NCBI GenBank assembly: GCA_900635465.1
Contig: LR134135.1
Span: forward strand, 434,001-498,000
DNA length: 64,000 bases
DNA from: Lelliottia amnigena
GTDB lineage: Bacteria; Pseudomonadota; Gammaproteobacteria; Enterobacterales; Enterobacteriaceae
Direction of reading: 5' to 3'
The notes beneath the pieces are model-generated. The model was not told where the DNA came from, searched no databases, and saw only the letters and a list, made by a program, of their open reading frames with translations. The translations under genes and the position numbers were made by a program. Of this stretch, positions 1 to 64,000 are shown piece by piece; the stretch's first letter is position 1, and the number at the start of each line of letters is the position of its first letter.

Positions 1-135
1 GCACGTCTGAACGAAGCGGTTGCGGTGTTTAAAATCAACCGTAGTCGGGCTGTGAAAGCCGCGCCGGTCAAAACCTTCGCAGCGAAGGTCAAGCCGACGG
101 CAACGGTTTCTGACGGTAACTGGGAAACGTTCTAA
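1..135 (+). CDS. Methyl-accepting chemotaxis protein, C-terminal end (5' truncated by window)
   Basis: The window opens inside a reading frame that runs to a TAA at 133-135. Its last residues are DGNWETF. The NWETF pentapeptide at the extreme C-terminus is the tether that CheR and CheB bind on high-abundance chemoreceptors such as Tsr and Tar. It is preceded by a basic, alanine- and lysine-rich linker of about 35 residues, as in those proteins. Only 44 residues are visible, so ligand and subfamily cannot be judged. A REP-like hairpin follows directly. No chemoreceptor lies beside ytfF in E. coli, so this gene is accessory relative to that genome. Confidence 0.85.
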   Translation, partial: ARLNEAVAVFKINRSRAVKAAPVKTFAAKVKPTATVSDGNWETF

Positions 136-141
136 TAAGTT

Positions 142-167
142 GCCCGGCGGCACACCGCCTGCCGGGC
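142..167. terminator. REP-like hairpin between the chemoreceptor and ytfF ends
   Basis: GCCCGGC at 142-148 pairs with GCCGGGC at 161-167, with additional GG/CC pairing inside. It lies between two convergent genes and could end transcription from both sides. There is only a weak T-rich tail, so it may equally be a REP-type extragenic palindrome. Confidence 0.5.
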
Positions 168-172
168 ATTAT

Positions 173-1138
173 TCAACTCAGCGAAACCGGAACGACCGTG
201 GTTTTTTCCGGTTTTGCTTTTACCGCGATCACCACGCCAATCACCAATAGCGCAATCCCGCAGGTGGTTAACAGCGGCGGCACGCTCTCACGCATCAGGA
301 ACGTATAAAGCAAACCGGCGAGCGTTTCGAACACAATCAGCGGCCCCAAAATCACCGTCGGCAATTTCTGGCTGGCAATATTCCAGCACAGCGCACCCAC
401 CCACGAGCACAGCACGGCGATGGCGATCATCAACCCCACAAACACCCACGGCCTCGGCCCAAACGGCAGGGCAAACTCCGGCTGCTGAAGCCCTAACCAT
501 CCGCATGCGGCGAGGTAGCCCACCAGTGAGACGGGCAGCGTCACCAGCGCTTGCGCAGTCGCCCACATCATCGGGTGTTTATCTGGGTTTTCCCTCAGCC
601 ATTGGGCATTACGCAGGGCATACCACGCCCAACACACCACAGAAATCATTGCCAGCACAATGCCTGAGCCATAGCGCCATCCGCTCATATCGGCCAGTCC
701 ATGACGCAGTTCCGCAATATTCACGCACGCCAGTCCGGCCGCAATGCAGACCAGCGCGGGCAGCATTTTTGACCACGCCAGCTTGCCGTCACGATGGCTA
801 TACAGAAGGTTGGCGAACACCGGGATTACCACGGGTAACGTGCCGATAATCATGGTCGATACTGGCGCGCCGGTGCGCTGAATGGCGCTTGCCAGGCAAA
901 CGTAATAAATCAGATTCCCCATCATGGTCAGCGCCAGCGCGGTCATCCAGTCTTGACGGCGTAGCTGACGTAAACGCGCACGGCCCAGCCAGGCCAGCGG
1001 CAGAGCGATCAAGCCCAACGCAAGATAACGTCCCATCGACTGCAAAACCGCCGGGTATTCCGGCACAATCAGCGGGCCGACAAAAATCAGTCCCCACATC
1101 AAACCTGCAAGCAGGGCATACAGCACGCCGCTAATCAT
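173..1138 (-). CDS. ytfF: EamA/DMT-family inner-membrane permease YtfF
   Basis: A 321-residue hydrophobic protein with about ten membrane segments arranged as two EamA repeats (roughly residues 1-135 and 155-305), the drug/metabolite transporter layout. It aligns almost throughout with E. coli YtfF as I recall it (for example the stretches GLMWGLIFVGPLIVPEYPA and GPLIVFETLAGLLYTFL). The substrate is unknown. The start at 1138 is chosen because GGAGGG lies six bases upstream; an in-frame codon at 1153 has no such site. It lies 75 bp downstream of the AraC-type regulator on the same strand and may be co-transcribed with it. Confidence 0.9.
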   Translation of the reverse strand: MISGVLYALLAGLMWGLIFVGPLIVPEYPAVLQSMGRYLALGLIALPLAWLGRARLRQLRRQDWMTALALTMMGNLIYYVCLASAIQRTGAPVSTMIIGTLPVVIPVFANLLYSHRDGKLAWSKMLPALVCIAAGLACVNIAELRHGLADMSGWRYGSGIVLAMISVVCWAWYALRNAQWLRENPDKHPMMWATAQALVTLPVSLVGYLAACGWLGLQQPEFALPFGPRPWVFVGLMIAIAVLCSWVGALCWNIASQKLPTVILGPLIVFETLAGLLYTFLMRESVPPLLTTCGIALLVIGVVIAVKAKPEKTTVVPVSLS

Positions 1139-1213
1139 TTTTCCCTCCACCACCTGTAAACCTGCGTGAAGTGTAGGAAGACCAGCGCCTGGCGTATTGT
1201 ATGAGATTGCGCA

Positions 1214-2038
1214 TTAGCGCTGAGCGACCTGCTTTTGATAGCGCACGGGCGTAATACCGTAGCGATGCGTAAACGCGCGGGTGAGATGCGATTGATCGGT
1301 GAGTCCGGTCGCAGCCGCCACGTGTGCCGCGGGCATGCCGTGGGTGAGAAACGCTTTGGCGCGCCACAGACGAATCGCCATCAGCATTTGATGCGGCGTA
1401 ACGTGAAAGTGCGCCTTAAACTGACGCTGGAAATGATAAGGGCTCAGCGACACCACGCGTGCCAGCTCGTCGAGCGTAACCGGATGCATATAATTGTCGT
1501 GCAGATAGTCACGCGCCTGCTCAAAGCGGTGCGCGCCTTCCTGCACCATTGGCGCATGGTGAGCCAGCGGCGTAAAGGTGTCGATCAGATCCAGCAGCAA
1601 CCCTTTTTGCGCCAGCGGATCGTCCGTATGCCACAGGCCATAAATCAGCTGGCAGATTTGCTGTGAGCGTTGCGGATCGTGGCGCGTCACGTCGCTGAAC
1701 CACCAGTGGCGAATACCGGTCACCTCCTCCAGTAAATCAGGCTCGAGATAAACCATACGATAGCGCCAGCCCTCGTCCGTAGCGGATTCACCGGTATGCA
1801 GCTCATCTGGATTCATGGTGACGACGGAATGGACAGGGGCGATGTATTGCGTGCCGCGATAGCGAAAGCGCTCAGCACCGGCTTCAATCGCGCCGATTCC
1901 GAAGGCTTCGTGCGTGTGAGGCTCAAAGGCGTAGCGAGAGATATGGGCGTGATACAGCTCGATGCCTGGCACCTGCGCCAGATGGCGAAAACGCGCGCTG
2001 TCTCTCTCATCGATGAACTGTTCGGGTACGCCTTGCAC
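1214..2038 (-). CDS. AraC-family transcriptional regulator with N-terminal cupin
   Basis: 274 residues. The N-terminal half is an AraC-type cupin, with PHTHE at residues 40-44 as the expected ligand-pocket motif. The C-terminal hundred residues hold two helix-turn-helix motifs and the family signature around GITPVRYQKQ. The start is GTG at 2038, supported by GGAGGAG at 2046-2052. Regulators of this build often control an adjacent exporter, which fits the downstream ytfF; this is inference. A strong inverted repeat sits immediately upstream of the ribosome-binding site (2051-2086). Confidence 0.85.
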   Translation of the reverse strand: MQGVPEQFIDERDSARFRHLAQVPGIELYHAHISRYAFEPHTHEAFGIGAIEAGAERFRYRGTQYIAPVHSVVTMNPDELHTGESATDEGWRYRMVYLEPDLLEEVTGIRHWWFSDVTRHDPQRSQQICQLIYGLWHTDDPLAQKGLLLDLIDTFTPLAHHAPMVQEGAHRFEQARDYLHDNYMHPVTLDELARVVSLSPYHFQRQFKAHFHVTPHQMLMAIRLWRAKAFLTHGMPAAHVAAATGLTDQSHLTRAFTHRYGITPVRYQKQVAQR

Positions 2039-2050
2039 GGTGAGTCTCCT

Positions 2051-2086
2051 CCAGGGTCATCCTTTGATTATCAGAGATGACCCTGG
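2051..2086. promoter_or_regulatory. 11-bp perfect inverted repeat upstream of the AraC-type gene
   Basis: CCAGGGTCATC at 2051-2061 is the exact reverse complement of GATGACCCTGG at 2076-2086, with a 14-base spacer. One arm abuts the Shine-Dalgarno sequence of the AraC-type gene. There is no T tract on either strand, so a simple terminator is unlikely. An autoregulatory operator or a translation-masking hairpin are both possible. Confidence 0.5.
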
Positions 2087-2119
2087 GGGATGCCACAAAA
2101 ATTAACCCGTGCTTAACCG

Positions 2120-2968
2120 TTACAGAATACTTTTGACGCTTTCCGCCAGCGGCGTAGTGGCGCGGCCAATCAATTTGCTCAGCGTATGGCTATCGTCAAA
2201 CAGACCGCCTTTTGACGCGCCCGTGTCAGAATCGGCCAACATATCCGCCAGGCCTGCGGGTAATCCCACGCCCTTCAGCGCGGCGGCGAAATCCGCTTCG
2301 CTCATATTCTGATACGTCACGGGTTTGCCGCTCTGTTTGCTCAGCTCTGCCGCCAGCTCGCTTAAGGTCCATGCGCTGTCGCCAGCCAGTTCGTACACGT
2401 TGCCCGCGTGACCGTCTTGCGCGATGACTGTTGCCGCCGCAGCGGCGTAATCCGCACGGGTAGCCGCGGCAATTTTACCGTCGCCAGCCGCGCCGATAAA
2501 CACGCCGTGTTCAATAGCGGGTGGTGCGCTTGCCAGATAGTTCTCGGTATACCAGCCGTTGCGCAGCAGGGCGTAAGGGATACCAGAATCTGCCAGCGCT
2601 TTCTCGGTCGCGACGTGTTCATCGGCAAGGCCCAGCGGCGACTTATCCGCATGCAGCAGGCTGGTGTAGGCAATAAATTTCACGCCCGCCGCTTTGGCTG
2701 CGTTGATAACATTCTTGTGCTGCGGTTCACGCTGGCCGACTTCGCTGGACGAGATCAGCAGCAGTTTTTCCACGCCAGTCAGCGCAGCGGTGAAGGCGGC
2801 CTGGTCGGTGTAATCCGCCTGACGGACGGTAATGCCTTGTTTGCTCAGCGCATCGGCTTTTGCCGGGTTACGCACGATAGCCACAATCTGACTGGCCGAA
2901 ACGGTTTTAAGCAGGTGTTCGATAACGTGTTGGCCAAGCTGGCCGGTAGCGCCGGTAATCGCGATCAT
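2120..2968 (-). CDS. qorB: NAD(P)H:quinone oxidoreductase QorB
   Basis: 282 residues of the NmrA-like atypical short-chain dehydrogenase fold. The N-terminus has the dinucleotide-binding motif TGATGQLG (residues 5-12) after a beta strand. It matches E. coli QorB (YtfG), a cytosolic NADPH-dependent quinone reductase. The start at 2968 follows AAGGAG; the longer frame to 3016 would run into the shared promoter region. It is divergent from the HxlR regulator qorR, the usual arrangement. Confidence 0.93.
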   Translation of the reverse strand: MIAITGATGQLGQHVIEHLLKTVSASQIVAIVRNPAKADALSKQGITVRQADYTDQAAFTAALTGVEKLLLISSSEVGQREPQHKNVINAAKAAGVKFIAYTSLLHADKSPLGLADEHVATEKALADSGIPYALLRNGWYTENYLASAPPAIEHGVFIGAAGDGKIAAATRADYAAAAATVIAQDGHAGNVYELAGDSAWTLSELAAELSKQSGKPVTYQNMSEADFAAALKGVGLPAGLADMLADSDTGASKGGLFDDSHTLSKLIGRATTPLAESVKSIL

Positions 2969-3020
2969 GAGGAACTCCTTCGTGTTTGTCTGGTGTTGTG
3001 GCACACTATCACTCAAACTA

Positions 3021-3033
3021 ACTTATAGTAAGT
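3021..3033. promoter_or_regulatory. Candidate QorR operator in the qorB-qorR intergenic region
   Basis: ACTTA-TAG-TAAGT is a 5-3-5 palindrome, followed at 3032-3039 by the palindrome GTACGTAC. Both lie midway in the 83-bp gap between divergent qorB and qorR, where an HxlR-family repressor would be expected to bind. Assignment is from position and symmetry only. Confidence 0.45.
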
Positions 3034-3051
3034 ACGTACAAAAAGGTAAGT

Positions 3052-3438
3052 ATGAACTCAACCCTCCCGACGCTCAGCGAGCAAATGCGCGACGGCAATC
3101 TTTTTGCCGAGCAGTGCCCATCCCGGGACGTGCTCAAGCATGTCACCAGCCGCTGGGGCGTGCTGATTCTGGTGGCGCTGCGGCAGGGAACGCATCGGTT
3201 TAGCGATCTGCGCCGTAAAATGGGCGGCGTCAGTGAGAAAATGTTGGCGCAGTCGTTACAGGCGCTGGAGCAGGATGGGTTTGTGAATCGCGTCTCTTAT
3301 CCTGTGGTGCCTCCGCACGTTGAGTATAGCCTGACGCCTCTTGGCACGGAGGTGAGCGAGAAAGTAGCCGCGCTGGCGGACTGGATTGAGGTGAACACTC
3401 CGCGAGTGCTCACTAACCGGGACGAACGCGCAGCGTAA
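3052..3438 (+). CDS. qorR: HxlR-family redox-responsive regulator QorR
   Basis: 128 residues forming one HxlR winged helix-turn-helix domain (about residues 20-110; RWGVLILVALRQGTHRFSDL is the recognition region). Cys22 lies just before the domain, where several HxlR proteins carry a redox-sensing cysteine. It matches E. coli QorR/YtfH. It is divergent from qorB, which it presumably represses. Confidence 0.9.
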   Translation: MNSTLPTLSEQMRDGNLFAEQCPSRDVLKHVTSRWGVLILVALRQGTHRFSDLRRKMGGVSEKMLAQSLQALEQDGFVNRVSYPVVPPHVEYSLTPLGTEVSEKVAALADWIEVNTPRVLTNRDERAA

Positions 3439-3488
3439 AGTCGTTGAGGAAACATCTGCACGCCTTGCAGGGATGGCGGCGAATAAAA

Positions 3489-3665
3489 ATGGATTTTCAG
3501 GCGCTGTGCCTGCGTCAATTTATGGCTTTTCTGGGCATTGAACGGGTGGAGTTTATCCGTGCTGAAGGTGCATCAAAAAGTGAAGACGTGAAGCAACGAG
3601 AAATATATCTGGCTATGGCGTCTTTTCCCCATGGTATTAACAATATTTTAAATCATGGGGAATGA
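3489..3665 (+). pseudogene. Remnant of an FMN-dependent NADH-azoreductase (C-terminal part)
   Basis: The frame reads LRQFMAFLGIERVEFIRAEG followed by a short charged tail. This resembles the C-terminal strand-helix of AzoR-type flavodoxin-fold azoreductases (LxxFLGFIGIxDVxFVxAEG). The N-terminal FMN-binding part is absent and there is no room for it after qorR. An upstream in-frame ATG exists at 3444. I read it as a decayed fragment. A new short gene is the alternative. Confidence 0.5.
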
Positions 3666-3785
3666 GCTATGCTGCATGCCGTAACGTTAACGTGCTTGAG
3701 TCATGAAGAAGATATTACCCTACACGGGATGCACATTAGAAATGTGCTCATTAGGGGAATATATTCTTTTTTAAAGTAATAATGG

Positions 3786-4529
3786 TTACCGATTCACTAT
3801 GTTCAGACTTGCTTGCAGTGAAATACTGTCAGCCGGATTGCCTTTGCCTTCTACCGTATTGGTAAAATAATTATAATCAAGCTCAATCCATTTCTGCAGT
3901 TTAGTTTCATAGTTGTCGGGATATTGTGCCTGCTCGATATCCGGTAACGTTTTGAAGTGTTCCAACACGGCGCTAAAGAAATTTGTCAGCTTTCCGCTGC
4001 TGTTATATTCAGCCATCGCTTTGGCGACAACTTCTTTTCGCCAGGCGTATTCCTGGTCGGTAGACGCTTCCCATGCGGCTCTTCTTTCGTTGGTGGTGTA
4101 GATCCCGCTGTCGTCATAAGTCACTAAGGCCAGTTTCTCGCGTGTAAAGCCAGCGAAAGGGTTTCTGCCGTCGCCATTAACAAATTTTGTGGCTTGCGCG
4201 GCTCTGGCTAAACGTTCAGGATCTGAAGAATCAGGTATTTCGGCGTTATACATCGCTCGGTTCGCGTTATATTCAGGTCCGGTAATTTTTTTAAGCAAAG
4301 TTTCTGCTTTTGCCCCTAACTCTTTTCTGCTGAGGCCCGCATTCTCCGCGTCGGCCCGACTTGCACTGTCACTGAATTGTTGAGCAAGCGAGGAAAGAAC
4401 AACGTCTTTTTTGGTCGTCATGTCGACCTTATCGGCTGTATTACCGGCTCTCTCTGGCTGCATCATGGTGCGCCTGTTATCCGTTGAATCATTATTGAGA
4501 CTCGATTTACTTCCGACAGGGTTGAGCAT
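3786..4529 (-). CDS. Uncharacterised protein under a sigma-28-like promoter
   Basis: A 247-residue, polar, probably alpha-helical protein without signal peptide or membrane segment. I do not recognise a named family with confidence. The N-terminal 70 residues are Ser/Asn/Asp-rich and look disordered. A more ordered region follows, containing NPFAGF…LALVTYDDSG and NERRAAWEAS. The start at 4529 is chosen because AAAGGAAAG precedes it. The in-frame ATG at 4577 has no such site and would lie only a few bases past the predicted transcription start. The promoter (4592-4618) suggests expression with the flagellar regulon. Confidence 0.7.
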   Translation of the reverse strand: MLNPVGSKSSLNNDSTDNRRTMMQPERAGNTADKVDMTTKKDVVLSSLAQQFSDSASRADAENAGLSRKELGAKAETLLKKITGPEYNANRAMYNAEIPDSSDPERLARAAQATKFVNGDGRNPFAGFTREKLALVTYDDSGIYTTNERRAAWEASTDQEYAWRKEVVAKAMAEYNSSGKLTNFFSAVLEHFKTLPDIEQAQYPDNYETKLQKWIELDYNYFTNTVEGKGNPADSISLQASLNIVNR

Positions 4530-4591
4530 AGGTGTCTTTCCTTTTGCTGCGGCTACACCTGCAGCGCTATTATCCATCGCTAATAAAGAGT

Positions 4592-4618
4592 ATATCGGTC
4601 AACCGTCAATAATCTTTA
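4592..4618 (-). promoter_or_regulatory. Sigma-28 (FliA)-like promoter for the uncharacterised gene
   Basis: On the minus strand, TAAA (4618-4615), exactly 15 bases, then ACCGATAT (4599-4592). The flagellar sigma-28 consensus is TAAA-N15-GCCGATAA, so the -35 and spacing are perfect and six of eight -10 bases match. It would give a 5' leader of about 55 bases to the ATG at 4529. Confidence 0.55.
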
Positions 4619-4880
4619 ATTCCGTTTCTCCTGAATGTGTCGTCGTTTTCGCTGAAAAATGGCATTTAAAATCATGAAGTGACTCAATGATAAAAACGCA
4701 TCCTTAGAAGGTGCGCGCTTAAAAACGGGCAGGATAAGGTTATTTTTCATCGTATGCGTAAAGCGCTATCCTGAAAAGTTAGGGGCAAAACCGGAAACTC
4801 ATGAAATTTGGTAGCTATACATTTACGCTAGGTTGTTATGCTAATACGGGTTGGTCTTGTAGTTAACAGCAGGAGTATTC

Positions 4881-5285
4881 ATGAATTCGCATCCGCTACG
4901 CCAGGTGATTGAATCGTGTGACAGAGCGATATCCGATAAAGATTATGATTCGTTAATGGAAAATTATAGCGAAGACGCTGCGCTGGTGGTTAAGCCAGGT
5001 ATGGTCGTCAAAGGTAAAGAGAATATCCGCAAAGCCTTTCTTGCCATCTCTGATTATTTTCAGGACCAGCTCGTTGTGGAGCAGGGAAATATGGAGGTCA
5101 TCGAAGGAGGGGATAGCGCGCTGGTTATCATGGAAACGGTACTGCGCTTCCCGGATGGTAAGAACGAAACGGTGGAAATAACCCGTCGCGCCACCTATGT
5201 CTTCCGGCACGAAAACGACGGTCGTTGGCTCTGTACCATCGACAATTCGTACGGTACCGCTCTGTTGGATGGGGAAACGGCGTAG
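4881..5285 (+). CDS. SnoaL/DUF4440-like (NTF2-fold) protein
   Basis: 134 residues with the cone-like NTF2 pattern: an N-terminal helix (LRQVIESCDRAISDKDYDSLMENYSEDA), a strand-rich middle and a C-terminal WLCTIDNSYG. Proteins of the SgcJ/EcaC/DUF4440 group look like this and mostly lack a proven function. GCAGGAG precedes the start. It stands alone between convergent and divergent neighbours in a patch absent from E. coli. The reaction is not predictable. Confidence 0.7.
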   Translation: MNSHPLRQVIESCDRAISDKDYDSLMENYSEDAALVVKPGMVVKGKENIRKAFLAISDYFQDQLVVEQGNMEVIEGGDSALVIMETVLRFPDGKNETVEITRRATYVFRHENDGRWLCTIDNSYGTALLDGETA

Positions 5286-5362
5286 CCTTTCTCTCTGAAT
5301 GGCTGCGCCTTGCGCTAAACCGCCCTGAATGATCAAAGGCGACCAATGCAGACCCGGCGCAG

Positions 5363-5989
5363 TTAATCGCGTAACCCGTCGATATCGCCGGACATGATTG
5401 CCGTGAGGTTTTGGGTGATCTTTTCTACCGGCCAGTCCCACCAGGCGAGTTTTTCAAGCGTCGCGATAGTGTCATCTGAAAAGCGCTTCTTAATGAGTCT
5501 GGCAGGATTACCGCCCACAATCGCATAGGCCGGTACGTCGGAGGTCACAACCGAGCGTGAGGAAACGATCGCGCCGTTGCCTACCTTCACGCCGGGCATA
5601 ATCAGTGCCTGATAACCGATCCACACATCGTTCCCAATTACCGTATCGCCCTTGTAAGGTAAATCTTCGGGCTGCGGCGTGGCTTTCTCCCAGCCGTTGC
5701 CAAAAATATAAAACGGAAAAGTCGAGATCCCAGAAAGCTTATGGTTTGCGCCGTTCATTATAAATTGAACGCCTTTTGCTATCGCGCAAAACTTGCCGAT
5801 GATCAGCTTGTCGCCAATGAAAGGGAAATGATAAAGGACGTTACGCTCGAAGTTTTCCGAGTCTTCCGGATCGTCGTAGTAGGTATAATCACCCACGATG
5901 ATATTAGGATTGGTCACCGTGTTTTTGATAAAACAAACCTGAGGGAATCCCTCCATCGGATGTGCCGTTGATGGGTTTGGTCCGTTCAT
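5363..5989 (-). CDS. Vat/CatB-type xenobiotic O-acetyltransferase
   Basis: 208 residues of left-handed beta-helix acyltransferase. The protein follows Vat enzymes from the first residues: GPNP near the start, then YHFPFIGDKLIIGKFCAI, FIMNGANHK, FGNGWEK, GNDVWIG and IVGGNPARLIKKRF. His83 in NGANH matches the catalytic His of VatD/CatB enzymes, which acetylate streptogramin A or chloramphenicol with acetyl-CoA. Many chromosomal homologues have no demonstrated resistance role, so substrate is open. It is the last gene before cpdB and is separated from it by a strong hairpin. Confidence 0.82.
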   Translation of the reverse strand: MNGPNPSTAHPMEGFPQVCFIKNTVTNPNIIVGDYTYYDDPEDSENFERNVLYHFPFIGDKLIIGKFCAIAKGVQFIMNGANHKLSGISTFPFYIFGNGWEKATPQPEDLPYKGDTVIGNDVWIGYQALIMPGVKVGNGAIVSSRSVVTSDVPAYAIVGGNPARLIKKRFSDDTIATLEKLAWWDWPVEKITQNLTAIMSGDIDGLRD

Positions 5990-6046
5990 ACGCCTCCCGT
6001 TGCAATGTTTTACTGCCCGCAGGCCTTTGACTGGCGTCTAACGCAA

Positions 6047-6072
6047 AGGCGCACGGAGTGCTCCGCGCGCCT
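6047..6072. terminator. Hairpin downstream of cpdB
   Basis: A 12-bp stem with one mismatch (6047-6058 with 6061-6072) and a two-base loop lies eight bases beyond the cpdB stop. No clear T tract follows on the minus strand. It probably separates cpdB from the acetyltransferase gene. Confidence 0.55.
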
Positions 6073-6079
6073 GCTGTGT

Positions 6080-8025
6080 TTATTTCTGATTCAATTCCAC
6101 CTGATAAATCGCAAAGCCGATCTCATCGGTGCTGACTTTAGTCATCGGATATTGCGCTTTCTCTTTGATAAACGCCGCCGCTTTATCGGACGGTGAGGTC
6201 TCGAAACGGATATCCAGTTTGGTGTCGCTGTGAATCGGCGCCAAACGCCAGTTGTTGTCCGCTGCCGGATGGACCGCGCCTGCTTTCTTCGACTGCTCGC
6301 TAATCCAGGCCGCCAGCACCGAGCGGTTTTCATCCGGTGAGGCAAACGCAATATGGCTATCGCCGGTTCCGGCAAACTTGCCGCCGTAGGCGCGATAGTT
6401 ATTGGTAGCAACCAGGAATGTAGCATTCGGATCAACAGGCTTGCCGTTGAAGGTCAGGTTTTTGATGCGTTCCGCTTGCGGGTTAATGGCCTGACACTCA
6501 CCGTCGTATTTCGCCGGCTGCGACACGTCAATCTGATACTCCACGCCATCAATCACGTCGAAGTTATAGGTGCGGAAACCGTCCCAGTTGATCAGCGACT
6601 GCGGCTTGCTGCTTTTGGTATCAATCTGGTTAAACTGTCCGGCGGAACACTCCAGCCACTCTTTCACCTCTTTGCCCGTCGCTTTCACCACGACCAGCGT
6701 GTTGGGATAAAGATACAGATCCGCCGCGTTGCGGAAGGTGAGTTGACCTTTTTCCACTTCGACGTAGCTGGCCGGATCGTTCTTACGTCCGCCGACTTTG
6801 AACGGTGCGGCAGCCGAAAGAACCGGCAGTTTTGCCAGATCCGGATCGCCCTGAATGAAGTGCTCAACGTAGGCTTTCTGCGCCATGTTGACGATCTGCA
6901 CGGTCGGATCGTCCTGCACCAGCGCCAGGTAGCTGTACATGTTGTCGGACGATTTTCCGATCGGCTTACTGACAAACTCACGCGTAGCGTCATGGTCGTG
7001 CTTGAGCACGTTCACCAGATTTTTATCTTCTGCGGCCAGCGATTTTTTAGCTGCCGCATCGTAAATCGGGCGAGCCTCGGCTTTCGACTGCGTCACCTGC
7101 CATTTTCCGGCGTCGTTGTTCAGCACCAGATCGACTACGCCCAGATGATCGCCCCACATGCCAGGCATCACTGACGGCACACCGTTCAGCGTTCCTTTTT
7201 CGATATCCGCGCCTTTGATGCTGGCAAAATCTTTGCCCGGGAAGACGGCATGGGCGTGACCAAACAGAATCGCGTCGACGCCCGGCACTTCACTGAGGTA
7301 ATAGACGGAGTTCTCAGCCATCGCCTGATACGGATCGGCAGACAGTCCGGAGTGGGCGACGACGACCACGATATCTGCGCCTTTCTCGCGCATCTCTGGC
7401 ACATACTTACGCGCGGTTTCGGTGATGTCGTTCACGGTCACTTTGCCGGTGAGATTAGCCTTATCCCACGTCATGATCTGCGGCGGCACAAAGCCGATAT
7501 AACCGATTTTCAGCGTCTGTTTTTTACCGTCCTGATCGACCACTTCAGTCTCTTTGATCAGGTACGGCGTAAAGAGCGGCTTTTGGGTCTTAACGTCAAT
7601 GATATTGGCGTTAACGTACGGGAATTTCGCGCCAGCGAGCGCATTGTGTAGATAATCCAGCCCGTAGTTAAACTCGTGATTACCGAGGTTGCCCACCGCG
7701 TAATCCAGGGTATTCAGCGCTTTATAGACAGGGTGAACATCACCCTTTTTTAGCCCTTTTGCTGCCACATAGTCGCCGAGAGGACTACCCTGAATTAAGT
7801 CGCCGTTATCGACCAGCACGCTATTTTTTACTTCACCCCGCGCGGCGTTAATCAAACTTGCGGTGCGTACCAGTCCGAATTTCTCCGTCGGGTATCTTTG
7901 TAATAGTCAAAGTCCATCATGTTGCTGTGCAGGTCTGTTGTTTCCAGAATGCGAAGGTCGACCGTCGCGGCCTGTACGCTTGCTGCTATCAGCGTCGCCA
8001 GGAGCGTTGCGCTAAACTTAATCAT
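6080..8025 (-). pseudogene. cpdB: cpdB: periplasmic 2',3'-cyclic-nucleotide 2'-phosphodiesterase/3'-nucleotidase, one frameshift
   Basis: The enzyme hydrolyses 2',3'-cyclic nucleotides and 3'-nucleotides in the periplasm for nucleotide scavenging. The sequence has a signal peptide (residues 1-19), the metallophosphatase motif TTDLHSN, then NGDLIQG, GNHEF and GHAH, and the C-terminal 5'-nucleotidase domain. The first about 40 codons and the remaining about 600 are in different frames. The reading is restored if one base is added near 7890, where KDTRRRNSD should continue as KDT-A-T-E-K-F-G by comparison with E. coli CpdB. The start at 8025 precedes [19 protein letters not shown]. It is either a real inactivating deletion or a base-calling error; the rest of the frame is intact. 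Confidence 0.88.
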
Positions 8026-8205
8026 CAGAGGAGTCCTTTTTTTCGATCCAAGCCACAAAAGAATATGTATGTACATTTTGTTGCTTACAGAAGTGTGAAT
8101 CCTGCCAGAAAAAAGCGCAATGAAACCAGAATTGCTTCACAGAGTGTGATTACGATATAAATAAAACAAATAGTTATGCCCACTGCGTTAACGAAGAGGT
8201 GGAGT

Positions 8206-8939
<734 letters not shown>

Positions 8940-8946
<7 letters not shown>

Positions 8947-9497
8947 CCGAGCAATTTGTGCAGCAGGGCGATCACCTGCTGCACCTCTTCCTGCGTCAGC
9001 GCCCCATCTTTCGCCCACTGCACGCGGCCGTCTTTATCCAGCACTACCACCGCAGAACTCTCTTCTTCCAGCTGCCAGGCTTTGCGCGTCACGCCATTGC
9101 TGTCGACAATAATCTGTGACCAAGGGTAGAGTTTTTTATTGCTCTCAAGACTGCTACGCACAAACATGCCGGAACCCGGAATCGCATCATCGGTGTTAAC
9201 AATCGTGGTGGTCTGGTAGCGGTCATGAGGGAGATTTGCGCTCTTAATCGCTTCAATCATGCTGGCATTTTTCTCTTTTGCCGAGGAGCGCCCGGCAAGA
9301 TGTTGCACCACTCGCACTTTCCCTGGAAGCTGCGCGCTATTCCAGGCTTTGTAGCTAAACTTATTATTGTCGAGAATCAATTCTCCCCGATCGGTAATAC
9401 CGACCGCTGGCACACGTTGTCCATTTTCAATGTTGTGCGCGGAAGCCATCAGCGGCAGTAACAGGCAGGCTGCGGCCAGGACGTTACGAAGGGTCAT
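8940..9497 (-). CDS. ytfJ: YtfJ, periplasmic thioredoxin-like-fold protein
   Basis: 185 residues with a Sec signal peptide ending ASA (about residue 20). The body has the YtfJ-family features [30 protein letters not shown] and [13 protein letters not shown], and no CxxC. The fold is thioredoxin-like but redox activity is not expected without the cysteines. Function is unknown. The gene is convergent with cysQ and their ends overlap by seven bases. Confidence 0.9.
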
Positions 9498-9828
9498 AGT
9501 GTTTCCTTTTTATGTGCTTATATGCAGGTGATCCGACCACTTGGTCATACGTTTTAATCATAAGTGCGATCAATACGCTTTACCCGCAATCTGAGTGCCA
9601 GTTTGCGGGCGAACGCACATATCCTTAAAAAAACGACGCCTTATACTGCTTTCGGTAATGCTATGCAAAGAATGTTCTGATTAATTGTAATCAAACGGTA
9701 AATAAACTGATGCATACTGGGTATCAATGTTTTTCTGGTCTATAGTCATTGGGCAACAAAATTTGCGCTCAGGACCGTCGGGCCGATTGTGGCGCCGCAA
9801 GAGCGTATGATTCGCAGGAGATACAAGA
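9498..9828. other. ytfJ-ytfK divergent intergenic region
   Basis: 331 bases between divergent ytfJ and ytfK with no credible reading frame. TATAGT at about 9749 is a plausible -10 for ytfK. In E. coli ytfK is PhoB-controlled, but I could not identify a clear Pho box here. Confidence 0.5.
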
Positions 9829-10035
9829 ATGAAAATTTTCCAACGCTACAACCCGCTTCAGGTGGCGAAGTACGTGAAGATCCTGTTCCGTGGACGGTTG
9901 TATATCAAGGATGTTGGCGCTTTCGAATTTGATAAGGGTAAGATTCTTATCCCGAAAGTGAAGGACAAACAGCACTATTCTGTGATGTCCGAAGTCAACC
10001 GCCAGGTTATGCGTCTGCAGACTGAGATGGCTTAA
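9829..10035 (+). CDS. ytfK: YtfK (DUF1107), SpoT-associated stringent-response activator
   Basis: 68 residues, almost identical to E. coli YtfK ([20 protein letters not shown] start). In E. coli this small cytosolic protein binds SpoT and tips it toward (p)ppGpp synthesis under phosphate or fatty-acid starvation. GGAG stands ahead of the ATG. A bidirectional terminator shared with ytfL follows 35 bases downstream. Confidence 0.93.
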
Positions 10036-10063
10036 CCAACGTGCTATGCAGTAGTTAAGCAGT

Positions 10064-10091
10064 AAAAAAAACGGCTCCCAAAGGGAGCCGT
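10064..10091. terminator. Bidirectional rho-independent terminator (ytfL / ytfK)
   Basis: ACGGCTCCC (10071-10079) pairs with GGGAGCCGT (10083-10091) around AAA. A run of seven A's precedes it on the plus strand, giving a U tract on the minus strand. It is therefore a strong terminator for ytfL and probably also stops ytfK. Confidence 0.85.
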
Positions 10092-10109
10092 TGATGTTTG
10101 TGCGGCGCG

Positions 10110-11447
10110 TTATGCGGACACTTTTTCTTCTGCATCCGGCAGTCTCGGCACCAGCACCGTCGGCTTATTATCGATGCGCGTCACCAGCAGCTGGTCGATG
10201 CGATAGTTGTCGATATCCACCACTTCAAACTTGTAGCCGGAAAACTTCACCGAGTCGGTGCGTTTCGGGATTTTACGCAGCATGAACATCATAAAGCCGC
10301 CAATGGTCTCGTAGTTGCCGGACTGCGGGAATTCGTCGATATCCAGCACGCGCATGACGTCTTCAATCGGCGTACCGCCGTCAACCAGCCACGAGTTCTC
10401 ATCGCGCGCGACGATCTGCTCTTCCAGACCCTGGCCGACCAGGTCACCCATCAGCGTCGTCATCACGTCATTCAGAGTGATAATGCCCACCACTAGCGCG
10501 TATTCGTTCATGATAACCGCGAAGTCTTCACCTGCGGTTTTGAAACTTTCCAGCGCTTCAGAGAGCGTTAAGGTATCCGGCACAATCAGCGTGTTGCGAA
10601 TCTGCACGCCACTGATCAGCGCCAGACTCTGGTTCGCCAGCACGCGGTTGAGCAGGTCTTTGGAATCGACATAGCCAATGATGTGATCGATATCTTCGTT
10701 ACACACCAGGAACTTAGAGTGCGGATGCTCGGCCACTTTGTTCTTCAGGCTCTGCTCGTCTTCGTGGAGATCAAACCAAATCACGTTTTCGCGGCCCGTC
10801 ATGGAGGACGGCACGGTACGGGATTCCAGTTCAAACACGTTCTCGATCAGTTCATGCTCCTGCTTGCGCAGTACACCGGCCAACGCACCGGCTTCGAACA
10901 CGGCGTAAATATCGTCAGAGGTGATGTCGTCTTTACGCACCATCGGGATCTTAAACAGGCGGAAAATATTGTTCGCCAGGCCGTTAAAGAACCACACCAG
11001 CGGGCGGAACACGTACAGACAGAAGCGCATCGGGTTGATGATGCGCAAAGCCACAGCTTCTGGCGCAATCATACCGATGCGTTTCGGGGTTAAATCCGCG
11101 AACAGGATGAACAGACCCGTCACCAGCGAGAAGGAGAGAATAAAGCTCAGCTGCTCGGAGAGTTCAGGTGCGAAGTATCGGGAGAAGAGACCGTAAAACA
11201 CCGGCGAGAACGCCGCATCGCCCACGATACCGCCCAAAATGGCGACAGCGTTCAGGCCAATCTGCACCACGGTAAAGAACATACCGGGGTTTTCCTGCAT
11301 TTTCAGGATGCGTTGTGCATTGATGTTGCCATCGTCGGCCAGCAGTTTAAGTTTGATTTTTCGGGAAGCGGCCAGTGAAATCTCTGAAATCGAGAAAAAG
11401 GCACTGACAGCGATGAGACAAAGTATTAGTAAAATACTGTTTAACAT
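10110..11447 (-). CDS. ytfL: YtfL/PaeA, CNNM-CBS-CorC family membrane protein (polyamine exporter)
   Basis: 445 residues: an N-terminal DUF21/CNNM transmembrane domain (about residues 1-190, four hydrophobic segments), a pair of CBS domains (about 205-330) and a C-terminal CorC/HlyC domain. The E. coli protein has been renamed PaeA and exports cadaverine and putrescine. Sequence similarity is high throughout. Its ribosome-binding site is weak (GGAT). Confidence 0.9.
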   Translation of the reverse strand: MLNSILLILCLIAVSAFFSISEISLAASRKIKLKLLADDGNINAQRILKMQENPGMFFTVVQIGLNAVAILGGIVGDAAFSPVFYGLFSRYFAPELSEQLSFILSFSLVTGLFILFADLTPKRIGMIAPEAVALRIINPMRFCLYVFRPLVWFFNGLANNIFRLFKIPMVRKDDITSDDIYAVFEAGALAGVLRKQEHELIENVFELESRTVPSSMTGRENVIWFDLHEDEQSLKNKVAEHPHSKFLVCNEDIDHIIGYVDSKDLLNRVLANQSLALISGVQIRNTLIVPDTLTLSEALESFKTAGEDFAVIMNEYALVVGIITLNDVMTTLMGDLVGQGLEEQIVARDENSWLVDGGTPIEDVMRVLDIDEFPQSGNYETIGGFMMFMLRKIPKRTDSVKFSGYKFEVVDIDNYRIDQLLVTRIDNKPTVLVPRLPDAEEKVSA

Positions 11448-11632
11448 AGTTTATCCGGCCTAACGCCAGATCCTCGGAAGGGAAGTTAATTACATTTGTG
11501 TGAAGACACATTGAACGTCAGCTCGTAGCGTTGAGCCGATTATTTCAGCGGGTAGTATAGCGTAAGAGAGTGTAAAGCCGCCAGAGGGCACATTTTCGGC
11601 TTTTTTCGGTGGACACATCGCTGAAAAAGCAG

Positions 11633-11657
11633 GCCGGATGGCGATGTGCCACCCGGC
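11633..11657. repeat. REP-like palindrome downstream of msrA
   Basis: GCCGGATGGC (11633-11642) pairs with GCCACCCGGC (11648-11657), a typical REP-type imperfect palindrome. It follows the msrA stop by a few bases and may protect the 3' end or help termination. Confidence 0.6.
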
Positions 11658-11668
11658 ATTTACAACGC

Positions 11669-12310
11669 TTAGGCGAGCTGTGGCGGCAGGCAAACGCCAA
11701 TCCCACCGATGCCGCAATAGCCATACGGATTTTTATGCAGATACTGCTGATGGTCATCTTCTGCATAGTAGAACGGCGTCGCGTTGGCGATTTCCGTGGT
11801 CACCTTGCGATTGTCATTCGCCGCCTGCATGGCGTCCTGGAAGCGTGCCAGACTCGCACGGGCGGCGGCGTCCTGTTCCGGCGTTAACGGATAAATCGCG
11901 GAACGGTACTGTGTCCCGTGGTCGTTGCCCTGCTGCATTCCCTGAGCGGGGTCGTGGTTTTCCCAGAACACCTGTAATAATTGTTCGTAGCTGATTACGC
12001 TCGGATCGTACACGATGCGCACCGCTTCAGCGTGGCCGGTTTCACCCGAGCATACTTCGCGATAGGTCGGATTTGGCGTATAGCCGCCAGTATAGCCCGC
12101 AGCGGTGCTGTAAACTCCAGGTAGCTGCCAGAACAAACGTTCTACGCCCCAGAAACAGCCCATCGCGAAAAGGGCGATTTCCATGCCATCCGGGACGTTG
12201 GTCATTGAATGATTGTTGACGGCATGCAGCGTTGCCACTGGCATCGGAGTGTTGCGTCCCGGTAATGCATCGGCTTGAGAAACAAGCTGCTTTTTGTCGA
12301 ATAAACTCAC
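11669..12310 (-). CDS. msrA: Peptide-methionine (S)-S-oxide reductase MsrA
   Basis: 213 residues. The catalytic motif GCFWGVE has the nucleophile Cys52. Cys199 and Cys207 in the C-terminal [11 protein letters not shown] tail are the resolving cysteines. It repairs the S epimer of oxidised methionine, using thioredoxin. Length and sequence match the E. coli enzyme. It is divergent from tamA, as in E. coli. Confidence 0.95.
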
Positions 12311-12532
12311 GGTGGGGCCTCCCGGGTAGCGATATTTCAGTTAGGGTTGTCACGAAGCGTTTAATTGAACACAATAAATACGCTGAATGAGTCTAGATTT
12401 AAACATAAGAAATATTAGGCCTCTCGGCCATTTTTCAACCCGCGAATTGGGTTTTGGGCTTTATGCCGTGATACGCCGCGGAGCGGCACTTCATTGCTTC
12501 CAGGGTGGAAACAAGGATATTCAGGAGAAAAC

Positions 12533-14262
12533 GTGCCAAAGATCCGCCAGTTATGTTTGGTCAGTTTATTGCTGACAAGCGGAGTCGCCAGCGCGGCGAA
12601 TGTCCGTTTGCAGGTTGAGGGGTTATCCGGGACGCTGGAAAAAAACGTGCGTGCGCAGTTGTCGACCATCCAAAGTGACGAAGTGACGCCCGACCGGCGA
12701 TTTCGTGCGCGCGTGGATGATGCGATTCGCGATGGCTTAAAAGCCCTGGGTTACTACGAACCTACGATCGAGTTCGATTTACGTCCGCCACCTGCCAAGG
12801 GACGCCAGGTGCTGATCGCCCGTGTCTCGGCGGGTGAACCGGTGCTGATTGGTGGCACCAACGTTGTGCTTCGCGGCGGCGCGCGTACCGACCGCGACTA
12901 TCTGGATCTGCTGAGCACGCGGCCCAAAGTGGGCACGGTGCTTAACCACGGCGACTACGACCACTTCAAAAAAGAGCTGACCAGCGTCTCGCTGCGCAAA
13001 GGCTATTTCGACAGCCAATTTACCAAAAGCCAACTGGGTGTGGCGCTCGAAAGACGTCAGGCCTTCTGGGATATCGATTTCGACAGCGGTGAGCGCTATC
13101 GTTTTGGCGATGTCACCTTCGAAGGGTCGCAAATCCGCGATGAATATCTGCAAAATTTGGTGCCATTCAAAGAGGGTGACTATTACCAGTCAAAAGACCT
13201 CGCTGAACTGAACCGCCGTCTCTCGGCGACCGGCTGGTTTAACTCGGTCGTTGTTGCACCTGAATTTGACAAAGCGCGTAAAACCAAAGTGTTGCCGCTG
13301 CATGGCGTGGTGTCTCCACGCACTGAGAACACCATCGAAACGGGTGTCGGGTATTCAACGGATGTCGGCCCGCGCGTCAAAGCGACGTGGAAAAAACCGT
13401 GGATGAACTCCTACGGTCACAGTCTGACCACCAGCACCAGCATCTCCGCGCCGGAACAGCAGGTGGATTTCAGCTATAAAATGCCGCTGCTGAAAAATCC
13501 GCTGGAACAATATTATCTGCTACAGGGCGGTTTTAAGCGCACCGATTTAAACGATACCGAACAGGATTCCACCACGCTTGCTGTCTCTCGCTTCTGGGAC
13601 CTCTCCAGCGGCTGGCAGCGGGCGATCAACCTGCGCTGGAGTCTCGACCACTTTACGCAGGCCAACGTCACCAACACCACAATGCTGCTTTATCCGGGCG
13701 TGATGATCAGCCGCACCCGTTCGCGCGGCGGTTTGATGCCGGTGTGGGGCGACTCCCAGCGTTATTCCATTGATTATTCGAACACCGCCTGGGGATCGGA
13801 CGTCGATTTCTCGGTTGTACAGGCGCAAAACGTCTGGATACGTACCCTCTATGACAAACACCGCTTCGTGATGCGCGGCAACCTCGGCTGGATTGAAACC
13901 GGTGATTTCGAGCGTGTGCCGCCGGATCTGCGCTTCTTTGCCGGCGGCGATCGCAGCATTCGTGGCTATAAATACAAATCCATCTCCCCGGAAAACGAGA
14001 AAGGCCAGCTGACGGGGGCGTCCAAGCTGGCGACCGGCTCGGTGGAGTATCAGTACAACGTCAGCGGAAAATGGTGGGGCGCGATGTTCGTCGACGGCGG
14101 CGAGGCGGTGAACGACATCCGCAAAAGCGATTTTAAAACCGGCGCGGGCGTCGGCGTGCGCTGGCAATCACCCGTCGGGCCAATCAAGCTCGATTTCGCC
14201 GTTCCGGTTGGGGACAAAGACGAGCACGGATTACAGTTTTACATCGGTCTGGGGCCTGAATT

Positions 14263-14266
<4 letters not shown>
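12533..14266 (+). CDS. tamA: TamA, Omp85-family outer-membrane subunit of the TAM complex
   Basis: 577 residues: signal peptide (ending ASA, about residue 21), three POTRA domains (about 22-265) and a 16-stranded Omp85 barrel with the RGYKYKS loop motif (about residue 480). TamA works with TamB in autotransporter assembly and in moving phospholipid between the membranes. The start is GTG at 12533 because CAGGAG lies five bases upstream, giving exactly the E. coli length. Its stop overlaps the tamB start (ATGA). Confidence 0.95.
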
Positions 14267-18040
<3,774 letters not shown>

Positions 18041-18042
18041 CA

Positions 18043-18387
18043 ATGCGAATATTTGTCTACGGTAGTTTACGCACTAAGCAGGGCAACAGTCACTGGATGA
18101 CCAATGCTCAGTTGCTGGGTAATTACAATATCGAGAACTACCAGTTGTACAGTCTGGGCCACTATCCAGGCGCGGTTCCGGGGAACGGAACAGTACAGGG
18201 TGAAGTTTATCGTATTGATAATGCCACGCTTGCCGAACTTGATGCCTTGCGCACCAGGGGCGGTGAATATGCACGTCAGTTGGTCCAGACTCCGTATGGG
18301 AGTGCATGGATGTACGTGTACCAGCGTCCTGTCGATGGATTGAAACGGATTGAAACCGGTAACTGGCTAGACAGAGACCAGTACTGA
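18043..18387 (+). CDS. ytfP: YtfP, gamma-glutamylcyclotransferase-like protein
   Basis: 114 residues of the AIG2/GGCT fold. It begins with the signature VYGSLR used to bind the gamma-glutamyl group, and has the conserved GEVYRI and LDALRTRGGEY segments. The E. coli homologue YtfP has no established substrate. It starts two bases after the tamB stop, so it is the third gene of the tamAB-ytfP operon, and a clear terminator follows. Confidence 0.92.
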   Translation: MRIFVYGSLRTKQGNSHWMTNAQLLGNYNIENYQLYSLGHYPGAVPGNGTVQGEVYRIDNATLAELDALRTRGGEYARQLVQTPYGSAWMYVYQRPVDGLKRIETGNWLDRDQY

Positions 18388-18402
18388 GAATCGCCTCACA
18401 AG

Positions 18403-18427
18403 ACCACGCTTCGGCGTGGTTTTTTTT
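18403..18427 (+). terminator. Rho-independent terminator of tamAB-ytfP
   Basis: ACCACGC-TTCG-GCGTGGT with eight T's directly after. Seven-bp stem, stable UUCG tetraloop. Confidence 0.93.
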
Positions 18428-18772
18428 GATATTTTTCAGCTGCAAGAAATCCAAAAATAGATTTTACCGTTTTGTCTCAAAATGGACAGTTAAACTCTTT
18501 TAGAATGTGAGTTAATCAGTAAAATACGCCGCAATAAGAAATGTATTTACCTCTATGATTTATACGCTGTGAATATATTTCTAGTTATTGTTGTTGATTC
18601 TCTTTAAAGAATGCTTCCGTCGGACTGTAAGATTTATTTATTAATATTTTTTATTTTATTAATGCTGTCATGATGAGAAAATATTCATAGATTATTAATG
18701 AAAGGCCGGAGTATCTTTTTAATTAATAATTTAAACATACCCCAATAGTTTACTATTTAATAGGATTTAAAA
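18428..18772. other. AT-rich upstream region of the fimbrial operon
   Basis: About 345 bases, much richer in A+T than its surroundings, without a believable gene. No GATC site, no fimS-like inverted-repeat pair and no recombinase gene were seen, so Pap-type or Fim-type phase switching is not evident. The composition suggests an H-NS-silenced promoter region. I could not fix a single promoter. Confidence 0.5.
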
Positions 18773-19306
18773 ATGAACTTCAAAAAAGCGGCTTTAGCTT
18801 CTGTTATGGGAATGTTGTTGGTTGCTGGCGCAGCGAATGCGAAGGACCAGGGCCATGGTAAAGTGACTTTCACCGGTTCTATCATTGATGCGCCTTGCTC
18901 CATCAACCCAGACAGCATCGATCAGACTGTGAACCTGGGTCAGGTTTCTAACGTTGCTTTACAAGCCAACAGCAATTCCGGTACTTCCGTACCGCGTAAT
19001 TTTGAAATCAAACTGGAAGGCTGTGATACCACCACGCTGAAATCCGTTAAAACCACCTTCACGGGTGCTGAAGGTGCAACGGATGGCTCACTGGGTATCA
19101 CAGGTACCGCGAAAGGCGCAAGCATCATCCTGACCAACGGTGACGGCGCGCAGATCAAAATGGGTGAGGCATCCGCTGCACGCATGTTGCAGGACGGAAA
19201 TAACACCCTGCTGTTCTCTGCATACCTGAAAGGCGATGGCGCTTCTGCGACTGTAACCCCAGGTGATTTCACCGCAGTCGCTGACTTTACTCTCGCTTAC
19301 GAGTAA
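18773..19306 (+). CDS. Major fimbrial subunit (PapA-like pilin)
   Basis: 177 residues: signal peptide ending ANA (about residue 23), then a chaperone-usher pilin domain. It has the paired cysteines (…DAPCSI… and …LEGCDT…), the N-terminal donor strand and the C-terminal beta-zipper motif ending FTLAYE. It is the first gene of the operon and is followed by a hairpin that would raise its expression above the downstream genes. Gene order A-H-C-D matches P and MR/P pili. Confidence 0.9.
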   Translation: MNFKKAALASVMGMLLVAGAANAKDQGHGKVTFTGSIIDAPCSINPDSIDQTVNLGQVSNVALQANSNSGTSVPRNFEIKLEGCDTTTLKSVKTTFTGAEGATDGSLGITGTAKGASIILTNGDGAQIKMGEASAARMLQDGNNTLLFSAYLKGDGASATVTPGDFTAVADFTLAYE

Positions 19307-19325
19307 TCGCACCTCCCTACTGAAA

Positions 19326-19358
19326 CATACGCTCACGACAGTGGGCGTATGAATTTTT
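19326..19358 (+). terminator. Attenuating hairpin after the major pilin gene
   Basis: CATACGCTCAC (19326-19336) pairs with GTGGGCGTATG (19341-19351), one G·U pair, loop GACA, followed by AATTTTT. A partial terminator here would produce excess major pilin over usher and tip subunits, as in pap-type operons. Confidence 0.65.
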
Positions 19359-19377
19359 CGAATCGCAGAGATGACTT

Positions 19378-19938
19378 ATGAATTCTTTCATGCGCTGTAC
19401 GACAGCCCTTTCGCTGATGGCGGTTGCATGTCTGGCGCAGGCCTCAAGGCAGAGCGTTACTCCGGGAAGTGAATTTGATCTTGGGCTTACCGGTCGCGTG
19501 CATATGGAAGGAACGATTCTTTCCAGCGCATGCGACATTGATACGGGTGATGGTTACCAGACCGTAGAAATGGGCTCTGAGACGCGCGGGCATATGGCTC
19601 GGGTAAGTGAAGGTGAACCCCATCCTTTTTCTATTGCACTGACAAATTGTTCACTGGCAGAGGCTGACAATCCATTACCCTGGCAGTTCATTCGTATCAC
19701 GTTTGATGGCGATAAGAGCGACGGATTATTTAAAGTGAGCGGCGTTGCTTCTGGCGTTGCATTAGAGCTGACGGACAGTAACGGAAAAATTATCCGTCCA
19801 GGTGAAACCGTCCCTTATCAAAAACTCACGGCAGATGAGATTCGCCTCGACTACCAGATTAAGTTAAAGACCACAATGCGGGAATTAATGGTGGGTGATT
19901 ACCAGGCCATTCTCCGCTATCGGGTTGAGTATTTCTGA
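19378..19938 (+). CDS. PapH-like pilus terminator/anchor subunit
   Basis: 186 residues with a signal peptide (ending AQA, about residue 22). The domain has FIRITFDGDKSDGLFKVSGVASGVALELTDSNGKI and ends YQAILRYRVEYF. This follows PapH, the subunit that ends rod growth and anchors the pilus because it cannot undergo strand exchange. Its position directly after the major pilin and before the usher is that of papH or mrpB. Confidence 0.8.
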   Translation: MNSFMRCTTALSLMAVACLAQASRQSVTPGSEFDLGLTGRVHMEGTILSSACDIDTGDGYQTVEMGSETRGHMARVSEGEPHPFSIALTNCSLAEADNPLPWQFIRITFDGDKSDGLFKVSGVASGVALELTDSNGKIIRPGETVPYQKLTADEIRLDYQIKLKTTMRELMVGDYQAILRYRVEYF

Positions 19939-19969
19939 TTAATTTAATCCTTTAGCGGGTACTAAGGTA

Positions 19970-22477
19970 ATGGTTAATACATACATTAATAAAAAGTGCA
20001 CAAAGACCTTTGTGGCAAAATGGTCTGTACTTGCAATTTGTGTTTGCGCAGGTATGCGCGCCCCTGCGATGGCAGCAGATGATATTCAATTTAATACCGA
20101 TGTGCTGGATGTTAAAGACAAAGCAAATATCGACCTAAGTCAATTTTCTAAGCGCGGCTATATCATGCCGGGTGAGTATACCTTCCTGATTCAAATTAAC
20201 CAAAACGAGCTGGAAGAACAAAACATATCTGTCTATCCGTCACCATCGGATAAGAATAATACCATTGCGTGTTTATCACCGGCACTGGTCCAGAAATTTG
20301 GTTTTAAAGATAAATTCCTTTCTCAGCTTCAGTCCTGGCATAACGGGGAGTGTTTAGATGTCGCTGGGCTAAAAGGCGTAGAGATCACACCGGATTTAGG
20401 TGCAGGCAAACTTGTTATCAACATGCCGCAGGCGTATCTCGAATACACCTCGAATGACTGGGTTCCCGCTTCGATGTGGGACGAAGGTATTCCTGGCCTG
20501 CTGGCAGATTATAACGTTAACGCCCAGGCCCGACACAATGAGCAAGGCGGTGATTCAAATACCGTATCGGGCAACGGGACCTTTGGCGCCAACCTTGGCG
20601 CATGGCGTGCACGTGCTGACTGGCAGACCAATTACGACCAAAACAGTGATGAAAACGGCAGCGGACAGAAGCAGTGGACCTGGAGCCGCATGTATCTTTA
20701 TCGTGCGCTTAAACCGATCAAAGCGAAGCTGACCCTCGGTGAAGATTACGTTAGTTCAGATCTGTTCGACAGCTTCCGCTTTGTGGGTGCAAGCGTGATC
20801 TCCGATGACAATATGCTGCCGCCTAATTTGCGTGGCTATGCGCCGGAAGTGACCGGCGTAGCAAAAACCAACGCCAAAGTGACTATCTCCCAGCAGGGAC
20901 GCGTGCTCTATGAAACGCAGGTTGCTGCAGGCCCGTTTGCGATTCAGGACCTTAACAGCGCGGTAGCGGGTGAACTTAATGTGCGTGTTCAGGAGCAAGA
21001 TGGCTCCGTGCAGGAATATAAAGTCAATACGGCCAATATTCCCTATCTGACGCGTCCCGGCAGCGTTCGATATAAGTTTTATGCAGGGAAACCCGTTGGC
21101 TACGATCACAAAACGGACGGTGACACCTTCGGAACTGCTGAGTTCTCCTGGGGGATCAGCAACGGTTGGTCGCTTTATGGCGGTATGGTTTCAAGCGCTA
21201 AATACATTTCTCTTGCAGCGGGTATTGGTCGCGACCTGATGGCGCTCGGCGCGTTGGCATTCGACGTCACGCGTTCCGATGCAAAACTGGAAGATGAGCA
21301 TCGCTCTGGCCAGTCGTATCGGGTGAGCTACTCAAAGCGCTTTGATGACACGGGAAGTCAGGTGACCTTCGCAGGCTATCGCTTCTCTGAAAAAGATTTT
21401 ATGAGCTTCTCGGACTACATCAGCTATCGCGCAGACAACGGCGATGTCATGCAAAGTAAAGAGATGTACACCGTCACCTTCAGCCAGCAATTCAAGGCAC
21501 TTGGCCTGAGTGCATACGCTAACTACTCGCATCAGACCTACTGGAATACTGCGGCCGAAGATCGCTACAGCGTATCGCTGTCTCGCTATTTCGATATCGG
21601 TAAATGGAAAAATATCAGCGCGTCGCTGACAGCATATCGCAATAAATTCAATGGTATCAATGACGACGGTATGTATATGTCGTTCTCCATTCCGTGGGGC
21701 GACACTGGCTCGCTGGGGATGAACTCATCTTATAACGGAGATGCCAGCAGCCAAAATCTGAGCTACTACGACCGTCTGGACAATGGCGACAATTACCGCG
21801 TCGCAGCCGGCGGCACCAACGACGGCGGCTCGCTCAGTGGCTACTACGACCACCTGGGCGATGCGGCGGAAGTGACCGGCAACGTGGACTACCAGCACGG
21901 CCAGTACAGTTCGACAGGCCTGAGTCTGCGCGGCGGCGTCACTGCCACCACGAAGGGGACGGCGCTACACCGTTCGAATGTACCAGGCGGCACCCGCGTG
22001 TTGCTGGACACTGGCGACGCAGCGGATGTGCCAGTAAAGGGCTACAGCGGCAACACGTCGACCAACCGATTCGGCAAAGCCGTCGTCACCGAGGTGAGCG
22101 ATTACAACAAAAACAGTCTGAGCATCGACATCAACAATTTACCGGATAACGCCGAGGTGTCTACGTCGGTGGTGCAGGCGACGCTGACCGAAGGGGCCAT
22201 TGGCTATCGTCGGTTCAACGTGCTTTCAGGTCAGAAGGCGATGGCAGTCATCAGCCTGAAAGACAGTAGCCATCCTCCGTTTGGGGCAAGCGTACGCAAC
22301 GCTGAGAATCAGGAAGTCGGTCTGGTCAACGATGACGGTCAAGCCTATCTCAGTGGCCTGAAGCCAGGCGCGAAATTGAATGTGAGCTGGAATGGAACGG
22401 CACAGTGTGCCGTTACCGTACCGGAAAAACTAACAGGACTAAGTCAGAACGGAAATCTGTTACTGCCGTGCGAATAA
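19970..22477 (+). CDS. Outer-membrane fimbrial usher (PapC-like)
   Basis: 835 residues: signal peptide (ending AMA, about residue 35), N-terminal chaperone-binding domain, a 24-strand barrel, an internal plug with the segment VTISQQGRVLYETQVAAGPF, and two C-terminal domains. GNGTFGANLGAWRARADWQ is a typical usher signature. It receives chaperone-subunit complexes and exports the growing pilus. Confidence 0.93.
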   Translation: MVNTYINKKCTKTFVAKWSVLAICVCAGMRAPAMAADDIQFNTDVLDVKDKANIDLSQFSKRGYIMPGEYTFLIQINQNELEEQNISVYPSPSDKNNTIACLSPALVQKFGFKDKFLSQLQSWHNGECLDVAGLKGVEITPDLGAGKLVINMPQAYLEYTSNDWVPASMWDEGIPGLLADYNVNAQARHNEQGGDSNTVSGNGTFGANLGAWRARADWQTNYDQNSDENGSGQKQWTWSRMYLYRALKPIKAKLTLGEDYVSSDLFDSFRFVGASVISDDNMLPPNLRGYAPEVTGVAKTNAKVTISQQGRVLYETQVAAGPFAIQDLNSAVAGELNVRVQEQDGSVQEYKVNTANIPYLTRPGSVRYKFYAGKPVGYDHKTDGDTFGTAEFSWGISNGWSLYGGMVSSAKYISLAAGIGRDLMALGALAFDVTRSDAKLEDEHRSGQSYRVSYSKRFDDTGSQVTFAGYRFSEKDFMSFSDYISYRADNGDVMQSKEMYTVTFSQQFKALGLSAYANYSHQTYWNTAAEDRYSVSLSRYFDIGKWKNISASLTAYRNKFNGINDDGMYMSFSIPWGDTGSLGMNSSYNGDASSQNLSYYDRLDNGDNYRVAAGGTNDGGSLSGYYDHLGDAAEVTGNVDYQHGQYSSTGLSLRGGVTATTKGTALHRSNVPGGTRVLLDTGDAADVPVKGYSGNTSTNRFGKAVVTEVSDYNKNSLSIDINNLPDNAEVSTSVVQATLTEGAIGYRRFNVLSGQKAMAVISLKDSSHPPFGASVRNAENQEVGLVNDDGQAYLSGLKPGAKLNVSWNGTAQCAVTVPEKLTGLSQNGNLLLPCE

Positions 22478-22507
22478 GGCGCGGTACAGACCCTTTTTAC
22501 AGAGCAT

Positions 22508-23275
22508 ATGATAATGAAAAATACCCAGTTGAAAAAATCAGTAATGGCCGTCTCTCTTTTAGCCGGTCTGATGATTGCTCAGCAGGCCTCTGCGGCTATC
22601 GCCCTGGACCGTACCCGCGTTATCTATAACGGCGGCGAAAAGTCTATTAGCTTGAACATCAGTAACGAAAACAAAAATTTGCCTTACCTTGCGCAGGCGT
22701 GGATGGAAGATGCGCAGGGCACAAAAATCACGTCGCCGCTGACCGTACTGCCGCCTGTGCAGCGCGTGGAACCGGGTGCGAAAAGCTTGGTGAAAATGCA
22801 GGCGGCCCCGGCCGTCGCCGCTCTGCCTCAGGATCGCGAGACGCTGTTCTATTTCAACCTGCGCGAAATCCCCCCGCGCAGCACCAAGCCTAACACCCTG
22901 CAGATTGCGTTGCAGACTCGCATCAAGCTTTTCTACCGCCCTGCAGCCATCGCGCTGGATAAAACCCAGTCAGCACAAGGCGACTGGGTGGAGAAGGTGA
23001 CGCTGACGCGCCAGGGGGATCAATTTGTAGTGAACAACCCAACGCCGTACTACCTGACTCTGGTGGAGGGCGCGCCGTCGGTGAAAGGCAAGCCGGTGGG
23101 CTTTGAGCCTGTGATGATCGCACCGAAAGAGAGTGGTGCCATTAAGGCATCCGCTGCGGCGCTCGGCGCAAGCCCGGTATTTACCTACGTCAACGACTAC
23201 GGCGGCCGTCCGCAGATCCAGTTCAGCTGCGGCGGGGCGACCTGCACCGGCAAGCTAGTCAAAGACAAAAAATAA
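22508..23275 (+). CDS. Periplasmic pilus chaperone (PapD-like)
   Basis: 255 residues with a signal peptide (ending ASA, about residue 28) and the two immunoglobulin-like domains of the family. The signature LPQDRETLFYFNLREIPP is present, as are basic residues expected at the subunit-binding cleft. It ends with CSGGATCTGKL-like cysteines (FSCGGATC), which PapD-class chaperones also have. The start may be 22508 or the ATG six bases later. It donates the G1 strand to pilins and delivers them to the usher. Confidence 0.93.
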   Translation: MIMKNTQLKKSVMAVSLLAGLMIAQQASAAIALDRTRVIYNGGEKSISLNISNENKNLPYLAQAWMEDAQGTKITSPLTVLPPVQRVEPGAKSLVKMQAAPAVAALPQDRETLFYFNLREIPPRSTKPNTLQIALQTRIKLFYRPAAIALDKTQSAQGDWVEKVTLTRQGDQFVVNNPTPYYLTLVEGAPSVKGKPVGFEPVMIAPKESGAIKASAAALGASPVFTYVNDYGGRPQIQFSCGGATCTGKLVKDKK

Positions 23276-23297
23276 AGCCGGGACAAGGAGGAAAAGG

Positions 23298-23876
23298 ATG
23301 AACAGAGCCGCGAAAAAAATGGCATTGCTGGCGCTCGCGCTGGTGTTGGCAGGCCCTGCGGCAGCGGATGAAAAGCCGCTGGCCGATACGGGTCAGTTGT
23401 ATGTGCACGGCGATTTGCAAGAAAACACCTGCCGGCTGGAAATGGATTCTGCATGGCAGGAAGTGGATCTCGGCTCAACAGCCCGTGCCGACGTAAACCT
23501 GGTAGGCCGTGCAGCGAAACCGGTGACGGTGAAACTGTATCTGCGCGACTGTCCCGTACTGGGGAACTGGAGCACGAATATTACGCCGCTGACCGAAACG
23601 GTGAGCACGATGCAACCGCCTTATCGGGCACGCTTTGTCGCGGTGTCGGATGCGTCAAATCCAGATTTGGTGGCGGTCACCGGTGCCAGCGGTATCGGCC
23701 TGCGTCTGCGTGATAGCCGTGGCAAAACAGTGATGCTGTCGCGCACGGGTGACACGATGCTGCTGAACCCCGGTCAGGACGAGGTGGTCTTCACCCTGGC
23801 CCCGGAGCGGACTAACGCGCCGTTCATCGCCGGGCCGTACCACGCGGTCATTAACTTCAGCCTGATTTACCAGTAG
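23298..23876 (+). CDS. Minor fimbrial subunit 1
   Basis: 192 residues with a signal peptide (ending AAA, about residue 24) and a pilin domain containing the two conserved cysteines (ENTCRLEM and LRDCPVL) and the C-terminal INFSLIYQ zipper. It follows the chaperone gene by 22 bases, preceded by AAGGAGGAAAAGG. The position corresponds to papJ/papK in the P-pilus operon; exact role (adaptor or accessory) cannot be set from sequence. Confidence 0.82.
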   Translation: MNRAAKKMALLALALVLAGPAAADEKPLADTGQLYVHGDLQENTCRLEMDSAWQEVDLGSTARADVNLVGRAAKPVTVKLYLRDCPVLGNWSTNITPLTETVSTMQPPYRARFVAVSDASNPDLVAVTGASGIGLRLRDSRGKTVMLSRTGDTMLLNPGQDEVVFTLAPERTNAPFIAGPYHAVINFSLIYQ

Positions 23877-23891
23877 GGGCGGGCGAAGAAC

Positions 23892-24446
23892 ATGACAATG
23901 AAATGCAACGCACTGGCTTTATGCCTGATGGCGGCGGCGCTGCTGCCGGGCTTCAACCCTGCTGCGCGGGCAAACCCAGGATCGACCTATTCGCTGAATA
24001 TCGCCATTGACGGCACGATCATGGCAAACGGCTCTTGCAAATTTAACCAGGGCGGCACCCTAACGGTGGATTTTGGTGAAGTTCGGCTGCAGGGAAGCGC
24101 AAATAACACCGTGACGCTGGATGGCACTTACCGCAAGCCCATCGTCAGTGACTTTACTTGTAGCGGTGACAGTGCCGGGCTGCTCCAGATGAAGCTCAGC
24201 GATACCGGCGGCGGCGAAAAAACCTATAACAGCGTTCAGGTTTTGGATACCGATAAAGGGATCGTGGGCGTTGAACTGCTGGTCAACGGCGTTGCGCAAA
24301 GCACGGGGAGTTGGTTCACCGTAAACCAGGACAGTCCGCCGTCTCTGGAGGCTCAATTGGTCCAGACCAGCACGACGAACAGCAGCAATGTGGTCAGTGG
24401 CGATACGTTCACCGCAGCCGCGACGCTCGTGATGGCTTTTAATTAA
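23892..24446 (+). CDS. Minor fimbrial subunit 2
   Basis: 184 residues, signal peptide ending ARA (about residue 28), and a pilin domain with cysteines in NGSCKFN and DFTCSGD and the typical terminal AAATLVMAFN. Likely part of the tip fibrillum (PapK/PapE position). Gaps to both neighbours are under 20 bases, so the genes are co-transcribed. Confidence 0.82.
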   Translation: MTMKCNALALCLMAAALLPGFNPAARANPGSTYSLNIAIDGTIMANGSCKFNQGGTLTVDFGEVRLQGSANNTVTLDGTYRKPIVSDFTCSGDSAGLLQMKLSDTGGGEKTYNSVQVLDTDKGIVGVELLVNGVAQSTGSWFTVNQDSPPSLEAQLVQTSTTNSSNVVSGDTFTAAATLVMAFN

Positions 24447-24457
24447 GGTTACAGGAT

Positions 24458-24970
24458 ATGAAAAGCAAAAAAGCAGCAGCGCTTTCCGCCCTGGGGCTGA
24501 TGTTACTGGCCGTGATATCGACGGGAAGGGCCGCGCAGACCGGCGACACGCTGAACATTACCTTCCAGGGGAAATTTATTCTCTCCACCCCCTGTACGGT
24601 GTCGAATGACAACGTGATTGATGTCTCCTTTGGCAATATCCGCGTCAATGGCGTCAATGGAAAGGATAACGTCCAGGTGATTCCTTACAGCGTGGATTGC
24701 CACGGTGCGCCGGACGATTCACCGCTGGATTTGACCATCATTGGCACACAAGAAAGCTATGACGATGCGGCGCTGACGACGTCGGCTGACGGCCTTGGGC
24801 TACAGATTCAGGCTAACGGCCAGGCGATGAAGCTCAATAAACCGCTCAGCACCACGCTTGGAGAACTGTCTTCACTGACGCTCACCGCTGTTCCGGTAAA
24901 AGACGCGGCGAAGACGCTCACCGAGCAGCCCTTTACCGCCACCGCGACGCTGATCGCGCAGTACCAGTGA
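24458..24970 (+). CDS. Minor fimbrial subunit 3
   Basis: 170 residues, signal peptide ending GRA (about residue 24). The pilin domain has STPCTVSNDNVIDVSFGNIR, a PapE/PapF-class motif, the second cysteine in SVDCHGAPDDSPLDL, and a C-terminal TATLIAQYQ. It probably builds the tip fibrillum or adapts the adhesin. Confidence 0.83.
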   Translation: MKSKKAAALSALGLMLLAVISTGRAAQTGDTLNITFQGKFILSTPCTVSNDNVIDVSFGNIRVNGVNGKDNVQVIPYSVDCHGAPDDSPLDLTIIGTQESYDDAALTTSADGLGLQIQANGQAMKLNKPLSTTLGELSSLTLTAVPVKDAAKTLTEQPFTATATLIAQYQ

Positions 24971-24977
24971 GGACGAC

Positions 24978-25523
24978 ATGAAGAGATCATTTTGTACACG
25001 CGTGTCGCGTTGCGCGCTCAGTTTAGCGCTGCTGGCTGCCATCAACGTCAACGAGGCGCAGGCGCTGGATAACAACCTGCATTTCAGCGGCGCGCTGGTC
25101 AGTGAACCCTGCAATCTGGACCCGGAGACCAGCGATATCACCGTAGATTTCAGTTCTGTGGTGGCGAAATACCTGTATCAGAATACCCGCACCCTGGGTG
25201 TGCCGTTTGTGGTCAACCTGACGGACTGCGATATGAGCCTGGGAAACAGAGTTACGATGACCTTTAAAGGCACCGAAAACAGCATACTGCCGGGTTTGTT
25301 GGCAGTGACGGGGACAGCGAAGGGGATCGCAATTGGCATGGAAACGCCGGAGGGCGCGGCGCTGCCGTTTAATCAACCGACGCCGGAATATGCGATAGCC
25401 AACGGTAGCAACCGATTAACCTTGCAAGCCTACGTGCAGGGCGAGCCCGTCGCGATTGCCCAGCAGGCGATTACGCCTGGGGATTTTTCGGCGACCGCGA
25501 CGTTTGAGCTGACGTATCCATAA
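24978..25523 (+). CDS. Minor fimbrial subunit 4 (adhesin-proximal position)
   Basis: 181 residues, signal peptide ending AQA (about residue 28). Pilin domain with SEPCNLDPETSDITVDF and NLTDCDMSLGN cysteines, GTAKGIAIGM and the terminal ATFELTYP. Placed directly before the adhesin gene, the position of papF, whose product links the adhesin to the tip. Confidence 0.82.
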   Translation: MKRSFCTRVSRCALSLALLAAINVNEAQALDNNLHFSGALVSEPCNLDPETSDITVDFSSVVAKYLYQNTRTLGVPFVVNLTDCDMSLGNRVTMTFKGTENSILPGLLAVTGTAKGIAIGMETPEGAALPFNQPTPEYAIANGSNRLTLQAYVQGEPVAIAQQAITPGDFSATATFELTYP

Positions 25524-25579
25524 TGTCGGCCATAGAAAATACCGGACCTCAATAACTCTAATTTCCTGAGCAGACTATT

Positions 25580-26503
25580 ATGCTAAAAAAAATCCTGTTA
25601 ATTGTTTTTTCAATGCTCTTTATCGTCGTGAAGGCAAATGCTGTTATTCATGGCGGTTATTCGGGGGCTTACCCTTATGAAGGACGTAATGTTAAATTTT
25701 GCCCTCCATCAAGTGGATCTTTTCAGTTTGCTACTACGGTAACGTTTTCTCCTGATAGTTCTTGCACCGTGTCCAGTACAGGGTATGTGCCAGCTTCGGG
25801 TTATTATTACCTGGACCAAGCTGTAATGGCTTGGGGTGCTGGTTTGCTCGAGGAGTCGCACCATCTAACTACCAATGCCGCATATTTCGATGCTTCCAAA
25901 TCGATAGCTGAACAAGAGGTGACTGTAACGGGTTCGGGTACCTGGTCGGTGTCTTATCCTGCGCGTCCTTATCCTCAAACTAAAGGAACTATATATACCT
26001 GTGTATATCTTGTTGATACTAAAGGAATAATGTACTACTTGGGTGGTAATAATTGCCTCAGTGGTTATACCCCATTGCCCCCTACACCGCCAATCCCTGA
26101 GACATCCTGTACTATCAATGACGGTAATGCGCTAAGCGTTTCGCTTGGAACGTTAAACCGCGACGAAATCCCTACGGTCCCTGACTCTGGCTCAGCCATC
26201 AGCAAGACGATTTCGGTAACCTGTACCGGCGGGACGGTAACGGCCAATATGGTGCTGAACTACACACCTATTTCCATCGGCAGCAGTCAGGCGGTAAAAA
26301 GTTCAACAAACGGCGTCGGAGCAGCGATATTTTACGATAATAAAGCGCTTTCACCTTCGGATGTCACACCGCTGAATTTTTTAGAGGGCTCGAATAACCT
26401 GACACTAGGTTTCCAGGCCGTGCGTGATTCTACTGTGGCGTTAAAAGATATTCCTACCGGTGCTTTTACGGCGAATGCGGTATTAGTGATGACCCAGCAG
26501 TAA
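25580..26503 (+). CDS. Two-domain fimbrial tip adhesin
   Basis: 307 residues: signal peptide (ending ANA, about residue 21), a receptor-binding domain of about 145 residues rich in Tyr and Ser, a proline linker (PLPPTPPIPE, about residues 167-176), and a C-terminal pilin domain (SCTINDGNALSVSLGTLNRDEI … AVLVMTQQ). The CVYLVDTKG…NNC…PPxPP pattern resembles MrpH-type tips of Proteus MR/P fimbriae, but I could not identify its metal ligands with confidence. The N-terminal half is visibly more A+T-rich than neighbouring pilin genes, suggesting separate acquisition or diversifying selection. Receptor unknown. Confidence 0.82.
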   Translation: MLKKILLIVFSMLFIVVKANAVIHGGYSGAYPYEGRNVKFCPPSSGSFQFATTVTFSPDSSCTVSSTGYVPASGYYYLDQAVMAWGAGLLEESHHLTTNAAYFDASKSIAEQEVTVTGSGTWSVSYPARPYPQTKGTIYTCVYLVDTKGIMYYLGGNNCLSGYTPLPPTPPIPETSCTINDGNALSVSLGTLNRDEIPTVPDSGSAISKTISVTCTGGTVTANMVLNYTPISIGSSQAVKSSTNGVGAAIFYDNKALSPSDVTPLNFLEGSNNLTLGFQAVRDSTVALKDIPTGAFTANAVLVMTQQ

Positions 26504-26528
26504 TCCATCGCCTTTATTTTTCATTAAC

Positions 26529-26550
26529 AGGACGGGATATTTCCCGTCCT
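26529..26550 (+). terminator. Hairpin after the adhesin gene
   Basis: AGGACGGGA (26529-26537) pairs with TCCCGTCCT (26542-26550), loop TATT, followed by TAATGTTTATT. Likely the end of the fimbrial operon, though the weak T tract leaves room for read-through into the downstream ligase gene. Confidence 0.65.
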
Positions 26551-26568
26551 TAATGTTTATTGATTTCT

Positions 26569-28224
26569 ATGTCACTACGTTATTTCAAACAATTACCCGC
26601 GAATAAAATCGTCACGCTGCTCATTGTGCTCTGGCTTTGCGGCGGGCTGCTCTGGATGCTCCCCAACCACGGTAGCGCCGGGTTGGCTCTGCCACAAAAC
26701 CTTCTCGCCTGGTGCGTGCTGGCGCTGATTGCGCTGTGTTGCGACCTCTTTTCCCCGCGATGGAAAGTGGCGTGGCCGCCTGGCACGTACCTTATCATTG
26801 CGGGGGCGGCGCTCTGGTCCCTGCCGTTGCTGTGGTCTCCGCTTGCCGCCTGGCAATGGAACGCTTTACCCAAAGTGCTGGCACTTTGGGGACTGGTCGG
26901 TATCTGGTTGCTGATGCTGAAATCCATCCCCTGCCACCGAATGCGTCGTGTCTGGCTGTTGATTCTGGTGGTCTCCGCACTGCTCCAGGTCGGTTTTGCC
27001 GTTGTTCAACTCAGCGATATCGCGCATCTGACCGGGGGGCGCCCCTATGGGAGTTTCCAGCAGGTCAACGTGCTGGCCTCGTTTCTGGCAACCGGAATGG
27101 TCTGTGCTCTGTGGCTATTTCTACGAACCCGTCAGCGGTTATTTGTCTGTATATCCGCCATTGCGCTGGTGGCGATCCCCGTCATGCTGGTGCTGGTACA
27201 AAGCCGCGCGGGAGGGCTGGGGGCCGTTGCGGGCGCGCTGGTTCTGCTGCTGACGGCAGGCAAAAACCGACGTCGCACAGGGTATGCGGTGCTGCTACTG
27301 ATGGCGGGCGCTGGCGCGGGTGTGCTCACGTTGTACTACGGGCCGCTTGTGATACCGGGCTTTATTCCTGAGCTGGTACAGAAGGATGGCTCTAATGTGC
27401 AGCGCTGGTATTTGATCACATTGACATGGCAACTGATTCTGAACCACCCGTTCATCGGCAACGGTTACGGCAGTTTTGAAGCGCTGTTTGGGCAGTTGTC
27501 GCAACAGGTTCCGCCGGGCATGGGCAGCACAACGGTTCTGTATCCGCACAACGAGTTTTTGTATACCTGGATGGAAGGTGGGCTGGTTGCGGTGGCGGGT
27601 ATTTTGTTCATGATCGCGGGTATTTTCAGGCGACTGTGGGGAAGAGGCGGCAGCCGGTGGTGCGGTCTGGCGATGATGCTGCCGCTGGCTCTGCACATGA
27701 ACCTGGAATATCCGCTTTATCAGTCGGTGACGCACGGCCTGATGCTGGTGATGCTCCTGACCATTGCTGGCCCGGCGGCCAGGTTAAATACCGATCAGAA
27801 GACTGGCTATGAAAAGCCGCTGCGCACAGCCGTGGGCTTTGTGGCATGTGGAGTACTGGCGTTTATGATTTCCGGTGCGGTGACGGAGGTCCAACTCACC
27901 CGCATCGAGCATCAGGGCCTGGTGCCTTTTGTCCATCATGAAGCGGCAGTGGTTGACGCGTTAGCCAACCCATACAGTCAGTATGATCGCCTCGACTTTG
28001 ACCGTCATGTTGCGCTGCTGCTTCGCTTTAATATCACGAGAGACGGCGAGTTGCTCACCCGCTTCCGCGCGTGGTCAGAACGCTTTTCAACGGTGCATAA
28101 CAACCCCGACGTCACTTACAGTCTTCTTATGATCGTTCGGTCGGAAGGTGATCCATCGGCTCAGCCTCTTTGCCTCAAGGCAAAAGCGATGTGGCCTGAC
28201 GATCCCCGGTTTGACTGCTTTTAA
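26569..28224 (+). CDS. PglL/Wzy-type O-oligosaccharyltransferase or O-antigen ligase-like membrane protein
   Basis: About 551 residues with ten or more membrane segments, then a C-terminal soluble part. The motifs GRPYGSFQQVNVLASFLATG (about residue 160) and PHNEFLYTWMEGG (about 325, in a large periplasmic loop with the key His) are those of the Wzy_C superfamily, closest in feel to PglL-type ligases that move lipid-linked glycans onto pilins or other proteins. The start is ATG 26569; a TTG nine bases earlier is possible. It begins 65 bases after the adhesin stop, on the same strand. Alternatives are a lipopolysaccharide O-antigen ligase or polymerase. Confidence 0.75.
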   Translation: MSLRYFKQLPANKIVTLLIVLWLCGGLLWMLPNHGSAGLALPQNLLAWCVLALIALCCDLFSPRWKVAWPPGTYLIIAGAALWSLPLLWSPLAAWQWNALPKVLALWGLVGIWLLMLKSIPCHRMRRVWLLILVVSALLQVGFAVVQLSDIAHLTGGRPYGSFQQVNVLASFLATGMVCALWLFLRTRQRLFVCISAIALVAIPVMLVLVQSRAGGLGAVAGALVLLLTAGKNRRRTGYAVLLLMAGAGAGVLTLYYGPLVIPGFIPELVQKDGSNVQRWYLITLTWQLILNHPFIGNGYGSFEALFGQLSQQVPPGMGSTTVLYPHNEFLYTWMEGGLVAVAGILFMIAGIFRRLWGRGGSRWCGLAMMLPLALHMNLEYPLYQSVTHGLMLVMLLTIAGPAARLNTDQKTGYEKPLRTAVGFVACGVLAFMISGAVTEVQLTRIEHQGLVPFVHHEAAVVDALANPYSQYDRLDFDRHVALLLRFNITRDGELLTRFRAWSERFSTVHNNPDVTYSLLMIVRSEGDPSAQPLCLKAKAMWPDDPRFDCF

Positions 28225-28274
28225 AGCCTGGCGTTGCTGGATGGCCTGAAAAACGGCATCCGACGCCAGAAACA

Positions 28275-28300
28275 AACACACCGCCCGTAGGCGGTGTGTT
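28275..28300. terminator. Bidirectional terminator between the ligase gene and ppa
   Basis: AACACACCGCC (28275-28285) pairs with GGCGGTGTGTT (28290-28300) around CGTA, with A's on the left and T's at the right. It serves two convergent genes. Confidence 0.85.
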
Positions 28301-28314
28301 TAGCATCGAAAGAA

Positions 28315-28845
28315 TTACTTCTTCGCGGCGCGTTCGAAAGAGGCAACGATTTCAGCTTTAGCCGCTTCAGCGTTGTCCCAGCCGTCAACTTTAACCCATT
28401 TGCCTTTTTCGAGATCTTTGTAGTGCTCGAAGAAGTGGGTGATCTGCGCTTTCAGCAGTTCTGGCAGGTCGTTCACATCTTTAATGTGATCGTACTCTTT
28501 GCTCAGCTTGGTGTGCGGAACCGCAACCAGTTTCGCATCTTCGCCCGCTTCGTCGGTCATTTTCAGCACGCCAACGGGACGGCAGCGAATGACAGAGCCT
28601 GGCTCCAGTGGGTACGGCGTTGGGACCAGAACGTCAACCGGATCACCATCTAAAGACAGGGTGTGGTTGATGTAGCCGTAGTTGCACGGGTAGAACATAG
28701 CAGTGGACATGAAACGGTCAACGAACAGTGCACCGGTGTCTTTGTCGATTTCGTATTTGATAGGATCTGCGTTGGCCGGGATTTCGATAACAACGTAGAT
28801 GTCTTCCGGCAGTTCTTTACCCGCAGGGACGTTGAGTAAGCTCAT
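28315..28845 (-). CDS. ppa: Inorganic pyrophosphatase
   Basis: 176 residues, essentially identical to E. coli Ppa. The family I signature DGDPVDVLV with its metal-binding aspartates is present, as are [14 protein letters not shown] and YNGYINHT-type segments (NYGYINHT). Hydrolyses pyrophosphate to drive biosynthesis; cytosolic hexamer, essential in E. coli. The start at 28845 gives the exact family length; the longer open frame upstream is not coding. Confidence 0.97.
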
Positions 28846-29008
28846 GTCTGTGTCCTTTAAAATGTATGGTAAACAAGTGGCGAGTATTATAGCCAACTCG
28901 CGATGAAAGTCTCCGCCTCTTTTCACTCTTGCCGACGCTTGCATGCCATTTTCAGACGCTTTCCATGACAGGAAAATCCATAAAGTCAGCCACATATTTA
29001 ATGGGTGA

Positions 29009-29024
29009 ATGAAAGCGATTACAA
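29009..29024 (+). promoter_or_regulatory. Candidate GalR/GalS operator upstream of ytfQ
   Basis: ATGAAAGCGATTACAA matches the GalR/GalS consensus GTGKAANCGNTTNCAC at most fixed positions (three mismatches). GalR control of the galactofuranose importer is known in E. coli. Assignment is by eye. Confidence 0.4.
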
Positions 29025-29064
29025 ACTTGTGATTAACGTTTTGTTCACTTTTCCGAAGTGTGAT

Positions 29065-29081
29065 GTAACGCATTCCGTTAC
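29065..29081 (+). promoter_or_regulatory. Inverted repeat over the ytfQ -35 region
   Basis: GTAACG-CATTC-CGTTAC is a perfect 6-5-6 palindrome. It overlaps the position of the -35 hexamer for the -10 TATAGT at 29095-29100, which places it well for repression. Confidence 0.45.
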
Positions 29082-29154
29082 TTATTGCTTTGGCTATAGT
29101 TTGGTCGCAGAACATCTTTTGACCACCAATAACCTGGGCTATGAGGGCATCATT

Positions 29155-30111
29155 ATGTGGAAGCGCTTACTTCTTGTTACAGCAGTTTCGGCAGCCATGT
29201 CGTCTATGGCGATGGCCGCACCATTAACCGTCGGTTTTTCGCAAGTGGGTTCGGAATCAGGCTGGCGTGCAGCTGAAACCAACGTCGCCAAAAGCGAGGC
29301 CGAAAAACGCGGAATCACGCTAAAAATCGCCGACGGGCAGCAAAAACAGGAAAACCAAATCAAAGCCGTTCGTTCATTCATTGCCCAGGGCGTTGACGCT
29401 ATCTTCATCGCGCCCGTCGTGGCGACAGGCTGGGAACCGGTGCTAAAAGAAGCCAAAGATGCAGAAATCCCGGTCTTCCTGCTCGACCGTTCTATTGATG
29501 TGAAAGACAAATCCCTCGTGATGACGACCGTCACCGCAAACAACGTGCTGGAAGGCCAACTGATTGGTGACTGGCTGATCAAAGAAGTTAACGGCAAGCC
29601 GTGTAACGTCGTAGAGCTGCAAGGCACGGTTGGCGCAAGCGTCGCGATTGACCGTAAAAAAGGCTTTGCAGACGCTATCGCTAAAGCGCCAAACATCAAA
29701 ATCATTCGCTCACAGTCCGGCGACTTTACCCGCAGTAAAGGCAAAGAAGTCATGGAGAGCTTCATCAAGGCAGAAAACAACGGCAAAAATATCTGCATGG
29801 TTTACGCCCATAACGATGACATGGTGATCGGCGCTATCCAGGCGATCAAAGAAGCGGGCCTGAAACCGGGCAAAGATATCCTGACGGGCTCCATCGATGG
29901 CGTACCGGATATCTATAAAGCGATGATCGATGGCGAAGCAAATGCCAGCGTAGAACTGACCCCGAACATGGCTGGTCCGGCGTTTGATGCCCTTGAGAAA
30001 TTCAAGAAAGACGGCACCAAACCAGAACAGGTGACCATCACCAAATCGACGCTCTACCTGCCGGATACGGCGAAAGAAGAGTTAGAGAAGAAGAAAAACA
30101 TGGGCTACTAA
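29155..30111 (+). CDS. ytfQ: YtfQ, galactofuranose-binding periplasmic protein
   Basis: 318 residues: signal peptide ending AMA (about residue 21) and a ribose/galactose-type periplasmic binding fold ([44 protein letters not shown]). It matches E. coli YtfQ, which binds galactofuranose. The start at 29155 precedes MWKRLLLV and follows GAGGGC; the longer frame from 29005 covers promoter sequence. First gene of ytfQRT-yjfF. Confidence 0.95.
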
Positions 30112-30120
30112 GGCCTTTTC

Positions 30121-30231
30121 CCTCACCTGAACCCTCTGCCCACAGGGGAGAAAGGCAAGGTGAGGCAGATAATTTATGGCTTGCACGAACCATCCCTCTC
30201 CCCAGTGGGGGAGAGGGGCAGGGTGAGGGGG
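30121..30231. repeat. Two REP-like palindromes between ytfQ and ytfR
   Basis: The first runs from CCTCACC to GGTGAGG (30121-30165). The second has CCCTCTCCCC (30194-30203) pairing with GGGGAGAGGG (30208-30217) and ends in GGGTGAGGGG. They lie inside an operon, after the binding-protein gene, where REP elements often stabilise the upstream mRNA. The same element type recurs at 48344, 52259 and 62718. Confidence 0.8.
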
Positions 30232-30236
30232 AAATT

Positions 30237-31740
30237 ATGACCACTGAACAACACCAGGAAATCCTCCGCACAGAGGGATTAAGTAAGTTCTTCCCCGGCG
30301 TCAAGGCGCTGGATAATGTGGACTTCAGCCTGCGTCGTGGTGAAATCATGGCGCTGCTGGGGGAAAACGGTGCCGGTAAATCCACGCTGATCAAAGCCCT
30401 AACCGGGGGTTTATCATGCCGATCGTGGTGCGATCTGGCTCGAAGGTAACGCCATCTCCCCACGAAATACCGCCCATGCCCAACAGCTTGGCATCGGGAC
30501 GGTCTATCAGGAAGTCAACCTGCTGCCGAACATGTCGGTGGCCGATAATCTGTTTATTGGCCGTGAGCCGCGTCGGTTTGGCCTGCTGCGTCGAAAAGAG
30601 ATGGAAGCGCGCGCCACCAAACTGATGGAATCTTACGGTTTTTCTCTCGACGTGCGCGAACCGCTGAACCGCTTTTCCGTTGCGATGCAGCAAATCGTGG
30701 CCATTTGCCGCGCGATTGATCTCTCCGCAAAAGTCCTGATCCTCGACGAACCGACCGCAAGCCTCGACACGCAAGAGGTGGACATGCTCTTCACCCTGAT
30801 GCGCCAGCTGCGCGATCAGGGCGTCAGCCTGATCTTCGTCACCCATTTCCTCGATCAGGTTTATGAAGTCAGCGATCGCATTACCGTCTTGCGTAACGGT
30901 GCGTTTGTTGGTTGTCGCGAAACCCACGAACTGCCGCAAATCGAGCTGGTGAAAATGATGCTGGGCCGCGAGCTGGACACCAAAGCGCTGCAACGCGCGG
31001 GCCGCACGCTGCTGAGCGATAAACCGGTTGCTGCGTTTAAAGATTTCGGCAAAAAGGGCACGATCGCACCGTTCAACCTGGAAGTGCGCCCCGGCGAAAT
31101 CGTCGGTCTGGCGGGCTTATTAGGATCGGGGCGTACCGAAACCGCCGAAGTGATCTTTGGGATCAAACCTGCCGACAGCGGCAGCGCGATGATCAAAGGC
31201 AAACCGCAAACCTTACGTTCACCGCATCAGGCCTCCTGTCTGGGCATCGGTTTTTGCCCGGAAGACCGAAAAACGGACGGGATTATTGCCGCCGCCTCGG
31301 TGCGGGAAAATATTATTCTGGCGCTCCAGGCCCAACGCGGCTGGCTACGACCTATTCCGCGGAAAGAGCAAAATGCGATTGCCGAGCGCTTTATTCGCCA
31401 GCTTGGGATCCGTACGCCAGGTCCTGAACAGCCGATTGAATTTCTCTCGGGCGGCAACCAGCAAAAAGTGCTGCTTTCACGCTGGCTGCTCACCAAACCC
31501 CAGTTCTTGATCCTGGACGAACCAACGCGCGGCATTGACGTGGGGGCGCATGCGGAAATCATCCGCCTCATCGAAACGCTGTGCGCTGATGGCCTGGCGC
31601 TGCTGGTCATCTCGTCCGAACTGGAAGAGCTGGTGGGTTATGCCGATCGCGTCATCATTATGCGCGATCGTAAACAGGTGGCAGAGATCCCGCTGAATGA
31701 ACTGTCCGTTCCAGCGATCATGAATGCCATCGCGGCATAA
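30237..31740 (+). pseudogene. ytfR: ytfR: galactofuranose ABC importer ATPase, one frameshift
   Basis: Double-cassette sugar ABC ATPase. The first Walker A (GENGAGKST) is intact at about residues 44-52. Immediately after it, a GGGGG run at 30405-30409 carries one G more than the expected TG-V-Y-H-A-D-R reading, and the frame shifts. The rest runs on to 31740 with the first LDEPTASLD, the second cassette and signature LSGGNQQKVLL, and LDEPTRGID. With one G removed the protein would match E. coli YtfR over about 500 residues. As with tamB, a miscalled homopolymer is the simplest reading. Confidence 0.9.
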
Positions 31741-31750
31741 GGAGTCAATC

Positions 31751-32776
31751 GTGATGTCCCGTTCACTTTCAAACGCTGGAGAGTCTAAGCGTCGCTTCCG
31801 CTGGCCAACCGGCACACCCCAGATTATCGCGCTGCTGCTGGTACTGGCAGTCGATAGCCTCGTTGCGCCGCATTTCCTTCAAATCGTGTTGCAGGATGGC
31901 CGCCTGTTTGGCAGCCCGATTGATATTTTAAACCGCGCAGCGCCTGTCGCGCTGTTGGCGATAGGGATGACGCTGGTGATCGCCACCGGCGGTATCGATC
32001 TGTCCGTGGGGGCCATCATGGCCATCGCGGGCGCAACGGCCGCTTCACTGACCGTCGCCGGGCACAGCTTACCGGTTGTGCTGCTGGGTGCACTGGGAAC
32101 CGGCGTTCTGGCGGGGCTGTGGAACGGCATTCTGGTCTCTATCCTCAAAATCCAGCCGTTCGTCGCGACGTTGATTTTGATGGTGGCGGGGCGCGGTGTG
32201 GCGCAGCTCATCACTTCCGGGCAGATCGTGACCTTTGATTCCCCGGATCTGGCCTGGATCGGCAGCGGCAAGCTGCTGCTCTTCCCAACGCCAGTGATTA
32301 TCGCGCTGGCTACGCTTATCGTGTTCTGGTTGTTTACCCGTAAAACAGCGCTCGGCATGTTTATCGAAGCGGTGGGGATTAACATTCGGGCGGCGAAAAA
32401 TGCCGGGGTGAGCACGCGCTTAGTGGTGATGTTGGCCTATGTATTAAGCGGCGTTTGCGCAGCGATTGCCGGCATTATTGTGGCAGCCGATATTCGCGGT
32501 GCGGATGCCAATAACGCCGGACTGTGGCTGGAGCTGGATGCGATTCTGGCTGTGGTCATCGGTGGCGGTTCGCTGATGGGCGGGCGTTTTAACCTGGCCC
32601 TTTCCGTCGTCGGCGCTCTGATTATTCAGGGGATGAATACCGGGATTTTACTCTCAGGCTTCCAGCCGGAGCTTAACCAGGTGGTGAAAGCGGTTGTTGT
32701 GCTCTGCGTGCTGATTGTTCAGTCGTCGCGCTTTATTAGCATCATTAAGGGGATTCGCGGCCATGATAAAACGTAA
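31751..32776 (+). CDS. ytfT: YtfT, galactofuranose ABC importer permease
   Basis: 341 residues, eight or more membrane segments, with the BPD_transp_2 family motif ATGGIDLSVGAIMAIAG (about residue 80) and VVIGGGSLMGGRF near the C-terminus. Matches E. coli YtfT. AAGGAG at 31739-31744 serves GTG 31751 or ATG 31754. It pairs with YjfF to form the membrane channel, and their genes overlap by 14 bases. Confidence 0.94.
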   Translation: MMSRSLSNAGESKRRFRWPTGTPQIIALLLVLAVDSLVAPHFLQIVLQDGRLFGSPIDILNRAAPVALLAIGMTLVIATGGIDLSVGAIMAIAGATAASLTVAGHSLPVVLLGALGTGVLAGLWNGILVSILKIQPFVATLILMVAGRGVAQLITSGQIVTFDSPDLAWIGSGKLLLFPTPVIIALATLIVFWLFTRKTALGMFIEAVGINIRAAKNAGVSTRLVVMLAYVLSGVCAAIAGIIVAADIRGADANNAGLWLELDAILAVVIGGGSLMGGRFNLALSVVGALIIQGMNTGILLSGFQPELNQVVKAVVVLCVLIVQSSRFISIIKGIRGHDKT

Positions 32777-33764
32777 TTTACCGTTAATGATCACGCTCGG
32801 CGTCTTTGTGCTGGGCTATCTCTACTGCCTGACGCAATTCCCCGGTTTTGCCTCGACGCGCGTGATTTGTAATATCCTCACCGATAACGCCTTTTTGGGC
32901 ATTATCGCCGTCGGGATGACGTTTGTGATCCTCTCCGGCGGAATCGATCTGTCGGTGGGCTCCGTGATCGCCTTTACCGGGGTTTTTCTGGCAAAAGCGA
33001 TCGGCTTCTGGGGGATCTCACCGCTGCTCGCCTTCCCGCTGGTGCTGGTGATGGGCTGTGCGTTCGGCGCATTTATGGGCTTGCTGATTGATGCGCTAAA
33101 AATTCCGGCGTTTATCATCACCTTAGCCGGGATGTTTTTCCTGCGCGGGGTGAGTTATCTGGTCTCGGAAGAGTCGATTCCCATCAACCACCCGGTTTAC
33201 GAAACGCTGTCGAGCCTGGCCTGGAAAATCCCCGGCGGCGGTCGCCTGAGCGCCATGGGTCTGCTGATGCTGGGCGTTGTTGTTATTGGTATTTTCCTTG
33301 CGCATCGCACCCGTTTTGGCAACGAGGTTTACGCCATCGGCGGGAGCGCCACCTCTGCCAATCTGATGGGGATTTCCACGCGGAGCACCACTATTCGTAT
33401 TTATATGCTGTCGACGGGTCTGGCGACGCTGGCGGGTATTGTCTTCTCCATTTATACCCAGGCAGGCTATGCGCTGGCGGGTGTCGGTGTGGAGCTGGAT
33501 GCGATTGCCTCGGTTGTTATCGGCGGGACGCTGTTAAGTGGCGGGGTCGGAACGGTTCTGGGCACGCTGTTTGGCGTGGCAATTCAGGGGCTGATTCAAA
33601 CCTATATTAACTTCGACGGCACGCTGAGTTCGTGGTGGACCAAAATCGCCATTGGGATATTGCTGTTTATCTTTATCGCGCTACAGCGTGGCCTGACGGT
33701 GCTGTGGGAGAACCGCCAGAGCTCGCCTGTGACGCGCGTTAGCACTGGACCACTCAACAGATAA
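32763..33764 (+). CDS. yjfF: YjfF, galactofuranose ABC importer permease
   Basis: 333 residues, BPD_transp_2 permease with LSGGIDLSVGSVIAFTG and VVIGGTLLSGGVG. It matches E. coli YjfF as the second half of the heterodimeric channel. The start at 32763 lies inside ytfT, giving a 14-base overlap and probable translational coupling. Last gene of the operon. Confidence 0.94.
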   Translation: MIKRNLPLMITLGVFVLGYLYCLTQFPGFASTRVICNILTDNAFLGIIAVGMTFVILSGGIDLSVGSVIAFTGVFLAKAIGFWGISPLLAFPLVLVMGCAFGAFMGLLIDALKIPAFIITLAGMFFLRGVSYLVSEESIPINHPVYETLSSLAWKIPGGGRLSAMGLLMLGVVVIGIFLAHRTRFGNEVYAIGGSATSANLMGISTRSTTIRIYMLSTGLATLAGIVFSIYTQAGYALAGVGVELDAIASVVIGGTLLSGGVGTVLGTLFGVAIQGLIQTYINFDGTLSSWWTKIAIGILLFIFIALQRGLTVLWENRQSSPVTRVSTGPLNR

Positions 33765-33786
33765 CTCCCTGAATTTGCGCAAAGTC

Positions 33787-33813
33787 TAAACTTATTCCGG
33801 TAGCGGCCGATAA
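33787..33813 (+). promoter_or_regulatory. Sigma-28 (FliA) promoter of the chemoreceptor gene
   Basis: TAAA (33787-33790), exactly 15 bases, then GCCGATAA (33806-33813): a perfect match to the core of the flagellar class 3 consensus. It lies 45 bases ahead of the start codon. Confidence 0.88.
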
Positions 33814-33857
33814 CCTTTTGTTGTGCCAAAAAATATCTCGCTACCGGAAATAACATC

Positions 33858-35426
33858 ATGCTTAAAACGCTATCGATTCGTACCGGCTTGCTTTCTTTAC
33901 TGGCCGTGATGACCCTTCTTCTGCTGATTGTCAGCGGTATCGGCATTTATGCCCTTACCCAGAGTTCCTCTTCTTTGCAGCGTATTAATCACCTTCAAGG
34001 TGAACAGATGGTGCAGCTCAATTCGGGCTACACGCTGATTTTACGCGCCCGAAACGAAGCCGGTCAGGCCGTCCGATTGATGGAGATCGGCATGCTGGAT
34101 GACGCCGCTAAATCGGTGCAAAGCATTAATAAAGAAGTCACGCAGGCGCAGAAAACGCTAAAAGCGGTGATTGACGGTGGAGTCTCGGATCCGCAGGGCC
34201 AGCAGTTGCTGGATAAAGTCGCGGCAAGCCTGGCTGCTTACAACGCGCAAGGGATCACGCCGATGATTGCGGCCCTGAACCAGCAAAGCTCTGATGCCTA
34301 TTACGATCTGCTGGAAAATAAGCTGATCCCGGTGGCGCGTCAGTTTGATAACGACATGCAGGCGTTTCAGAAATGGAGCGAAGCGCGCGGAAATGCAGAA
34401 GTGCAGGCGGTGCAGTCGAGTAAAAACCACGTAATGCTGCTGATCGTGATCGCGGCGCTGATTACGGCAGGGATTATCGTGCTGGCCTGGCTGTCGTTGC
34501 GCCATATGCTGCTCAAGCCGCTTTCGGCTTCTATTGCTCAGCTGGAAAATGTGGCCGCAGGCGATCTCACGCATGTCCTGAACATGCCGGTGAGCCAGGA
34601 GTTTACTCGCCTGAATGCGGCGATCGAAGGAATGCGTCAGTCTTTGATGGAATCTGTGCTGCGCGTCCGTGATGCCAGCTCGCAGATTGACACCGGCAGC
34701 CGTGAACTGACTGCGGGCAATATGGATCTGGCCCAGCGTACAGAATCGACCGCGACCTCTCTTGAGCAGACGGCGGCGAGCATGGAAGAGATCACCGCGA
34801 CGGTGAAACAAAACGCCGATAACGCTGAACAGGCGCACCAGATGGCGAAAACCGTCTCTGATACGGCGGATCACGGCAGCGAAATGGTCTGCTATGTGAT
34901 TGAGAAAATGCGTGATATTTCCGGCAGCTCAGCCCGTATCGCCGACATTCTTAGCGTGATCGACGGTATTGCGTTCCAGACCAATATTCTGGCGCTTAAC
35001 GCATCCGTTGAAGCGGCGCGAGCCGGTGAGCAGGGGCGGGGATTTGCCGTGGTGGCGGGTGAAGTGCGTAATCTGGCCAGCCGAAGCGCGGACGCCGCGA
35101 AAGAGATTCGCACGCTGATCAGCGCCTCACAGACCCACGTTAACGAGGGCAGCGAGCTGGCGCAACAGGCGGGCGAAACGATGGATGAGATCGCCACCGA
35201 AGTGATGCGTATGACCCGACTGATGCGAGAAATCGCCAGCGCGTCTCAGGAACAAAGCCGCGGCATTGAGCAGGTGAATATCGCGGTGAATCAGATGGAC
35301 GAAACTGCCCAACAAAACGCCGCACTGGTGCAACAATCCTCCGCGGCGACGCGCTCTTTAGAAGAGCAGTCGCGCGAATTAATTGAAGCGATGTCGTCAT
35401 TTAAACTGACTTCACAAGCGGCGTAA
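33858..35426 (+). CDS. Methyl-accepting chemotaxis protein
   Basis: 522 residues: membrane segment (about 10-32), a four-helix-bundle periplasmic sensor (about 35-190, Tar-type), second membrane segment (about 193-215), HAMP (about 216-268) and the signalling hairpin with IDGIAFQTNILALNASVEAARAGEQGRGFAVVAGEVR at the tip. It ends SSFKLTSQAA and lacks the NWETF tether, so adaptation would depend on other receptors. Ligand unknown. The upstream sigma-28 promoter puts it in the flagellar regulon. Confidence 0.93.
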   Translation: MLKTLSIRTGLLSLLAVMTLLLLIVSGIGIYALTQSSSSLQRINHLQGEQMVQLNSGYTLILRARNEAGQAVRLMEIGMLDDAAKSVQSINKEVTQAQKTLKAVIDGGVSDPQGQQLLDKVAASLAAYNAQGITPMIAALNQQSSDAYYDLLENKLIPVARQFDNDMQAFQKWSEARGNAEVQAVQSSKNHVMLLIVIAALITAGIIVLAWLSLRHMLLKPLSASIAQLENVAAGDLTHVLNMPVSQEFTRLNAAIEGMRQSLMESVLRVRDASSQIDTGSRELTAGNMDLAQRTESTATSLEQTAASMEEITATVKQNADNAEQAHQMAKTVSDTADHGSEMVCYVIEKMRDISGSSARIADILSVIDGIAFQTNILALNASVEAARAGEQGRGFAVVAGEVRNLASRSADAAKEIRTLISASQTHVNEGSELAQQAGETMDEIATEVMRMTRLMREIASASQEQSRGIEQVNIAVNQMDETAQQNAALVQQSSAATRSLEEQSRELIEAMSSFKLTSQAA

Positions 35427-35431
35427 TAATA

Positions 35432-35464
35432 ATAAATCCTGGTGCTATCTGCGCCAGGATTTAT
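35432..35464 (+). terminator. Terminator of the chemoreceptor gene
   Basis: ATAAATCCTGG (35432-35442) pairs with CCAGGATTTAT (35454-35464). The right arm includes the stop codon of the convergent LysR-like gene. Confidence 0.7.
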
Positions 35465-35763
35465 ACCATTTCCACCTCAGCGTTTACTGCACCAATATTG
35501 TGATGAATATCCGCCATTAATTTTTCCAGCGAATGGGTTAATTCCAGCGCTTTTTTTGTGGGCTCAAGATATAAACCTTTGCGAACAAATAAAGGCTCAT
35601 CAAAGAGTTGATTAAAACGCTTTAACGCCAGACTGACCGCAGGACGCGACATCTCAAGGCGGACAGAGGCTTTCGCCATGCTGCCGCATCTGACGATTTC
35701 AATAAACACTGGAATAAGATTTAGATCGATACCGGTATTTGCACGACAAAAGTTTTGCGTCAT
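35461..35763 (-). CDS. Short LysR-type DNA-binding domain protein without effector domain
   Basis: 100 residues. Residues 12-75 are a LysR winged helix-turn-helix (DLNLIPVFIEIVRCGSMAKA, SRPAVSLALKRFNQLFDEPLFVRKG, LEPTKKALEL). A helix of about 25 residues follows, and then the protein stops. Typical LysR regulators have about 200 more residues for ligand binding; nothing resembling that domain follows in any frame, because the convergent chemoreceptor gene begins there. It is either a genuinely small regulator or a truncated one. AT-rich flanks. Confidence 0.7.
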   Translation of the reverse strand: MTQNFCRANTGIDLNLIPVFIEIVRCGSMAKASVRLEMSRPAVSLALKRFNQLFDEPLFVRKGLYLEPTKKALELTHSLEKLMADIHHNIGAVNAEVEMV

Positions 35764-35878
35764 GACGGCGACTCCCCTGAATAAATAATAAACTGTTATC
35801 GAAATAATGCAGGAGTAGGCGGGAAGATTAAAGCGCGATTTTTATATTCATTTATACGGTAAAATATATAAATAAAAA

Positions 35879-35898
35879 ACGGGGAGCAGGCTCCCCGT
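35879..35898 (-). terminator. Rho-independent terminator of fbp
   Basis: ACGGGGAGC (35879-35887) pairs with GCTCCCCGT (35890-35898). On the minus strand it is followed by TTTTTTATTTATAT. Confidence 0.9.
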
Positions 35899-35907
35899 GA
35901 TAAAACG

Positions 35908-36906
35908 TTAGGCGTCCGGGAATTCGCGGATCAGACGCTCAACATCTTCAACCATATGATTATTACCGACAAAGAAAGAGCGGCGCTGGTGCAAGCTTTC
36001 CGGGGTGATATCCAGAATACGCTCTTTGCCGTCACTCGCCTTGCCGCCTGCCTGTTCGGCCAGGAACGCCATCGGGTTGCATTCGTACAGCAGACGCAGC
36101 TTCCCTTCCGGGTGGCTGGCGGTGCTTGGGTACAGGTAAATGCCGCCTTTCAGCAAGTTGCGGTGGAAGTCCGCCACCAGCGAGCCGATATAGCGCGAGG
36201 TGTACGGGCGCTGCGTTGGCGTATCTTCTTCCTGGCAGAATTTGATGTACTTCTTCACGCCATTAGGGAATTTAATGTAATTGCCTTCGTTAATGGAGTA
36301 AGTGCTGCCGCTCGCAGGATAACGCATGCGCTCCTGGCACAGGCAGAAAACGCCTAGCGACGGATCGTACGTGAAGGCGTGAACGCCACAACCCGTGGTG
36401 TACACCAGCATGGTTGATGAGCCGTAAACCACATAGCCCGCGGCAACCTGTTTGTTACCCGGTTGCAAGAAATCTTCTTCCGTCACGGCTGTACCAACCG
36501 GTGTGACGCGGCGATAAATGGAGAAAATCGTCCCAACAGATACGTTGACGTCAATGTTAGACGAGCCATCCAGGGGATCCATCAGCACGACATATTTGGC
36601 GTGTTCGCAGCCTTCGAAAACGACGATTTCATCTTCTTCTTCAGAGGCGATACCCGCGACAATGTCGCGTGCGCGCAGTGCAGCTTTCAGTTTTTCATTG
36701 GCGAACAGATCGAGTTTTTGTTGCACCTCTCCCTGAACGTTTTCGGCACCGCTGGCACCCAGGATATCGACCAGACCGGCCTTGTTGATATCACGGTGGA
36801 TGATCTTTGCGCCGAGCTTTATCGCCGACAGCAAAGCAGTGAGTTCACCCGTAGCATGAGAGAACTCGTGCTGCTTTTCGACAATAAATTCACCTAACGT
36901 TTTCAT
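35908..36906 (-). CDS. fbp: Fructose-1,6-bisphosphatase class I
   Basis: 332 residues, the E. coli length. Metal-site motif DPLDGSSN begins at residue 110, with EEED at about 89-92 and [10 protein letters not shown] near 275. It catalyses the gluconeogenic step from fructose 1,6-bisphosphate to fructose 6-phosphate. The start at 36906 is chosen over the longer frame to 37023 because [11 protein letters not shown] is the known N-terminus and AGGGAAAG precedes it. Divergent from mpl. Confidence 0.96.
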
Positions 36907-37105
36907 AACACTTTCCCTGCATCGTATGTTGAGTAAAGCGATCGAATGATGGTTAAAGCGGTCAATCTCAAACAATCTTAACAAACATTCAAATATTAGC
37001 GCAGTGGTGAATCGCGCCAGCAAAATACGGATTTACCTGAAATGCGTTTCTCTGACGCTGACATGTGAGTAAAATGTGCGCCAAATAGAAGAGGAATAGT
37101 GACGT

Positions 37106-38479
37106 ATGCGCATTCATATATTAGGGATTTGTGGCACTTTCATGGGCGGACTGGCAATGCTGGCGCGCTCTCTGGGCCATGAGGTGACGGGTTCGGACGC
37201 CAATGTGTATCCGCCGATGAGCACTCTGCTTGAGAAGCAGGGGATCGATCTCATTCAGGGATATGATGCCAGCCAGCTGGACGTCGAACCGGATCTGGTT
37301 ATCATCGGCAACGCCATGACGCGCGGTAACCCGTGTGTGGAAGCGGTACTGGAACGCAATATTCCGTTCATGTCCGGCCCGCAATGGCTGCATGACTTTG
37401 TCCTGCGCGACCGCTGGGTGCTGGCAGTTGCAGGTACGCACGGTAAAACGACGACGGCCGGGATGGCAACCTGGATTCTGGAAGCTTGCGGCTACAAGCC
37501 GGGCTTTGTGATCGGCGGCGTGCCGGGCAATTTCGACGTTTCTGCTCGCTTAGGCGAAAGCCCGTTCTTTGTGATTGAAGCCGACGAATACGACTGCGCC
37601 TTCTTCGATAAACGTTCCAAGTTTGTGCATTATTGCCCGCGCACCCTGATCCTCAATAACCTTGAGTTCGATCATGCGGACATTTTTGACGACCTGAAAG
37701 CCATTCAGAAACAGTTCCATCACCTGGTGCGTATCGTGCCGGGGCAAGGCCGCATCATCTACCCTGAGAACGACATCAATCTGAAGCAGACTATCGCGAT
37801 GGGTTGCTGGAGCGAGCAGGAGCTGGTGGGCGAGCAGGGCCACTGGCAGGCGAAGAAACTGACAACTGACGCATCCGAGTGGGAAGTGTGGCTGGACGGT
37901 GAAAAAGTCGGCGAAGTGAAGTGGACGCTGGTCGGTGAACACAACATGCACAATGGCCTGATGGCGATTGCTGCGGCGCGTCATGTAGGCGTCAAGCCTG
38001 CCGATGCGGCCGATGCGCTGGGATCCTTTATCAATGCGCGTCGTCGTCTTGAATTGCGCGGTGAAGCCAATGGGGTGACGGTGTACGACGATTTCGCCCA
38101 TCATCCGACGGCCATTCTGGCGACGCTGGCGGCACTGCGCGGCAAAGTCGGCGGAACGGCGCGCATTCTGGCGGTGCTGGAACCACGCTCTAACACCATG
38201 AAAATGGGGCTCAGCAAAGACGATCTCGCACCGTCTCTCGGCCGCGCTGACGAAGTGTTCCTCCTGCAACCGCAGCACATTCCGTGGCAGGTCGCGGAAG
38301 TGGCTGACGCCTGCATTCAGCCTGCGCACTGGCATGCGGATGTCGACACCTTAGCGGATATGGTGATTAAAACCGCGCAGCCGGGCGATCACATTCTGGT
38401 GATGAGCAACGGCGGTTTTGGTGGAATTCATCAGAAGCTGCTGGACGGTCTGGCGAAGAAAGCCCAGGCCGAAGAGTAA
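37106..38479 (+). CDS. mpl: UDP-N-acetylmuramate:L-Ala-gamma-D-Glu-meso-DAP ligase Mpl
   Basis: 457 residues, Mur-ligase family. It has an N-terminal Rossmann domain (HILGICGTFMGGLAMLA), the ATP loop GTHGKTTT (residues 110-117) and a C-terminal domain (VYDDFAHHPTAI). It re-attaches tripeptide from recycled murein to UDP-MurNAc. GAGGAA precedes the start. A hairpin lies a few bases after the stop. Confidence 0.96.
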   Translation: MRIHILGICGTFMGGLAMLARSLGHEVTGSDANVYPPMSTLLEKQGIDLIQGYDASQLDVEPDLVIIGNAMTRGNPCVEAVLERNIPFMSGPQWLHDFVLRDRWVLAVAGTHGKTTTAGMATWILEACGYKPGFVIGGVPGNFDVSARLGESPFFVIEADEYDCAFFDKRSKFVHYCPRTLILNNLEFDHADIFDDLKAIQKQFHHLVRIVPGQGRIIYPENDINLKQTIAMGCWSEQELVGEQGHWQAKKLTTDASEWEVWLDGEKVGEVKWTLVGEHNMHNGLMAIAAARHVGVKPADAADALGSFINARRRLELRGEANGVTVYDDFAHHPTAILATLAALRGKVGGTARILAVLEPRSNTMKMGLSKDDLAPSLGRADEVFLLQPQHIPWQVAEVADACIQPAHWHADVDTLADMVIKTAQPGDHILVMSNGGFGGIHQKLLDGLAKKAQAEE

Positions 38480-38486
38480 TCAAACG

Positions 38487-38511
38487 ACCCGGTAGCGTTG
38501 CGCTACCGGGT
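38487..38511 (+). terminator. Hairpin after mpl
   Basis: ACCCGGTAGCG (38487-38497) pairs perfectly with CGCTACCGGGT (38501-38511), loop TTG. No T tract follows, so it may be a REP-type palindrome rather than an intrinsic terminator; the convergent gene ends 25 bases on. Confidence 0.6.
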
Positions 38512-38536
38512 GAACATGCCGGATAAGGAATAACGC

Positions 38537-39748
38537 TTACTCTTTGGCGATAGGCGTTTCAATCTCCTCAATCGGGGTGCTGCCCTGAATCTCACCGATT
38601 TTCTTCACAACGTCGTCCACCTGACCCGAGGTGTGAAGCAGCGTGTATGTCAGATCAAACTGTGTGCTCTGACCGGCTTGCAGCTGCTTCACGCGCTTTT
38701 GTTCCCGTTCGATGGTCACCGGATAGGCATAGCTGGTGCCCGGCTCAATGCCGGTGACATAGCCTTGTTTCTCCGTGTCGGTGTTTTTCCACAGCGTTAA
38801 AACAGGCAGCTGGCGGGTGTCGAACTGAATCGCCGCCCCTTTGTCGCCTGCTTTATTAATCACTGCGGCAGTGGTGTGGTGATTCTCATCCGACAGCGGT
38901 TTGATGTTAAACACCATTTCATCAAAGCCTTTCGTTGGCCCTGCATAGTTTTGCCACTCTTTTAAGCCCGCTTTGGCGTAATCATTGAATGGGCTGATGC
39001 TTGCCATTGGTGCGATAAACCGCGCCCCTGCTTCCAGAATCGGTTTACCGAAATTGCTGTGATAAATTATCTGATAGTCATGCGGATAATCAGCGTGATT
39101 GGTCAGCACATCGTGAAGAGCAAAGCTGTTGCTGCCTGGAACATAGCGCAGTTCAGTCATGGTCTGCAGATCGGCTTTTTTGAACGTGCTTTCTTTTACC
39201 AGACCTCGGACACGAATTTCGTATGGCGCGTTGTCGCTCACCTCGACTTCCACCTGCGAGGCTGGCGTATTGCCTGCTTTCCCGTGCAACGTATAAATTT
39301 GACCGTCTGCAGTGACGGGATGCCCAGTCCATTCGTAGCCACAGCGCACCATCATTTCGTTGAAACCTTCCAGCCATCCCAGACCATTTCGGCTTTCAAG
39401 GTTCATGAAAGCAGGGTTGACCACCTCTTTGACCGGAGAATCCCAACCCATCCGCACGCCGTAGCCTTCAACGTGCAGCAGATTCATGCCGCGTGTAGGG
39501 CTTAACGCGATCGTCAACCCGTCTTTACTGGTGATAATAATGACTTTGCTGCCTTCCTGTTTGCCGCCATGAAGGACTTTTTGTTCAATGCTGAAGTTTT
39601 GGTTTTTCACTTTCAGCATATTGCTGGTCACTTTCCAGTTACCCAGTTCCGTCGCGCTATCAGCGCTTGTCAGCACCCATGTTTTTGCCATGACAGGCGC
39701 GGAAATTAAACAGGCCAGTGCGGTTAAAGCCAACGTTTTTTTCATCAT
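38537..39748 (-). CDS. Periplasmic aldose-1-epimerase-like protein (DUF4432 type)
   Basis: 403 residues with a clear Sec signal peptide (ending VMA, about residue 21). The body is a beta-sandwich typical of the galactose-mutarotase superfamily in its DUF4432 branch: LSPTRGMNLLHVEGYGVRMGWDSP, HGKAGNTPASQVEV, IIYHSNFGKP, and VTGIEPGTSYAYPVTIEREQ. Most relatives are cytosolic; the export signal here is notable. It would act on a sugar or uronate in the periplasm. It is absent from the E. coli mpl-yjgA interval. A CRP-like site lies upstream. Confidence 0.65.
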   Translation of the reverse strand: MMKKTLALTALACLISAPVMAKTWVLTSADSATELGNWKVTSNMLKVKNQNFSIEQKVLHGGKQEGSKVIIITSKDGLTIALSPTRGMNLLHVEGYGVRMGWDSPVKEVVNPAFMNLESRNGLGWLEGFNEMMVRCGYEWTGHPVTADGQIYTLHGKAGNTPASQVEVEVSDNAPYEIRVRGLVKESTFKKADLQTMTELRYVPGSNSFALHDVLTNHADYPHDYQIIYHSNFGKPILEAGARFIAPMASISPFNDYAKAGLKEWQNYAGPTKGFDEMVFNIKPLSDENHHTTAAVINKAGDKGAAIQFDTRQLPVLTLWKNTDTEKQGYVTGIEPGTSYAYPVTIEREQKRVKQLQAGQSTQFDLTYTLLHTSGQVDDVVKKIGEIQGSTPIEEIETPIAKE

Positions 39749-39815
39749 TCTTCCCTTTTTGCTGAATCGATTATTTCTTTCACAGGCAAATCTAGATTCT
39801 TAACAAAAGTGAAAG

Positions 39816-39831
39816 TGTGATGCGTTTCACC
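39816..39831 (-). promoter_or_regulatory. Candidate CRP site upstream of the epimerase-like gene
   Basis: TGTGA-TGCGTT-TCACC, one base off the TGTGA-N6-TCACA consensus, 68 bases upstream of the start codon. Consistent with catabolite control of a sugar gene. Confidence 0.5.
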
Positions 39832-40016
39832 TGATGGCGAATTAAGCGATTTTTCTCGTTGGAGTGTGCGGAGTGATCGATAATTGTGTAATGCACTGCG
39901 TTATTTGCACGATAAAGTGTGAATTAAAATGGTTTTTGCTTTAACGATTCAGCTTTGAAGAGAGAATAAAAAGGAGAGGTTACGCCAGAGGAAAAGGACG
40001 GGGGGAGGGAAAAATG

Positions 40017-40042
40017 ACGCTAACCCATCAATGAGTTAGCGT
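40017..40042 (-). terminator. Terminator of yjgA/darP
   Basis: ACGCTAAC (40017-40024) pairs with GTTAGCGT (40035-40042), extended by CAT/ATG across one mismatch. On the minus strand CATTTTTC follows. Confidence 0.75.
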
Positions 40043-40049
40043 GAGAGGA

Positions 40050-40601
40050 TTAGCCTTCGTTCTCAGCCAGTTCGCGCAGATACTGGAAAATCAGACGCGC
40101 AGATTTCGGCGGCTTATTCCCTTCTTTCTCTTTCTTCGCGTTACGGATTAATGAACGCAACTGCTGGCGATCGGCGTCAGGCCACAGGTTCAAGACTTCT
40201 GCGACGGCATCGTCACCGTTGTCGACCAGACGATCGCGAATTTGCTCAAGCTTATGGAACAGCGCAACCTGCTGGTTGTGGCGGTTTTTCAGCTTATCCA
40301 GCGCCTGACGAATCGGCTCAACATCGCGCTGGCGCAGCATTTTACCGATTAGCTGAAGCTGGCGGCGACGGCCTTCTTTTTTGATTCGTTGGGCCAGTTC
40401 AATGGCACTGCGCAGATCCGGGTCGAGCGAGAGTTTATCCAGCGCGTTTTTGCCCAGTTCTACCATTTCCGCACCAAGTTGTTTTAACTCTTCGGCGTCA
40501 CGTTTAATTTCACTTTTACTGACCCAGATGATTTCATCATCTTCGTCTTCGATGTCATCACCGGGAACGTCGTCGAGCCAGTCTTCGGGCTGCTTAGTCA
40601 T
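40050..40601 (-). CDS. darP: DarP (YjgA), 50S ribosome-assembly-associated protein
   Basis: 183 residues, same length as E. coli YjgA/DarP, a helical protein that helps late 50S assembly. It has an acidic N-terminus ([14 protein letters not shown]), [16 protein letters not shown], and a basic C-terminal half ([14 protein letters not shown]). The start at 40601 follows AAGGAG; the longer frame to 40649 overlaps the pmbA promoter. Divergent from pmbA. Confidence 0.94.
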
Positions 40602-40695
40602 GTCAGGCTCCTTAAAAAAGAGGCTAATGTTACCAGTTAAGACGCGCACTGAAAAACGGTTCTCTGTTAGACTTCAGATAACTATCTCTTACAGT

Positions 40696-42048
40696 ATGGC
40701 ATTTGCGATGAAAGTAACCTCACAAGTTGAAGCGCAGCGTAAGATTCTGGAAGAAGCGGTCTCCACAGCGTTGATGCTGGCTTCCGGGAAATCAGACGGC
40801 GCGGAAGTAGCAGTCAGCAAAACCACGGGTATCAGCGTAAGCACTCGCTACGGTGAAGTCGAGAACGTGGAATTTAACAGTGACGGTGCGCTGGGGATTA
40901 CGGTTTATCACCAGAATCGCAAAGGCAGCGCGTCATCGACCGACCTCAGCCCGGATGCCATCGCCCGTACCGTGCAGGCTGCGCTGGATATTGCGCGCTA
41001 TACCTCACCCGATCCCTATGCAGGCGTCGCGGATAAAGAATTGCTGGCGTTTGACGCGCCGGATCTCAGCCTTTTCCATCCGGCTGAAGTGTCTCCAGAC
41101 GAAGCCATTGAGTTTGCCGCGCGCGCCGAACAGGCCTCTCTGAAGGCGGATAAACGCATCACCAATACCGAAGGCGGCAGCTTTAACAGCCACTACGGCA
41201 TCAAAGTGTTCGGCAACAGCCACGGCATGTTGCAGGGCTACAGCTCTACGCGCCACTCCCTTTCCAGCTGCGTTATCGCTGAAGAAAATGGCGACATGGA
41301 ACGTGATTACGCCTACACCATTGGCCGTGCGATGGGCGATTTACAGTCCCCTGAATGGGTCGGTGAAGAGTGTGCAAAACGCACGCTGTCACGCCTGTCT
41401 CCGCGCAAACTGTCCACCATGAAAGCGCCGGTGATTTTTGCCAACGAAGTGGCGACCGGGCTGTTTGGTCATCTGGTTGGGGCGATTGCGGGCGGTGCGG
41501 TTTATCGTAAATCGACGTTCCTGCTCGACTCTTTGGGGCAACAAATTCTGCCGGAATGGCTGACCATCGAAGAACATCCGCATTTGCTGAAAGGGCTGGC
41601 GTCGACGCCGTTCGACGGCGAAGGCGTGCGTACAGAACGTCGCGACATCATTAAAGACGGTATTCTGACGCAGTGGCTGCTGACCAGCTATTCTGCGCGC
41701 AAGCTCGGTCTGCAAAGTACCGGCCACGCGGGCGGCATCCACAACTGGCGCATCGAAGGCCAGGGCCTGAACTTTGAACAGATGCTCAAAGAAATGGGCA
41801 CCGGCCTGGTCGTGACTGAGCTGATGGGCCAGGGCGTCAGCGGGATCACCGGCGATTACTCTCGCGGTGCGGCCGGCTTCTGGGTTGAAAACGGTGAAAT
41901 TCAGTATCCGGTGAGCGAAATCACCATTGCCGGTAACTTAAAAGACATGTGGCGCAATATCGTTACGGTCGGTAACGATATTGAAACACGTAGCAATATA
42001 CAGTGTGGTTCAGTGCTGTTACCCGAGATGAAAATCGCGGGTCAATAA
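40696..42048 (+). CDS. pmbA: PmbA/TldE, subunit of the TldD-TldE metalloprotease
   Basis: 450 residues matching E. coli PmbA over its whole length (start MAFAMKV for MALAMKV). With TldD it forms a protease that matures microcin B17 and degrades CcdA. The metal-binding motif is in TldD, not here. The start at 40696 is fixed by comparison; the open frame extends upstream to 40381 across darP but is not coding there. The next gene is cybC. Confidence 0.95.
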
Positions 42049-42049
42049 T

Positions 42050-42082
42050 ACCCGTCATACTTCACGTGGCAGATGCGTTGGC
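42050..42082. repeat. Partial copy of a dispersed enterobacterial extragenic repeat
   Basis: The 33 bases here match 59709-59741 at 27 of 33 positions, ending in TGCGTTGGC in both. Downstream the sequence continues into CTCGAATTATTTAGGGTA, the usual distal end of this repeat family. The middle of the element is missing, so this is a shortened copy. Confidence 0.65.
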
Positions 42083-42141
42083 TGCGCTCGAATTATTTAG
42101 GGTATTTAGCTTATTTTTCATAATAAAAAAGGAAGTGAGCA

Positions 42142-42528
42142 ATGCGTAAAAACCTGTTAGCCATTCTTGCTGTGTCGTCGTTAGTGTTCAGTTCTGCTGG
42201 GTTTGCCGCCGATCTTGAAGATGATATGAACACGCTCAGTACCAACCTGAAAGTGGTCCAGAAAACGGATAATGCGACGGAAATGAAAGACGCATTGACC
42301 AAAATGCGCGTCGCCGCACTCGATGCGCAAAAAGCGACGCCACCGAAGCTGGAAAACAAAGCCGCAGACAGCGCTGAAATGAAAGACTATCGCCACGGTT
42401 TTGACGTGCTGGTCGGCCAGATCGACGGTGCCCTGAAGCTTGCCAACGAAGGCAAGGTGAAAGAAGCCCAGGCCGCCGCTGACGGATTCATTGCCACCCG
42501 CAACGAAAACCACAAAAAATTCCGCTAA
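42142..42528 (+). CDS. cybC: Soluble periplasmic cytochrome b562
   Basis: 128 residues: a 22-residue signal peptide (…SAGFA) and a 106-residue four-helix bundle. The heme ligands of cytochrome b562, Met7 (ADLEDDM) and His102 (NENHKKFR), are both in place in the mature numbering. The electron-transfer partner is unknown. A terminator follows. Confidence 0.95.
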
Positions 42529-42559
42529 TGGCACGCTAAGCCAGACGGCAAAATAATCA

Positions 42560-42584
42560 ACGGGGGCGTATTCCCCCCGTTTTG
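42560..42584 (+). terminator. Rho-independent terminator of cybC
   Basis: ACGGGGG (42560-42566) pairs with CCCCCGT (42574-42580), followed by TTTGTTTG. Confidence 0.8.
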
Positions 42585-42682
42585 TTTGCCACAACGTAAT
42601 AAGAAAACCTTATCCGCGTCACACTTTACGACCTTGCGCGTAAATCTTTCCACTCTGCTTTCTGACCTTTCACCGCCGAATC

Positions 42683-42700
42683 ACGTGACATTCATCACGT
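42683..42700 (+). promoter_or_regulatory. CRP-like inverted repeat upstream of the EF_0829-type operon
   Basis: ACGTGA-CATTCA-TCACGT has perfect six-base arms and the CRP spacing (TGTGA-N6-TCACA), with the outer T replaced by C in both arms. Likely catabolite control; other CRP/FNR-family binding is possible. Confidence 0.5.
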
Positions 42701-42763
42701 AAATCCAGTTGATAATACATATTCACCGTAATTATGTGGAACAGATCACTGGTGCCGCTTTCC

Positions 42764-42783
42764 TTTCCACTTCGAAGTGGAAA
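42764..42783 (+). promoter_or_regulatory. 20-bp perfect palindrome, candidate operator
   Basis: TTTCCACTTCGAAGTGGAAA is fully self-complementary. It lies 87 bases before the first start codon of the operon and no T tract follows. A related half-site TTTCCACT occurs near 42648. It is a good candidate for binding by the PRD activator encoded at 49818-51728. Confidence 0.6.
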
Positions 42784-42869
42784 ACAACTCGCTACAAACC
42801 TTTAACCTCCAGCGTTAGTTTTATCCCAGAGCCATTAACGGGGTAAGACGAGTGATTAACGGAGCGGTA

Positions 42870-43190
42870 ATGAACGACGTTGGGGAACAGGCAGCGCAAA
42901 CTGAAACGCTCGCAAACACCATGCTTGAGCAGGTCTATTCCCTGCTTGCTCGCCACAACATCATTCCCAATGACGTCCAGCGGCAGATGCTGACGTCACA
43001 CGTTCGCGCAATGGCGCACCGGTCAGTGACCGGCGAACCGCTGCCAGAGGTCGAAGCTGACCTGTTCGACGAAATTTCAGCAGATTCAATGCGGCTTGCC
43101 CGCGAAGTGGTCGCGCAGTTCGGCAATCTTCCTGATGAAGAGGCCTGGCTGCTCTCCGTTCACTTCGAAGTCGCTAAAGACAACCTTTAA
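42870..43190 (+). CDS. Small PRD-domain protein (EF_0829 family)
   Basis: 106 residues consisting of a single PTS-regulation domain: VYSLLARHNI, LTSHVRAMAHRSVTGEPLP (His44, His50 are candidate phospho-sites), VVAQFGNLPDEEAWLLSVHFE. There is no DNA- or RNA-binding domain. The family accompanies the membrane proteins encoded downstream in Enterococcus and Aeromonas. The start at 42870 follows GGAG with correct spacing; a GTG at 42852 does not. Probably senses or relays PTS phosphorylation; unproven. Confidence 0.78.
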   Translation: MNDVGEQAAQTETLANTMLEQVYSLLARHNIIPNDVQRQMLTSHVRAMAHRSVTGEPLPEVEADLFDEISADSMRLAREVVAQFGNLPDEEAWLLSVHFEVAKDNL

Positions 43191-43201
43191 GGAGCTACAC
43201 A

Positions 43202-43564
43202 ATGGAACAAATTACAGTCGTGATCGGCGATCGTCTTGGTAAAGGCCAGAAAGTGGCTATCGGTGTGGAAAAGGCCGGCGGCCGTGCGGTTGTCGTACCC
43301 GGCGTGGCGGCGGACATGAAATTGGGCGACGTGATGAAAGCGGAAAACGCCACATTCGGGATCTCGTTCTGCGGCAGCGGCGGTGCGGGTGCCATCACAG
43401 CGCAAACCAAACATGGCTACAAGGCTAAATACGGTATGCGTTCAGTGGAAGAGGGCGTCACTGCCATCAACGAAGGCAACAACGTTTTGGGTTTTGGTTT
43501 TATGGATAAAGAAGAGCTGGGCGAGCGACTGGTGCAGGCCTGGCTGAAAAAGTACGGCGCGTAA
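43202..43564 (+). CDS. Glycine-rich SFCGS-family protein (EF_0830 family)
   Basis: 120 residues, cytosolic. Central motif ISFCGSGGAGAITAQTKHGY (Cys57) sits after a predicted beta strand. The Cys-Gly-Ser-Gly loop recalls the phosphocysteine loop of PTS EIIB proteins, though the overall similarity is not strong enough to claim homology. AAGGAG precedes the start. It is distantly like YhfU (DUF2620) of E. coli, which also travels with a small PRD protein. Function unknown. Confidence 0.75.
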   Translation: MEQITVVIGDRLGKGQKVAIGVEKAGGRAVVVPGVAADMKLGDVMKAENATFGISFCGSGGAGAITAQTKHGYKAKYGMRSVEEGVTAINEGNNVLGFGFMDKEELGERLVQAWLKKYGA

Positions 43565-43566
43565 CC

Positions 43567-43866
43567 ATGAAAGAGCAATTCACCACCACGGTGAGAGTGA
43601 AAGGCAAAGGTGACGCCAAAACGCGCGCCTTTGCCGACGCGCTAAACCACGTACAGGCCGCGGTGATGAACGCATCGCCGCATATCTTACTGCGTATTGA
43701 GCCACAGGATGTGCAGGTTGTTCAGGCGCAAGAAGCGGTGCGTAAAGAAGCGTTTCTGTTCTTCTTTTTGCGCCGGGAAAGACGCACTTACAGCGTGGAG
43801 CTGGACGTGACCGTCAACGTGACTGCCATCAATCTTGATCGGGTGGATTTTGTCACGCAACGCTGA
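43567..43866 (+). CDS. DUF4312 protein (EF_0831 family)
   Basis: 99 residues, two bases after the preceding stop. It begins with an amphipathic strand (FTTTVRVKGKGDAKTRAFADALNHVQ) that has the look of a dodecin/YbjQ-like small beta sandwich, and has FFFLRRERRTYSVELDVTVNVTAINLDRVDF. No catalytic motif visible. Probably a cytosolic component of the transporter encoded next. Confidence 0.75.
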   Translation: MKEQFTTTVRVKGKGDAKTRAFADALNHVQAAVMNASPHILLRIEPQDVQVVQAQEAVRKEAFLFFFLRRERRTYSVELDVTVNVTAINLDRVDFVTQR

Positions 43867-43888
43867 TTCTCACTAATAGGGCAGACGA

Positions 43889-44665
43889 ATGTTCCTGATA
43901 ATTTTAATAAAATCGCTCATCATCGGCGGCCTGGTTGGCGTCGGCGTTGGCGCCGGGGCTGCACGCATGTTTCATGCGCCTACCACACAGGGTATGGGCG
44001 CATTTCGTACGTTGGGGGAACTGAACTCCTGTGAAGGGGATCCCGCGTCTCACTTCTCCTTTGGTCTGGGGTTCTTCTTCAACGCCTGGGCATCGTCAGT
44101 GGCGGCGGGGGCCTTCACGCAGGACGTTGACCATCGCATCATCCCTAACTGGGGCGCCGCGGCGCTGATGTTAAAAAACCGCAACGTTGGTGAAACGCTG
44201 CACGATCCACGCAAAATGGCGATTGCCTGCGGCGTGATCGGCATGTTCGTGGTCACCTTCTTAAACCTCACTGCCTCGTCTGTACCTGCGGCGCTTCAGG
44301 TCACAGCCGTGAAGGTGCTGGTTCCTGCGGCGAACCTGCTGGTCAACACCGTCATGCCGGTCATCTTCTGGCTGGCGGCAATCGACGCGGGTAAAAAATC
44401 CGGCTTCTGGGCCACCGTTTTTGGCGGCGCGGCGCAGCTGATTATGGGCAACGCCGTACCGGGTCTGGTGCTGGGCATTCTGATTGGTAAAGGCGTCGAA
44501 GAGAGCGGCTGGAACCGCGTGACCAAAGTGATGATGGTGGCGATTGTTCTGCTGTTCGTGCTGAGTGGTTTCTTCCGTGGCTTCGACATGAAGATGATCG
44601 AATCCTTCCATCTGACCGTGCCGAACTGGCTCGACATGATCCACAGCTCGCTCAGCGGCAAATAA
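43889..44665 (+). CDS. DUF4311 membrane protein (EF_0833 family)
   Basis: 258 residues with about six to seven hydrophobic segments. The first loop has GVGAGAARMFHAPTTQGMGAFRTLGELNSCEGDPASHFSFGLGFFFNAWASS, a highly polar insert between membrane spans that may bind substrate. The C-terminal half has VKVLVPAANLLVNTVMPVIFWLAAIDAGKKSGFW. It resembles no characterised transporter that I know. Presumed permease subunit with DUF4310. Confidence 0.75.
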   Translation: MFLIILIKSLIIGGLVGVGVGAGAARMFHAPTTQGMGAFRTLGELNSCEGDPASHFSFGLGFFFNAWASSVAAGAFTQDVDHRIIPNWGAAALMLKNRNVGETLHDPRKMAIACGVIGMFVVTFLNLTASSVPAALQVTAVKVLVPAANLLVNTVMPVIFWLAAIDAGKKSGFWATVFGGAAQLIMGNAVPGLVLGILIGKGVEESGWNRVTKVMMVAIVLLFVLSGFFRGFDMKMIESFHLTVPNWLDMIHSSLSGK

Positions 44666-44678
44666 CAGGAGCCTCAAC

Positions 44679-45320
44679 ATGGAACAGAATAAAGGTTTTT
44701 GGTATGCCGACTGGTCGTTCCCGATCTTCGTTGGCCTGCTCTCATCCGGCGTTTTCGCCGGGACGCATATGTTCTACCTGTACGGCATCGGCGCGTTTAA
44801 CGAAGTGGCCTTCGTGGCGATGTTAAAAGCGGGCATGGATACCGGCGTTTACGGCGCGGTGGCGGCCTTTGGTGCCAGCTTCCTGTTTGCGCGCATCATC
44901 GAAGGCTCGCTGGTGGGTATTCTCGATATCGGCGGAGCGATTCAAACGGGCGTTGGCCTCGGCGTTCCGGCGTTGCTGCTCGGCGCGGGCTTTGTCTTCC
45001 CGGTGGCTAACTTTGTGGCTTCGCTGGCCACCGGTCTGGTGATTGGGCTGGCGATTGGCTACCTGATTATCCTGGCGCGTAAATTCACCATCAACCAGAG
45101 CGATTCCACCTACGGGGCGGACGTGATGATGGGCGCGGGTAACGCCTCTGGCCGCTTTCTTGGCCCGTTGATTATCCTCAGCGCGATGACCGCCTCTATC
45201 CCGATTGGTATTGGTTCTCTGATTGGCGCGCTGCTGTTTTATCTCTGGCAGAAGCCGATTACCGGTGGCGCGATCCTTGGCGCAATGATTTTGGGTTCGC
45301 TGTTCCCGGTGGCCCTTTAA
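44679..45320 (+). CDS. DUF4310 membrane protein (EF_0832 family)
   Basis: 213 residues with six predicted membrane spans (for example PIFVGLLSSGVFAGTHMFYLY, GVPALLLGAGFVFPVANFVASLATGL and SIPIGIGSLIGALLFYLW). The loop DSTYGADVMMGAGNASGRFLGP is conserved-looking and polar. AACAGGAG precedes the start. Presumed second permease subunit. Confidence 0.75.
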   Translation: MEQNKGFWYADWSFPIFVGLLSSGVFAGTHMFYLYGIGAFNEVAFVAMLKAGMDTGVYGAVAAFGASFLFARIIEGSLVGILDIGGAIQTGVGLGVPALLLGAGFVFPVANFVASLATGLVIGLAIGYLIILARKFTINQSDSTYGADVMMGAGNASGRFLGPLIILSAMTASIPIGIGSLIGALLFYLWQKPITGGAILGAMILGSLFPVAL

Positions 45321-45363
45321 TACCCGGCGGGCGCTTCGGCGCTCGCTTTCTCTGGAGATGTTT

Positions 45364-46497
45364 ATGTTTGATTTACTCCTGCGCCGCGCGCGCCTCACCG
45401 ACGATACGCTGGCTGACATTGCCATTCAGGACGGCAAAATTGCGGCGCTGGGTGAGATTAACGCTCCCGCACACAAAACCGTCGAGCTGAACGGCGAAGT
45501 GTTTGTCAGCGCGGGCTGGATTGATTCTCACGTTCACTGCTACCCCAACTCCCCGATTTATCATGATGAGCCGGACAGCGTCGGTATCGCGACTGGCGTC
45601 ACGACCGTCGTGGACGCGGGCAGTACCGGTGCCGACGATGTGGACGATTTCTACGAAATTACCCGCAAAGCCAGCACGGCGGTTTTCGCGCTGCTGAATA
45701 TTTCCCGCGTCGGGCTGATCGCTCAAAACGAGCTGGCGAACATGGCCAATATCGATGCGGATGCGGTACAGCAGGCCGTGAAGCGCCACCCTGATTTTAT
45801 CGTGGGCCTGAAAGCCCGCATGAGCAGCAGCGTGGTCGGTGAAAACGGCATCACGCCGCTGGCGTGCGCAAAAGAGATGCAGCAGCAGAATGGCGGCCTG
45901 CCGCTGATGGTGCATATCGGCAACAATCCGCCAAACCTCGATGAAATTGCCGATCTGCTGAGTTCTGGCGACATCATCACCCACTGCTACAACGGCAAAC
46001 CGAACCGCATTCTTACGCCGTCGGGCGAACTGCGTGCCTCCATCACCAACGCGCTGAAGCGCGGCGTGCGCCTTGACGTCGGCCACGGCACGGCGAGTTT
46101 TAGCTTCGAGGTGGCGAAGCGCGCCATCGCAATGGGCATTCTGCCGCACACCATCAGCTCGGATATCTACTGCCGCAACCGCCTCAACGGGCCGGTGGGT
46201 AGCCTTGCCAGCGTGATGTCGAAATTCCTCGCCATCGGTATGTCGCTACCGCAGGTGATCGAGTGCGTGACCGCCAACGCCGCCGACGGCCTGCGTCTGA
46301 CGCAAAAAGGCCGCATTCAGCCGGGTCTGGATGCCGACCTGACGCTGTTCACCGTAAAACGCCAGCCGACGCTGCTGGTAGATGCTGAAAACGACAGCCT
46401 GCAGGCTGAACATATTTTGCTGCCGCTTGCCGCGATCCGCGCAGGCAAGGGCTACATGACCGAACAAGGGAGCACGGAACATGTCTTCGATTTATGA
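45364..46497 (+). CDS. Amidohydrolase/deacetylase-family metallohydrolase (EF_0837 family)
   Basis: 377 residues. A TIM-barrel amidohydrolase with the ligand set in order: HVH after SAGWIDS (about residue 58), the lysine of VGLKARMS (about 152), MVHIGNN, IITHCYNG, and LDVGHG. Close in layout to D-aminoacylases and N-acetylglucosamine-6-phosphate deacetylases. The start at 45364 has GGAG five to seven bases upstream; the ATG at 45358 would overlap it. It overlaps the ammonia-lyase gene by 17 bases. Probably removes an N-acyl group ahead of the lyase. Confidence 0.85.
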   Translation: MFDLLLRRARLTDDTLADIAIQDGKIAALGEINAPAHKTVELNGEVFVSAGWIDSHVHCYPNSPIYHDEPDSVGIATGVTTVVDAGSTGADDVDDFYEITRKASTAVFALLNISRVGLIAQNELANMANIDADAVQQAVKRHPDFIVGLKARMSSSVVGENGITPLACAKEMQQQNGGLPLMVHIGNNPPNLDEIADLLSSGDIITHCYNGKPNRILTPSGELRASITNALKRGVRLDVGHGTASFSFEVAKRAIAMGILPHTISSDIYCRNRLNGPVGSLASVMSKFLAIGMSLPQVIECVTANAADGLRLTQKGRIQPGLDADLTLFTVKRQPTLLVDAENDSLQAEHILLPLAAIRAGKGYMTEQGSTEHVFDL

Positions 46498-47599
46498 GAA
46501 ATACCATTTAAAACAGGTGATCAACACCTCCGGCCGCATGACGGCGCTGGGCGTTTCCACACCGCGTCCGGAAGTGGTGCAGGCGGCGATGGACGGCATG
46601 AATCAGTATTTCGAGATGAAAGATCTGGTCAATAAAACCGGTGAATACATCGCGAAGCTGTTGGACGTAGAAGGCGCAACGGTCGTCTCCTGCGCCTCGG
46701 CGGGTATTGCGCAGTCCGTGGCCGCGGTGCTGGTGAAAGAGAGTGACTGGCTGCTGGAAAACCTGCACGTCACGCCCATTGAGAACAACGAAATCGTGCT
46801 GCCGAAAGGTCACAACGTCAACTTTGGCGCACCGGTCGGCACCATGGTCGCGCTCGGTGGCGGCAAAATGGTCGAAGCGGGTTACGCCAACGAATGCTCC
46901 GCCGATCAGCTGGCGGCGGCGATCACCCCGCGTACCGCAGCCATTCTTTACATCAAGTCTCACCACTGCGTGCAGAAAAGCATGCTCAGCGTCGAGCAGG
47001 CGGCGGTGGTTGCGCGCAAACACGATCTGCCGTTGATCGTCGATGCAGCAGCGGAAGAAGATCTGCATGTCTATTACCGCTCCGGCGCGGATCTTGTGAT
47101 CTACAGCGGCGCGAAGGCGATCGAGGGGCCAACCAGCGGCCTGGTGATCGGTAAAACGCAGTATGTCGAATGGGTGAAACGCCAGACGGCGGGCATTGGC
47201 CGCGCCATGAAAGTGGGTAAAGAGGGCATCCTGGGCCTGACCTGCGCTATCGAACATTACCTGACGGCGACCAAAGAGAGCGGCGCTGAAATGGTCGCGA
47301 AAATGACCCCCTTTATTGACGCACTGAATACCTTAAACGGTGTGACGGCCCGTGTGGTCTGGGACAGCGCCGGACGGGATATCGCGCGCAGCGAAATCAA
47401 ATTCGACGAAGCCGCCACCGGCGTGGGCACCGGCGATCTGGTGAACGCGCTCAAGCAGGGCGAATACGCTATCTACTTCCGTGGCTACAAGGCCAACGAA
47501 GGGATTATCGAAGCGGACGTGCGCAGCGTGACCGCCGACCAGCTAGAAATTGTTTATCGCCGCATCCGCGAAGTATTAGGCCAGGAGAAAAACGCATGA
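46481..47599 (+). CDS. DgaE-like PLP-dependent ammonia-lyase
   Basis: 372 residues, SelA-related fold-type I PLP enzyme. Lys212 in YSGAKAIEGP is the expected Schiff-base lysine, with VDAAAEEDLH (about 188-197) holding the PLP-pairing Asp. The family member DgaE of Salmonella eliminates ammonia from D-glucosaminate 6-phosphate to give 2-keto-3-deoxygluconate 6-phosphate. The overlap with both neighbours implies translational coupling. Exact substrate may differ here. Confidence 0.85.
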   Translation: MSSIYEKYHLKQVINTSGRMTALGVSTPRPEVVQAAMDGMNQYFEMKDLVNKTGEYIAKLLDVEGATVVSCASAGIAQSVAAVLVKESDWLLENLHVTPIENNEIVLPKGHNVNFGAPVGTMVALGGGKMVEAGYANECSADQLAAAITPRTAAILYIKSHHCVQKSMLSVEQAAVVARKHDLPLIVDAAAEEDLHVYYRSGADLVIYSGAKAIEGPTSGLVIGKTQYVEWVKRQTAGIGRAMKVGKEGILGLTCAIEHYLTATKESGAEMVAKMTPFIDALNTLNGVTARVVWDSAGRDIARSEIKFDEAATGVGTGDLVNALKQGEYAIYFRGYKANEGIIEADVRSVTADQLEIVYRRIREVLGQEKNA

Positions 47600-48336
47600 A
47601 ATTAACCCCCAATTTTTACCGTGATCGCGTGTGCCTGAACGTTCTGGCAGGTTCAAAAGCGAATGCCAGTGCGATTTACGAGGCGGCTGAAGGTCATGTT
47701 CTGGTGGGCGTGTTGTCTAAAAACTATCCTGATGTGGACAGCGCCGTCGCGGATATGCGCGAGTACGCTGCGCTGATTGATAACGCACTCTCTGTAGGGC
47801 TTGGCGCGGGCGATCCCAATCAGTCGGCGATGGTCAGCGAAATCTCCCGCCAGATTCAGCCGCAGCACGTTAATCAGGTGTTTACCGGCGTGGCGACCAG
47901 CCGCGCGCTGCTGGGACAAAATGATTCCGTGGTGAACGGGTTAGTGTCACCAACCGGTACGGTCGGGATGGTCAAAATCTCCACCGGGCCGCTGAGCAGC
48001 AACGCGCCTGACGGCATCGTGCCGGTAGAAACCGCGATTGCGCTGCTGAAAGATTTTGGCGGCAGCTCCATCAAATACTTCCCGATGGGCGGCCTGGCGT
48101 GTCGCGACGAGTACAAAGCGGTGGCAGAAGCCTGCGCGAAGCACGATTTCTGGCTGGAACCGACGGGCGGTATCGATCTGGAGAACATCGAGGCGATCCT
48201 GCAGATCGCGCTGGATGCGGGCGTCAGCAAGATTATTCCGCACATTTACAGCTCGATTATCGACAAAACCACCGGCGACACTCGCCCGGAAGATGTCCGC
48301 ACGCTGCTGGATATCACGAAGAAGTTAGTGAAGTAG
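47596..48336 (+). CDS. DgaF-like KDGP aldolase
   Basis: 246 residues, TIGR03581/EF_0839-type class I aldolase. Segments GVATSRALLGQNDSVVNGLVSPTGTVGMVKI and GGSSIKYFPMGGLACRDEY carry candidate Schiff-base lysines; the C-terminal WLEPTGGIDLENIE is typical. It would split 2-keto-3-deoxygluconate 6-phosphate into pyruvate and glyceraldehyde 3-phosphate, completing the path begun by the DgaE-like enzyme. The start overlaps the previous stop by four bases. Last gene of the operon. Confidence 0.85.
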   Translation: MKLTPNFYRDRVCLNVLAGSKANASAIYEAAEGHVLVGVLSKNYPDVDSAVADMREYAALIDNALSVGLGAGDPNQSAMVSEISRQIQPQHVNQVFTGVATSRALLGQNDSVVNGLVSPTGTVGMVKISTGPLSSNAPDGIVPVETAIALLKDFGGSSIKYFPMGGLACRDEYKAVAEACAKHDFWLEPTGGIDLENIEAILQIALDAGVSKIIPHIYSSIIDKTTGDTRPEDVRTLLDITKKLVK

Positions 48337-48343
48337 AATTTTG

Positions 48344-48621
48344 CCCCTCATCCTAACCCTCTCCCTTTTGGAGGGGGGACTGTCCGGAGCGGTCTTTTCC
48401 CTTCTGCTCATAAGGAGAGGGAGTGCCGATGCACTCTTTGCCTATACCCATAGGGTGAGGGGATTGTTTTCTCCCTCTCCCTTTTGGAGAGGGACTGTCC
48501 GGAGCGGTCTTTTCCCTTCTGCTCATAGGGAGAGGGATTGCCGATGCACTCTTTGCCTATACCCATAGGGAGAGGGGATTGTTTTCTCCCTCTCCCTATG
48601 GGAGAGGGCAGGGGTGAGGGG
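48344..48621. repeat. REP-like palindrome expanded with a 115-bp tandem repeat
   Basis: Starts CCCCTCATCCTAACCCTCTCCC and ends GGGAGAGGGCAGGGGTGAGGGG, the two arms of the local REP-like element. Between them a unit containing CTGTCCGGAGCGG occurs at 48380 and again at 48495 (period 115), with further CCCTATGGGAGAGGG half-elements. It separates the operon from the lactonase gene. Confidence 0.85.
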
Positions 48622-48652
48622 ACACAAACCGCACCATCCAACAGGAGCCACC

Positions 48653-49798
48653 ATGCACACTCATCATCTGCTTGCTGCTTCACTCTCATTGCTGGCGACG
48701 GCTGCCGTTGCCCAGCCGCAGTACGCCTGGGTCGGGACGTATAATCCGAACGGTGAAGGGCTGTACCGATTTACCGTCGATCCGCAAACCGGCGCGCTCG
48801 ACCATAAAACGCGGGCCAGCACGCTGGCGAATGCCGCGCAGTTGACCGTCTCGTTCGATGGCAAAACGCTGTATCTGGCGAGCGAAGTGGAGCAAGGCGT
48901 GGTGCAGGCGCTGCGTATTGGTGATAACGGCGAGCTGAGCGCGTTAAATCAGGTCGCCTCAGGCGGCGCGGGCCCTGTTTATCTGTCGCTGACGCCAAAC
49001 GGTCGTCATTTGCTGGTGGCAAACTACGTCAGCGGTTCGATTGCGGTGCTGCCGGTGAAATCTGACGGCAGCCTCGGCGAGGCCACAGACACCCATCAGG
49101 ATCGGGGCGAACCGGGCGCAGCAGCACCCGAAGCCGCCGTGGAAGGCAGTTTTGCGATAAGCGATCATAACGGTCCGCACGCGCACATGATCGCTGCCGA
49201 TCCGAGCGGGAAGTTTGTCTTTTCAACCGATCTGGGTCTGGATCGGATCTACCAGTACCGTTTTGACGATCGCAGCGGAAAGCTCACCCCGAACGATCCG
49301 CCGTTTATCAACGCATCCTCGAAAGGTGCGGGGCCGCGCCATTTTGTCTTCACGCCAAAAGGCGATGGACTGTGGCTGATTAACGAAGAGGCATCGACGC
49401 TGACCCATTATTCGCTCGATAGCACCTCGGGTACGCTGAAAGAGGGCAAAACGATCTCCGCGCTGCCGAACGCCTACAAAGGGACCAGCTTTGCCGCGGG
49501 CCTGGTGTTGAGCCGCGACGGCAAACAGCTGTACGTCGCTAACCGTTTGCATAACAGCATCGCGCACTTTACCGTAACGGCGGACGGAGCGCTGACGCAC
49601 CAGAACGATGTCTGGACGCGTGGCGATTACCCGCGCACGCTGACGCTTGATAATCAGGGGCGCTGGCTGTACGTCATGAATCAGCGTAGCGATAACATTA
49701 CCCGTTTTCGCGTTGAGCCAGACGGTAAGCTACGCTTTGAGCCGGACTATACGCCGGTTGGCAGCCCATCCCAGATGGTCATTTCACCAGGGCCATGA
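48653..49798 (+). CDS. Exported lactonase-family (7-bladed beta-propeller) protein
   Basis: 381 residues: signal peptide (ending AVA, about residue 19), then a YbhE/Pgl-type seven-bladed propeller. HAHMIAADPSGKFVFSTDLGLDRIYQY and GAGPRHFVFTPKGDGLWLINE are the hallmark blades containing the conserved acidic and His residues. Cytosolic relatives hydrolyse 6-phosphogluconolactone; this one is exported and so would act on a free sugar lactone. The start at 48653 follows ACAGGAG. It lies between the catabolic operon and its probable regulator. Confidence 0.82.
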   Translation: MHTHHLLAASLSLLATAAVAQPQYAWVGTYNPNGEGLYRFTVDPQTGALDHKTRASTLANAAQLTVSFDGKTLYLASEVEQGVVQALRIGDNGELSALNQVASGGAGPVYLSLTPNGRHLLVANYVSGSIAVLPVKSDGSLGEATDTHQDRGEPGAAAPEAAVEGSFAISDHNGPHAHMIAADPSGKFVFSTDLGLDRIYQYRFDDRSGKLTPNDPPFINASSKGAGPRHFVFTPKGDGLWLINEEASTLTHYSLDSTSGTLKEGKTISALPNAYKGTSFAAGLVLSRDGKQLYVANRLHNSIAHFTVTADGALTHQNDVWTRGDYPRTLTLDNQGRWLYVMNQRSDNITRFRVEPDGKLRFEPDYTPVGSPSQMVISPGP

Positions 49799-49817
49799 GC
49801 CGTAAGAGGACACCGAC

Positions 49818-51728
49818 GTGCGATTTCCGAACCAACGTTTAGCGCAACTGTTTGATTTGTTGCAAAACGAGACGCTGCCGCAGGACGAGCTGGCGCAGCG
49901 CCTTTCGGTCTCAACACGTACCGTCCGCGCTGATATCACGGCCCTGAATGCGCTCCTGGCGAGTCACGGCGCGCAGTTTATTTTGAGCCGAGGCAACGGC
50001 TACCAGCTTAAAATCGACGATGCCGCGCGCTATCAGTCATTGCAGGATTCCCGTCCGCGCGCGCTGCGTATCCCGCGTACCGGACAAGAACGAGTGCACT
50101 ATCTGGTAGTGCGATTTCTCACTGCCGCTTTCTCTTTAAAGCTAGAAGATTTGGCTGATGAATGGTTTGTCAGCCGCGCCACGTTGCAAAGCGATATGGT
50201 GGACGTGCGCGAGTGGTTTCACCGCTACAATCTGACGCTCGAAACCCGCCCGCGTCACGGCATGAAACTCTTCGGAAGCGAAATGTCCGTGCGCGCGTGC
50301 CTGACCGATCTGCTGTGGGAACTGGCGCAGCAGGACAGCCTGAATCCGCTGGTGACCGAAATCGCCCTGAACGTCGGCGTGCCGGAGCAACTGGTTGGCG
50401 TGCTGCACGACACGCTCACGCGCCATCACATTCGTCTCACGGATGAAGGCGAGCTGTTTGTACGCCTGTACTGTGCGGTGTCGGTACGGCGCATCGGCGA
50501 GGGTTATCCGCTGCCGGAATTTAATGCCGAAGATGTGGAAGAGAACGTGCGCGCCGCCGCGCGGGATATCGCCGCTGCCATTTCGCAACTGGCGGATAAA
50601 GCGCTTTCGCCTTCAGAAGAGAACTGGCTGTGCGTCCATCTGGCGTCCCGTCAAATCCAGGAGATTGCCCCAAGTGCCATCAACGCCGACGACGACGAAG
50701 CGCTGGTCAATTACATCCTGCGCTACATCAACACGCACTATAACTACAATCTGCTGAACGATGCGCAGCTGCACGCAGATTTGCTGACGCATATTAAAAC
50801 CATGATCACCCGCGTGCGTTACCAAATCATGATCCCCAACCCGCTGCTGGAAAATATCAAGCAACACTATCCGATGGCGTGGGACATGACGCTGGCGGCG
50901 GTCTCTGGCTGGGGAAAATACACCCCCTATATCATCAGCGAAAACGAAATTGGTTTTCTGGTGCTGCATATCGGCGTCGGGCTGGAGCGCCATTACAACG
51001 TCGGCTATCAGCGTCAGCCGCGCGTGCTTTTGGTGTGTGATGCCGGTAACGCGATGGCGCGCATGATCGAGGCGGTGCTGCAACGCAAATATCCGCAGAT
51101 AGACGTGACGCGCACCGTCACGCTGCGCGAGTACGAACTGGCGGAAAACATCAGCGAAGATTTTGTTATTTCGACCGCGCGGATCAGCGAAAAGGCCAAA
51201 CCGGTGGTTTTGATTGCACCGTTCCCAACCGATTATCAGCTGGAGCAGATCGGCAAGCTGGTGCTGGTGGACCGCACGCGCCCGTGGATGCTGGAGAAAT
51301 ATTTCGATGCGGCGCATTTCCGCGTGATTAATAAACCCGTCGATCAGCAAACGCTGTTCCAGGAACTCTGTTCGCAGCTCGAAGCGGAAGGATTCGTTGG
51401 CGCGGAATTTCTCGACTCGGTAGTGGAGCGTGAGGCGATTGTCAGCACCATGCTCGGCGACGGCATTGCGCTGCCGCACTCCCTCGGTCTGATGGCGCAA
51501 AAAACGGTGGTCTACACCGTGCTGGCCCCGCAGGGCATCCAATGGGGCGATGAAACGGCGCACGTCATTTTCCTGCTGGCGATCAGCAAAAGCGAGTACG
51601 AAGAGGCGATGGCGATCTACGATATTTTTGTCACTTTCCTGCGGGAGCGGGCAATGACGCGGCTGTGCGCCTGTCACGATTTTGATGAGTTTAACGCGGT
51701 GGCGATGGAGAGTTTGAGTCGTTTTTGA
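49818..51728 (+). CDS. PRD-containing transcriptional activator with EIIB and EIIA domains (BglG/MtlR type)
   Basis: 636 residues. Order: DeoR/Mga-like helix-turn-helix (about 5-65), second helix-turn-helix (about 85-170), PRD1 (about 185-280), PRD2 (about 290-395), a galactitol-type EIIB domain with VCDAGNAMA (Cys407), and a fructose/mannitol-type EIIA domain with GIALPHS (His554). Such proteins activate transcription and are switched by PTS phosphorylation on PRD His, EIIB Cys and EIIA His. The start is GTG 49818 with AAGAGGA upstream. Its location makes the 42.8-49.8 kb genes the likely targets. Confidence 0.87.
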   Translation: MRFPNQRLAQLFDLLQNETLPQDELAQRLSVSTRTVRADITALNALLASHGAQFILSRGNGYQLKIDDAARYQSLQDSRPRALRIPRTGQERVHYLVVRFLTAAFSLKLEDLADEWFVSRATLQSDMVDVREWFHRYNLTLETRPRHGMKLFGSEMSVRACLTDLLWELAQQDSLNPLVTEIALNVGVPEQLVGVLHDTLTRHHIRLTDEGELFVRLYCAVSVRRIGEGYPLPEFNAEDVEENVRAAARDIAAAISQLADKALSPSEENWLCVHLASRQIQEIAPSAINADDDEALVNYILRYINTHYNYNLLNDAQLHADLLTHIKTMITRVRYQIMIPNPLLENIKQHYPMAWDMTLAAVSGWGKYTPYIISENEIGFLVLHIGVGLERHYNVGYQRQPRVLLVCDAGNAMARMIEAVLQRKYPQIDVTRTVTLREYELAENISEDFVISTARISEKAKPVVLIAPFPTDYQLEQIGKLVLVDRTRPWMLEKYFDAAHFRVINKPVDQQTLFQELCSQLEAEGFVGAEFLDSVVEREAIVSTMLGDGIALPHSLGLMAQKTVVYTVLAPQGIQWGDETAHVIFLLAISKSEYEEAMAIYDIFVTFLRERAMTRLCACHDFDEFNAVAMESLSRF

Positions 51729-51761
51729 AGGTGAGGGCGGAGAGTCGAAATCCGCCTTCAT

Positions 51762-52226
51762 TTAGCGCAAATGATGGACCACCTGGTTGCTGCTGCCGCG
51801 CCAGATCAGCGCCGGGTCTTTTAAATCCTGCACAAATTTACCGTCGACCAGCACGTTGATCAGATCAACCACGTCCTTCTGCGCATCACTCAGTTCATCC
51901 AGCCGGTAGCCGGTCCAGACCCAAATATCTTTGCCTGCACACTCTGCGCGAATGCGTTTTACCAGCGCGAGAATATCCGGCACGTTCTGCGGATGCAGGG
52001 GGTCGCCGCCCGAAAGGGTAATTCCCTGGCGCTTTATCCGCGTGTCGTTGAGGTCGTCAATGATGCGATCCGCCATCTCGTCGGTAAACGGCTGGCCTGA
52101 GTTCAGACGCCAGGTGCTTTTGTTATAGCAGCCCGGGCATTCGTGAACGCACCCTGAAACAAACAGGGTGCAGCGTGTGCCAGGGCCGTTGACGATGTCG
52201 ACGGGGTAGTAGTTGTGATATCGCAT
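51762..52226 (-). CDS. nrdG: Anaerobic ribonucleotide reductase activating protein NrdG
   Basis: 154 residues, radical-SAM enzyme with the cluster motif CVHECPGC (Cys26, Cys30, Cys33). It generates the glycyl radical on NrdD. The start at 52226 matches MRYHNYYPVDIVNGPGTRCTLF-type N-termini; the longer open frame upstream runs through repeats. Separated from nrdD by an unusual tandem-repeat array of about 300 bases. Confidence 0.95.
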   Translation of the reverse strand: MRYHNYYPVDIVNGPGTRCTLFVSGCVHECPGCYNKSTWRLNSGQPFTDEMADRIIDDLNDTRIKRQGITLSGGDPLHPQNVPDILALVKRIRAECAGKDIWVWTGYRLDELSDAQKDVVDLINVLVDGKFVQDLKDPALIWRGSSNQVVHHLR

Positions 52227-52258
52227 AGCGGTGTCCAGAAAGAATGTGCTGTCTGATG

Positions 52259-52513
52259 CCCTCACCCCGGCCCTCTCCCACAGGGAGAGGGGGCAAGAGG
52301 GTTGCTCCCCCCTTGAGGGAAAGGCGAAAAGCATGTCGCTCGATCGGTTCCCACCCCGTTAAGGGAAAGGGGTAAACGCGTTGCTCGATCGGTTCCCACC
52401 CCGTTAAGGGTAAGGGGTAAACTTGTTGCTCGATCGGTTCTCACCCCGTTAAGGGAAAGGGGTAAACGCCTTGCTCGATCGGTTCCCTCTCCCTTGAGGG
52501 AGAGGGTGAGGGG
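52259..52513. repeat. REP-like palindrome expanded with a 45-bp tandem array between nrdD and nrdG
   Basis: Left arm CCCTCACCCCGGCCCTCTCCC, right arm CCCTTGAGGGAGAGGGTGAG. Inside, GCTCGATCGGTTC starts at 52338, 52383, 52428 and 52473: a strict 45-bp period. Units differ by only a few bases. Because 45 is divisible by three, one minus-strand frame stays open across it (15-residue periodic), but it has no start or context to be a gene. Confidence 0.9.
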
Positions 52514-52532
52514 AAAGTATCGCGCTACAACG

Positions 52533-54672
52533 TTAACCGATCTGCCCATTTCCCAAATGCTTCACGCGGCGTTTCACTTCTTCTTGCTTACCGGCGTTGA
52601 ACGGACGTGCGTCCGGGCTGCCAAGATAACCGCACACGCGGCGGGTCACCGAGACGCGCGCGGCGTCGTGGTTGCCGCATTTCGGACAGGTAAAGCCTTT
52701 GCTGGTGCATTCAAACTCACCGGTAAAGCCGCACTCGTAGCACTCATCAATCGGCGTATTTGTCCCGTAGTACGGCACGTGCTGATAGCTGTAATCCCAC
52801 ACGTCTTCCAGCGCTTTCAGGTTGTGCTGAATGTTCGGGTACTCGCCGTAACAGATGAAGCCGCCGCTCGCCACCGGCGGATAAGCCGCTTCAAAGTCAA
52901 TTTTGTCGTACGGATTGACCTTTTTCTCGACGTCGAGGTGGAAGCTGTTGGTGTAGTAGCCTTTGTCGGTCACGCCATCCACCACACCAAACTCGGCGGT
53001 ATCCAGGCGGCAGAAACGGTCGCACAGGTTTTCGCTCGGCGTGCTGTACAGGCTAAAGCCATAGCCGGTTTCGTCTTTCCACAGGTCGACGGCATCGCGC
53101 AGACGCTGAACGATCGCCACGCCTTTGGCACGCAGCGCTTCGCTGTCATAGACATGTTGATCGCCAAACAGCGCGTTGATGGTTTCGTGAATACCGATAT
53201 AGCCCAGAGAAATCGACGCGCGGCCGTTCTTAAAGATTTCAGAAACGTCGTCGTCTGCTTTCAGACGCACGCCGCAGGCGCCTTCCATATACAGAATAGG
53301 TGCCACGCGGGCTTTAACGCCTTCGAGACGCGCGATGCGGGTCATCAGCGCTTTGCGCGCCAACACCAGTCGCTCGTCCAGCAAGTTCCAGAACGCCTCT
53401 TCGTTGCCTTTGGCTTCCAGCGCGATGCGTGGCAGGTTCAGGCTGATCACGCCCAGATTGTTGCGCCCATCATGGACCTGCTCGCCGTTTTCATCCTCAT
53501 ACACGCCAAGGAAACTGCGACAGCCCATGGGCGTTTTGAACGAACCGGTGACTTTCACCACCTGGTCGTAGTTCAGAATATCCGGATACATGCGCTTGCT
53601 TGCGCATTCCAGCGCCAGCTGTTTGATGTCGTAGTTTGCGTCACCAAACTTGTGGTTCAGACCATCGCGGATCGCAAACACCAGTTTTGGGAACACGGCC
53701 GTTTTGCGGTTTTTGCCAAGGCCTGAAATGCGGTTGCGCAGAATCGACTGCTGAATCAGACGTGATTCCCAGCTCGTTCCTAAACCAAATCCAAAGGTCA
53801 CAAACGGTGTCTGGCCGTTGGCGGTGTGCAGCGTGTTCACTTCATATTCCAGCGACTGGAACGCGTCATAGCACTCTTTTTCGGTGCGGGAATGGGCGTA
53901 TCCGTCTGCGTCTGGGATCTGCCACTCTTCGGCTACTTTACGGTGTTTTTTTGAAGCTTTCAGCAACGAACGGCGCGAGCACCTCGTCGATGCGGTTAAT
54001 GGTCGTCCCGCCGTAAATATGGCTGGCGACCTGCGCAATAATTTGCGCCGTTACCGCCGTCGCCGTGGAAATTGATTTTGGCGGCTCGATCTCGGCGTTA
54101 CCCATTTTAAAGCCGTGGGTCAGCATGCCTTTTAGATCGATCAGCATACAGTTGAACATCGGGAAGAACGGGGAGTAATCGAGATCGTGATAGTGGATCT
54201 CACCGCGCTCATGCGCCTGTACCACGTCGCGCGGCAGCAGGTGCTGGCGGGCATAGTGTTTGGCGACAATCCCGGCCAGCAGATCGCGCTGCGTCGGGAT
54301 CACTTTGCTGTCTTTGTTGGCGTTTTCGTTGAGCAGCGCCGAGTTGGTCTGCTCGACCAGACCACGAATTTCCTGGTTCAGGCGACCGCGCTTTTCACGC
54401 TGAATATCGCGATCGTGGCGGTACTCAATGTAGGCGCGCGCCAGCTGTTTATGTGGGCCAGACATCAGCTGGTTTTCGACCGCCGTCTGGATCTCATTGA
54501 TATCCACCTGACTGCGCTCATTCATCTGCTGGCTGACGATTTCTGCGACGGTGGCGCAGTAATCTGCGTCATCGACTCCCGCTGCTTTAGCTGCACGCAA
54601 AATGGCTTCTTTGATGCGCTCTGACTTAAACGGCACTTTACAGCCATCTCGTTTCATCACATGCGGTGTCAT
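52533..54672 (-). pseudogene. nrdD: nrdD: anaerobic ribonucleoside-triphosphate reductase, one frameshift
   Basis: Catalytic subunit of class III ribonucleotide reductase, about 712 residues if repaired. It has an N-terminal ATP-cone (about 1-95), the catalytic barrel, the zinc cysteines (ECYECGFTGEFEC, CPKCG) and the glycyl-radical site RRVCGYLG near the C-terminus. At the run of seven T's (53946-53952, plus strand) the frame breaks: SFKKTP-stop should read SFKKHRKVAEEW. One base too many explains it. The start at 54672 follows GGAG. Since the catalytic residues lie downstream of the break, a true frameshift would abolish anaerobic dNTP synthesis; a homopolymer error is more likely. Confidence 0.92.
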
Positions 54673-54830
54673 GATCACTCCATTAAAAACAGGTTATCCA
54701 CAGAGGTGGGGAAGTATGCATTGAGCAGATTTATAGATGCTCCAGCCACTTCCCTCGTTTTCGACCCGTGTTATCCACAACTCCGGCCGACGTCGGCGCC
54801 GTTGTATTGTTGGAATAGTAGACGAAAAAT

Positions 54831-54874
54831 ACAATATGTAGGGTCGGCGTGCATTTTAAGTTCTATATGTAGTG
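54831..54874 (-). promoter_or_regulatory. Two NrdR boxes upstream of nrdD
   Basis: Related 12-mers CAATATGTAGGG (54832-54843) and CTATATGTAGTG (54863-54874) stand 31 bases apart, i.e. three helical turns on the same face, as is typical for paired NrdR boxes (consensus close to acaCwAtATaTwgtgt). NrdR represses ribonucleotide reductase genes when dATP is high. Confidence 0.7.
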
Positions 54875-54916
54875 ATTTGCATCAAAGATGTTTGCGATTT
54901 TTTTGATTCAGAACAA
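54872..54916 (-). promoter_or_regulatory. FNR sites upstream of nrdD
   Basis: GTGAT-TTGC-ATCAA (54872-54885) is close to the FNR consensus TTGAT-N4-ATCAA, and TTGAT-TCAG-AACAA (54903-54916) is a second, weaker match. E. coli nrdDG is FNR-activated from two sites, so anaerobic induction is expected here too. Confidence 0.65.
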
Positions 54917-55047
54917 AGTAAACGGACGAGAGTACAAACGACGGGCACTACAGGGTTTGTAAATTTAGGCGGGAAAATTCTGATTAATTATTCAACTAAA
55001 ACATGCTTGTAACGCCGGGCAACAGGAGGATTGTCCGGCGTTTTTCG

Positions 55048-56706
55048 TCAGTCTTGCAGCCACCAGATGGGCTTCGAAGGGGGCGCAGGGTCATGGCAGC
55101 CAGGGTATTGGCGGCTTCGTCGTAGTTACTGAGCACCACGCGCCAGTTCCCCTCTTGGGCAGTCGGATGCCACTGCTGGCATTCTCGGCTCAGGTTAGCG
55201 GCGACAATCAGCGTCTGCCCTTGCCACTGGCGGCGATAGCACCACAGAGACGGGTGCTCGGGCAGGAGATCCTGATAGTCGCCCCAGGTCAGTACCGGCA
55301 GCGTTTTGCGCAGCTGAATCAACGTCTGATAGGTGTAAAAAACAGAGTCTGGATCCTGTAGCGCTGCGGCGACGTTAATCGTGGCGACGTTATCGCAAAG
55401 ATCGATCCAGCGGTTCACCCTGCGTAAATCCCCCGTGTTGGCTGGCGTCCCACTGCATGGGCGTCCGACCATTGTCGCGGGATTTACTCGCCAGAATCGC
55501 CAGAAGTTCGTCCGTTTCGCGGCCTTTTTCACGATTTTCAGCGAACATGTTGTGGCTTTCGACATCGCGATAGTCGGTGATACGGGTGAAGTGCGGATTG
55601 GTCATACCGATCTCTTCGCCCTGATAAATGTACGGCGTGCCCTGCATCCCGTGCAGGACCATACCGAGCATTTTGGCGGCGGGCACGCGGTATTCGCCCT
55701 CATCGCCAAAGCGCGACACAATGCGCGGCTGATCGTGATTACACCAGAACAGCGCATTCCACGCCTTATTGTGCATCCCTTGCTGCCAGTGGCTGAACAG
55801 GGTTTTAAGCGCCACGAAATCGGGCAACGCCTGCGTCCATTTTTCGCCGTTCGGGTAATCCACCTTTAAATGGTGGAAGTTGAACGTCATCGACAGTTCG
55901 CGCCCGTCCAGCGCTGCGTACTGCTGGCAATTTTCCAGCGAGGTGGATGACATCTCGCCCACGGTCATCAGCGCGCGCGGGGTAAACACGTCGCGGCTCA
56001 TCTCCTGCAAAAATTCGTGTACGCGCGGCCCGTCGGTGTAGAAGCGACGCCCGTCGCCGAGGTTATCGTCGGGGAAATCCTGCTGTTTGGAGATCAGGTT
56101 AATCACGTCGAGACGCAAACCGTCCACGCCGCGATCGGCCCAGAACTCGCAGACTTTTTTCAGCTCTGCGCGCACCTCGGTGTTTTCCCAGTTGAGATCC
56201 GCCTGCTCGGGCGCAAATAAGTGCAAATAATATTGCTCGCTCTCGGCGTGCCAGCGCCAGGCGTTGCCGCCAAATTTGGAGCGCCAGTTGTTTGGCAGGG
56301 CATCCGGCGTGCCGTCGCGCCAGATGTAAAATTGGCGATACGGGCTCGCTTTGTTGAGCGATTCGCGGAACCACGCGTGCTGCGTGGAGGTGTGGTTGAG
56401 CACCATGTCGAGCACGATGCGAATCCCCCGCGTATGCGCCTGCGCCACCAGTTCGTCAAAATCATCCAGCGTGCCGTAGGCCGGGTCGATGGCGGTGTAA
56501 TTCGCCACGTCGTAGCCGTTATCCACCTGCGGGGAGATGTAGAACGGGGTCAGCCAAATCGCGTCGATGCCGAGGGTTTTGAGGTAGTCCAGACGCTGCG
56601 TCACGCCGCGCAAATCGCCGGTGCCGCTTCCGGTGGTGTCCTGGAAACTCTTTGGGTAAATCTGATAGATGACGCCGTTTTGCCACCAGTGAGGAAGGGT
56701 ATTCAT
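55048..56706 (-). pseudogene. treC: treC: trehalose-6-phosphate hydrolase, three apparent indels
   Basis: Cytosolic GH13 enzyme that splits trehalose 6-phosphate into glucose and glucose 6-phosphate. Catalytic motifs are intact: GLRLDVINL (nucleophile Asp), MTVGEMSS (acid/base Glu) and FWCNHDQPR. The C-terminal part is broken three times relative to E. coli TreC: one extra base near 55410 (after GEP, before WIDLCDN), one extra G in the five-G run 55079-55083, and one extra G in 55069-55071. Repaired, it ends RPFEAIWWLQD at the stop 55048. The start 56706 follows AGGAACG. Three clustered single-base insertions suggest sequence quality rather than selection. Confidence 0.88.
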
Positions 56707-56757
56707 AGTTCGTTCCTGCAAATGCGAAGGGGCGCAAGTGCGCCCCGAAAGAAGAGG

Positions 56758-58179
56758 TTAAACAATCTGCAGCGTGCCCTGACGGAACTTACGCTGATAA
56801 ACCACGGTGGTCAGCGCCATCGGTACGATAACCGCAATCGCCGTTGCCAGCGCAAACACCTGCCAGTAAGCCGGCTGGATGGAGAGAATGCCTGGCAGGC
56901 CGCCGACGCCAATTCCGTTCGCCATCACCCCGTTCAGACCGCACAGCAGCGCGGCCAGGCCGGAACCAATCATCGCGCACAGCATCGGGAAACGATATTT
57001 CAGGTTGATGCCGTACATCGCCGGTTCGGTCACGCCGAGATAGGCGGAGATTGCAGCCGGAACCGAGATTTCGCGTTCATTGTGTTTGCGGCTGACGATG
57101 ATAATGCCCGTTACCGCTGAAGCCTGAGCGATGTTAGACAGGGCGATCAGCGGCCACACTGGCGTACCGCCGAGGCTCTGGATCATCTGCATATCAATCG
57201 CCAGCGTGGTCTGATGGACGCCGGTTATCACCAGCGGGGCATACAGGAAGCCAAACAGCGCCGCACCAATCGGCGCAAAGCTGCCGGTCATCAGGTGACG
57301 CACCGCGAAGGCCACGCCGTCGCCAATCATGCGGCCAAACGGACCGATAAACGCGTGGGCGAGGAATACCGCCAGAATCAGTGAACAGACCGGAACGACC
57401 ACCAGATAGAGATAATCCGGCACGATGCGTTTCAGGCGCGTCTCAATAAAGCCCAGCGCCAGGCCCGCCAGCAGCGCCGGAATCACCTGCGCCTGGTAGC
57501 CCACTTTCGCGATAGTAAACATCCCGAAGTTCCAGACGTCCGGTACTTGCTGCCCCAGTAAGTAAGCGTTCATTAACTGCGGAGAGACCAGCGTAATGCC
57601 CAGCACGATACCCAGAATCGGCGTTCCGCCCATTTTGCGCACCGCTGACCAACAAATCCCGACGGGCAGATAGAAGAAGATCGCTTCACCAATCAGCCAC
57701 AGGAAATCGTAAATGCTTTGCAGCGCCGGATACATCTGCGCCAGCGTTTTGCCGTCGCTTATCGGCACGTCGCCGATCACGTTGCGGAAGCCCAAAATCA
57801 AGCCGCCGCTGATCAGCGCAGGCAGCAGCGGGAAGAAGATTTCTGCGAAGTGGGAAATCAGCTGCTCGTGCCATTTCATGTTCTGGCGCGCCGCTTTTTT
57901 GGCCTGCTCTTTATCAGCCGAAGAGTGGCCTGTTGTCGCCAGTAGCGCCTGGTAGTAATCGCCCACTTCGGTGCCAATCACCACCTGGAACTGGCCGGCA
58001 TTGGTGAAGCAGCCTTTGACCATCGACAGATTTTCGATGGCTTTCGGGTCGGCTTTGGCCGGGTCGTTCAGCACAAAGCGCAGGCGGGTGATGCAGTGGC
58101 TGACGGTGGCGATGTTCTCGCGTCCCCCAACCAGCACAATCAGCTGGTCGATATCGGTTTGTTTTACTTTGCTCATCAT
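56758..58179 (-). CDS. treB: Trehalose-specific PTS EIIBC component
   Basis: 473 residues: EIIB domain (about 1-90) with phospho-Cys in VSHCITRLRFVL (about residue 28), then EIIC with ten or so spans (GGLILGFRNVIGDVP, PALLAGLALGFIETRLKR, TGVHQTTLAIDMQMIQ). It takes up trehalose as trehalose 6-phosphate, using EIIA-Glc. Matches E. coli TreB throughout. Upstream of treC in one operon, with the TreR operator in its promoter. Confidence 0.95.
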   Translation of the reverse strand: MMSKVKQTDIDQLIVLVGGRENIATVSHCITRLRFVLNDPAKADPKAIENLSMVKGCFTNAGQFQVVIGTEVGDYYQALLATTGHSSADKEQAKKAARQNMKWHEQLISHFAEIFFPLLPALISGGLILGFRNVIGDVPISDGKTLAQMYPALQSIYDFLWLIGEAIFFYLPVGICWSAVRKMGGTPILGIVLGITLVSPQLMNAYLLGQQVPDVWNFGMFTIAKVGYQAQVIPALLAGLALGFIETRLKRIVPDYLYLVVVPVCSLILAVFLAHAFIGPFGRMIGDGVAFAVRHLMTGSFAPIGAALFGFLYAPLVITGVHQTTLAIDMQMIQSLGGTPVWPLIALSNIAQASAVTGIIIVSRKHNEREISVPAAISAYLGVTEPAMYGINLKYRFPMLCAMIGSGLAALLCGLNGVMANGIGVGGLPGILSIQPAYWQVFALATAIAVIVPMALTTVVYQRKFRQGTLQIV

Positions 58180-58250
58180 GAAGCCTCATGACAGATGTGG
58201 AGGGTAATGACCTGGACGCAAGCCTACTCTTTAAGCGTAACGACGAAAAT

Positions 58251-58262
58251 GGGAACGTTCCC
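58251..58262 (-). promoter_or_regulatory. TreR operator in the treB promoter
   Basis: GGGAACGTTCCC, a perfect 12-bp palindrome 72 bases upstream of the treB start. This is the LacI-family type of operator and agrees with the known E. coli TreR site, where trehalose 6-phosphate relieves repression. Confidence 0.75.
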
Positions 58263-58338
58263 GAAATCAGGGGGAGATCACAATAACGTTAACTATCACT
58301 AAACAATTTGCGTTGAAAAAAGGGGGCAGGTGGGGGAG

Positions 58339-58373
58339 TCCCAGCAGCATAGACAACAGCTATGCGGCTGGGA
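58339..58373 (-). terminator. Hairpin between treR and the treB promoter
   Basis: A 14-bp stem with one mismatch (58339-58352 with 58360-58373). A T tract follows only about 20 bases later on the minus strand, so termination strength is uncertain. Confidence 0.45.
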
Positions 58374-58420
58374 TGAACGCACGCAGCCAACGCATCTGCT
58401 GCGTGAAGTATGACGGTGAA

Positions 58421-59367
58421 TTAAGCGATTTTGGCGGGGATAACGATTTGCCGCGGCTCGCTGCGGCCATTTATCTGCTCAATAAGCTGTGCCGCCGCCT
58501 GATGACCGGCTTCTGCATAGCCCGGATCGACGGTGATAATTTCCGGATGCAGAAACTTCATCAGCGGCGTACTGCCCACGCTCGCCAGTTGAAGATTGTC
58601 GATACGCTGCTCCTGCAAATACTTGCTTGCGCCCAGCGCGAGGGTATCCGTGGCGCAGATCAGCGCGGTGGTGTGCGGTGTTAACACGCTCGCCACCTGA
58701 TCGTAACCCTGTTTCATCGCCAGTCCCGGCAGAGAGGCAACGGCGGGCAGGTTATGTTTTTTGCAGAAGGCCAGATAGGCTTCGTGACGGCGCTTACCGG
58801 TGGTGACGTCGCTGTGCGGCACGCCGAGATAGCTGATATGGCGATGCCCTGCTCGTACAGTTTTTGCATCAGGGCGCGGATCGCCCCTTCATCGTCGTAA
58901 CACACGGAGGCAAATCCGCTGGCATCGCGCGCCAGCAGCACCAGCGATGCCTGCCACGGTTTCAGCATATCGTCTTTAATGCCGCTAAAGCCAAAAAGCA
59001 CCACACCGTCAATGTTGCGGCGCTGCAGCATACCGAGATGCTCTTCCACCATCTGCGTCGAAAACTGGCTTTCCATCATGATCGGGTCGTAACCCTGCTC
59101 GTAAAACGCCGGGAGCATGGTTTGTACCGCCAGGTTTTCCGACAGGGAATCAAGACGAGAAACGATAATCGCGACCACTTTGTCGCTCTGCCCGCGCATG
59201 GCGCGTGCGGAACGGGAAGGAGAAAAACCGTGCTGATTCATCACCGCCTCGACGCGCTCACGCGTGCGCTCGCTGACACCACTTTCGTTGTTCAGCACGC
59301 GCGACACGGTGGATTTACCCACGCCGCTTAAGCGCGCAATGTCTTTGATGGTCAGGCGGTTCTGCAT
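58421..59367 (-). pseudogene. treR: treR: trehalose operon repressor, one frameshift
   Basis: LacI-family repressor: helix-turn-helix RLTIKDIARLSGVGKSTVSRVLN at the N-terminus and a periplasmic-binding-like effector domain. After KLYEQG the reading should continue HRHISYLGVPHSDV but the frame changes; one missing base near 58846 restores it, and the C-terminal 130 residues continue in frame to 58421. If the deletion is real, the DNA-binding domain would survive without the inducer pocket, and tre control would be altered. Confidence 0.88.
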
Positions 59368-59499
59368 CCTTTATTCCCTGTAACAGCGATAAATCGTCAT
59401 CTGAGCCTAATGCGACACCACGATTTCGCAATGGGCAAAGTCTGGTTTCGACAGGTCATCTATCCAGGGCTTGCGCTTAATGCCGCGTGAATAGTGCCG

Positions 59500-59534
59500 C
59501 GTATACGTTCGGTTTAGTTACGCAGGCTTATCAT
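59500..59534 (+). promoter_or_regulatory. PhoP box and -10 of the mgtL-mgtA promoter
   Basis: Direct repeat CGTATA-CGTTC-GGTTTA (59500-59516) has the 11-base period of PhoP boxes, and TATCAT (59529-59534) sits 12 bases after it, the usual PhoP class arrangement. Transcription would begin near 59541, about 75 bases before mgtL, as in E. coli. Confidence 0.65.
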
Positions 59535-59615
59535 ACCGCTCGAATCGTCACAAACGGTATGGATAAAACACGATACTGCGCGTCGACTTACTCTTTTTCA
59601 CTTACCGGAGGCTGT

Positions 59616-59666
59616 ATGGACCCTGATCCCACCCCTCTCCCGCGAGGGAGAATCTCTTTCCGGTAA
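59616..59666 (+). CDS. mgtL: mgtL leader peptide
   Basis: A 16-codon frame reading [16 protein letters not shown], preceded by CCGGAGG. E. coli MgtL is [17 protein letters not shown]. Proline codons in this peptide slow the ribosome or destabilise it at low proline or magnesium, and that controls rho-dependent termination before mgtA. Length, position and sequence identify it clearly. Confidence 0.92.
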   Translation: [16 protein letters not shown]

Positions 59667-59708
59667 GCCAGCCCTCGCTGTCTCACCGGTGATGTGAGGC
59701 AGCGATTT

Positions 59709-59816
59709 ACCCGTCAAACTTTACGCTGCATGTGCGTTGGCGACGTTTGTTCACCCCCGTCACTTACTTGAGTAAGCTCCCGGGGACTCACGCGTTTGCC
59801 GCGTGACACGACTTTC
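59709..59816. repeat. Dispersed extragenic repeat inside the mgtA leader
   Basis: The first 33 bases match 42050-42082 at 27 positions. It continues with CACTTACTTGAGTAAGCTCCC, a palindromic core (CTTACTTGAGTAAG) that I recall from a dispersed enterobacterial repeat. It is part of an mgtA leader of about 455 bases, clearly longer than the roughly 264 bases in Salmonella and E. coli. Confidence 0.65.
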
Positions 59817-59997
59817 AGTCTCGCCCCTTCGGGCCAGCGTAAGCGCTGTTCAATAATGCCTGGGCATTGTTGTCATGCAAGTTGAATGAGTTAGGAAAAA
59901 AATCTCTGCTTTGAAAAAGTTAAGTGCCCTTCAGGTACGGCACTGCCACGCCTGAGGGAAAAACTGCGTCCGCCTTTGCGGATGCGGGGGAATTGTT

Positions 59998-62708
59998 ATG
60001 CTGAAAAATATCACCCCGGCAGCTACACGCGTTGTTTGGCCGCCACTTGCCGCGCCGTCTCATTCAGCGCGATCTTCTGCCTGATACCAAACACGTGGCG
60101 GGAACCGTCATTCCACCGACGCTGACGGAACACTGCCTGAAAGCCGCCGCGATGGATGAGAATGAAGTCTGGCGTGCGTTTGGCGGCCATCCGGAAGGGC
60201 TGAACGCTGCGGAAGTCGAAAAAACACGCGCCAAACATGGCGACAACCAGATCCCGGCGCAAAAGCCGTCGCCGTGGTTCGTCCACCTGTGGCTGTGCTA
60301 TCGCAACCCGTTTAACCTGCTGCTGACCGCACTGGCTATCGTTTCGTATGCCACAGAAGATCTGTTCGCTGCGGGGGTCATCGCGCTGATGGTTGCCATT
60401 TCTACGCTGCTGAATTTCATTCAGGAAGCGCGTTCTACCCGTGCGGCAGACGCTCTGAAAGCGATGGTCAGCAACACCGCCACCGTGCAGCGTGTAATCA
60501 ACGAGAAAGGCGAAAGCGCCTGGCTTGAATTGCCTATCGATCAGCTGGTCGTGGGCGACGTTATTAAACTCGCCGCAGGCGACATGATCCCGGCCGATTT
60601 GCGCATCGTTAAGGCGCGCGATCTGTTTGTCGCGCAGGCCTCGCTGACCGGTGAATCGCTGCCGGTCGAGAAAGTGGCGCGCAGCCGTGACCCGCAGCAA
60701 ACCAACCCGCTTGAAAGCGATACCCTGTGCTTTATGGGAACCACGGTGGTGAGCGGCACGGCGCAGGCCATTGTGATCGCGACTGGCGGTAACACCTGGT
60801 TTGGTCAACTGGCGGGGCGCGTCAGCCAGCAGGAGAGCGAGCCGAACGCGTTCCAGAAAGGCATCGGTCGCGTCAGCATGCTGCTGATCCGCTTTATGAT
60901 GGTGATGACCCCGATTGTGCTGCTGATCAACGGCTACACCAAAGGCGACTGGTGGGAAGCCGCGCTGTTTGCGCTTTCCGTCGCGGTGGGTCTAACGCCG
61001 GAAATGCTGCCGATGATCGTTACCTCCACGCTGGCGCGCGGGGCGGTCAAACTGTCTAAGCAAAAAGTGATCGTGAAACATCTCGACGCTATCCAGAACT
61101 TTGGTGCGATGGACATCCTGTGTACTGATAAAACCGGGACGCTGACGCAGGATAAAATTGTGCTCGAGAACCACACGGATATCGCCGGTAAGGTGAGCGA
61201 GCGCGTGCTGCACACTGCCTGGCTGAACAGCCATTATCAAACCGGCCTGAAAAATCTGCTGGATGTCGCGGTGCTGGAAGGGGTGGACGAGGATTCGGCC
61301 CGCACGCTGTCGACGCGCTGGCAAAAAGTGGATGAGATCCCGTTCGACTTTGAGCGCCGCCGCATGTCTGTGGTGGTGAGCGAACAGGCGGATGTACATC
61401 AGCTGATTTGCAAAGGGGCGCTCCAGGAGATCCTGAACGTGTCGGCTCAAGTGCGTCATAACGGCGAAATCGTGCCGCTGGACGACACCATGCTGCGCCG
61501 CATCAAACGCGTGACGGACAATCTCAACCGTCAGGGGCTGCGCGTGGTGGCGGTTGCCAGTAAATTCCTGCCTGCACGCGTTGGCGACTATCAGCGTATC
61601 GACGAATCCGATTTGATCCTCGAAGGTTACATCGCATTCCTCGATCCGCCGAAAGAGACGACCGCACCGGCGCTGAAAGCGCTTAGCGCCTCCGGCATTA
61701 CCGTCAAAATCCTGACCGGTGACAGCGAGCTGGTGGCCGCAAAAGTGTGTCATGACGTCGGGCTGGATGCCGGCGACGTGGTCACGGGCAGCGATATCGA
61801 AACGCTCTCCGATGATGAACTGGCGGCGCTGGCAAAACAGACCACGCTATTCGCGCGCCTGACGCCGATGCACAAAGAGCGCATTGTCACGCTGCTGCGT
61901 CGCGAAGGGCACGTGGTGGGCTTTATGGGCGATGGCATTAACGATGCGCCTGCGCTGCGGGCGGCGGATATTGGGATTTCCGTGGACGGCGCGGTGGATA
62001 TCGCGCGGGAAGCGGCCGATATCATCCTGCTGGAAAAGAGCCTGATGGTGCTGGAGCAGGGCGTGATTGAAGGGCGTCGTACCTTCGCCAATATGCTGAA
62101 ATACATCAAAATGACCGCCAGTTCAAACTTCGGTAACGTCTTCAGCGTACTGGTGGCAAGCGCGTTTCTGCCGTTCCTGCCGATGCTCCCGCTGCATCTG
62201 CTGATCCAGAATCTGATGTATGACGTCTCCCAGGTGGCGATCCCGTTTGATAACGTGGATGAAGAGCAGATTAAAAAGCCGCAGCGTTGGAACCCCGCCG
62301 ATCTGGGCCGCTTCATGCTGTTCTTTGGCCCGATCAGCTCGATCTTTGATATTTTGACCTTCTGGCCTGATGTGGTTTGTGTTCCACGCCAACACGCCGG
62401 AACATCAGACCCTGTTCCAGTCCGGCTGGTTCGTGGTCGGGTTGCTGTCGCAAACGCTGATTGTGCATATGATCCGCACGCGCCGTATCCCGTTCATTCA
62501 GAGCCGCGCCGCATGGCCGCTGATCATCATGACCCTGCTGGTGATGGTGATGGGCATCGCGCTGCCGTTCTCACCGCTGGCAAGCTACCTGAGCCTGCAA
62601 GCGCTGCCATTGAGCTATTTCCCATGGCTGGTGGCGATTCTGGCGGGGTACATGGTGCTGACGCAGATGGTGAAAGGATTCTATGCCCGTCGCTATGGCT
62701 GGCAGTAA
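59998..62708 (+). pseudogene. mgtA: mgtA: magnesium-importing P-type ATPase, two apparent indels
   Basis: P3B-type ATPase that brings Mg2+ into the cytosol under PhoP control. Core motifs are intact: LTGES, CTDKTGTLT (phosphorylated Asp), MTGD-like ILTGDSELVAA and GDGINDAPALRAADIG. The start is ATG 59998, but one extra C in 60014-60017 breaks the frame after MLKNIT; the correct reading (RQL…LFGRHLPRRL) resumes at once. A second extra C at 62366-62367 breaks it again after DILTFW, and the true tail LMWFVFHANTPEHQTLF … KGFYARRYGWQ ends at 62708. Repaired length is close to the 898 residues of E. coli MgtA. Confidence 0.92.
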
Positions 62709-62717
62709 GACGCTTTT

Positions 62718-63171
62718 CTCTCACTTTAACCCTCTCTCACGGGGAGAGGGTTATCGCACGGGCTTGTTTTCCCTCTCTACGCGTGGTCGAGGAAATCGCG
62801 CGGGGCTGTTTCCCTCTATACCCGTGGTCGACGGGATCGTACGGGGCTTTTCCCCCTCTGCTTGTGGTGGAGAGAATCGCGCGGGGCTGTTTCCCTCTAT
62901 GCCCGTGGTTGATGGGATCGTACGGGGCTTTTTTCCCTCTGCTTGTGGTAGAGAGAACCGCTCGGGGCTGTTTCCCTCTATGCCCGTGGTCGACGGGATC
63001 GTACGGGGCTTTTCCCCTCTATGCTTGTGGTGGAGAGAATCGCGCGGGGCTGTTTTGACTTCTGCCCGTGGTTGAGGGAATTGCTCGGTGCTGTTTCCCT
63101 CTATGCCGTGGTCGATGGAATCGCGCGGGGCTATTTCCCCCTCTCCCTGTGGGAGAGGGCCGGGGTGAGGG
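62718..63171. repeat. REP-like palindrome expanded with a 40/41-bp (81-bp dimer) tandem array
   Basis: Begins CCCTCTCTCACGGGGAGAGGG and ends CCCTCTCCCTGTGGGAGAGGGCCGGGGTGAGGG. Between them CGGGGC starts at 62801, 62842, 62882, 62923, 62963, 63004, 63045 and (CGGTGC) 63086, then 63126. Alternate units are most alike, so the working unit is an 81-bp dimer. The 454-base block fills the gap between mgtA and the hexosaminidase gene; it holds no gene. Confidence 0.9.
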
Positions 63172-63329
63172 CATCAGACCCTACAACACGTCGCCGCTAC
63201 CCATCGGATGGCGTTCCTCCCAAATTTAACAACCTGTGATCCCCGTCGCCCTCTCTCCTTGACGACAATTTATCCACATGTTAACAAAATGTTTTGCTCT
63301 TATTTGGCCCGTCAAATTTGATAAGGAAC

Positions 63330-64000
63330 ATGATGTTGCGCTACAGCCTCCTGACTGCCGGGCTTTTGCTCGGCTCTTCTGCACTTGCGGCACCCGCAGG
63401 CGATTTGCCCCTCATGCCGTGGCCTGCCAGCGTTGAGCGACCTTCCACGCAAGGCGCACTGATTCTGAACGATACACTTTCTGTCAGCGTGAGCGGCGAC
63501 GATCTCGGTGATGCCGTGGATCGTCTGCGCCAGCGCATCGCGCTGCAAACCGGCTGGACGCTTCAGCCGCAGGCCGTGAATCCGGATAAACCCACCATTC
63601 GCATCGCGATCGCTAAAAAAGTGACCCCGCAACCCCTGCCCGACAGCGATGAAAGTTATACGCTCACCGTCGACGCCAACGGCGTCAATATCGCGGCCAA
63701 CACCCGCTTTGGTGCGCTGCGGGCGATGGAAACGCTGCTCCAGCTGATTCAAAACGGCGCGGAAAATACTTCGCTGCCGTGGGTGAAGATTGACGATGCC
63801 CCGCGCTTCCCGTGGCGCGGGCTATTACTCGACTCCGCGCGTCATTTCATTCCGCTTGAGGATATCAAACGTCAGATTGACGGTATGGCGGCCGCCAAGC
63901 TGAACGTGCTGCACTGGCATTTGACCGACGATCAGGGTTGGCGATTTACCTCAAAACGCTATCCAAAACTGACCCAACTGGCCAGCGACGGACTGTTTTA
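63330..64000 (+). CDS. GH20 beta-N-acetylhexosaminidase (3' truncated by window)
   Basis: The first 223 codons are visible. A signal peptide (ending ALA, about residue 21) is followed by LPLMPWPASVE, a GH20 N-terminal domain (GH20b) and the start of the catalytic barrel: RFPWRGLLLDSARHFIPLEDIKRQ and NVLHWHLTDDQGWRF. The catalytic Asp-Glu pair lies beyond the window. It would release terminal GlcNAc or GalNAc in the periplasm. ATG 63330 or 63333; AAGGA spacing favours the second. Promoter not defined; the region 63172-63329 has no gene. Confidence 0.88.
   Translation, partial: MMLRYSLLTAGLLLGSSALAAPAGDLPLMPWPASVERPSTQGALILNDTLSVSVSGDDLGDAVDRLRQRIALQTGWTLQPQAVNPDKPTIRIAIAKKVTPQPLPDSDESYTLTVDANGVNIAANTRFGALRAMETLLQLIQNGAENTSLPWVKIDDAPRFPWRGLLLDSARHFIPLEDIKRQIDGMAAAKLNVLHWHLTDDQGWRFTSKRYPKLTQLASDGLF

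Follow-up and report, generated by a model that had tools for sequence, protein, structure and literature searches.

Here we describe an eight-gene operon and its surroundings in a 64,000-nt stretch (the window) of Lelliottia amnigena (GCA_900635465.1, contig LR134135.1, positions 434,001-498,000, forward strand). All eight genes (8/8) were found in the ORF list of the window on the plus strand, with intergenic gaps of 11, 2, 22, 13, 37, -17 and -4 bases in operon order. Every gap is below 45 bases, as an earlier note on this DNA had stated, but its "several overlaps" amount to two (-17 and -4). The unit is larger than that note had it and also includes a regulator gene, a lactonase gene and an upstream palindrome. 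The features (positions in the window) are as follows.

42764..42783, no strand: proposed operator, the perfect 20-bp palindrome TTTCCACTTCGAAGTGGAAA (recurrence across loci)
42852..43190, plus strand: small PRD protein (EF_0829 / TIGR03582; family model), start GTG at 42852 or in-frame ATG at 42870
43202..43564, plus strand: SFCGS protein (EF_0830, PF14272; family models), probable remote RpiB/LacAB relative
43567..43866, plus strand: DUF4312 protein (EF_0831; family models)
43889..44665, plus strand: DUF4311 membrane protein (EF_0832; family models, AF2 model), candidate permease subunit
44679..45320, plus strand: DUF4310 membrane protein (EF_0833; family models, AF2 model), candidate permease subunit
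45358..46497, plus strand: amidohydrolase/deacetylase (EF_0837 type; family model, candidate metal ligands)
46481..47599, plus strand: DgaE-family PLP ammonia-lyase (family model, conserved residues)
47596..48336, plus strand: 2-keto-3-deoxy-6-phosphogluconate aldolase (DgaF type; family models)
48614..49798, plus strand: 7-bladed lactonase, probably secreted, accessory (ORF and domain scan)
49818..51728, plus strand: PRD/EIIA regulator with HTH_11, Mga HTH, PRD, EIIB-like segment (by eye) and PTS EIIA (domain scans)

The eight products belong to the families named in the earlier note, each exceeding its curated cut-off (given second) in Pfam/NCBIfam scans: small PRD protein (TIGR03582, 139 and 69 bits), SFCGS (TIGR03577, 222 and 141 bits; also PF14272), DUF4312 (TIGR03578, 141 and 90 bits; also PF14189), DUF4311 (TIGR03580, 512 and 301 bits; also PF14188), DUF4310 (TIGR03579, 392 and 215 bits; also PF14187), amidohydrolase (TIGR03583, 579 and 432 bits), DgaE-family protein (TIGR01437, 607 and 385 bits) and aldolase (TIGR03581, 411 and 222 bits; DgaF-type NF047796, 394 and 300 bits). 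With all eight models found in order, the operon is the same cluster as EF_0829-EF_0839 and AHA_3910-AHA_3917 (TIGR03577-TIGR03583, TIGR01437), as had been proposed. The Enterococcus faecalis cluster has lactose/cellobiose-type EIIC, MupG-type and PfkB genes that the window copy lacks, whereas the lactonase is found in the window copy and not in E. faecalis.

A co-occurrence survey, which the earlier note had suggested, recovered all eight genes in identical order in 80/80 fetched loci (the best 80 of 501) and in 14/14 further loci, which rules out chance clustering. In a plasmid collection of 72,556 records, SFCGS, DUF4311 and DUF4310 occur in one common set of 6 (two of them chromosome-sized, and the DUF4310 match in Aeromonas partial). 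The unit was found in members of two phyla, and Bartonella plasmids carry it too. Four families regarded as "unknown" (DUF4310, DUF4311, DUF4312 and SFCGS) go together across at least two phyla. Identity to the E. faecalis proteins is 74% for SFCGS, 71% for DUF4310 and 67% for DUF4311, a sign that they share a precise function, and is lower for DgaE (54%), DUF4312 (49%), the amidohydrolase (46%) and the PRD protein (34%). High conservation alone is no marker of a transport complex, because the membrane proteins are matched in conservation by the aldolase (66% and 72% over two segments).

Profile searches of DUF4311 and DUF4310 against the PDB and family libraries found only their own families above a cut-off. 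Their AlphaFold models (DUF4311: pLDDT 79.6, pTM 0.65; DUF4310: pLDDT 72.5, pTM 0.61) had no significant match among solved structures, whether of EIIC-type or other transporters. That no transporter fold was found agrees with a reading in which DUF4310-4312 and SFCGS form a non-importing membrane enzyme or energy-coupled complex, with uptake by a permease elsewhere; we consider that improbable, as two phyla share the unit and Bartonella plasmids carry it with no other permease annotated within the fetched 12 and 21.6 kb stretches. From sequence, DUF4310 and DUF4311 with DUF4312 and SFCGS are a plausible importer, and if they do form a permease, an entire transporter class is still nameless.

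The SFCGS protein can be aligned with RpiB/LacAB isomerases over its C-terminal two thirds, including a Cys and a Gly-rich loop; the N-terminal third lies outside the matches. LacAB_rpiB was listed for 5/5 scanned SFCGS sequences at E-values up to 10 (best 0.0038) and did not reach its family cut-off (17.6 vs 24.7 bits); TIGR02133 matched at E = 1.4e-4, below its curated cut-off. Cys57, in the Gly-rich loop and invariant (98/98), pairs with residue 66 of 2vvr, as Asn90 does with residue 99. We take these positions to be Cys66 and the ring-opening His99 of wild-type RpiB (2vvr itself has Asn at 99), the Cys aligned with Cys57 presumably being the catalytic base. SFCGS differs in that the ring-opening His is missing (Asn in 96/98, Ala in 2/98), and it has no conserved His at all (H71 in 27/98). 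By these alignments SFCGS looks like a remote, divergent relative of ribose-5-phosphate isomerase B and may be an enzyme or sugar-phosphate binder instead of a transporter part. Were it a metabolic enzyme that isomerises or epimerises an open-chain sugar acid, the permease would consist only of DUF4311 and DUF4310, with or without DUF4312; the RpiB-type matches and the Cys57 pairing agree with this, as does Asn or Ala at the ring-opening position, which a linear substrate would permit, but every match is under its curated cut-off and the pathway as drawn needs no such step, and we rate it as fairly unlikely. Of the earlier assignment of SFCGS to the transporter, the conserved four-gene module stands, while the protein itself resembles a divergent RpiB-like protein. 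Asp10 of SFCGS matches an RpiB active-site Asp by eye only.

In the amidohydrolase, H58, H60, K152, H186, H209 and D269 are kept in 87/87 sequences (87/99 loci yielded one); these residues are candidate metal ligands. The dgaABCDEF operon of Salmonella serves D-glucosaminate (PMC4987338, PMC9529869). Both operons end with a lyase and a KDPG-type aldolase and both are under PRD-type control; the window operon differs by its extra amidohydrolase, by the lack of mannose-family EIIA/B/C/D genes (none in Pfam or NCBIfam scans of the eight products) and by a regulator without the LevR-type sigma-54 activator part. The Salmonella lyase has a catalytic His and three Arg near a docked phosphate (PMC9529869), and the residues matching these are retained in 98/98 DgaE-family sequences, with one neighbouring His in 96/98 (H162, K212, R303, R334 and R348 in 98/98; H161 in 96/98). 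The window lyase keeps these catalytic residues but stays under the cut-off of the D-glucosaminate-6-phosphate lyase equivalog NF047797 (380 vs 600 bits). The Arg residues do not prove a phosphorylated substrate, because 8t7j, a distant relative of unknown function, has them as well. The window's genome contains no second full DgaE-family protein and so no separate dga operon. The proposed pathway of amidohydrolase, ammonia-lyase and KDPG-type aldolase is supported by the family scans and the kept gene order, and an N-acylated amino sugar acid can reasonably be inferred as its substrate.

No kinase or PTS permease was found among the eight operon proteins (Pfam/NCBIfam scans), and no PfkB kinase in the flanks of 14 loci with the E. 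faecalis PfkB as query. Phosphate might enter late, if the free acid were imported, converted by the lyase to 2-keto-3-deoxygluconate and phosphorylated by chromosomal KdgK before the aldolase step. Relatives with 55-89% identity to E. coli KdgK are present in 25/30 DUF4310-bearing genomes, including that of the window (89%), and directly behind the E. faecalis cluster lies a PfkB kinase that has KDG-kinase-type models as its best matches, none of which reaches its cut-off. However, four DUF4310-bearing genomes of one family (G794, G830, G905 and G980; 100% completeness) have relatives of only 27-30% identity, none was found in DUF4310-bearing G769 (75% completeness), and the three Arg that match the docked phosphate site are invariant; we give this route a limited chance.

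The small PRD protein has H50 and H104 in 96/96 sequences (96/99 loci yielded one). The regulator was present in 79/80 fetched loci (best 80 of 501) and in 14/14 further loci, with H325 and H384 in 98/98, H554 in 97/98 and C407 in 92/98. With its HTH domains, PRD His and EIIA His it fits the PRD-containing DNA-binding activators with an EIIA domain (MtlR/LicR type), one PRD passing Pfam and the first PRD being unrecognised; the Pfam scan (HTH_11, Mga, PRD, EIIA_2) found no sigma-54 domain. Upstream of the PRD gene, the box TTTCC-N10-GGAAA has exact arms in 79/80 loci (best 80 of 501; a single arm change in L011 is the exception) and in 14/14 further loci. It occurs once in the window, as in the whole 4.47 Mb genome, and is kept in Enterobacteriaceae, on a Gilliamella contig and in two further families. 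We infer that the adjacent regulator binds the box at 42764-42783, a candidate operator. In E. faecalis, the regulator showed no EIIA domain and the search found no such box. The lactonase, present in 48/80 fetched loci (best 80 of 501), has an in-frame ATG at 48653, after which comes a stretch that by eye resembles a signal peptide; a secreted-looking lactonase in this many loci fits an acid supplied as the lactone.

On two near-identical Bartonella plasmids (one lineage), an HPr-enzyme I fusion follows the eight genes and the regulator, which ties the system to PEP phosphotransfer, in its regulation at the least. The view that a mannose-type PTS is replaced holds in that the operon has no such permease and a conserved four-gene module stands where it would be, but "without PTS" is too simple for an operon with a PRD protein and a PRD/EIIA regulator whose phosphorylatable residues are conserved, and with an HPr-EI gene in its Bartonella version. 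The module could itself be a new kind of PTS, with DUF4311/DUF4310 translocating, Cys57 of SFCGS carrying phosphate from EI/HPr (perhaps via the EIIA of the regulator) and the substrate arriving phosphorylated. EIIB proteins carry phosphate on Cys, and the invariant Cys57 lies in a Gly-rich loop; the membrane part might also carry a phospho-His (DUF4311 His29, 55, 82 and 105 in 99/99; DUF4310 His30 in 98/98). The missing kinase, the use of 6-phosphates by the Salmonella lyase and aldolase (PMC9529869) and a gene order parallel to dgaABCDEF, with four uptake genes before these two enzymes, agree with such a system. On the other hand, an EIIA-type phospho-His was not found in SFCGS or in DUF4312, which has no conserved His or Cys (H28 in 68/99, H39 in 76/99), SFCGS aligns with RpiB and not with an EIIB, and phosphorylation of the regulator explains the HPr-EI gene equally well. 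We regard this reading as quite unlikely, and consider it about equally doubtful that the four proteins form a PEP-driven group-translocation class unrelated to known PTS permeases, in which the RpiB-like Cys57 would pass phosphate to the incoming amino sugar acid.

Our preferred reading, held with moderate confidence, is that the operon is a full uptake-and-catabolism unit for an acid-type amino sugar with a blocked amine (e.g. N-acylated). DUF4311 and DUF4310 would make up the membrane portion of a permease that belongs to no recognised family, with SFCGS and DUF4312 as cytosolic partners. The amidohydrolase would liberate the amine, which the DgaE-family enzyme would strip from the 6-phosphorylated acid; the DgaF-type aldolase would then cleave the 2-keto-3-deoxy-6-phosphogluconate-type product to pyruvate and glyceraldehyde 3-phosphate. 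The PRD/EIIA regulator, under HPr phosphorylation, would activate the operon through the TTTCC-N10-GGAAA operator. Handles on the inducer, and on any link between uptake and PEP phosphotransfer, are offered by the candidate operator, the conserved residues of the regulator and the plasmid version from Bartonella.

In the yhf operon of E. coli (yhfSTU-php-yhfWXYZ), too, a membrane protein is encoded together with a PLP enzyme and an enzyme of the phosphotriesterase family, but its enzymes differ from those of the window operon. Its small PRD protein YhfY matches TIGR03582 below cut-off (E = 1.6e-6), and YhfU is small, with a Cys-Gly loop, a weak LacAB_rpiB match (E = 0.065) and an hhalign match to SFCGS (E = 7e-4 over 98 columns, probability only 26%); YhfT resembles neither DUF4310 nor DUF4311 in profile comparison (E = 0.3-0.5). 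A parallel is suggested, with homology of the systems not implied. When the E. coli collection was searched at the DNA level (megablast only), the operon had no match. The genes cybC and nrdG, named in the earlier note as the operon's neighbours, do adjoin each other in E. coli, with zero genes between them in K-12, where cybC is a pseudogene.

The eight ORFs of the operon all score above the curated cut-offs of the EF_0829-EF_0839 cluster models and are also matched by Pfam, and the family names given to them in the earlier note were all correct. The unit, to which a lactonase and a regulator are counted here, has the following features:

42764-42783: perfect 20-bp palindrome; the PRD gene starts some 90 bases further on
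42852-48336, + strand: eight-ORF operon (small PRD protein, SFCGS, DUF4312, DUF4311, DUF4310, amidohydrolase, DgaE-family lyase, DgaF-type aldolase)
48614-49798: beta-propeller lactonase, with a signal-peptide-like stretch after an in-frame ATG (by eye)
49818-51728: regulator of 636 residues, with two helix-turn-helix domains, a PRD and a PTS EIIA domain

Within the operon, intergenic gaps range from -17 to 37 bases. The observation of an operon was sound. The catabolic half of its reading is well supported; for the membrane module, a transporter role is our best guess. To this we add the regulator as a member of the unit, its probable operator, the probable RpiB-like nature of SFCGS, the absence of an EIIA-type His from DUF4312, a link to HPr and enzyme I in Bartonella, and a possible counterpart in the yhf operon of E. 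coli. The stretch before the lactonase (48337-48690) has the look of a repetitive element in ORF translations of several frames on both strands.

The window's genome (4.47 Mb, one contig) contains a single copy of DUF4311 and a single full DgaE-family protein, the operon's own, and its mannose-type EIID genes lie only outside the operon. Elsewhere in this genome (G000), a LacAB_rpiB-like gene is seemingly split over two frames (G000:C1:2621422-2621755), and a selA-like gene (G000:C1:164809-165422) and an EIID gene (G000:C1:2521730-2522540) each matched in two parts that lie in different open frames; the latter two may be broken genes or reflect errors of sequencing. In E. coli K-12, cybC directly adjoins nrdG, and a megablast search with the operon found no match in the E. 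coli collection. Counting the window's own genome in each case, DUF4310 was found in 42 of 295 genomes of the order and 1 of 369 genomes of the class, and DUF4311 over the cut-off in 12 of 398 genomes of the phylum. One of the 42 matches in the order is only a remnant of 31 positions inside a 35-residue open frame (G780:C3:34717-34809), which suggests that the operon was lost in that lineage.

The eight genes occur in a single order in all of 80 genome loci, which were the best 80 of 501 relatives and, judged by name, belong without exception to the Enterobacterales, so that their agreement partly reflects common descent. The same best 80 of 501 loci contain the regulator (79), cybC (72), nrdG (68) and the lactonase (48), which lies between the aldolase and the regulator where present and was not found in the remaining 32; in one locus, a relative of the E. 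faecalis EIIC lies upstream of cybC. A further 14 loci were chosen for spread from the 42 genomes with a match (3 from the window's family and 11 from three other families of the order), and all 14 have the eight genes and the regulator. One of these genomes (G906) is probably a Gilliamella, and its contig (L171) has lyase- and aldolase-type genes inside the operon, whereas a survey of Gilliamella genomes reported none that would metabolise glucosaminate further (PMC11325843).

In the plasmid collection, the same 6 of 72,556 records matched SFCGS, DUF4311 and DUF4310 (two Klebsiella, two Bartonella, one Aeromonas and one E. faecalis). Since one Klebsiella record and the Aeromonas record are chromosome-sized, real plasmids are confined to the Bartonella records and possibly the second Klebsiella and the E. 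faecalis record. The Aeromonas caviae copy (L098:9926-13267) has lost most of DUF4310, the amidohydrolase, the lyase and part of the aldolase. The E. faecalis cluster (L096:11548-18263) additionally includes genes for a lactose/cellobiose-type EIIC, a MupG-type protein and a PfkB protein, and in this strain the gene of its aldolase is split.

The palindrome occurs once in the window at up to three mismatches (chance mean 0.02), and its degenerate form has a single site in the entire genome (reversed control, none). In 79 of the best 80 of 501 loci its exact five-base arms lie at -88 to -120, and one arm carries a single change in the locus L011. The form TTTCC-N10-GGAAA was present without mismatch in all 14 further loci (-53 to -119), the ten inner bases being variable. 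The palindrome was also found in the Bartonella and Aeromonas records and was not found in E. faecalis. When 16 selected upstream regions were aligned, it formed an island of conservation, preceded in 14 of the 16 by an element TGTGG-N6-TCAC, which we take to resemble a CRP site. We infer that the neighbouring regulator binds TTTCC-N10-GGAAA, probably its operator. RNA-level antitermination was rejected, as no Rfam family reached the gathering threshold in 42000-52500. A scan for sigma-70-type promoters was set aside because it gave 7 sites against 4.0 expected by shuffling.

A pathway and a PRD-type regulator are described for dga, the D-glucosaminate operon of Salmonella (PMC4987338). For E. 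faecalis, EF0839 and EF2975 have been suggested to break down amino sugars along an Entner-Doudoroff-like route (PMC7701990), and a urine screen recovered a fragment carrying the putative promoter of ef_0839 or ef_2975 (PMC2912369). None of the papers found names DUF4310, DUF4311 or DUF4312, and the literature matches for SFCGS, EF_0830-0833, AHA_3914 and TIGR03580 were all unrelated by title; the portions available of PMC12066602, PMC8262876, PMC2941500 and PMC11325843 assign these genes no function.

In the lyase, the counterparts of the Salmonella residues His162/His163, Lys213 and Arg301/332/346 are conserved (that of His162 in 96 of 98 sequences); in the Salmonella enzyme, phosphate was docked by hand near the three arginines (PMC9529869). 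The same three arginines are also kept in the distant solved relative 8t7j, so that the case for a phosphorylated lyase substrate, as judged from these residues, is moderate. Lys in place of the carboxylate residue Arg226 of DgaE was rejected as a special trait, since the position holds K in 85 and R in 13 of 98 sequences. In the amidohydrolase, the candidate metal ligands are present in 87 of 87 sequences (the full sequence is missing from 12 of 99 loci); its solved relatives 8wzy and 2ics have other activities by their structure titles. Relatives of the KDG kinase KdgK with 55-89% identity were found in 25 of 30 DUF4310-bearing genomes; four complete genomes of one family have relatives of only 27-30%, and one genome that is 75% complete has none. 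Thus either the acid is taken up free, with phosphorylation following in genomes that have KdgK, or the phosphate is added at an earlier point.

Comparisons of the membrane proteins yielded several candidates that were rejected. A DUF4311 'ring' in E. coli (control search) was treated as chance, being presumably of the same kind as two weak matches of similar strength in relatives (24 and 22 bits); the one in the locus L094 falls within a DjlA-like protein. On sequence, profile comparison spoke against the idea that YhfT joins DUF4311 to DUF4310 in one protein (E 0.29 and 0.48) and against kinship between DUF4311 and DUF4310 (E 0.28). Both Pfam domains occur in one protein in 4 of the 120 matches listed, but these (372-440 aa) are shorter than the two proteins together and were discarded as evidence of natural fusions. 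Similarity of DUF2232 to DUF4311 was found in 67 of 73 members (best E 3e-4), and the window's DUF4311 matched DUF2232 below the cut-off and in residues 141-236 only. The folds of Mtr methyltransferase, Rnf/Nqr, MgtE, ZIP and the bile-acid transporter were dismissed as only low, tied rows of the structure search; EIIC and EIID chains were absent from the structure matches listed, which is uninformative. The yhf operon of E. coli K-12 (L002:7936-15345) likewise encodes a small PRD protein, a Cys-loop protein that is weakly RpiB-like and a membrane protein, together with a PLP enzyme and a phosphotriesterase-family enzyme, and possibly parallels the operon of the window.

Candidate phosphorylation sites of the regulator were counted in sequences from 98 of 99 loci (the window, 80, 4 and 14). 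H325 and H384, which lie inside or close to the PRD, are present in 98 of 98; the EIIA-type H554 is found in 97 and C407 in 92, and the six loci that have Ser instead of C407 all belong to one family; by eye, the segment around C407 has an EIIB-like appearance. The small PRD protein has H50 and H104 in all 96 sequences. No EIIA domain was seen in the E. faecalis regulator. In the two Bartonella plasmids, which represent one lineage because they have protein accessions in common, behind the eight genes come the regulator and, after it, an HPr-enzyme I fusion of 671 residues that has the motifs GLHARPA and GGATSHVAI, which we take to be the HPr and enzyme I sites. With this gene behind the operon and regulator, PEP phosphotransfer travels with the system in Bartonella, which shows a link between the two, be it in regulation, uptake or both.
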